From a virus, in IMG/VR virus record IMGVR_UViG_3300024273_001963, positions 1 through 30,290 of that record: a DNA stretch of 30,290 nucleotides. The stretch is one strand, 5' to 3'. A program made the translations under genes and the position numbers. The stretch's first letter is position 1. Every line of letters begins with the position of its first letter. The notes beneath the pieces were generated by a model. That model saw nothing but the letters and a program-made list of their open reading frames with translations. It was not told the DNA's origin and searched no databases. This document shows positions 1-30,290 of this stretch, piece after piece.

Positions 1-1
1 T

Positions 2-49
2 GCTAGTAACTACACTTCATATGATGATGAAATATTAAATCCTATATAA
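2..49 (+). CDS. C-terminal end of an upstream gene (partial)
   Basis: Frame 2 is open from the window edge to a TAA at 47-49 and reads ASNYTSYDDEILNPI. The stop lies 4 nt before the next start at 54, the usual tight packing of phage genes. Only 15 residues are visible, so the product cannot be named, and a chance open frame is possible. Confidence 0.4.
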   Translation, partial: ASNYTSYDDEILNPI

Positions 50-53
50 TATA

Positions 54-269
54 ATGAAAGAAAGAAAGAAAACTAAAAAAACACTTCAGTCAGAATTAGA
101 TGAAGCCACCCAAAGGTATACAAGAGCTATCTATTCTATTATGGAGTTCCGACATGCTCTGGGTGATACAGAAGCAAAATGGTCACATGATGAAGTTGTT
201 GCTAAAATAAAAGAATTGATGAAAGAATCCAATGGGGGTGAATTGGAATCGACTACTCCTAGCGAGTAG
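54..269 (+). CDS. Small hydrophilic helical protein, 71 aa, unknown function
   Basis: ATG start at 54, just after an AT-rich stretch containing TATAAT (45-50); there is no clear Shine-Dalgarno sequence. The product is 71 residues, Lys/Glu rich and probably helical, with a basic N-terminus (MKERKKTKK) and no membrane segment. I do not recognise the family. The odd part is the 3' end: the last 12 codons, including the TAG at 267-269, lie inside the 5' half of the tmRNA-like RNA at 234-300, so the same bases would code for protein and fold into an RNA. The stop codon sits in the 3' strand of that RNA's central stem. Composition up to about residue 58 looks like ordinary phage coding sequence; the tail (NGGELESTTPSE) may be an accident of reading into the RNA. 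Confidence 0.6.
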   Translation: MKERKKTKKTLQSELDEATQRYTRAIYSIMEFRHALGDTEAKWSHDEVVAKIKELMKESNGGELESTTPSE

Positions 270-300
270 CACGCTGGTTCGACTCCAGCCACCTCCACCA
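234..300 (+). ncRNA. Minimal tmRNA/tRNA-like RNA with encoded CCA and alanine identity pair
   Basis: A 67-nt element folds as follows. The 7-bp acceptor stem is 234-240 with 290-296. The T arm has stem 273-277/285-289 and loop TTCGACT at 278-284. A central 5-bp stem is 253-257/265-269 with a 7-nt loop. Discriminator A297 is followed by an encoded CCA at 298-300. The third acceptor pair is G236-T294, the G3-U70 wobble that, with A73, specifies alanylation in tRNA-Ala and tmRNA. There is no D stem. Instead 246-252 reads GAATCGA within TGGAATCGAC, close to the tmRNA 5' signature GGNTTCGAC, and the start GGGGGTGA resembles tmRNA 5' ends. The loop CCTAGCG lacks the T33 of true anticodon loops. The mRNA-like domain and pseudoknots of tmRNA are absent. 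It may be a minimised tmRNA tRNA-like domain, an unusual tRNA, or a captured host relic. Confidence 0.7.
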
Positions 301-308
301 TTTTACAA

Positions 309-1028
309 GTGAAGTTTGTAGTTAATACTCACATTTCTTATAGAAAACCTCTTCTCATGTTCTTTGAGTCGGTAAAAGACTCTGACTTAAAAAGAGAATT
401 GTGGAAGAACATCATTGTAGTTGATAATGATGTTGAAAAATCAGCACCAAGGTTAATACCACTGAAAGAGATTCTTGATACTGATATAGAAGCAGAAGTT
501 GTTCATGTTGGCAATGAATTCAACTCTTATGATATGGGTGCATATAACATCCTTAACATGTATAATGAACATGAATTAATAAGAGATGATCAATACTTGA
601 TGCTACATGATACTGTATCATTAAGACACAATTTTTATGAAGTCATAAGCGCTTTCTTTGATAATAAATTCAAAGATAAGATCATCCAATATAAGCCAGC
701 AAATTCCAATATAAGAATAATTGGTGATAAACACGTAAAAGAATATGGTTCACAGTATGACAGACCTTTCACCAAAGAAGAGGCAATCTGTATAGAACTC
801 AGTTACAATTCAAAGAGTTTTTCTGCCGACCATTTCTATTCATTTAATGAAAATGAAGATACAATGTGTTTGGGTGATGCACCAAGCGTAGGTAGAAAAT
901 CCATATACACAAAATCTTTAAGAAGAAGAGTTATGTTAATGGAGAAGTTTGCGCTGGAGAAGTATGTTCTATTTGGTTGGAGAAATGAATTCTCAGATAA
1001 CCAAATAGAAAGAAACATTATGGATTAA
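309..1028 (+). CDS. Probable glycosyltransferase-like protein, 239 aa
   Basis: GTG start at 309, 8 nt after the CCA end of the upstream RNA. The N-terminus (FVVNTHISYRKPLLMFF) followed by IIVVDND resembles the first strand and helix of a GT-A nucleotide-sugar fold. YLMLHDTVSL near residues 97-106 sits where a metal-binding DxD-type motif would be expected, but no canonical DxD is present. There are no membrane segments. The role would be sugar transfer to a cell-surface or virion acceptor, in keeping with the glycan genes that follow at 2767 and 3801. The call rests on fold-like patterns only. The stop overlaps the convergent gene's stop in a shared TTAA (1025-1028). Confidence 0.5.
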   Translation: MKFVVNTHISYRKPLLMFFESVKDSDLKRELWKNIIVVDNDVEKSAPRLIPLKEILDTDIEAEVVHVGNEFNSYDMGAYNILNMYNEHELIRDDQYLMLHDTVSLRHNFYEVISAFFDNKFKDKIIQYKPANSNIRIIGDKHVKEYGSQYDRPFTKEEAICIELSYNSKSFSADHFYSFNENEDTMCLGDAPSVGRKSIYTKSLRRRVMLMEKFALEKYVLFGWRNEFSDNQIERNIMD

Positions 1029-1651
1029 TCCGCAAAAGAACCAACTGGGCCGAATCGCCAGGTGAATTCAATTTCTGCTCCAGCTCCGATATCCTCGCCG
1101 ACATTTGCATAAATCAGCATACTCACTGGTCTCGGAAAGACAGTCTTGGGCAGAGTGACCTTTACTCTTCTTGCTATTTGATTTACTTCCCCATTATCCA
1201 CATCTTCGACAACGACCTGACCATCTGCTAGTGTTAAACCTGGATATGAATACTTAGCAAAACAACCATGAAGTCCAAGGGTGCCCGAATTCTTGCACTT
1301 ATATATCATCTCCCATTCAAGATCAATAGGTGCGATATATGACCATCCTGCCTCAAATAAAACAGAATCTTCATCTGTAAGTTTTTTACTTTCTGATACC
1401 CGGGCGTCTGTTGCTTTTCTGTTGGCAAAGGTATGATACGCCGCATCATCACCGGATAATTGTCTACCACCATCATAACTGAAATTATATTTCTGTTCTC
1501 TTAGATAGTATCTCCACTTCCAGTGTTCAGATTCATCACATGCACCATTAATAGGATCAATAAAGTTTTGCGCTCTTGATGGCTCTTCAATAAATGTTCG
1601 ATTTGAATAATCAATGAAAGGCCCTGGGCGACATATAGGTAAAATAGTCAT
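1025..1651 (-). CDS. Late-expressed protein of unknown function, 208 aa, probably beta-rich
   Basis: The ATG is at 1651, only 6 nt after a perfect TATAAATA late-promoter box on the minus strand (1658-1665), so this is likely a late and possibly virion-associated product. The protein is soluble, with no signal peptide or membrane helix. The N-terminal third is rich in aromatic and charged residues (HWKWRYYLREQKYNFSYDGG). The C-terminal half alternates hydrophobic and polar residues like a beta sandwich and ends EIEFTWRFGPVGSFAD. I do not recognise the family. It is the only minus-strand gene among plus-strand neighbours in the first 6 kb, converging on the 309-1028 gene and diverging from the 1746 gene. 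Confidence 0.75.
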   Translation of the reverse strand: MTILPICRPGPFIDYSNRTFIEEPSRAQNFIDPINGACDESEHWKWRYYLREQKYNFSYDGGRQLSGDDAAYHTFANRKATDARVSESKKLTDEDSVLFEAGWSYIAPIDLEWEMIYKCKNSGTLGLHGCFAKYSYPGLTLADGQVVVEDVDNGEVNQIARRVKVTLPKTVFPRPVSMLIYANVGEDIGAGAEIEFTWRFGPVGSFAD

Positions 1652-1657
1652 ATAATA

Positions 1658-1671
1658 TATTTATATAAATA
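1658..1671. promoter_or_regulatory. Palindromic double late promoter, copy 1
   Basis: TATTTATATAAATA is a perfect 14-bp palindrome containing the T4-type late box TATAAATA on both strands (minus 1658-1665, plus 1664-1671). The minus copy lies 6 nt before the ATG at 1651. The plus copy points into the 74-bp gap before the gene at 1746. Confidence 0.75.
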
Positions 1672-1725
1672 AAGCTAAGAGAATCTATGTGTTCTTGGAT
1701 TGACCCGCGAACTACATATAGAATA

Positions 1726-1739
1726 TATTTATATAAATA
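1726..1739. promoter_or_regulatory. Palindromic double late promoter, copy 2
   Basis: Identical 14-bp palindrome to the one at 1658-1671. The plus-strand box (1732-1739) lies 6 nt before the ATG at 1746. The 54 bp between the two copies contain imperfectly complementary arms (around 1684-1695 and 1709-1722), so a hairpin is possible. Confidence 0.75.
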
Positions 1740-1745
1740 ATACAT

Positions 1746-2183
1746 ATGAAAACACTTAAATCAAAATTTTATGGTTTGGAATGGAATAATATAAAAGTGA
1801 TAACATTAAAAGTTTCTGATTTATGGGCTTCTGTTCCAATCGCTAAAACACATAGAAATAAAGAATTCTATGAACCGATTAAAGAAGATATAAAAAAGAA
1901 TGGTCTTCATTTTCCTCTGATAGTTGTAGATGCAACTCGAAATGATTTGGTTAAAGAAAAGGAAAAACATAAGGATAAACTATGTGAACTCCCCTTTGAT
2001 AAAGATAATGATGATCTGAGTGTCAGACAGTATACTGTTTGGGGCGGTTCGAATAGATGGAATATCGCTAATGAATTGGGTTATGAATATATTGATTGTA
2101 TTGTAGTTGCCAATGCGGATTTTGAAAGTGCACGATCGATGCAAGCACTGCACCGCAAACCATACCAAGGCAAATATTATTAA
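1746..2183 (+). CDS. ParB/sulfiredoxin-fold domain protein, 145 aa
   Basis: ATG start 6 nt after a perfect TATAAATA box. The sequence shows the ParB N-terminal (ParBc) pattern. VSDLWASVPIAKTHRNKEF is followed by a helix and KNGLHFPLIVVDA, matching the 'I..sI...G...Plvv' part of the fold. Near residues 98-118, VWGGSNRWNIANELGY matches the 'G.nRw.AA..lG' nucleotide-binding motif of ParB-like nucleases and CTPases. Only the single domain is present; there is no helix-turn-helix or DNA-binding C-terminus, so it is not a classical partition protein. Phage-encoded stand-alone ParBc proteins are common and mostly uncharacterised. The stop at 2181-2183 is 1 nt before the methyltransferase ATG at 2185, so the two are likely co-translated. 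Confidence 0.65.
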   Translation: MKTLKSKFYGLEWNNIKVITLKVSDLWASVPIAKTHRNKEFYEPIKEDIKKNGLHFPLIVVDATRNDLVKEKEKHKDKLCELPFDKDNDDLSVRQYTVWGGSNRWNIANELGYEYIDCIVVANADFESARSMQALHRKPYQGKYY

Positions 2184-2184
2184 T

Positions 2185-2760
2185 ATGAATAAACGACCTA
2201 AAGAAACCCCGCATGAAATAAGCGGCTTACCAACTCATTTGGGAGGCCACGGAAATCGTAACCACATTGATAGCGGAGCATTAAATGCAATTTGCCAGAA
2301 ATTTTCTATAAACTCCATGCTAGATGTTGGATGTGGATTAGGAGAAATGAAAACGCTGTGTGATGAAAGAAGCATCGCATACTTAGGAATTGACGGAGAT
2401 TACACTGTAAAAAGAAATCACGACTCAGTCACAATCCACGACTATACTCAAGGCAAGTCGTTGATCGAAGGCGAATATGATTTAGGCTGGTCTACTGAAT
2501 TTCTTGAGCATGTCGAAGAAACATATAAAGACAATTATATGAATGATTTTTCTAAATGCAAATATGCTTTAGTTACTCATGCTCCTCCAGGCAAAAGAGG
2601 TTATCACCATGTCAACTTGAAAACAGCTGAATATTGGATCAGCGTTTTTGAATCTTACGGATTTAAGCTAGATAGCGATGTTACACAATTGATATGTAAA
2701 GAGAGTACGTTAGATAGGAATTTTATTAGAGAGCATGGACTGTTTTTTGTAAAGGCTTAA
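2185..2760 (+). CDS. SAM-dependent methyltransferase, class I, 191 aa
   Basis: I chose the ATG at 2185, directly after the upstream stop; a further upstream TTG in frame (2107) would lie inside the ParB-like gene. Motif I is MLDVGCGLGEMK (residues 45-56), and the acidic end of strand 2 is YLGIDGDY (66-73). A later strand reads ALVTHAPPG, and HHVNLKTAEYWISVFESYGF resembles the C-terminal part of sugar and small-molecule methyltransferases of the Methyltransf_23/FkbM-like group. It would transfer a methyl group from S-adenosylmethionine. Sitting between glycosyltransferase genes, a role in O-methylating a glycan is the simplest inference, though nucleic acid or protein substrates cannot be excluded. 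Confidence 0.8.
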   Translation: MNKRPKETPHEISGLPTHLGGHGNRNHIDSGALNAICQKFSINSMLDVGCGLGEMKTLCDERSIAYLGIDGDYTVKRNHDSVTIHDYTQGKSLIEGEYDLGWSTEFLEHVEETYKDNYMNDFSKCKYALVTHAPPGKRGYHHVNLKTAEYWISVFESYGFKLDSDVTQLICKESTLDRNFIREHGLFFVKA

Positions 2761-2766
2761 AGAAAT

Positions 2767-3582
2767 ATGAAAATAACATGCTATGCAAACTCGACCCAGA
2801 CTCATCAAACTGATACTGCGAAGCAATTCATCAGTGGACTGAAGCGACACGGTGTTACAGCTGAATTAAAAAGCAGAATCTCTCCAGATTTTGAATCAGA
2901 TCTTACATTGGTATGGGGAATGAGAGATGCAAAGCGTCTTCGCCGCGGCAATAAAGACTTTCTCCTAATGGAAAGATCATATTTCGAAGATCGGTTTAAA
3001 TGGTTCTCTCTTGGCTATAACGATCTGAATAATCGTGGAGAATTCTATAATAAGAATATGCCGTCTGACAGATGGAATAAACACTTTAACGATGGAAGAA
3101 TGAAAGAATGGAATCCTATTGGTGATCACATTCTACTCACATTGCAAATCAGAGGTGACAATTCATTAAATCACGTTAATGTTAACTATCAGCGAATTAT
3201 TAACGAGATCAAAAAGAATACAGATTTGCCGATACACGTTCGAGATCATCCTCACAGAAAGAATACATGGGGGGAATTAGCTGGAGTTCATTACACTGAC
3301 ACGAATATTCCTATTGCAGAAGCTATAAGAAAGGCAAAGGTTGTTGTTACGATTAATAGTAATAGCGGTGTTGATGCTATATTAGAAGGAACTCCAGTAA
3401 TTAATCTAGATCATGGTTCTATGGTTTGGGACATCGCGATGCAAAACGACTTCTCCAACATCGATAATCCTCCAACCCCGTGCCGAGAACAGTGGGCATA
3501 TGATACATCATACTGTCAGTGGCTACCATCCGAGATCGAAAATGGTGATGCCTGGGATCATCTAAAACAAAGATATTGTTGA
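2767..3582 (+). CDS. GT-B type capsule-polysaccharide glycosyltransferase-like protein, 271 aa
   Basis: ATG start 6 nt after the methyltransferase stop. The C-terminal half has the nucleotide-sugar-binding pattern of GT-B capsule enzymes (Kdo or polysaccharide transferases and CDP-glycerol transferase-like proteins). HILLTLQIRGDNSL opens the second Rossmann domain, then comes PIHVRDHPHRKN (155-166), and then VVTINSNSGVDAILEGTPVI (193-212), where the Ser/Asn loop and Glu-Gly-x-Pro normally hold the donor nucleotide. The N-terminal domain is short (about 115 residues), so the whole protein is small for the fold. It probably acts with the neighbouring methyltransferase and the 3801 gene on one glycan. 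The last bases of the gene carry the -35 box of the next promoter. Confidence 0.7.
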   Translation: MKITCYANSTQTHQTDTAKQFISGLKRHGVTAELKSRISPDFESDLTLVWGMRDAKRLRRGNKDFLLMERSYFEDRFKWFSLGYNDLNNRGEFYNKNMPSDRWNKHFNDGRMKEWNPIGDHILLTLQIRGDNSLNHVNVNYQRIINEIKKNTDLPIHVRDHPHRKNTWGELAGVHYTDTNIPIAEAIRKAKVVVTINSNSGVDAILEGTPVINLDHGSMVWDIAMQNDFSNIDNPPTPCREQWAYDTSYCQWLPSEIENGDAWDHLKQRYC

Positions 3583-3607
3583 CATCCTTTCGAAAATATG
3601 AGATAAT
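3579..3607 (+). promoter_or_regulatory. Sigma70-type promoter
   Basis: A perfect -35 box TTGACA (3579-3584), a 17-nt spacer and a -10 box GATAAT (3602-3607, five of six matches). The expected start of transcription falls at about 3613-3615, on the ATG of the small gene at 3614. This is a host-type signal, unlike the TATAAATA boxes elsewhere in the window, and would suit early expression. Confidence 0.6.
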
Positions 3608-3613
3608 ACTATA

Positions 3614-3772
3614 ATGAAAAAAATACTAGCATATATATTTGTGCTTCTAGCATTACCATTTATTCTGACAATATCATTATGTATATCGATATGTCATACT
3701 ATAATGTTGGTTATGAGAGAATCACCAGAACAATTATATAATTTAATCATGTATAAAGAAGAGGTAGAATAG
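3614..3772 (+). CDS. Small membrane protein, 52 aa
   Basis: ATG AAA AAA start at 3614 and TAG at 3770-3772. The protein begins MKKILAYIF and has one long hydrophobic stretch (about residues 4-34, rich in Leu/Ile, with two Cys and one His near its end), then a short charged tail ending YKEEVE. This is either a single transmembrane anchor or a signal peptide. No family is recognisable. It is the only gene in the 218 bp between the glycosyltransferases and lies directly downstream of a sigma70-like promoter; small membrane proteins made early by phages often act on the host envelope, which here is only inference. No Shine-Dalgarno is visible. Confidence 0.6.
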   Translation: MKKILAYIFVLLALPFILTISLCISICHTIMLVMRESPEQLYNLIMYKEEVE

Positions 3773-3785
3773 AGTTTAAGCGGAA

Positions 3786-3793
3786 TATAAATA
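3786..3793 (+). promoter_or_regulatory. T4-type late promoter
   Basis: Perfect TATAAATA 7 nt upstream of the ATG at 3801, with AAGGCGA between (a weak ribosome-binding sequence). Confidence 0.75.
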
Positions 3794-3800
3794 AAGGCGA

Positions 3801-5300
3801 ATGAGGATAAATTTAATAACAGTTTTTGCTCCCAGACTAGACTTCTACCATATAGAAGATTGGATAAAATATAATCTTAATTTAGGGGTAGATCATATCT
3901 ATTTTTATAATAATGGTTTCAGTCTGGCTTCTGACCCCGAAGCATATTTAAATAAAGAAAGTTCTTTTGCAAAACAAATATTTGGTGATAAAGGATGTTC
4001 TGGTGAAACATCTAAGAGATGGGACTTGAAACCTCATGTAGATCATTTCCTTGAATGGACTGAAGAAGAAATTAATTCTATCTTGGAAGAAATAAATGAT
4101 AAGTATCCAAATGTTACATTTATCCCCTTTGAATATAATGTAGATCACTCATTCAAATATCCTTTGGTACAATTTAAGGCAATGAGACATCATATTGATC
4201 AGAAGATAGATAGTGACTGGATCGCGATGCTTGACATTGATGAATATATAAATTTAGGTAAACATTGCAATTTAAAAGATTTTATAAATTATGTAAGTGA
4301 GAAAGGCGATTATGATAATATCTCATTACCGCAAATAGTTCAGAGGCGAATATATAGAGAATCATTTACAATTCATCCAAATGATAATCACAGAATACTT
4401 GCGGAGGTAGGCTATTTAAAAACATTCTGCAAAACATCAATCTTATTGCCACTATGTGAAGAGGCCGTCAAATCTGATTGGTTTGGTGGTGATTTGGCAT
4501 GGTCGCATCATAATGGTTGTATATGGACTCCAACTCATGAAGTCACCACATATCTTTGTGATAAAGGGGATAAAGCATACTATAATCATTATAAGTCAGA
4601 AAGATTAGATGACGAGCATAAAATTCTTTGTTGTATATTACATACAGAGAACCAGCAAGAGAGATATGAAGCCATTGAACAAACCTGGGGTAAAAGGATA
4701 GATCATATGTACTATTCTGATCATAATGACCCCGATAAAAACATAGTCAAAGCATCCGAACATAATGATTATAGATCGTGTGTCGATAAGAATGCTAGAG
4801 TATTTAATATATTACTTGAAGATGATAGATATAATAATTATGATTACTATTTCTTTGTAGATAATGATACATATGTTAATGAGGTTAGACTAAATTCATT
4901 TGTTAAAAAAAATTATTTTGATAAAGATATTATAAACGGCGAGATTGTGAATTCGAATGCTCACCTTGGTGCACCTGTAATAGCACATGGAGGTGCAGGA
5001 TATTTAATGCATAAAAGCATTGTGGAAAAGATGAAGAAGTGTCCAATATATCAAGATGTAAAGCGGCCAGATGTGAATGTTTCTTTATATGCAATAGAGC
5101 TGGGGATAGAAATAAAGCATAATAGAGGTTTTAATTCTTGTAATGGCACATACGTAGCCGCGGAGAGAAACAAAATCACCTTCCTAGAACAATTAGAGCT
5201 TTGGTTTCCCAATGCTCACGATCATTTCACATTCCATAAAATTAATAATGTTCATAAAGCGAAATGCATAGAAAATAGAATTTGGGCGGAGTATAAATAA
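3801..5300 (+). CDS. Two-domain glycosyltransferase: GT92-like plus GT31/Fringe-like, 499 aa
   Basis: Residues 1 to about 265 match the GT92 (DUF23) pattern: an N-terminal strand followed by IEDWIKYNLNLGVDHIYFYN, and the catalytic metal motif AMLDIDEYI with D145-x-D147. Residues from about 274 start a second GT-A domain. KILCCILHTENQ is followed by TWGKR (295-299), then FFVDNDTYV with D354-x-D356, GGAGYLMHKS (397-406) and KRPDVNVSLYAIELGI. This is the order seen in Fringe and C1GALT1-like beta-1,3-glycosyltransferases (GT31). The protein could therefore add two successive sugars. No signal peptide or transmembrane anchor is visible, unlike the eukaryotic Golgi relatives, so it would act in the cytoplasm. 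The start follows a late promoter by 7 nt. The family calls are strong; donor and acceptor sugars are unknown. Confidence 0.8.
   Translation: MRINLITVFAPRLDFYHIEDWIKYNLNLGVDHIYFYNNGFSLASDPEAYLNKESSFAKQIFGDKGCSGETSKRWDLKPHVDHFLEWTEEEINSILEEINDKYPNVTFIPFEYNVDHSFKYPLVQFKAMRHHIDQKIDSDWIAMLDIDEYINLGKHCNLKDFINYVSEKGDYDNISLPQIVQRRIYRESFTIHPNDNHRILAEVGYLKTFCKTSILLPLCEEAVKSDWFGGDLAWSHHNGCIWTPTHEVTTYLCDKGDKAYYNHYKSERLDDEHKILCCILHTENQQERYEAIEQTWGKRIDHMYYSDHNDPDKNIVKASEHNDYRSCVDKNARVFNILLEDDRYNNYDYYFFVDNDTYVNEVRLNSFVKKNYFDKDIINGEIVNSNAHLGAPVIAHGGAGYLMHKSIVEKMKKCPIYQDVKRPDVNVSLYAIELGIEIKHNRGFNSCNGTYVAAERNKITFLEQLELWFPNAHDHFTFHKINNVHKAKCIENRIWAEYK
5292..5299 (+). promoter_or_regulatory. T4-type late promoter
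   Basis: Perfect TATAAATA overlapping the stop codon (5298-5300) of the glycosyltransferase gene and ending 8 nt before the ATG at 5308. Confidence 0.75.
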
Positions 5301-5307
5301 AAAAACT

Positions 5308-5469
5308 ATGAGTAAAAGAGCAAAACCCGGTGTAGATCTAAGAGCGCCAAATCCAACTAAAACAAAACGTATGGGACGTTCTCGCGGCCCTCTCGTATTC
5401 AATGAGCACGTCGGTCATAAGGTTACCCCAAAGATTGATGAAGCTATTAATAACAATAGAAATAACTAA
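5308..5469 (+). CDS. Small basic protein, 53 aa
   Basis: ATG at 5308, 8 nt after a late promoter; TAA at 5467-5469 overlaps the next ATG (TAATG). The product is short and basic (MSKRAKPGVDLRAPNPTK, then KRMGRSRGPLVFNEHVGHK) with an Asn-rich end. There is no membrane segment or recognised domain. The coupled stop/start and late promoter place it with the two following small genes, probably virion or assembly accessory proteins. Confidence 0.65.
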   Translation: MSKRAKPGVDLRAPNPTKTKRMGRSRGPLVFNEHVGHKVTPKIDEAINNNRNN

Positions 5470-5720
5470 TGAACGAAGAAATATTCGATTTTGGTTTCAC
5501 AGCAGTTGATGAAACAGAACTTCATTCCTATCAACAGGCAACACAAGCAACACAGAGTGCGACGGCAACACAAGAAAAAGTTGACAATCTTTACAATGCT
5601 ATTCAGCCCCTCTTGAATAATCTTAAAGCCAACCCAGAAAAGGAATATATCCTATGGCCCTCTCGTCTTCAAAAGATCGAGCAGTTTGAATCTTACCTAC
5701 AAGGTATATACAACAAATAA
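5469..5720 (+). CDS. Conserved small phage protein, 83 aa
   Basis: The ATG overlaps the previous stop. The protein starts MNEEIFDFGFTAVDETEL and continues with a Gln/Ala/Thr-rich helical part (QQATQATQSATATQ), then a probable helix ending FESYLQGIYNK. From memory, the FDFGFTAVDE opening occurs in small proteins of T4-like phages of marine bacteria; this needs a database check. The function is unknown. Its setting among small late genes suggests a virion or prohead accessory role, but nothing in the sequence proves that. Confidence 0.75.
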   Translation: MNEEIFDFGFTAVDETELHSYQQATQATQSATATQEKVDNLYNAIQPLLNNLKANPEKEYILWPSRLQKIEQFESYLQGIYNK

Positions 5721-5734
5721 ACAATAAAAAGATA

Positions 5735-5953
5735 ATGATCGAAGCATTCGTACTAATCATTGCAGGATTCATAGCAGGTCTGCTAGTTTCTCGCAATAAC
5801 GCAACAAAGGTTAACCGTGCAGTTGAAGATGCGGTTGAGCTTTATGAAGCAGCTCAAAAAGAGATCGCTGATCTCAAGGCTAAGGCTAAGCCTAAAAAGA
5901 AGCCTGCAGTTAAAAAGAAGCCCGCGGTAAAGAAACGCCCACAGGTAGATTAA
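5735..5953 (+). CDS. Small membrane-anchored protein with Lys/Pro repeat tail, 72 aa
   Basis: ATG at 5735, 14 nt after the upstream stop. Residues 1-19 (IEAFVLIIAGFIAGLLV) form one hydrophobic segment. Residues about 24-50 look like an amphipathic helix or coiled coil (VEDAVELYEAAQKEIADLKA). The tail is a tandem repeat of KKKPAV units ending KKRPQVD. The layout, N-terminal anchor then helix then a basic Pro/Lys tail, suggests an inner-membrane protein with a cytoplasmic polycation end that could contact nucleic acid or phospholipid. No family was recognised. It is the last plus-strand gene before the terminator at 5966. Confidence 0.7.
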   Translation: MIEAFVLIIAGFIAGLLVSRNNATKVNRAVEDAVELYEAAQKEIADLKAKAKPKKKPAVKKKPAVKKRPQVD

Positions 5954-5965
5954 TCTTACCTACTC

Positions 5966-5994
5966 AAGCCCCATCATAGTGATGGGGCTTTTTT
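5966..5994 (+). terminator. Rho-independent terminator
   Basis: An 11-bp perfect stem (AAGCCCCATCA / TGATGGGGCTT) with a TAG loop is followed directly by a run of T. It ends the plus-strand run and faces the end of the minus-strand fibre gene (6007). On the minus strand the hairpin is not followed by a T run, so it should act mainly on plus-strand transcripts. Confidence 0.92.
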
Positions 5995-6006
5995 GTTGGG
6001 TTCATG

Positions 6007-9000
6007 CTAACCAATATGTTGAGCGCCGCCTATTCTTTCCACAACACACTTTATGTTTTTCAAAGTTATAGAACAATTACTCCCGCTGCTGGGATACTCG
6101 GTCTCCATCCACAACACCGTATCTGCGGTGCAGTTGTATCGATATTCTGAATAATTAAAGCGCGTCGTCGTTCCCAGCGGTACGTATCTGGTACTCATCG
6201 TGTATAATGTCTGTATAGTGCCGGCATCATTTGGCGTCGCGATCTTCGCATGGACATTATAATAGTCGCTGGCACCGTCGTTATCATTGCTCTCTTTCAC
6301 CGTCGCATACATATGAAATCTATAAGTTCCTGCACTCAATACCATAACTTTATTAGTGGAAGAGCTCGTAGTGTTGAATGTGAATGTGTTTGATGGAGTC
6401 AAGCTGCTATTGAAAGACATTGGCACTATCCCATTGCGGCGGTTCTTATTTAATAGGTCGGCCCCTGTAAAAACAACGATTGGATTTACTGCGTTCTCCC
6501 CTGCTGGACCTTGTGGACCTGCTGGGCCTGTATAACCTCGCGGCCCTGTTGCACCCGTATCACCTTTAACACCCGCAATACCTTGAATACCTTGAGTGCC
6601 TATAGCACCTTGCGGGCCTCGGGGACCTGTTGAGCCTGTATTACCTGTATCACCTTTAGCACCCGTATTACCTTTAACACCTTGAGGGCCTGTTGCACCC
6701 GTATAACCCCTAAGACCTTGAGGGCCTTGTGAGCCTGTTGCACCTGTAGGTCCTGCAGCGCCTGTTAACCCTTGAGGGCCTTGTGGGCCTGTTGCACCTG
6801 GGACACCATCTATACCATCTCTGCCGTGGGATTCTATTGCCTTTGCCTTAAATCTTACATCGAATGTTATTCCACTTGGCGCGGAGGCGTCATCACCAAT
6901 CTCAACACTCCAAGATTCGCCAGAGGCAATGGGTAGTGTTATAGTCTCACGACCATTGTTTCCGGCCCAGCCATAATTACGATTTAAGAAGACCTCGGTT
7001 CCAATAGTAACCTTGAAGCCATCTATATCGCCAGATGGATCGAAATTGCCTTCCACTATGAGATATCCATCAGTCTCAGCGGTACCAGTTGTACCTACAG
7101 TTGTAAACCCTTCTGCTAACCTTTTGGTAGTAGAAGCGATTGTCTTATAATTATCGATGTTATAAGAAGTGGCGAAATTAGCATATGTTTGTGTGTGTTG
7201 TGGCGAAGGCAATTTAACAATATCTCTCCCACTAATCTCAAATTTTATGGGAGGGGTCAGATTGCCAGCGTCTTCGACAGTGAATGATTTTTCACCAACT
7301 AAATTAGTTTCATATAAAAAACCAGTCTCGCCATTTTCATAATCGGTGACATATGTACCACTAATTGTTTGTGCATCCCAATCAACTATAATTTCTATGC
7401 TGTCGTGATCTTCACTATTTATAGTTGGTAGATTGGCCCAACTATTTACACATCTGATAATAGTCTTTGAAACATTATCTGGAATTGTAATTGGTAAAAC
7501 ATCAGACCAATTATCAGAAACCTCAGAGGTTGGTGTTTGAGAAGACCAGATATCTGATCGATCAGCATAGGAAGTGTCACTGGAATCAATATATCCCAGC
7601 GTGGATGCTTTAGTAGTCTTAGAACCCACGATCTGAATGTGATCAACCTCTGGGCTCAATTCAACACTCTTAGTGCACAAGGCCCCAACGATTTCGAAAG
7701 AAAGACCTTCTCCCGTTGACTTATCAAGATTGAATTCTATTTGTAATTGAGACTGTCCTTCATTAATAGGAACAAATACTGTCTGCCCAACGTTTGTGGT
7801 TATAACGCCAGGTATATATGATTCTTTATCAGTATTCAATAATGGCTGCCTTGAACCGTCTGGATATGTTGCATATATTTCTGCTTCGCGCTCGTCGAGG
7901 CTCGCGTACATGAAGACTCGAGCCTTGATATATACTCCTCGGATTCTTGAATTTACAAGTCCTGTTCCACTTAAACCCCTAATAGGAAATTGAATCTTAC
8001 CTGATAATGTATAAGCGTCGGCATTGCTTGTGGCATCATTATCGCCATTTATTGTAGAAAAACCTAATGGAGATGAAGCTTGGGTTTGAGCGCTACTAAC
8101 TACATAAGAAGCAGTTCCACCCGTATTGGATGTTTCTAAAAAGCGGTTCGCGGATGGGCCATTGATCGAGAACCAATGCGATGTAGTGTTATCTTGAATG
8201 CCCCAAAAACCTTGTGCTTCAGTGGTACTCGGATTCATGAAATGTCCATTAGTTTCACCGGGCACATGCTTGACATCGTTCAAGGTATTTCCGAATTGCC
8301 ATCGATTTAATGATGTATTATAATAAAAGTATCCGCGCCGGTCGGCAATAGGATGGGATGAATTATACCAAACCTTTTGTGCTGAATCATAAACATAGAT
8401 TCCATTCTCTTGTGATCGGTAAATTCCATAGACACTTACACCACTAACTGTTACTGTTGTTATATTATTTGTGGTTTTTGTAGAGAAATTGCCTGATAGA
8501 TTAGAACCCGAGCTCGGCGCGGCTGCACTTCCATTTGGCATTGCATCAGCGAACCCAGAATCAAAAATGAATTTTCTTACGGTTGTCTCTGCACTTGAAT
8601 ATGATAATTCATTAAACGTCGCACCTGTCTGACTAGTGATGCCACGGTATTCCATATCAGCACCCCAATTACCAAAGTTACCTGTAGTCCATTCTGTACC
8701 ATCATAGTACATTGAATCACCATAGGATGGGGTAATATTAGTTGCCACATCTGTATGAGTTGAACTAAATAATTTATGATTGGTTACTGATGCGGTGTTG
8801 GCTTCGAAACCTCCAGTTGCAGAATTGTAGGAAAGAAAATCACCATGAGTGATGTTACTATCTACACCAAGTAATCTATTTGCGGGTATATTCCGTCCAT
8901 ATTTAAAGGTAGCCTTTGTTGTGGGAAATGTATTATCAGTTGAAGACGAATCTATTGTAATAGACTTCTTCATGTTTGATGTTATGAGATTACCATCGGC

Positions 9001-9429
9001 ATTAAAAGCAGCAAATTCACCAGATTCGAAACCTGTATTATCAATCTGATCAGCAGTAAGAGCATCAGGCGGTGTATATGTTATTGTCTGTTCACCATTT
9101 ACGATGGCCGAGATACTGATTCCACCGCCAGCAGCCGCAGGGTTATTTACAGGATTGATCTTTACTTCGCCTAACTGTGCTCCATCAGTTGTTCCTAATC
9201 TAGTATTAATTAGGGCATTGACGGCAGCCTGAGTTGGTATCTTAGATGTGCTTGCGGCCAAGCTTCCACCAAAGTCATCATTTGTCATTACGTAACCACT
9301 CGAAATAGCATTTCCTTTACTATCCCATTTTACTACTCTATTTGGATCTGTGGTCCCGCCTGTAACAAAAGTTGCGGAATTGCCTGAGGTCTTCTTTGCA
9401 ATCGAGGTTGTATTTCTTGTAAGGGCCAT
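6007..9429 (-). CDS. Large tail fibre with collagen-like repeat and C1q-like tip, 1140 aa
   Basis: The ATG at 9429 follows a perfect late promoter by 5 nt. The N-terminal part is repetitive and beta-rich, with segments such as VVKWDSKGNAISSGYV and SKIPTQAAVNALINT that recall fibre shafts. Residues 869-979 are 37 uninterrupted Gly-X-Y triplets (collagen-like), 13 of them with Thr in the Y position. Residues 980-1140 form a C-terminal domain with the C1q/TNF-like jelly-roll pattern (VLSAGTYRFHMYATVKE in the middle, SITLKNIKCVVERIGG at the end), which is normally trimeric and could bind the host. The triplets demand a trimer, as expected for a phage fibre. It is the last gene of the minus-strand structural run. 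The receptor is unknown. Confidence 0.88.
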   Translation of the reverse strand: MALTRNTTSIAKKTSGNSATFVTGGTTDPNRVVKWDSKGNAISSGYVMTNDDFGGSLAASTSKIPTQAAVNALINTRLGTTDGAQLGEVKINPVNNPAAAGGGISISAIVNGEQTITYTPPDALTADQIDNTGFESGEFAAFNADGNLITSNMKKSITIDSSSTDNTFPTTKATFKYGRNIPANRLLGVDSNITHGDFLSYNSATGGFEANTASVTNHKLFSSTHTDVATNITPSYGDSMYYDGTEWTTGNFGNWGADMEYRGITSQTGATFNELSYSSAETTVRKFIFDSGFADAMPNGSAAAPSSGSNLSGNFSTKTTNNITTVTVSGVSVYGIYRSQENGIYVYDSAQKVWYNSSHPIADRRGYFYYNTSLNRWQFGNTLNDVKHVPGETNGHFMNPSTTEAQGFWGIQDNTTSHWFSINGPSANRFLETSNTGGTASYVVSSAQTQASSPLGFSTINGDNDATSNADAYTLSGKIQFPIRGLSGTGLVNSRIRGVYIKARVFMYASLDEREAEIYATYPDGSRQPLLNTDKESYIPGVITTNVGQTVFVPINEGQSQLQIEFNLDKSTGEGLSFEIVGALCTKSVELSPEVDHIQIVGSKTTKASTLGYIDSSDTSYADRSDIWSSQTPTSEVSDNWSDVLPITIPDNVSKTIIRCVNSWANLPTINSEDHDSIEIIVDWDAQTISGTYVTDYENGETGFLYETNLVGEKSFTVEDAGNLTPPIKFEISGRDIVKLPSPQHTQTYANFATSYNIDNYKTIASTTKRLAEGFTTVGTTGTAETDGYLIVEGNFDPSGDIDGFKVTIGTEVFLNRNYGWAGNNGRETITLPIASGESWSVEIGDDASAPSGITFDVRFKAKAIESHGRDGIDGVPGATGPQGPQGLTGAAGPTGATGSQGPQGLRGYTGATGPQGVKGNTGAKGDTGNTGSTGPRGPQGAIGTQGIQGIAGVKGDTGATGPRGYTGPAGPQGPAGENAVNPIVVFTGADLLNKNRRNGIVPMSFNSSLTPSNTFTFNTTSSSTNKVMVLSAGTYRFHMYATVKESNDNDGASDYYNVHAKIATPNDAGTIQTLYTMSTRYVPLGTTTRFNYSEYRYNCTADTVLWMETEYPSSGSNCSITLKNIKCVVERIGGAQHIG
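6493..6825 (-). repeat. Collagen-like Gly-X-Y coding repeat (37 triplets)
   Basis: This segment encodes residues 869-979 of the fibre. Every third residue is Gly; common units are GPQ (six), GAT, GPR, GYT and GDT. The DNA is a degenerate 9-bp-based repeat and could undergo slippage, which would change fibre length in phase. Confidence 0.95.
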
Positions 9430-9434
9430 GATTC

Positions 9435-9442
9435 TATTTATA
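9435..9442 (-). promoter_or_regulatory. T4-type late promoter
   Basis: TATAAATA on the minus strand, followed by GAATC and the ATG at 9429 (5-nt gap). Confidence 0.8.
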
Positions 9443-9446
9443 AGAT

Positions 9447-9674
9447 TTAGTATGGGTATATGATTTTTTCGTCCTCTTCTTTTTTAGTCAACTTGTACTT
9501 TTCTATGGGAAGAACGTAATCATTCTCTGGTGTTAAAATTGGTCTGGTTACATATCCGAAAGACATTTCGAATCTATTACACACATTGGGGTCTATTTTC
9601 TTTGGAAATTTCTTCCCTTCTTTAAGAGACCTTTTCCATGCGTCTGTTTCTTTTTTAAAAATTAAATGATACAT
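9447..9674 (-). CDS. Small charged protein, 75 aa, unknown function
   Basis: The ATG is at 9674, 18 nt after the stop of the VWA gene, and the stop lies 17 nt before the fibre start. The product is hydrophilic and Lys-rich (MYHLIFKKETDAWKRSLKEGKKFP) with a mixed middle (FEMSFGYVTRPILTPENDYVL) and a charged end. No domain or membrane segment is seen. Its place between two adhesin genes in the same direction suggests a fibre accessory or chaperone, but this is context only. Confidence 0.6.
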   Translation of the reverse strand: MYHLIFKKETDAWKRSLKEGKKFPKKIDPNVCNRFEMSFGYVTRPILTPENDYVLPIEKYKLTKKEEDEKIIYPY

Positions 9675-9692
9675 ATTCTATCTTGCTGCAGC

Positions 9693-10316
9693 CTACGCCC
9701 CAATTTGGCTAGTAAAATTATCGATTGAAGTAAATCTGAATCCACCGGTAGCAGCCGCGACGTCGGCATACCCGGAATTATTAACGGTTCCAAAATAAAA
9801 GCCAGCATTTATAGAGTTTAAATGACTAATCGCGGATGCTTTCGTGGCACCTCTCTGATGGCTACCCGCACCACTAAAGAGAAATACAGAATGGTTATAT
9901 GTAGGGTCCCAACTAAACTTGGTGCAAGCATAAACTATCGCACCGTAACCGTCTTCGGGAACGTCGCCACCTCCACTTGTAACTGTAGGTATATTTGATT
10001 GAAGATTATCTATGTTGGTAAAATCCAAGCTCGGGGTCTTCGCATCATTTTCGTCTTTATAACCCACCAAGGCAAACTGAATATCAGCATCATCACCGTT
10101 AAGTTCGACAGATTTTTGTGCTATCGCGTTGGCAAGCGCTCGGAAGCCACTAAGATATCGCTGCATACTATAAGTAGTATCAAATAGAAACGCGATCTGT
10201 GTGGGTAGATTAAGATCAATTACCTCATCTACCCATAAAGGAACAGTGCCTTGATATATTTGCGTGACTTCTTGAGTTCCCGCAAATACTTTACCTTTAA
10301 GATTATTTAATATCAT
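9693..10316 (-). CDS. VWA-domain virion adhesin with fibre-type N-terminus, 207 aa
   Basis: Residues 1-29 (KGKVFAGTQEVTQIYQGTVPLWV) have the short beta pattern often found at the base of phage tail-fibre proteins. Residues about 38-207 form a von Willebrand A domain: strand PTQIAFLFD, metal-binding MIDAS residues D46-x-T48-x-S50, the integrin-like GGGDVPEDG turn (115-123), and strand SVFLFSGAGSH where the usual third Asp is replaced, so metal binding may be altered. VWA domains bind proteins or glycans through a divalent cation. The gene is 2 nt from the stop of the preceding coiled-coil fibre gene, so the products probably assemble together. There is no secretion signal, consistent with a virion part. 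Confidence 0.8.
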   Translation of the reverse strand: MILNNLKGKVFAGTQEVTQIYQGTVPLWVDEVIDLNLPTQIAFLFDTTYSMQRYLSGFRALANAIAQKSVELNGDDADIQFALVGYKDENDAKTPSLDFTNIDNLQSNIPTVTSGGGDVPEDGYGAIVYACTKFSWDPTYNHSVFLFSGAGSHQRGATKASAISHLNSINAGFYFGTVNNSGYADVAAATGGFRFTSIDNFTSQIGA

Positions 10317-10318
10317 AA

Positions 10319-11836
10319 TTATCCAACAATGATGTAAACTGTGGAAGCATCTGGTGTAAGTTCATCATAAGCTGCTTGAGTTAATTGTTGAATCCCTGTC
10401 ACAGCTCCCAAATTTGCCACCTTATTTGACTGAAGGCTGACGATGCCATTTTCATTACCTGTTACTCTAGTTTGTAGATTGGAGATATTCGCCTCAGCCG
10501 CTACTATGGCAGTCTCAGCCGCTGCTATGGCATTTCGATTAGTTGTTATTTTGCCTCCATTCGCCACGATGACTCGTATATTGGAGTTTACATTCTCTTG
10601 AATCGCGGCGATATCAGCATCATTGCTTGTTATCTGCGTTTGAAGATTTGTGATGTTACCACCATTACCTGTTATCTGCGTTTGAAGACTTGAGTATTGA
10701 CCTTGAAGATTCGTGATGTCATCTTCATTTGTTGATGCACCGATCTGCGATTGAAGACTTGAGATATCGTTAACATTGTTTGTAATGCGACCTGATAGAG
10801 CGGAGATATCGGTATCATTGCTTCTAATGCGAGCTTCTATTTCGAAGATATCGGTATCATTGGCCCCAATGCGACCTGATAGAGCCGCGATATCAGTATC
10901 ATTAGATGATATCTGCGATTGAAGATTTAAATCCGCAGATTTAAGGTTGGCGATATCAGTGTCATTAGATGTTATCTGCGCTTGAAGATTTGAGACATCT
11001 TGTTGCTCTTGAGTGGCAAGCTCTTCTAGCTCAGCATCTGTTGCGTAACCATCTATTTCTAGATTTTCACCACTTAGTGTTATCTTTCCCCCAGTTAATC
11101 CACCGATCTTGGGTGTATCATATGTGAAAAATCCATCATCATATGTTAAAGTTCCATCCGATTTCTGATCTGCTGTCTTATAACCTAAACCTATTTCAGT
11201 CTTTGCATATCCTCCAAGACCATCAATCGTTGGTGCATCATGCATGAATTGACCAGCACCTTGATAGTATAGAACGCCCGAACCACCCGCCGGAAGAGGC
11301 TGTGTGATTGTAATACTATCAACTCCAAGACCACCAAGATCGGATAGAGTCGGAATTGTGGGTTGTGTAAAAGTAAATAAATTATTGCTCTTTGCATAAT
11401 TTAAATGTCCAGCTGGATAATTTACATTAGGTATAGCAACATTGACGCCAATCGCATCAAATTTATTTTTTATTTGACCAGTTGTCTCATCCTTATCATA
11501 ATACTCGGCATTTAGAGTTGATATATCTACTTTTTTACTCAGAGCCTCCTGTGTGGCAGTGGAAATCTCTTTGTCCGCATCGGAGGTATTCTCTGCAAAT
11601 TCTAATCCAACATCTTTTTTATTTACTTGGTGTGGATTTTCTCTATTAGCAACGTGTCTACTTAACTGGGAAAAACTTTTACTAGAAGCCAGAATGGATA
11701 TCCTGTTATCATTGTTTTTGAAAAATAATAAACCATCATTGTAATTGATAGCTAATTCACCAGAGTCAAGATCACTTGGGTGGGGTGTCGCATTTGGTCT
11801 ATTCGTTTTAGTGAGTATTATTTTTGAACTTGGCAT
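10319..11836 (-). CDS. Coiled-coil tail fibre protein, 505 aa
   Basis: I chose the ATG at 11836, 4 nt after the upstream stop; the frame can be extended to a TTG at 11866, but that lies inside the upstream gene. The N-terminus reads MPSSKIILTKTNRPNATP and then DLDSGELAINYNDGLLFFK, the classical phage-fibre GELA(I/V)N motif. A middle region (about residues 270-430) is a coiled coil of 14-residue units such as ISSNDTDIAALSGR, with Asn/Asp at the core as in trimeric fibres. The C-terminus LTQAAYDELTPDASTVYIIVG is the usual ending of marine phage fibre proteins. It probably forms a trimeric shaft linking the baseplate to the VWA and collagen adhesins encoded next. Confidence 0.88.
   Translation of the reverse strand: MPSSKIILTKTNRPNATPHPSDLDSGELAINYNDGLLFFKNNDNRISILASSKSFSQLSRHVANRENPHQVNKKDVGLEFAENTSDADKEISTATQEALSKKVDISTLNAEYYDKDETTGQIKNKFDAIGVNVAIPNVNYPAGHLNYAKSNNLFTFTQPTIPTLSDLGGLGVDSITITQPLPAGGSGVLYYQGAGQFMHDAPTIDGLGGYAKTEIGLGYKTADQKSDGTLTYDDGFFTYDTPKIGGLTGGKITLSGENLEIDGYATDAELEELATQEQQDVSNLQAQITSNDTDIANLKSADLNLQSQISSNDTDIAALSGRIGANDTDIFEIEARIRSNDTDISALSGRITNNVNDISSLQSQIGASTNEDDITNLQGQYSSLQTQITGNGGNITNLQTQITSNDADIAAIQENVNSNIRVIVANGGKITTNRNAIAAAETAIVAAEANISNLQTRVTGNENGIVSLQSNKVANLGAVTGIQQLTQAAYDELTPDASTVYIIVG
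10605..10995 (-). repeat. Coding repeat of the fibre coiled coil
   Basis: Imperfect 42-bp units (14 codons) encode I-x-x-NDTDI-x-x-L-x-x-x. Six or more recognisable copies occur, with related GATATC-containing words in each. This is protein repeat structure, not a regulatory array. Confidence 0.8.
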
Positions 11837-11840
11837 TTTA

Positions 11841-12617
11841 TTAGAGTGCAGGTTTGAAGAATACAAATCCTTCTGAAATTGTATTGTCTGTATTTACAAG
11901 CTGAATCTGTCTAGGTATCCAACCGCTATCAGCGAGGTCATCGGTCAGATCAAACGAAGTCATTGTTATATCCGCTTTATGGACAATATGGATACTTGAC
12001 CCTAGAGGTGGGATTGTGGAGAATATTATTGAATTACTAACATTATCGACGGTATATGAAGATGAACTATCTTGTGATATTCCATCAATGTGAACATCAA
12101 ACCAGACCGCCAGTTCATTATCGATATCGAAATTCAGGTGATATGATGAAGTGGCGCCATCGGCAATAATTGTCTGTTGCTTATATTGATATACATTATT
12201 TTCTAATGTATCTAGTCTAGCGATGAACCCATTTGTCTTTTTTCTCCACTGATCAAATGTATCTCCAAGATCAACCTTATCACTGTTTTCGACTCTGGTA
12301 AAATGATTAGGTGAATAAACCTTTAGTGTGATATTATTCGATGCAGTTGAAGTGAGTGCAATTGTTACAGGAATGAAATTCTCGCCAGCTGGAAATGTGG
12401 TGGTAGTCTTGAATTCCTTTGTTATGCTTTTAGAAGCACCAATTGTGAGAGTACCAGTAAGGGCACTTTCACCCACAAAATGATCTGCCGCAGTAATTCC
12501 TGTACCACTGATTTCATATGTATGTTGAGTTCCTATTTCACCTTGATAATCATCAAGCGTAAGAATAAAACTCTCTCCAGCTACAATATATTGTTTATTT
12601 ATGCTTATGTGTGCCAT
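11841..12617 (-). CDS. Virion structural (fibre or baseplate-associated) protein, 258 aa
   Basis: The ATG at 12617 follows a GATAAATA late box by 5 nt. Residues 1-105 form a beta domain (AHISINKQYIVAGESFILTL and following Thr-rich strands). Then comes DKVDLGDTFDQWRKKTNGF with a short helix (ARLDTLENNVYQYK), a module shared by many structural proteins of marine T4-like phages. Residues about 150-225 are a second beta domain (VWFDVHIDGISQDSSSSYTVD, then HIVHKADITM). The ending DSGWIPRQIQLVNTDNTISE is fibre-like. It lies between the conserved 68-aa protein and the coiled-coil fibre, so it probably forms part of the same long fibre or its attachment. The exact role is not known. Confidence 0.75.
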   Translation of the reverse strand: MAHISINKQYIVAGESFILTLDDYQGEIGTQHTYEISGTGITAADHFVGESALTGTLTIGASKSITKEFKTTTTFPAGENFIPVTIALTSTASNNITLKVYSPNHFTRVENSDKVDLGDTFDQWRKKTNGFIARLDTLENNVYQYKQQTIIADGATSSYHLNFDIDNELAVWFDVHIDGISQDSSSSYTVDNVSNSIIFSTIPPLGSSIHIVHKADITMTSFDLTDDLADSGWIPRQIQLVNTDNTISEGFVFFKPAL

Positions 12618-12621
12618 ATTC

Positions 12622-12828
12622 TTATTTATCTAATTTTTTTAGTATCAATTCCACCATTGTTTTTAATTCATCAACATCGTGTCTAAGCTTAATATCCTGC
12701 TTGGCTCTTTCTTTTCTAAGCAAAGCGGCTCGGTAGCCACTCTCGCTTATATTTATGATAGCACCGCTTCTAGTATCTTTTACCAGTGATGGATTATCTT
12801 CGATGGGAATATATTCTGTCTCAGTCAT
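12622..12828 (-). CDS. Conserved small T4-like marine phage protein, 68 aa
   Basis: The ATG is 2 nt after the stop of the DUF4815 gene. The product reads YIPIEDNPSLVKDTRSGAII, then YRAALLRKERAKQD, and ends with a helix (DVDELKTMVELILKKLDK). I recall this pattern, 'NP.LVRDt.SGAI' followed by a short coiled coil, from small proteins in T4-like cyanophages and related marine phages. The C-terminal helix could trimerise or dock on a virion protein. The function is unknown; its conserved place beside structural genes suggests a virion or assembly role. Confidence 0.8.
   Translation of the reverse strand: MTETEYIPIEDNPSLVKDTRSGAIINISESGYRAALLRKERAKQDIKLRHDVDELKTMVELILKKLDK
12623..12630 (-). promoter_or_regulatory. 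Late promoter variant GATAAATA
   Basis: One-base variant of the late box, with a 5-nt gap to the ATG at 12617. It lies inside the 3' end of the 12622-12828 gene. Confidence 0.6.
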
Positions 12829-12830
12829 GT

Positions 12831-15800
12831 TTAAGTTGTTGCAACCGATCTCAAACTTTTCACAACAGGTACATATTCAGCATCATCAGCGCATATAACA
12901 ATTTTCAATTGGAATGATGAGAATAAATCAAGATTCGGAGCTTCGAATTCGACTTCGTTGAATTCATCTCTGTCACCACTCACAGGAATTGCATTTCCAT
13001 TTTTAGGAAGTACTCTAATGAATGTATTCTCTGAAATACTTTCTTCACCCGTTTTTGTTCTAATATAAACTCTAACATTTGAACCCGCACTAGGACGATT
13101 AATATCCAGATATGTTGTAATTTGATCAGCAGCATTGGCCAGAGAAATTTCTTGTGTAATATATCTTGCCTCTGCTGTACCATGATTAGCATCTAATTCT
13201 GTATCAACCCCATCTACTTCCAAGGCAGATTCGCCATTCACAATATTGCCAACCCCAGCAAGAGATAATCTATCAAGATCAAGTAGAGGTGTTACAAAAT
13301 CAGATGTACTTGATAATGTTGCTTTAAGTTTTATATTAGAATCAATTGTTCCACCTTCGTAGTATTCTTCGGCTGCTTCAATATCAACATAGTTTGTTCC
13401 ATCAATAGATAATTGATATCTAACTGATGTTTGAGGTAGATTTACATCTTCCGATTGAAGCATCAATTGAGAGAATGTAGTTGGCGCAGGTGCAGGTGAA
13501 TCATCTGATAATAGAACATCAAAATTATATTCCTTGGTTTGAGTCGCAAACTTGGCTCGATTCATCTTAAACTTGAAGTCTTTATTCTGATCTGCAGTCC
13601 ATGTAGAAGCATTCTGTGATTTGAACATAACACCTGTGTATGGATTCTTCACGATCATTCCTCCACCATTGACATCTTCTTTACCTATATCTGAAAGCCA
13701 CATTCTGTAATTATCATCATTAGATAGTACAACGATTGCGTATTCGACGCCAGGTGAAAGATAGATAGGTGAATCGAATCTGAAGTTTGTTGCTGCTGTT
13801 GCCTTCTCATCGTCGATATTGACCTCTTCGGGCATTAAAGTTATTTCACTACCAGGTATGATTTCCTGTGAAGGATAACCATTATCGGTCGTTACAACGT
13901 ACATCTGAACAGGTACACTATTAGATTTCCTTTGGAAATATAAATCCACAGATGTTGCAAATAAACCAGTTTCAATTTCACCAATCATAAATGATTGAGC
14001 CAATGGATCTCTCCATCTTCTTCTACGAATTCTAATATTTCTTCTACGGACAACCCAGTCTCTTCTGAATCGCACTCTTCTGGTTGAAACAACTGTTCTT
14101 TGTCTATGTTGGACCACACCTGTCGCACTATAATCCACTGATGCAGAAGTTGTAGAATCATCTGCTTTTGCTCCAATAGCAGAATCATTGAGAATAACTT
14201 CTCGCTCTCCTGTTCTGAATTTATTGGCAGAATTATTTGGAATAACAAAGTAACCCGTAATGCTACCTGACTCATCAGTTATTAATTCTTGTCTTGCACC
14301 CAACGATGTGAATATCTGAGTAGCATCTTGATTCAAGAAATTTCTAGTATCTCTATTGTTCTTAAATTCAACAAAGGGAGCTTTAGTTGCGTATGAAGAT
14401 ATATCAACACCATCGAAGTAAAGATGTAATTTAGTGTTCGGTCTGAATAATTTACCTGTAAAATATACTCTCCTCGATCTTATGAATGGAACAAAAGATG
14501 TATCGACAATTTTATTATTAACTGTGCTTCTTACTGTTTCGATACTTGCTGTGGTTCTAAGTCCAACTCTAACCGATCTACCGAATCTCGAACCGATAAA
14601 GAGTCTGCGACCTCTGCCACGTCGGCGCCACCGTGAAGTCCGTGTCCATCTAAATCTTCCAACCCAATTTGTTCTCCAAGAACCCCATTGTGTTCCCTGT
14701 GCTCTCACAGCATTTCTGATATTTCTTAATACAGCCGCGTCGTTTTCTCTATTAACAATAACATCGGGTCGTTGACTAGTTTCTTTCCATTGATCAGATG
14801 AAGGAGATAGTTTAAGCTCTCCCCACCATGCGGCAACGGCATAAGGATTAACACTCATGTGTACACTAGCCTTATCTTGATTGATAAAGGTGACTTCGTC
14901 GGTAGAATAATCGATTGGAAGGGTAGCCATGCCATCTGGATGAATACCATTTTGGATAGGGTTAGTCAATACAAATCTATCATTCGATTCGCTAAATGTA
15001 GGTCTCATTAGACCTTCGACCTTATCAATAGAAACCAGGCAACCTGGGTCGAGGGTATCTGCTGTACCATGACCGAGGAAACTATCAACTACGATTCCAT
15101 TCTTAAATCTATCCATATTGGTCACGCCATCAACAATGTCTTTTTGATTAGCATCCTGTTCCAATAAAGACATGGTCTGAAAATATTCGATATTCTTAAT
15201 GCGAGATTCAAGTTCGCCAATATCTCTCATTGTATATCTTCTATTGTCAATGTACTCATTATCGATATCTTTAATATCAAAAGTATAAGCAGGAACATTG
15301 ACAGTATAGAGATGCATCGCATTGTCTGGTATACTTGGTTGATTTGGATATAGACCAGGAGTGCCTTGTATGACCTTAAATTCTCCAAGTGTATTTACAA
15401 TAACAACATCAATTCTATTGAGATAGTAATTTACTTTTGCTTCTACAACACTATTTGGATCGAAGAATGTGGTTAAGCCGTTTACCTGAAAACCAGATTC
15501 ATCTCCGCGGAAATCAAGGATATCGCTGAGTCTGATATCTCTATATGAGGGGATATCTTCATAATCGATGGTGGCGGCCGCATATGAGTTTTTGCTATAA
15601 AAAGAACCTAAACCACCACGGCTAAAATATTTAAATGTAATTATTACTGTTTTATCACTGAGGTCTATTCCACCTGTATATCTAACCTTCGATTCTTTGT
15701 AAATACCGTCTCTTTGGCCATCATCCAGTTCGATATCACTTGTGATATCTACGGCAACTTCGGGCGGGGAGGCATCTTCATCTAATACACCGTTCGCGGG

Positions 15801-18017
15801 ACTACTGTCATCAGAGAAGTATATTGCGCTTACAATTTCATATGCATCAACTTTTCCCAATCCACTGAATGTATCATCAAGTGTATTCGTGAATGTTTTA
15901 GTACCATTTGAAGATGTTTTTGTTTTAGCGGCAATGGTGATCTCAAAAGAATTTAATACATTTACAGTACTACTATCGACCAATCCATGACCCGATGATA
16001 AATTCAGAATGACCTTTCTTCCTGCATCGACACTGGGGATGCTGGCACTTTGGGGAATGATAACATTATCGGCAGCTCCAGCTGTACCTTTCTGAATAAT
16101 ATAACTTTCTCCGCTCTCATCTGTGAAAATTCTTTGATCTGAATTAGTAGTTGCATCAATGATAACTGTATCACCTGCTACTGTTCCAGTAGACATTTCT
16201 CTCATCTTAAATGTACATTCAGCTGCATCTACATTAGATATATTTTGATAAGGAAGGGTAATGAAACTCTGGGAAATAGCGGTCTCAATGATTGTACTTG
16301 ATGGTTCAAAGGCGAAACTAGGGCCAGTGATATTATCTGTGTCATTGAATGAACCACTTACATTATAAACATACAATCTAAATTTATCACCGACTTTTTC
16401 GATACCTCTTACTTTAGCTGTTGCGCCCGAGCTCGATTGCGTGACATCGATTCCTAATTGGGGCGTTCCCTTCAAAGCTTCGTCGCCACCTTCGATATAT
16501 GAACCCAATTCTGCAGTGACAACCGCGTCAACATCATTTTCTTCTGTTCTGCGTGCCTTCTCAACAGGAATATCAATTCTTTCTTTTGCTTCAACTCTGA
16601 AGCCTTCTACATAAGCGACAGAAGGTTCAATACCGATGGAGAATCTAGATTCACCGTATTTTACAACATCGCTCTGAGTTGTACCATCACTAATTATTAC
16701 GTCTGCGGTGGTTGGCACAATGCCAGAAATATCTCCTTGTTTAACAGTGATACCAGCATCACGAATCTGTTGCTCGGTATATAATCCTCGATTTTCAGAA
16801 TTATCAATATCATTATAATATTCTCTAACATCAATAACAAAAGGCTCGACGGCATAATCACCGCTCTCCTCATCCGTTCTTTGTGCAAGTGTATTAACAA
16901 TATTATCACCTAAAACTTCTGATACACCGATTCTATCTTTACCATCTTCGATTTCTTGGATAAATGAGAATATTTCGTCGCCTTCATTTATATCTGCAAG
17001 GGAGATGCAATTGATATATTTATTTTCAATGTCATCGTAGCGTTTATTATCCTCAACAAACGCAATATCATTAGCACTTGTATAACCTTCACTGAGGAAA
17101 ATGAGTTCAAGTTCGATTGAATATCTGTCTGCACCAGGAGCCTTAAAATTAGGATACCCTTGAGCATTATCATAAAGATCATCATCATCAGCTGGTGTTA
17201 TTATGTTTTCATTTACTCTGAAAGCAAGTTTACCATTGACTAGATAATCATTTTCGGGTTTTACAAGATAGATCGACTGTTCATCACTTAATACAAATTC
17301 TCCTTTTACAAAGAATACCCCTGTGTCTACTTTAGCGATAACCGCTTGGTGTGTTGCAACAATGGAACCAATTGAACCACTATTCTGTATTGGGAAAAAT
17401 GATGTTGGCGGCAAAGAGGCTGCACCTGCCAATGAGCCGCGGCCAGAAAGTTCAACATCAGTCAACTCTTCTGAAACAGGATCTTTAATATCATTTTCCC
17501 CTGCATAATAAAGAGCCCCACCCGACATCGGAAATGACTCAACATTATTAGCCGATGCATCTTGATATGTATTATCATATCTTATGAAAAATCTTACATT
17601 ACCAGAAGCAAGTTCTTCATATTTCAATACTGTCGCATTTATGTAGCTTACAACAACAGGACTATCATTGACTTGATACTGTAATGTTGTGAGATTATCG
17701 AGATAGTGCGTCCTGTTCACCCCGACAAAAATAGCATCAGACAAATCAACATCCACTGCGTAAATCTTATCATCAAACTGTTTTTCTCCAGCAACAACAG
17801 GTGCACCATCTTCAAATGTTGATCGACCCAGAGAATCGATCTGTGATTGAAGCATTGACTGCATTTGGTTAAGCTCTCTAGCTTGAACCGAGACACCTGG
17901 TTTATAAAGAATTCTTAGATAATTTTTCTCTTCCGGTGTCTTTTCTCCAGCCACATTCGTCGATTGAAAATCATCGACGTATGGTGTTTGATTGTATGTT
18001 GTAATATTATTCGGCAT
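12831..18017 (-). CDS. Giant DUF4815-type virion structural protein with Arg-rich inserts, 1728 aa
   Basis: The N-terminus TTYNQTPYVDDF, then KNYLRILYKPGVSVQAREL and NQMQSMLQSQIDSLG, is the hallmark of DUF4815 proteins of T4-like marine phages, thought to be baseplate or fibre-network proteins. The middle is beta-rich. WRDPLAQSFMIGEIETGLFA (from residue 1335) and the following VDLYFQ strand are the usual family C-terminal module; the last 350 residues are beta-sandwich-like. Two very basic stretches stand out: residues 1121-1154 (14 Arg of 34, with Trp) and 1308-1336 (14 Arg in about 27). They are in frame with intact flanks. The start is an ATG with only a weak late-box variant upstream. The protein most likely sits at the baseplate periphery. 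Confidence 0.85.
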   Translation of the reverse strand: MPNNITTYNQTPYVDDFQSTNVAGEKTPEEKNYLRILYKPGVSVQARELNQMQSMLQSQIDSLGRSTFEDGAPVVAGEKQFDDKIYAVDVDLSDAIFVGVNRTHYLDNLTTLQYQVNDSPVVVSYINATVLKYEELASGNVRFFIRYDNTYQDASANNVESFPMSGGALYYAGENDIKDPVSEELTDVELSGRGSLAGAASLPPTSFFPIQNSGSIGSIVATHQAVIAKVDTGVFFVKGEFVLSDEQSIYLVKPENDYLVNGKLAFRVNENIITPADDDDLYDNAQGYPNFKAPGADRYSIELELIFLSEGYTSANDIAFVEDNKRYDDIENKYINCISLADINEGDEIFSFIQEIEDGKDRIGVSEVLGDNIVNTLAQRTDEESGDYAVEPFVIDVREYYNDIDNSENRGLYTEQQIRDAGITVKQGDISGIVPTTADVIISDGTTQSDVVKYGESRFSIGIEPSVAYVEGFRVEAKERIDIPVEKARRTEENDVDAVVTAELGSYIEGGDEALKGTPQLGIDVTQSSSGATAKVRGIEKVGDKFRLYVYNVSGSFNDTDNITGPSFAFEPSSTIIETAISQSFITLPYQNISNVDAAECTFKMREMSTGTVAGDTVIIDATTNSDQRIFTDESGESYIIQKGTAGAADNVIIPQSASIPSVDAGRKVILNLSSGHGLVDSSTVNVLNSFEITIAAKTKTSSNGTKTFTNTLDDTFSGLGKVDAYEIVSAIYFSDDSSPANGVLDEDASPPEVAVDITSDIELDDGQRDGIYKESKVRYTGGIDLSDKTVIITFKYFSRGGLGSFYSKNSYAAATIDYEDIPSYRDIRLSDILDFRGDESGFQVNGLTTFFDPNSVVEAKVNYYLNRIDVVIVNTLGEFKVIQGTPGLYPNQPSIPDNAMHLYTVNVPAYTFDIKDIDNEYIDNRRYTMRDIGELESRIKNIEYFQTMSLLEQDANQKDIVDGVTNMDRFKNGIVVDSFLGHGTADTLDPGCLVSIDKVEGLMRPTFSESNDRFVLTNPIQNGIHPDGMATLPIDYSTDEVTFINQDKASVHMSVNPYAVAAWWGELKLSPSSDQWKETSQRPDVIVNRENDAAVLRNIRNAVRAQGTQWGSWRTNWVGRFRWTRTSRWRRRGRGRRLFIGSRFGRSVRVGLRTTASIETVRSTVNNKIVDTSFVPFIRSRRVYFTGKLFRPNTKLHLYFDGVDISSYATKAPFVEFKNNRDTRNFLNQDATQIFTSLGARQELITDESGSITGYFVIPNNSANKFRTGEREVILNDSAIGAKADDSTTSASVDYSATGVVQHRQRTVVSTRRVRFRRDWVVRRRNIRIRRRRWRDPLAQSFMIGEIETGLFATSVDLYFQRKSNSVPVQMYVVTTDNGYPSQEIIPGSEITLMPEEVNIDDEKATAATNFRFDSPIYLSPGVEYAIVVLSNDDNYRMWLSDIGKEDVNGGGMIVKNPYTGVMFKSQNASTWTADQNKDFKFKMNRAKFATQTKEYNFDVLLSDDSPAPAPTTFSQLMLQSEDVNLPQTSVRYQLSIDGTNYVDIEAAEEYYEGGTIDSNIKLKATLSSTSDFVTPLLDLDRLSLAGVGNIVNGESALEVDGVDTELDANHGTAEARYITQEISLANAADQITTYLDINRPSAGSNVRVYIRTKTGEESISENTFIRVLPKNGNAIPVSGDRDEFNEVEFEAPNLDLFSSFQLKIVICADDAEYVPVVKSLRSVATT

Positions 18018-18025
18018 ATTATCTT

Positions 18026-18033
18026 TATTTAAT
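18026..18033 (-). promoter_or_regulatory. Possible degenerate late promoter (ATTAAATA)
   Basis: Six of eight matches to TATAAATA, ending 8 nt before the ATG at 18017. Because the region is AT-rich, this is weak evidence on its own; its position like the perfect boxes is the main support. Confidence 0.35.
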
Positions 18034-18043
18034 TATAATTGAA

Positions 18044-19573
18044 TTAGAATTGTATGATAATTCTAAGGTCTTCAATCTGGTCATTATTTCTATTAATCCG
18101 TCTCCTATTATCTATAAAAAGGACTTCGCCTGTATCGTGGATATATTCGCTCGACTCAATCGATGTGATATCGGCCCCATCCAAAGTAGTGACTGTACCT
18201 CCTACATCGATAGTAATATTATTTGTAGTATCGAACGGCAAGAAATTTGTATTATGTTGATCTTGCTGTTGGAAATAAACCTTTTTAGCACCAATATCAA
18301 CATGAACGATAGAAGCTTTGGCACCTGAAACTTCCTGCTCCATAATTGTTCCAGTATCAAACCCTTGAAGGTTTACATCCTGTGGAGCTAATTGAATATA
18401 ATCTAAACAATCAATTGCTCCCTCGTCTGTGTATCGCAAAGATATATCATCATTGGGGACATTATCGGGGCTTTGGTCTGATCTTCTTGATGGATTTTTA
18501 ATGATCGAAATCTGTCTATATGCAACAGCCGTGAGTGCCTCACCATCAACGCCTTCAGCAAATCTTGAATGAAGACCCACATATTGTGCTGGAGTATGAG
18601 CTTTGATATCATATCCAAACCCTTCAACAGGCGCAACAAGTGGAGTTATCCTAATTCCATCAATCTTTGTTCGAGTGCCTGGAACACTTTCATCATAAGC
18701 GGTGATGGATGCTTTCTTATATAATGCGGGCGCGGTTGAGTAGTCCAACGCAGCATATCTGATTGCGTTAATTCTGGTGTCGGTGATTAATCCTTCAATC
18801 TCAAAATCTGAGTGAACAGCCCCTTGATCTACAATATTGACATCGGCAATCTTAGCACCGAGTGCATCAATGCCTTCAAGAACAAGAGTAAGACTACTAG
18901 GATCGATGTTTGATATTGTTTCATCAATTTTATAGTCATAGATCAAACCGCCAGTCGCTGCCGCGGCAGCTGCTATTTCAGTTCCATCCGATAATGCCCC
19001 GTCTGAAATACTCACGAATTGATCATTGTCTAATTTAGAATTAGCTGATAGTGCCGCTAAATACACCCAAATATAACCATCGCCCCTATCATTGCCAACC
19101 TTTTGATTATTAGCTTGGAATGTTACATTATCAACTTGGGGCTCATTTGTCGACGGCCCCGCAGCATTACTTTGTTCACCATTCTGTATGCAAAGATAAA
19201 TCTTATCATCACTTACTGCCACTGATGGATAAAGCTCACCCTCAAGTTCGAATGTAAGAGGATCGGTTGGATCATATCTCTTATATCTTCTGCCTGTAGC
19301 CCATATATTTTTGGGAATCATTGTCTCCATTGTGTCAACTGTGACTAAGGTCATCAATTCTCTGCGGACATCCTCCTCTTCTGCAAGGGTTACTTGTGGA
19401 AGTGGTTCACTGAACAGTGTGCTCTCTTCTGATATAGGAGGGTCTCCTGCAATATTGGGCCAGGGGATAAGTCTTCCGATACCTATGTAGTAATTATTAT
19501 TGATGTCATCGACGCCAGCCTTAAAATCTCTGACAGCGTTTCTTCTAAATGTTGGGGTTATAATAGCGCTCAT
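18044..19573 (-). CDS. 8: Baseplate wedge protein gp8
   Basis: Several segments follow T4 gp8 in order. The start AIITPTFRRNAV continues to NNNYYIGIGRLIPWPN, where T4 gp8 has an 'iFGRSePW' segment. METMIPKNIWATGRRY matches the T4 'IPRRDWGDTRY' stretch. GDGYIWVYLAAL matches the 'GDGYVWEYL' segment. RQISIIKNPSRR matches 'RQISIITNP'. The C-terminus (GEVLFIDNRRRINRN, ending EDLRIIIQF) matches the 'GEMIYMENRPPI ... ILFTF' end. gp8 is a dimeric wedge protein of the T4 baseplate. At 509 residues it is about 175 longer than T4 gp8 (334); the extra length lies mainly in the middle and in a beta insertion before the C-terminal motif. The gene follows gp15 in the transcription direction. Confidence 0.85.
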   Translation of the reverse strand: MSAIITPTFRRNAVRDFKAGVDDINNNYYIGIGRLIPWPNIAGDPPISEESTLFSEPLPQVTLAEEEDVRRELMTLVTVDTMETMIPKNIWATGRRYKRYDPTDPLTFELEGELYPSVAVSDDKIYLCIQNGEQSNAAGPSTNEPQVDNVTFQANNQKVGNDRGDGYIWVYLAALSANSKLDNDQFVSISDGALSDGTEIAAAAAATGGLIYDYKIDETISNIDPSSLTLVLEGIDALGAKIADVNIVDQGAVHSDFEIEGLITDTRINAIRYAALDYSTAPALYKKASITAYDESVPGTRTKIDGIRITPLVAPVEGFGYDIKAHTPAQYVGLHSRFAEGVDGEALTAVAYRQISIIKNPSRRSDQSPDNVPNDDISLRYTDEGAIDCLDYIQLAPQDVNLQGFDTGTIMEQEVSGAKASIVHVDIGAKKVYFQQQDQHNTNFLPFDTTNNITIDVGGTVTTLDGADITSIESSEYIHDTGEVLFIDNRRRINRNNDQIEDLRIIIQF

Positions 19574-19599
19574 ATGTTTTAGTTAAATCTTTCTTTGTT

Positions 19600-19607
19600 T
19601 ATTTATA
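19600..19607 (-). promoter_or_regulatory. T4-type late promoter for gene 8
   Basis: Perfect TATAAATA between genes 15 and 8. Unlike most boxes here it leaves a 26-nt gap before the ATG at 19573, enough for a leader containing AAAGAAAGA. Confidence 0.75.
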
Positions 19608-19616
19608 CAGTTTTTA

Positions 19617-20354
19617 TTAATCATCAAAGCCAAATGTTGTTATTGCTGTGAAGCTATCTGGCGTATCAGATGCTCCTGTTGTGACCTTAACTCTATCGAT
19701 TGCTTCTGAAGGGCGGGCTTCCACGGTTGCATCAAAGAAATCTGCTTCAACAGTCTTGATAAGTGGCTTGGTTGTAGTTAGTCCATAGAACCTGATTTTC
19801 ATTTTGAAATCAAGGCTATGAACGATTGTTCTCCTTGTTTCGAAATCTCCTTCGTATTCATCTTGAAAAGAAACACCTTCAAGGATAATTGGCACATCAG
19901 TTGATGAACCAGGACCATTCATATCTTTAATAGCCACGGTATATTCTGGCGTAAATGTAGGAAGAATCTGCTCCATAATTTGAAGCGCTTCATCTTGAGT
20001 CTTAGAAAGAATATTTAATTGTATACCTAGTGTATAAGGTACACTTTGATTTATGACATCTTTACCGTCAGCGGTATCATTGAAATATATCTTATTGTTC
20101 TTATTTAAACTTGCAGAAGAATCATAAGATATATCAGTAATTTCAAAGCTCATCCTTGGAACTTTGATCGCTACTGCTTCATCTCTTCTATCTGATTCTA
20201 TCCTTGCAAGGAACTTTTGTCTTGGCCCATAAGAGACTGGTACCCTTTCTTCCGTGCTATTATATTTTCGGATGCGAACATTATTAAATATCGTTCCGAA
20301 CACAGCAACGGATTTTCTTATTGTCTGATTATAAAAATGTGTTCCGCTAAGCAT
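19617..20354 (-). CDS. 15: Tail sheath stabiliser and completion protein gp15
   Basis: I chose the ATG at 20354 (MLSGTHFYNQTIRK), which fits the T4 gp15 start 'MFGYFYNSSFRR'; the only upstream start in frame is a TTG at 20369. NNVRIRKYNSTEERVPVSYG matches the T4 'SNIQIKR ... RVPITYAS' segment, and LQIMEQILPTFTPEYTV matches 'FQIVEQILPYFQPHF'. The SFQDEYEGDFETRRTIVHSL pattern (DE..G...RR) is also shared. gp15 caps the tail tube and sheath and joins the tail to the neck. At 245 residues it is slightly shorter than T4 gp15 (272). It overlaps the end of gp14 by 8 nt, so translation is probably coupled. Confidence 0.88.
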   Translation of the reverse strand: MLSGTHFYNQTIRKSVAVFGTIFNNVRIRKYNSTEERVPVSYGPRQKFLARIESDRRDEAVAIKVPRMSFEITDISYDSSASLNKNNKIYFNDTADGKDVINQSVPYTLGIQLNILSKTQDEALQIMEQILPTFTPEYTVAIKDMNGPGSSTDVPIILEGVSFQDEYEGDFETRRTIVHSLDFKMKIRFYGLTTTKPLIKTVEADFFDATVEARPSEAIDRVKVTTGASDTPDSFTAITTFGFDD

Positions 20355-21264
20355 TGTCGGGTATTCCAAATGGGTTTAATTCTGAGAAATCGATGAAATT
20401 ATTACCAATGTCTTCAAACTCTTCACTCTGATCGGTTCTGTAAGTATCACTGTCATCTATAGGCTTAAAGGTATCAATGGAAAGAATTGGAGTAACTGCA
20501 CCCGATGAAACATTAACAAGGTTGCCGTCTGAACCAGTAGTAGCCTTGAAGTTGGAATTAGAACCATCGTCGGCACTTATTCCAGTTACATCAATGATCG
20601 AGCCCGCGGGCGAACCATTATCACCAATGAGTTCTGCGACTTCACCATTTATAGTGAGCGACCCTTGCGCCTGTGTGACATCATCTCCAACGGCGAATTC
20701 TGTTGTCGCGCCAGTGATCAATCGTGTTCGTGCGCCAAATTGGCTTTCGAATGCATCGATCTCTTCAACACCTGTATCGATTGCCTCATTACCATATTCA
20801 AAGGCTTCTATCTTTAGTTTGAATACAGGAAGATTTTGTAATTGATAGAATGGTGTTTCCTGTTCGACATATTTGATTTCAAACATGGTGTTCACCATTG
20901 GGAAGAAGATAATATCACCTTCTTGTGGTCGAGCCTCGACAGGATTCTGGAATCTACCGACGAGCTGTTCCCATCTCTTATTTGAAACTACCAATGTGGC
21001 TTGGTCTCTTATCTCTAATCCAAACTTGGATAGAAGATCACCTTCACCCTCGAAGCCATCGACATTCTCTACATAAGCCTCGATCATGTACGAGGAACCA
21101 AATTCCGATAGAGAAGCCTCGTTGAAGATACCGTCTTCTTTAATTATCTTACGAGGAAGATAGTATACATCATGACCGTATATTCGGAGACCTTCGATAA
21201 TTATATCTTCGTAAATTCTTTGTTCAGAATTTGTTCCGTGACTGAAATATACGTTTCTTGGCAT
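20347..21264 (-). CDS. 14: Neck protein gp14
   Basis: The start MPRNVYFSHGTNSEQRIYED and the run IIIEGLRIYGHDVYYLPRKI match the gp14 signature 'LYEDIVLESIFIYGIECKYLPR'. Later RDQATLVVSNKRWEQLVGRF and PQEGDIIFFPMVNTMFEIKY follow the conserved gp14 layout. gp14 completes the head-tail neck above gp15 and with gp13. At 305 residues it is longer than T4 gp14 (256); an acidic Gly/Ser-rich insert around residues 190-270 accounts for this, as in cyanophage homologues. The start lies 5 nt after a GATAAATA late box that overlaps the end of gene 13. Confidence 0.88.
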   Translation of the reverse strand: MPRNVYFSHGTNSEQRIYEDIIIEGLRIYGHDVYYLPRKIIKEDGIFNEASLSEFGSSYMIEAYVENVDGFEGEGDLLSKFGLEIRDQATLVVSNKRWEQLVGRFQNPVEARPQEGDIIFFPMVNTMFEIKYVEQETPFYQLQNLPVFKLKIEAFEYGNEAIDTGVEEIDAFESQFGARTRLITGATTEFAVGDDVTQAQGSLTINGEVAELIGDNGSPAGSIIDVTGISADDGSNSNFKATTGSDGNLVNVSSGAVTPILSIDTFKPIDDSDTYRTDQSEEFEDIGNNFIDFSELNPFGIPDNA

Positions 21265-21269
21265 ATCAT

Positions 21270-21277
21270 TATTTATC
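21270..21277 (-). promoter_or_regulatory. Late promoter variant GATAAATA for gene 14
   Basis: GATAAATA, then AATGAT-type sequence leaving 5 nt to the ATG at 21264. It overlaps the last codons of gene 13. This is the same variant and spacing as at 12623-12630. Confidence 0.6.
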
Positions 21278-22022
21278 CAACAAAGAAGTGAGGAGGCATC
21301 TCGTAGGTGAGTTGCATTTGTTCTTCGATCTTTTCAATATCTTGTACAGCGTCGTCGTAAATTTGGCGACCATTTAAAGTAACTCCACCTGGAAGCTGCA
21401 TACCTTCAAATTTAATTAGATTCAAGCCCCATTGTCTTTTAATAAGTGCCGTAGTATATTTCTTGAGGAATCTATCATTATAAACCTCTGTGTATGTTTC
21501 GGGATCGAGTGATTGATAACCCTCAATAATGATATACGCACCCACAGAAACATTTGCTTCCCAATCAATCTCAATTGATAATCTGTTTGCATGTCTTGTG
21601 AATGTTGAGATGTGTTGCATACCACTAATCTGTCGGTCGATCAATGAAAGATATTGTTGAGTCATCTCATAGGTTAATAATCCACCGGCATTCTGAAGAT
21701 CAAATATATCATTAAGATGAATCTGATAGTCCACTGAGAACATTCCCGTACCAGTTGTTCCACCATCGATAGGAAAAACTCTATTCACAAAAAGCATATC
21801 ATCTGGTAGCGAGATATATCGATTATCTATATCGTTCTGTGTAACCTGGTGTTTACGATAGGTTCTTACAACGGCATCCGAATGATATTCTTGATAAAAT
21901 TGAATCGCCTCATCTATGCGATCAGAAACCTGATCTTCGTCTACATTGATTTCGATCACGGGTGCACCCAATGAGCGCATGCAATAGTCAATTAAATCTT
22001 GTCTTGAATTTGGTTTAGCCAT
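21273..22022 (-). CDS. 13: Neck protein gp13
   Basis: The ATG at 22022 is preferred (MAKPNSRQDLIDYC) because it follows a late promoter by 5 nt; the frame extends to a TTG at 22046 inside the upstream gene. RSLGAPVIEINVDEDQVSDR and DEAIQFYQEYHSDAV are the characteristic gp13 N-terminal motif. ALIKRQWGLNLIKFEGMQLP and NGRQIYDDAVQDIEKIEEQM are the conserved C-terminal part. gp13 seals the portal after DNA packaging, together with gp14. The 249-residue length is normal for marine T4-like phages (T4: 309). The order 13-14-15 is the T4 order. Confidence 0.9.
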   Translation of the reverse strand: MAKPNSRQDLIDYCMRSLGAPVIEINVDEDQVSDRIDEAIQFYQEYHSDAVVRTYRKHQVTQNDIDNRYISLPDDMLFVNRVFPIDGGTTGTGMFSVDYQIHLNDIFDLQNAGGLLTYEMTQQYLSLIDRQISGMQHISTFTRHANRLSIEIDWEANVSVGAYIIIEGYQSLDPETYTEVYNDRFLKKYTTALIKRQWGLNLIKFEGMQLPGGVTLNGRQIYDDAVQDIEKIEEQMQLTYEMPPHFFVG

Positions 22023-22027
22023 GGTTT

Positions 22028-22035
22028 TATTTATA
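22028..22035 (-). promoter_or_regulatory. T4-type late promoter for gene 13
   Basis: Perfect TATAAATA followed by AAACC and ATG (5-nt gap). It lies just beyond the stop of the 22036-22374 gene. Confidence 0.8.
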
Positions 22036-22374
22036 TTACGCTCCAAGTGTCACACGAGGGGTGACATCTACCTGTCCTTCAATCACTCGTGTGATGATTG
22101 ATGGCGAATCAGATGAAAGTATTTCGAGATCATAAACATATCTCCCAGACTTTAATAAGGCTGTCTGTGCCGCGGCGATGTTACAAACTAATTCTCTATT
22201 GACACTATCAAGGGTGACTGTAAAATCAGTCTTTGTACTTGAATTATATGTCTTTCTAATCTGTCCTCTTCCTGTATAATTCGTTAGAACTAATGAACCT
22301 ACTATTGGAGCGAGATCGATTGTGACATTAAAATCTGATCCCTGGTCGATAAATAAATTTCTATATGTAGCCAT
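22036..22374 (-). CDS. Conserved small structural-type protein of marine T4-like phages, 112 aa
   Basis: The ATG at 22374 lies 5 nt after a perfect late promoter. The sequence MATYRNLFIDQGSDFNVTID, then NYTGRGQIRKTYNSSTKTDF, LLKSGRYVYDLEILSS and an RVIEGQVDVTPRVTLG ending, is the pattern of a small beta-sandwich family, recalled from many marine T4-like phage genomes, usually beside gene 13. Its structure resembles a virion decoration or adaptor Ig-like domain, but no function is established. There is no signal peptide or membrane segment. Confidence 0.82.
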   Translation of the reverse strand: MATYRNLFIDQGSDFNVTIDLAPIVGSLVLTNYTGRGQIRKTYNSSTKTDFTVTLDSVNRELVCNIAAAQTALLKSGRYVYDLEILSSDSPSIITRVIEGQVDVTPRVTLGA

Positions 22375-22378
22375 GGTT

Positions 22379-23038
22379 CTATTTATATGATTTAATCACA
22401 TATACATCAGAATCATTTATCATACACTTACTTACAATTGTAGATAATTCACTCATACTCTTCATATAATGTCTAGCATGAGTCATGTAACAGATATCTT
22501 TATCGGGTTCACTCGACGAATATATGTTCATTTCCTTTCCGACATCCTCCGTTTGCTTCTTGATATTCTCTAAGATAGTAAAGTTATCATCCTTTACCTT
22601 GTCGGAATAGTAATACTGTCCAGTCAAATCATTTGCGCCGAAGTGTAGGGCCACGACAAAGGTTACCTTATCAAATTGATCAGCATTTAGATTATCCCAA
22701 AACCCTTTGTACATATTATTGATTGCTTCGAAGCCGGGACAACAATCTCCTTCTCCCACAACATCACCCATTCTAAGATGTACGACCAATTCATTTTCTT
22801 CTGGAATGGGATAGTTATATTTCTTTGTGTGTTTCTCTATAAGACTTTTGAGAAGAGCATAGTCCCACTCTTTTTCTTTTTCCATAAGATAATCAAACAT
22901 TATGGTGTCTTTAAACTTTGGATTAGATAGTATCTCTGCCCTATCTTTTTCCCATCTCACACCTCTTTGGTGTATCAAATCTGTTACCCTATAAACCGAA
23001 TTATCCGATAATATTTTTACCTCATTTTCCAAACTCAT
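22379..23038 (-). CDS. Fucosyltransferase-like (HxRxGD) GT-B protein, 219 aa
   Basis: ATG at 23038, overlapping the sulfotransferase end by 17 nt. The key motif is ELVVHLRMGDV, with H87-x-R89-x-G91-D92, the GDP-fucose-binding HxRxGD of GT11/GT23/GT65/GT68-type fucosyltransferases. The later segment IYSSSEPDKDICYMTHARHY, then MKSMSELSTIVSKC, recalls the family's 'SeP...D...m..a.h.i.S.S.fS' ending. At 219 residues it is smaller than full fucosyltransferases (about 290 and up), so activity is plausible but unproven. It is the last gene of the glycan run. Its first residues (ENEVKILSD) echo those of the sulfotransferase upstream, a trace of shared sequence at the junctions. Confidence 0.6.
   Translation of the reverse strand: MSLENEVKILSDNSVYRVTDLIHQRGVRWEKDRAEILSNPKFKDTIMFDYLMEKEKEWDYALLKSLIEKHTKKYNYPIPEENELVVHLRMGDVVGEGDCCPGFEAINNMYKGFWDNLNADQFDKVTFVVALHFGANDLTGQYYYSDKVKDDNFTILENIKKQTEDVGKEMNIYSSSEPDKDICYMTHARHYMKSMSELSTIVSKCMINDSDVYVIKSYK
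22380..22387 (-). promoter_or_regulatory. T4-type late promoter
   Basis: TATAAATA followed by GAACC and ATG at 22374 (5-nt gap). It overlaps the last codons of the 22379 gene. Confidence 0.8.
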
Positions 23039-23057
23039 AATTAAACATTTTTATATC
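22991..23057 (-). repeat. Junction repeat, copy B (sulfotransferase end / next gene start)
   Basis: On the minus strand the segment from GATATAAAA through TTTGGAAAATGAG to ATTATCGGATAA matches the junction at 23621-23694 with a few substitutions and two short gaps. Both copies hold the end of a sulfotransferase gene (DIK.FNYEFGK stop) and the start of the following gene. Confidence 0.75.
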
Positions 23058-23648
23058 CTCTGCATATCTTTGTGCAACTATTTCTCTCGTCTCATCTGTA
23101 TAGTATTCCACATAAGGCTTATGGTTTCCTTTATTTCCCCATCCAATATCTTGTTTGGGTGCACCTATGCAATCACACACATAATTAAAGTCCTCTTGTA
23201 GATTCTCTGTCATGCCGATGAAATCCACATCTCCTGCAAATTCTTTCATGGGAAGAAAAGAATTAGCCCATAATTTATCATCGCATTCTTTTATAAATTG
23301 ATCAAATGATTTTCTATAAGGCGAAAAATCTTTAGGATGATATTTTTTCTTCCACATTTTTTCACTTGCACCTTGGTTCATGTGAAAATATATAGAGACA
23401 AGCCTTGCCCAAGGGTTTCGTGTAAAAGTAAATCTAAAGTAAGTATCAAATTTATGCTGCTCAACCAATTTTTCTATCGAGCCGACGCACAAATGATTTG
23501 GGTCGTCGCGAGTGATGGGTCTGACCTCATTCTCAGTAAATTTAATATAGTTTGGATCGATTACAGCAATCCCATTTTTCTCCATTGTAGCACCACCTAT
23601 CTTCTGCTGTCTAATGAATATAAATTTGTACTTATCTGATAAAATCAT
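23022..23648 (-). CDS. Sulfotransferase family protein (copy 2), 208 aa
   Basis: The ATG at 23648 is chosen; the frame runs back to a TTG at 23669 inside the upstream gene, and an ATGAG word before it is out of frame. Residues 9-22 (FIFIRQQKIGGATM) correspond to the 5'-phosphosulfate-binding loop of PAPS sulfotransferases, with K16 kept but the usual Pro-Lys replaced by Gln-Lys. Residues 70-90 (FTFTRNPWARLVSIYFHM) are the 3'-phosphate-binding motif, with R77 and S85. The C-terminus MFNYEFGK is the same as that of the next gene upstream. Carbohydrate sulfotransferases of this type (Sulfotransfer_2) move sulfate from PAPS to sugars or proteins. The loop substitution makes its activity less certain than copy 1. 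Confidence 0.8.
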   Translation of the reverse strand: MILSDKYKFIFIRQQKIGGATMEKNGIAVIDPNYIKFTENEVRPITRDDPNHLCVGSIEKLVEQHKFDTYFRFTFTRNPWARLVSIYFHMNQGASEKMWKKKYHPKDFSPYRKSFDQFIKECDDKLWANSFLPMKEFAGDVDFIGMTENLQEDFNYVCDCIGAPKQDIGWGNKGNHKPYVEYYTDETREIVAQRYAEDIKMFNYEFGK

Positions 23649-23694
23649 TTTTTTATTCTCATTTTCCAAATTCGTAATTGAATAATTTTATATC
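23621..23694 (-). repeat. Junction repeat, copy A (sulfotransferase end / next gene start)
   Basis: Partner of 22991-23057. It contains TTTGGAAAATGAG and TTATCAGATAA at the same relative positions. Similarity continues from the end of one reading frame into the start of the next, so it reflects duplication of DNA rather than of one protein only. Confidence 0.75.
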
Positions 23695-24219
23695 TCTGAA
23701 GTAAAGTTTTCTTATAGCTTTAATAGTCCTATCATTATAATATTCTGTATAATGTTTCTTATTACGGGTAGCATTAAGATGTGGCAGTTCTATATCATCT
23801 GCTTTTATATTTATCAATAGTTGTTTAAAATCCACATCCAAATTTTCATATTTTCCAACAAAATCAACTTTTCTATTCAAGAAATGTGTCAGTCTTTTGA
23901 AATGCACTTGCTGAAGAATTTCATGTACCGGAGTGTCTAATAAAAATTCTTCGAAGTCTCTTCCTTTAATTAGATTCTTCTGCGCCAATTTATCCACATC
24001 ATTTATTCCTCCATCTTTCAAGAACAGATAAGCGCTAAGGAATCTATCCCAAGGATTACGTACAAAGGAGAAGAGATAGTAATTCTGTATTTTTTTCTCT
24101 CGCCAGTAATAATTGGCTGGCTGGTGGCTATGAACATCACTACCAAATGCATTCACGATTGAATTACCTGCGCACTTTGGAATGTGTATAAAAACACACT
24201 TTCTCTTATCATCTACCAT
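23659..24219 (-). CDS. Sulfotransferase family protein (copy 1), 186 aa
   Basis: ATG at 24219, 6 nt after a perfect late promoter that lies in the end of the preceding gene (7-nt gene overlap). CVFIHIPKCAGNSI (residues 8-21) is a textbook PAPS 5'-phosphosulfate loop with K15. LFSFVRNPWDRFLSAYLFL (49-67) is the 3'-phosphate-binding motif with R54 and S62. YYNDRTIKAIRKLYFRDIKL, then FNYEFGK, is the usual end of Golgi-type carbohydrate sulfotransferases (Sulfotransfer_2). The enzyme would transfer sulfate from PAPS to a sugar hydroxyl. It is compact for the family but retains both PAPS motifs. No transmembrane anchor is present, so it would work in the host cytoplasm using host PAPS. Confidence 0.88.
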   Translation of the reverse strand: MVDDKRKCVFIHIPKCAGNSIVNAFGSDVHSHQPANYYWREKKIQNYYLFSFVRNPWDRFLSAYLFLKDGGINDVDKLAQKNLIKGRDFEEFLLDTPVHEILQQVHFKRLTHFLNRKVDFVGKYENLDVDFKQLLINIKADDIELPHLNATRNKKHYTEYYNDRTIKAIRKLYFRDIKLFNYEFGK

Positions 24220-25211
24220 TCAAGATATTTATAATTTTTATAATCAAGTGGCGAGCAGATATTTTTATTTTCAAACAACCTCTTTGATTCATTTGTCTCA
24301 TGGAAGTGATACATATTGAGATCGGTCTTCATATTATAGCCTGTCATAATCGCAGGGCTGTGAATCTTGACTGCATTCTTATAAGTTTTTGTCTTATATA
24401 TGTTCTTGGCTCTCATGGGATAATCTAATGGATCATCGTGGCATATACCTCCCAAAATCATCTTGTCCTTGGCCCAGCAGTTTCTGAAGCCAAAGATATC
24501 TATGTCGGGGTGTTCAATGATCATATCTCTTAATGTGCCATGTGGCCATTCAAGATATTCATCGAAATCACAGAATAACATATAATCATCATTGAATAGA
24601 TGAAAAGCATGGTTTATCTGCGGTGGCTGTGCATGATGTCCATACTTATAGTGTGAATCTTTTGGTGGTTTTTGCAATAAAGGGAAATTCACATAACGAA
24701 AATCCCAATTAATCACCGTGACATCATCTCTATCAATGATGTCTTTCTGCGCATCATTCAACGTACCATTATAATAAACATAAAAATTATCTACACCCTG
24801 CCTCTTATAATAATCATACCATCTTCCATATTCTTCAATGTCATATTTAAATAAAGTCGCTACGGAAAATAATTTTTTCTCTTCTCTGTGAGGAACCAAT
24901 TGAAATGAGGAAGTTATTTCTTTCACCTTGATGGCGACATCGTAAACATCTTGGGCCTTGCCGGGTATCTCATACTTTGTTATCCAAGAAGGTTCGCCAT
25001 TCTCTGTTTCTGTTCGCCAATTTAAGGATATTTTATTTTCAAACAATTTAACACACGCGCCATTTACTCTTATCTGCCAGCTTTCTAGCCTTGGTGTGGG
25101 CTTGTAATAAAGTGGCTTTACTACACACAGCAGATTATCTTTGATGAAAACATCAAAGTATAAGAGGTCTTCATCATCTATGTAACAAGAGTGGACGGGA
25201 TGAAATTTCAT
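24213..25211 (-). CDS. GT92 family glycosyltransferase, 332 aa
   Basis: The N-terminal about 110 residues form a beta-rich extra domain (DVFIKDNLLCVVKPLYYKP and WQIRVNGACVKLFENK). The GT92 (DUF23) domain starts at about 113: LFSVATLFKYDIEEYGRW, then YDYYKRQGVDNFYVYYNG. The metal-binding DYMLFCDFDEYLEW has D215-x-D217. HSPAIMTGYNM and MYHFHETNES complete the usual layout, with the late His probably a metal ligand. GT92 enzymes in animals and plants include galactosyltransferases that act on fucose or on N-glycan and pectic chains; the bacterial and phage members are little studied. It shares the domain with the first half of the 3801-5300 protein. The start codon overlaps the methyltransferase stop by 1 nt. 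Confidence 0.88.
   Translation of the reverse strand: MKFHPVHSCYIDDEDLLYFDVFIKDNLLCVVKPLYYKPTPRLESWQIRVNGACVKLFENKISLNWRTETENGEPSWITKYEIPGKAQDVYDVAIKVKEITSSFQLVPHREEKKLFSVATLFKYDIEEYGRWYDYYKRQGVDNFYVYYNGTLNDAQKDIIDRDDVTVINWDFRYVNFPLLQKPPKDSHYKYGHHAQPPQINHAFHLFNDDYMLFCDFDEYLEWPHGTLRDMIIEHPDIDIFGFRNCWAKDKMILGGICHDDPLDYPMRAKNIYKTKTYKNAVKIHSPAIMTGYNMKTDLNMYHFHETNESKRLFENKNICSPLDYKNYKYLEW
24226..24233 (-). promoter_or_regulatory. T4-type late promoter inside the GT92 gene
   Basis: Perfect TATAAATA followed by TCTTGA and the ATG at 24219 (6-nt gap). It would restart transcription for the two sulfotransferases and the fucosyltransferase-like gene. Confidence 0.65.
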
Positions 25212-26041
25212 TATTTAATACTAAGTAAGTAAGCAGTTTGATACATGCCGTGATATTTAGGAATAATTTCGATGATGTTGAAAATTTTATTAAGTCTAGA
25301 GAGAATAAATTCATTTGAATACCACACACCAGTTAGCCATGGCCCATCATTGAATGTTAATTTTCCAAAAGGGTCTTTTAAATCTTTAATGAGTCTCAGC
25401 GCCTTCAAAGGACCTGTATATTTTTTATTACTATTTTCATCAGTCTCTTCAGGGTTCAATCTTTTGACTTCATCGAGCGCATATTGATCATTAATCGATA
25501 TGATAGCCAATCCTCTGTCTTTATTCATTACTCGTGCTAATTCTAGAAGCCATGCATCCGCCAGTTCGCCGATATGAGTAAACACAGATTCTGCAAAGAT
25601 AAAATTAAGAGAATCATCTCGGAATGGTAGATGTGGCAAAGTAGTATTCATAAAGAAATTCAGATTACTAGGTAAATTTTGTTGGGCCCAAGCGATGGCA
25701 GGGCCATCTATATCCACACCCCAAACGTCCACACCTCTCGATGCTTCGGGTTCAAACCATCGAATCAATCTACCCGAAGAGCAACCAAATTCCATAATCT
25801 TGTCACCTTCCTTTAATTCTCCAAAATGTTTTTCAAAGGATTTTCTATATACATCGGCATTTATTGATCCACCTTCCATATAGTGTTCATCGTGATCTAA
25901 ATTATACCAATGTCTCATTCTACCATTTTGTGGACATATAGAATTTGATTCTTTTTCATTTTCTGAATTAAAAGATATATGATTTATATCACCAATATCA
26001 TTTATAAAGATACCAGCTGTTGATGTAGATAATTCACCCAT
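25211..26041 (-). CDS. SAM-dependent methyltransferase, class I, 276 aa
   Basis: A strong motif I is present, KIMEFGCSSGRLIRWF (residues 81-96), with the acidic strand-2 residue in VWGVDIDGPAIAWAQ (D110/D112), motif II-like LPFRDDSLNFIFAESVF (about 136-152) and the post-motif strand RGLAIISIND. This is the Methyltransf_11/25 pattern. A short N-terminal extension (1-75) holds RMRHWYNLDHDEHYMEGGS, which probably forms the substrate lid. Placed between a fucosyltransferase-like and a GT92 gene with overlapping ends, O-methylation of a sugar is the likeliest job. It is only distantly like the methyltransferase at 2185. Confidence 0.85.
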   Translation of the reverse strand: MGELSTSTAGIFINDIGDINHISFNSENEKESNSICPQNGRMRHWYNLDHDEHYMEGGSINADVYRKSFEKHFGELKEGDKIMEFGCSSGRLIRWFEPEASRGVDVWGVDIDGPAIAWAQQNLPSNLNFFMNTTLPHLPFRDDSLNFIFAESVFTHIGELADAWLLELARVMNKDRGLAIISINDQYALDEVKRLNPEETDENSNKKYTGPLKALRLIKDLKDPFGKLTFNDGPWLTGVWYSNEFILSRLNKIFNIIEIIPKYHGMYQTAYLLSIK

Positions 26042-27041
26042 TTAATTTTTTATTTAATTTTTCTATTCTCTGTGTGGACTCTTCCACCATATCATTTCCT
26101 ATATTTTTTAATATTTTATTTCCTTGTATTAAATTTTCTATAACAATCTGAGAATTATCTTTCTGTACACTGTCATTTATATAGGTTTTAACATCATCAA
26201 TACCGAATATATTTATACCTTTTAATCCTAATTTATGAAACTTGTGATCTGGTGGGAAATTAAAGATAGGTACATTCAATGAGAACACTGCGTCGAATAT
26301 CTTCTCTGTGATATAATTAGGCGCAAGGGTATTCTCCATAGAAAGAAGATACCGCGAACTCATACAGGATTTAATTTTATGATAGTGCCATGATCTATTA
26401 TCTCTTGCGTTTGAAACACATGTCTTACCAGACTGTTTCGACCATCCTTTTCCATCAAGGCGATTTTCTTTATCCTCTCCTATCTCTTCTGCTATCTTAG
26501 ATCTACGAACCATATTACATTCATCGAATATCTTTGATACCTTTTTTTCGAATCTCCCATTTGCTTTACCCACGAGAGCCTGGATATTTATGGGTCTCTT
26601 TTTCCATATATCAACGAGTTCTTTATCTGTCTTGCTCGACCACTGCATCGCCATAGTGATATATTTTGCCACAATGTCTGGGTGATGAGTGAGATAATAT
26701 GGTATTGTGTCGAATTCAAAGACATCACTATTAAAATGATTCAACTGTGTTATCTTATGACCGTTCCATTCAACCACATTCTCTTTTAATTTCTCTGGTG
26801 TGACCACATTCGAATATAAATCCCATATAGGTTCATCCGAAAAAGAATAGAGCTGGGCATTAATCTTTTGTTTACTTTGAAGGAAATCGTGTTGGTGATA
26901 GAACGGATCGGTTAATAGGATGACCTCTGCATCGTCAAGATCTTCAACTACATTAAAAATTCTCTCAATTCTCCACCTGTAATTAGATGAATTATAAATG
27001 GATGCCTTCTCTGTTACACTCAAGAATAATTTTTTCTTCAT
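26034..27041 (-). CDS. GT10 family alpha-1,3-fucosyltransferase-like protein, 335 aa
   Basis: The diagnostic segment is RYLLSMENTLAPNYITEKIF, then DAVFSLNVPIF (residues 230-260). It matches the GDP-fucose-binding motif 'fENs...dYvTEK...al..g.vPV' of GT10 enzymes, with E236, N237, Y243, T245, E246 and K247 at the expected places. The N-terminal part supplies the acceptor domain, with DDAEVILLTDPFYHQH and the YSFSDEPIWDLY stretch. GT10 enzymes transfer fucose from GDP-fucose in alpha-1,3/4 linkage. The length is typical of bacterial members. The C-terminal helix (MVEESTQRIEKLNKKLNG) is amphipathic and Lys-rich, as in Helicobacter enzymes that associate with membranes. It overlaps its neighbours by 4 and 8 nt. 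Confidence 0.82.
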   Translation of the reverse strand: MKKKLFLSVTEKASIYNSSNYRWRIERIFNVVEDLDDAEVILLTDPFYHQHDFLQSKQKINAQLYSFSDEPIWDLYSNVVTPEKLKENVVEWNGHKITQLNHFNSDVFEFDTIPYYLTHHPDIVAKYITMAMQWSSKTDKELVDIWKKRPINIQALVGKANGRFEKKVSKIFDECNMVRRSKIAEEIGEDKENRLDGKGWSKQSGKTCVSNARDNRSWHYHKIKSCMSSRYLLSMENTLAPNYITEKIFDAVFSLNVPIFNFPPDHKFHKLGLKGINIFGIDDVKTYINDSVQKDNSQIVIENLIQGNKILKNIGNDMVEESTQRIEKLNKKLNG

Positions 27042-28060
27042 CCTGTGATATATGCAGTATATAATTGATGTGCGGGTTCTTCAACTATTTCATTTGCTAT
27101 TTTAAATAAATTTTCTCTCATCTGTTTAGATTTTTTTAGATATGGCGCTAATACTTTATTCAGATTATTAAGGTCTTTACTTTTTATTATAATACAGTTA
27201 TCTTTTAGAACCGACGAACGTGTTGGGTAAAGTTCGGGCAGATTATCAATGAAGACAGGGATCGATCCTGCATTGATAGCCTCCCATAAGCGAATACTGT
27301 TATGACCTGTTCCTGTTGGACATAGACAGAAATGTGAGTCCAACAGTTGTTTTATATATGATCTATCCACAAAAGTTTTCCCCTTTGTTTCATTCAATTC
27401 AAAGCCATCCTTTCGAAACTTACTATAATACCAACCATCAATAGTCTTTATATTATTTTCTACTTTGGCTATCTTCGACCGAACATCATCGATATACATA
27501 TCACTATCAACACAACCAGAAAAACAAAATAAATTTTTTCTTTTCTTAAAATATTTTTTTTCTTTCAGAGGCTTTTCAATCTGAATAGGGTGAAGATAAT
27601 AAGGCTTCACATTATGTTTTCTCTTGAAAGTATTCTCCCATGCTTTCGAATAAAATAAATTATTCTCATTATAATTTCCTACACCGAGAGAGCGATCACA
27701 TAGATGGGGCCACAATACTGTATCAACTCTGAACTTACTAAAGCATCTTTCGTAAATAAAAGGTGATGTAATTGCCACATGCTGATGAACAGTTAATACC
27801 TTATTGTATGTACCCTTCATCTCTTTCAGTTGAGCTTGTATTTTCTTTAATTCTACCAGAAGAGCGCAGTATGTCTGATAAGATTTTTTACAATCTCTGG
27901 CACCGACGTGTTGCATATAGGAATCAATGTATTGTGCCCAAGGGAATCCGATATAAACATTAGGGCTATCAACAAACCTATCGATTTCCTTCATGTGTTG
28001 TAGTGCCTTCCATTCTGTGGAATTTGGCTTTTGGAAATATTCGTCAATTGATATTATCAT
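27038..28060 (-). CDS. Exostosin-like glycosyltransferase (GT47 type), 340 aa
   Basis: The diagnostic C-terminal motif SHFCLCPTGTGHNSIRLWEA (residues 242-261), then INAGSIPVFIDN, is the exostosin 'skFcLcP.G.g..S.Rl.EAi..GciPVii' pattern, with E260 as the likely nucleotide-sugar ligand. Upstream, NLFCFSGCVDSD (176-187) opens the second Rossmann domain. HVAITSPFIYERC and VDTVLWPHLCD resemble the N-terminal half. Exostosins polymerise heparan-type chains in animals; plant GT47 enzymes are galactosyl-, xylosyl- and arabinosyltransferases. The phage protein has only one GT domain and no anchor. It is the first gene of the overlapping run, 13 nt after a late promoter, and overlaps the next gene by 4 nt (ATGA). 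Confidence 0.82.
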   Translation of the reverse strand: MIISIDEYFQKPNSTEWKALQHMKEIDRFVDSPNVYIGFPWAQYIDSYMQHVGARDCKKSYQTYCALLVELKKIQAQLKEMKGTYNKVLTVHQHVAITSPFIYERCFSKFRVDTVLWPHLCDRSLGVGNYNENNLFYSKAWENTFKRKHNVKPYYLHPIQIEKPLKEKKYFKKRKNLFCFSGCVDSDMYIDDVRSKIAKVENNIKTIDGWYYSKFRKDGFELNETKGKTFVDRSYIKQLLDSHFCLCPTGTGHNSIRLWEAINAGSIPVFIDNLPELYPTRSSVLKDNCIIIKSKDLNNLNKVLAPYLKKSKQMRENLFKIANEIVEEPAHQLYTAYITG

Positions 28061-28073
28061 AATCTGGAATATT

Positions 28074-28081
28074 TATTTATA
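28074..28081 (-). promoter_or_regulatory. T4-type late promoter heading the glycan operon
   Basis: Perfect TATAAATA with a 13-nt gap to the ATG at 28060. Seven genes follow in the same direction (GT47 to the fucosyltransferase-like gene); most of their ends overlap. Confidence 0.75.
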
Positions 28082-28088
28082 TATTCTT

Positions 28089-29024
28089 TTACATATATAA
28101 TCCGCCAAAGATAGTATCGCTAAATAGTTTCGTTGGAATATATTTATGCGGCTTTATCATTAATTCTGTATTGATATATTTGGAAATCATATTTTCAGTA
28201 TTCTTTTCTACCTCAGCAGGATTAGGTGACCGACCATGCATCGCGATAAGTGTTGTATCTATCTCTGCATGAGAAAAAGAATGAGCCTTATCTCTTGAAT
28301 TCAGATGTTTTGTGACAGCTGTCAAATGTATACCCCAATGTCTATCGGGAAATTTCACATCTTGAATAGGAAGTTCATATTTATTATATATTGGCGTTTC
28401 CATTGGATCATTGTGTCTTAAATATCTTTCATTACAAATATGATGAACGATATACTTGCTCATTTTTCCACCTATCTTTCTATAATCTCCAGGTTGTATC
28501 TTATCCAGAATCCGAGCGCTTGCCACGAAAGGTGCTATCCATGTTTTCTCATGAGGCTTTTCACTAATGAAATTTGAATAATTATGGTATGGATAAAAAG
28601 TAATATCATCTGCACATTTGTGTTCATTTATCTCATTATTATTTTGAATCTCATCAAGATCGCTAAATCTTATCAGATCATCAGGTTGAGTAATATTGAG
28701 TATATGTTCTTTAAAGATTGAACGATGATAATGTTCTACTTCCCATCTATTGGTTTTAACAAAGATGGATTTACCCGTGCTTACTGTCGATCTAAAGTCG
28801 CCACGGGTTGCCTTGGGTAATTGCACCTTAAAATAGATAATCCTATCAAGATATTTTTCAAATAGATGTTTATATCTTTCGAAGTAATATGGCTTTTCCA
28901 TGCCACTGTATGTTTTATCACCTTCACATATAACGACATAATCAAACACCTCAAGGTCGTGTTTGATTCTTAATTCCAATAACCATATTTCATTATTGAA
29001 TAAAAGGCAATTATACTTTTTCAT
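28089..29024 (-). CDS. GT17 family glycosyltransferase, 311 aa
   Basis: The whole GT17 layout is visible. CLLFNNEIWLLELRIKHDLE, then VFDYVVICEGDKTYSG (residues 27-41, with E34), and KPYYFERYKHLF match the N-terminal signature. DDLIRFSDLDEI (115-126) carries the DxD (D122-x-D124). WGIHLTAVTKHLNSRDKAHS, then FSHAEI, matches the C-terminal 'gwHlS...i..K..SfsH.E' motif. GT17 is the family of the bisecting beta-1,4-N-acetylglucosaminyltransferase of mammals; many bacterial and viral members exist without known acceptors. The ATG overlaps the ligase stop (TAATG), and the gene ends 29 nt before the start of the GT47 gene, just before that gene's promoter box. Confidence 0.88.
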   Translation of the reverse strand: MKKYNCLLFNNEIWLLELRIKHDLEVFDYVVICEGDKTYSGMEKPYYFERYKHLFEKYLDRIIYFKVQLPKATRGDFRSTVSTGKSIFVKTNRWEVEHYHRSIFKEHILNITQPDDLIRFSDLDEIQNNNEINEHKCADDITFYPYHNYSNFISEKPHEKTWIAPFVASARILDKIQPGDYRKIGGKMSKYIVHHICNERYLRHNDPMETPIYNKYELPIQDVKFPDRHWGIHLTAVTKHLNSRDKAHSFSHAEIDTTLIAMHGRSPNPAEVEKNTENMISKYINTELMIKPHKYIPTKLFSDTIFGGLYM

Positions 29025-30151
29025 TATATATCTATTCGACCAATATCAACCATAACTCCAAATCGAGGCTTTCCATCTGGTGTTAGATTCTGGTATCGAA
29101 TAGTTGCCATCTGACCGATGAATTCATTTCTCTTTACTAAGAGTTCTGTAAAGTATTCGTGAGTTCCTTGCATAGATGCTTCGAATTCTACACCATCCTT
29201 TGTCACACATCGCACTCGCCCTGCCATTGTGGCTCGCATACCTTTGCCCGCGGTGATATCAATGACCTTGAATTCATCATCTGTGAACTGCTTATATTTA
29301 AGAAGATTCTTAGACCGAGTATGTTCATATAACATAGATGGGTCTCGCAACATAATTCCTTCGTAGCCCTCTTCAATACACTTTGCATGGTATTCTTCGA
29401 TCTGATCATGTGTGATCATTTCATTTGGAACTGGAACAATATATTCTTCATCTGTAAATTCATAATGAATAAAATCGTATCGGTCGGTAAATTCCTTCTC
29501 TGGTTCACTTTGATCGTAGATGTCAAAGATGTATAACTTCAACTTGTCTTTGATCTCCTCCCAGTCTTCAGGCTTAATAGATTTTTCCTTTGTCTTTCGA
29601 GCAAGAGATGTAATCTTATTGAAATCATTATGAAGACGATGACAATATAATTCACCATCAAGTACAATATCGGGGTATTCCTCAAAGAAATCTTTCAGGC
29701 TTTCTTCGATGAATTTAGTCGTGACATACTGTTTTCCATTACGAGTAAAGGCACCATCCTTTGTAATGATACATCTAAGACCATCAAGTTTTGGTGAACC
29801 CATAATCTTCTCTGGCATCTTCTTATAATGTTTTTCCCATTTATGAGCAAGCGTGCATTCGAAGTAACCTTTTCCATTATCGACATCGTTGATATTGGTC
29901 GTGTAACCATCATACTTTTGGCGATCTTCCCACTTACGATTAGCGACGAATTCAGCCTGGGCCGATACATTCCTCTCATTTGATCGACCAACATTGGTTG
30001 CCTCACAATCTGTTGGAACACCTACTGTGATCTTTCCATCAACCTGTCCATGTTCAGTCCAATATTGACCATCTTGATAGAAGACTTGCCACTGTTGTAT
30101 AGCGCCTGTCTTTGCTTTCTTATATAGTATTTCTTTCGATTTAATCATCAT
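29024..30151 (-). CDS. ATP-dependent DNA ligase with WGR-like N-terminal domain, 375 aa
   Basis: Residues about 5-75 resemble a WGR domain: ILYKKAKTGAIQQWQVFYQD, then GQYWTEHGQVDGK, then NRKWEDRQKYDGY. The ligase core follows, with motif I SPKLDGLR (adenylated K121), motif III LDGELY (D165, E167), motif IIIa IFDIY, motif IV EGIMLRDP (E264) and motif V LLKYKQF (K285, K287). The end, GQMATIRYQNLTPDGKPRFG, fits the OB-fold with the C-terminal motif. All nucleotidyltransferase motifs are intact, so it should seal nicks using ATP. It is shorter than T4 gp30 (487) and of a different architecture. Both ATGs at 30151 and 30148 are possible starts; the first follows a late promoter by 6 nt. Confidence 0.9.
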   Translation of the reverse strand: MMIKSKEILYKKAKTGAIQQWQVFYQDGQYWTEHGQVDGKITVGVPTDCEATNVGRSNERNVSAQAEFVANRKWEDRQKYDGYTTNINDVDNGKGYFECTLAHKWEKHYKKMPEKIMGSPKLDGLRCIITKDGAFTRNGKQYVTTKFIEESLKDFFEEYPDIVLDGELYCHRLHNDFNKITSLARKTKEKSIKPEDWEEIKDKLKLYIFDIYDQSEPEKEFTDRYDFIHYEFTDEEYIVPVPNEMITHDQIEEYHAKCIEEGYEGIMLRDPSMLYEHTRSKNLLKYKQFTDDEFKVIDITAGKGMRATMAGRVRCVTKDGVEFEASMQGTHEYFTELLVKRNEFIGQMATIRYQNLTPDGKPRFGVMVDIGRIDI

Positions 30152-30290
30152 TTTTTATATTTATAGTATACTGCGATCATGACAACGGCCGAGATTCCAC
30201 TGAGCACGTAGTTGAATAGAAGCCAGAAGTCGCATCCGAATCGAAGAATCGCATATCCAGCCGCAGCAGCATATCCAATAATCGATAAGA
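30148..30290 (-). CDS. C-terminal part of a small membrane protein (partial)
   Basis: An open frame enters from the window edge and ends at a TGA (30148-30150) that overlaps the ligase start codon (ATGATG). The 46 visible residues contain two hydrophobic segments (LSIIGYAAAAGYAILRFG and WLLFNYVLSGISAVVMIAVY) and a basic tail YYKYKK, as in a two-helix inner-membrane protein with a cytoplasmic C-terminus. The start is outside the window and no family is recognisable. Confidence 0.65.
   Translation of the reverse strand, partial: LSIIGYAAAAGYAILRFGCDFWLLFNYVLSGISAVVMIAVYYKYKK
30158..30165 (-). promoter_or_regulatory. T4-type late promoter before the ligase
   Basis: Perfect TATAAATA with TAAAAA before the ATG at 30151 (6-nt gap). 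It also encodes the YYKYKK end of the upstream membrane protein, so its match could be partly a coding coincidence. Confidence 0.55.

Follow-up and report, generated by a model that had tools for sequence, protein, structure and literature searches.

Organization of the locus

The window analysed here, a 30,290-nt stretch of viral DNA, is a fragment of a T4-like myovirus that encodes baseplate wedge, head-closure and head-tail adaptor proteins. The best baseplate matches include the Pelagibacter phages Mosig and HTVC008M, at ~32% identity. Sulfotransferase, glycosyltransferase-like and methyltransferase-like genes lie beside the structural genes on the minus strand (22382-29024).

On the plus strand, a coding ORF of 71 aa (54-269) runs in frame into a 67-nt TLD-only tmRNA gene (234-300), and an ORF of 239 aa (309-1028) begins 8 nt past the CCA end of the RNA. 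The downstream ORF is conserved in the viral contig L013. Searches of Pfam and PHROG found no family for either ORF. In two near relatives of the window (L006 and L013), the RNA is located at the same place, near tRNA genes.

The RNA gene reads GGGGGTG-AATTGGAATCGA-CTACTC-CTAGC-GAGTAG-CAC-GCTGG-TTCGACT-CCAGC-CACCTCC-A-CCA. Its acceptor stem has 7 bp, formed by GGGGGTG (234-240) and CACCTCC (290-296), and contains the pair G236-U294, which corresponds to G3-U70, the alanine identity pair. The 3' strand is followed by the discriminator A297 (A73) and an encoded CCA (298-300). The segment GGAATCGAC (245-253) is of the tmRNA type and replaces the D arm, its TCGAC being invariant across the aligned relatives. 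The T arm (273-289) has 5 bp and the loop TTCGACT, with both its pairing and its double changes visible in the alignment.

Between the two halves of the TLD, the sole content is a 17-nt P2 hairpin (253-269), which stands in place of the long P2, the pseudoknots and the mRNA-like domain. Its stem, CTACTC/GAGTAG with the 5-nt loop CTAGC, counts 6 bp (253-258/264-269) instead of the five given by an earlier sequence-only reading of this DNA. Neither the sequence of the window RNA nor its Rfam match revealed pseudoknots or an mRNA-like domain with a resume codon and a tag frame.

Identification of the RNA

The Rfam tmRNA model RF00023 matched the RNA end to end with 53.7 bits (gathering score 47, E 1.2e-18). 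The match covers the model ends 1-374, with few bases standing for 314 model positions. We also built a covariance model from 18 relatives, all short RNAs of other viruses, with the window lineage left out. This model scored the window RNA at 77.6 bits (E ~1e-15), and the runner-up site in the window reached 14.7 bits. ARAGORN, which the sequence-only reading had suggested alongside the Rfam tmRNA and tRNA models, made no call for 234-300, and the RNA did not qualify as a tRNA under RF00005.

The minimum-energy fold computed for the RNA retains the acceptor stem only, and the canonical fold lies ~2 kcal/mol higher; the canonical structure is therefore supported by covariation rather than by single-sequence folding. 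The RNA carries the parts that define a tmRNA, namely a 7-bp acceptor stem with G3-U70, A73 and CCA, a GG..TCGAC segment in the D position and a T arm. In addition, it shows the traits of the type known from mycobacteriophage DS6A: standard gene order, a TLD with a short P2, and no tag frame. Taken together, these data confirm that 234-300 (+) is a TLD-only tmRNA. The class proposed by the sequence-only reading thus held, along with the identity pair, the T arm, the TCGAC segment and the 3' end; that reading had overlooked the published precedents (phage DS6A and Mallomonadaceae plastids) and the coding ORF that overlaps the 5' half of the RNA.

Distribution among viruses

To describe the family, we searched for the acceptor ends, TCGAC and the T arm with a pattern that permits 8-38 nt from TCGAC to the T arm. 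On 2.9 million viral contigs (IMG/VR), this pattern found at least 119 stretches; a stricter, earlier form had found 20. On 84,980 prokaryote genomes it found 11, three of which look false. Another of the 11, from a Prochlorococcus single-cell assembly, lies on a contig that equals an IMG/VR viral record in size and match position (L203, L246).

A size-limited viral scan, listed in full, gave 65 stretches of up to ~73 nt. Within this small class, the acceptor stem is perfect in 64 viral loci (37 distinct sequences, the window counted). Small-class members with a perfect stem and a P2 were absent from the pattern-scan matches in the 84,980 prokaryote genomes. Wider-gap scans added members of up to 140 nt. 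In total, we collected at least 141 distinct sequences that combine a 7-bp acceptor stem, a 5-bp T stem and a P2 of 4 bp or more; a few come from the prokaryote genome collection, and the distinct viral relatives number about 140. Lengths range from 62 to 140 nt, and the distribution peaks at 66-67 nt and again at 78-83 nt. One 168-nt entry among the 141 is a double match spanning adjacent genes. A further class of short tmRNA-like genes, of 103-140 nt, has a bigger P2 region (L286, L291, L294, L287, L295, L288, L310 and others).

Standard tools overlook or miscall such genes, and automated annotation gives the TLD-only class wrong names. For example, ARAGORN named one TLD-only RNA (L005, 8486-8576, minus strand) tRNA-Glu. 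A 69-nt gene of Pantoea phage Phynn (MN038175.1, 13462-13530; L259), labelled tRNA-Ser, scored 36.8 bits with the TLD model and has no TCGAC; it could be an unusual tRNA or a TLD that has diverged. When 27 short RNAs were compared with isolated phages by blastn, a search that is insensitive for RNAs this short and diverse, the matches inspected were full or permuted tmRNAs or were not TLD-only.

These results suggest that the TLD-only tmRNA, with about 140 distinct viral examples, is less an isolated curiosity than a means by which viruses repeatedly target ribosome rescue. Its smallest class was seen only in viral contigs within the collections searched. The family also provides many natural sequences for asking whether phages suppress, borrow or bypass trans-translation.

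Conservation of the structure and of G3-U70

We aligned 22 short members and found 99.2% of the cells paired, where shuffles gave 79% and slid controls 48-59%. The covariation score was 0.54 versus 0.14. P2 is paired in 99% of its cells with double changes at 5 of 6 pairs, and the T arm in 100% with double changes at 3 of 5 pairs. The same held in a set of 108 sequences in whose choice P2 had played no part: P2 pairs 1-4 form in 106-107 of them. Pair 1 is nearly invariant; for pairs 2-4, shuffling lowers the count to 44-56. For the 80-nt class, pairs were counted at anchored positions by script, since MAFFT misaligned the 5' ends. The covariation, together with the covariance-model match, rules out a chance occurrence.

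Pair 3-70 is G-U in all 98 distinct sequences examined under a matching pattern that left both positions free; some of the loci were originally retrieved by a pattern in which this pair was set. Acceptor pairs 4-7 show compensatory variation while G3-U70 stays invariant. Thus, the compensatory stem changes that the sequence-only reading had proposed to look for in related phages were found, with G3-U70 kept. Within the window lineage, identity is 91-94% in the RNA and 85-90% in the flanks; as the flanks are coding, this difference carries little information.

An upstream gene that runs into the RNA

The stop codon of the upstream ORF (TAG, 267-269) is located inside the 3' strand of P2. Upstream of the RNA, the ORF differs from its counterparts in L006 and L013 at 14 and 15 third codon positions, and at 6 and 3 first and second positions. 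The concentration of differences at third positions indicates that the ORF is coding; this bias is gone within the RNA part. With no stop ahead of the RNA and the TAG inside P2, an mRNA cut by RNase P at 233/234 would retain exactly 60 codons of this ORF and no stop.

The same overlap was found in L153 and L177, where an unrelated conserved protein shows 51% identity across the 109 residues that lead up to the RNA. In-frame ORFs entering the 5' half of the RNA without a prior stop were seen in the window, L006, L013, L153, L177, L016 and L183. Among 102 distinct flanks, 20 have an ORF of 55 or more codons that extends across the 5' end of the TLD; for tRNAs of the same contigs the figure is 5 of 92 (Fisher p ~0.005, with lineages that are not independent and some ORFs perhaps spurious).

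That RNase P maturation might create nonstop mRNAs from upstream ORFs is, on this sequence arrangement, a lead rather than a finding. In E. coli, the nonstop arfA mRNA ties its output to the state of trans-translation, and the phage gene upstream of the TLD-only RNA might conceivably behave in a like way. A broader scheme would be that a widespread viral class of tag-less, alanine-charged tmRNAs captures ribosomes stalled by infection, and that in several lineages maturation makes the upstream gene stop-less, coupling its output to trans-translation. We regard this combined scheme as a long shot.

Proposed role of the RNA

We infer that the window RNA is expressed, charged, bound by SmpB and beneficial to the phage. 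On balance, our analysis favours, with some reserve, phage TLD-only tmRNAs as alanylatable competitors that draw SmpB and stalled ribosomes away from host tmRNA. Host tRNA-processing enzymes would excise the RNA from the phage transcript, host AlaRS would charge it with alanine via G3-U70, and host SmpB and EF-Tu would bind the charged form. The RNA could then contend with host tmRNA both for SmpB and for ribosomes that have stalled. Since it has no resume codon or tag frame, tagging would be prevented, and host trans-translation might be damped or redirected during infection. The sequence-only reading had listed competition with host tmRNA and an SmpB decoy among several roles; this is the best-supported one, given the reported inhibition of E. 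coli tmRNA by a similar phage RNA, and the rescue RNA adding a single alanine, also on that list, is a serious rival.

The partner would have to be host SmpB, since none of the 49 TLD-only viral contigs of at least 25 kb encodes SmpB. A full-length tmRNA above threshold accompanies the short RNA in one of the 49 (L104) and in none of the other 48; most of these contigs are fragments, so neither absence is proof. The exception is a 123-kb viral contig with a 392-nt full-length tmRNA, an 82-nt TLD-only RNA and ~42 tRNA matches. Among prokaryote genomes with a longer TLD-only gene, a full-length tmRNA was also present in all six checked. Two cyanobacterial contigs (L241, L243) have 84-nt TLD-only genes near genes of an ordinary cellular kind, for a TPR protein, an NMT1-like protein and RPE65, and these cyanobacteria have a full-length tmRNA as well.

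The invariance of G3-U70 suggests that the charged form matters, for entry into the ribosome with EF-Tu and for acceptance of the peptide. Such strict conservation is unexplained by a simple titration that is independent of charging, and points to an active, alanylated role. This is compatible with a potent competitor and also with tag-less rescue, in which the alanyl-TLD with host SmpB takes the stalled peptide and the ribosome is recycled untagged, as is presumed for mitochondria. Tag-less rescue would free ribosomes from cut mRNAs and spare phage proteins from tagging. We consider it a possible but distinctly less probable role. In its favour, the invariant G3-U70, A73 and CCA imply that charging matters, and mitochondrial tmRNAs without a tag frame co-occur with a targeted SmpB (PMC11915505). 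However, a similar RNA in E. coli is described in summary as inhibiting tmRNA and not replacing it, and the checked prokaryote genomes with TLD-only genes have tmRNA already. Moreover, we know of no step by which the peptide would be released without the stop codon of the tag.

A decoy for another ligand (AlaRS, EF-Tu, or a tmRNA- or tRNA-cleaving nuclease or defence enzyme of the host), or a role outside trans-translation, appears improbable. Many TLD-only members sit in contigs bearing tRNA genes, as expected if they replaced cleaved host RNAs. However, the TCGAC and T-loop signature is the part of the TLD recognised by SmpB; AlaRS and EF-Tu do not need it, and a tRNA-Ala would suffice as a decoy for either.

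Two further explanations are very improbable. A relic of captured host ssrA ends, as also raised by the sequence-only reading, or their chance fusion has a parallel in the integration-derived ssrA fragments that phages carry (literature cited in PMC9004378), but it is ruled out by fully paired, covarying stems across lineages, with the same architecture and G3-U70 in ~140 distinct viral sequences, and the T4-like context of the window has no sign of ssrA integration. A degenerate or armless tRNA would agree with the loop CCUAGCG, readable as containing the anticodon UAG, and with the tRNA-Glu label that ARAGORN gives to some relatives, but it conflicts with the missing D arm, the silence of ARAGORN and RF00005 on the window, an RF00023 match spanning 1-374, and P2 loops of 2-9 nt in the relatives that share no anticodon.

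Comparison with known tmRNAs

Phage-borne tmRNAs are known from Melnitz (PMC9004378), and we found a full permuted tmRNA in Mosig and in HTVC008M, isolated T4-like relatives of the window phage; S-CAM1 and PegLeg are also among the phages with full-length or permuted tmRNAs. In all of these the ssrA gene is complete with its tag region, whereas the window RNA has none.

Mitochondrial tmRNAs without an mRNA-like region have been described in jakobids and oomycetes (RF02544; Jacob 2004 and Hafez 2013, as cited in PMC11915505). They lack the tag frame, co-occur with a mitochondrion-targeted SmpB and are thought to be useful for incomplete mRNAs (PMC11915505). With the window RNA they share the alanine TLD, the absence of a tag frame and a presumed SmpB partner. 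However, they are usually permuted and in two pieces, whereas the window gene is one piece in standard order. A permuted two-piece tmRNA (RF04321, RF01849-51) was rejected for the window, where the 5' half precedes the 3' half, and RF04321 gave no match above cut-off in the related TLD-only contigs tested. Closer in size are the tmRNAs of Mallomonadaceae plastids, which are CDS-less and ~65 bp long (PMC11915505). By description, they have size and loss of the tag region in common with the window RNA, although they are organellar and not viral.

The closest known case is the TLD-only tmRNA of mycobacteriophage DS6A (tmRNA Website 11587; PMC4131195 and PMC11915505, citing Mao et al. 2009). In a curated database of 97,179 tmRNA sequences, nine standard-order genes have no tag frame, and the phage case named is DS6A (PMC11915505). 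A DS6A-type molecule is summarised as inhibiting endogenous tmRNA in E. coli (PMC11915505), strongly and with or without chargeability, perhaps by titration of SmpB (PMC4131195). The likeness to the window RNA is by description only, and DS6A infects mycobacteria whereas the window phage is a marine T4-like myovirus. This kind of RNA was therefore already known from DS6A; new here are the breadth of the class, the invariance of G3-U70 and an upstream coding gene that has no stop before the RNA.
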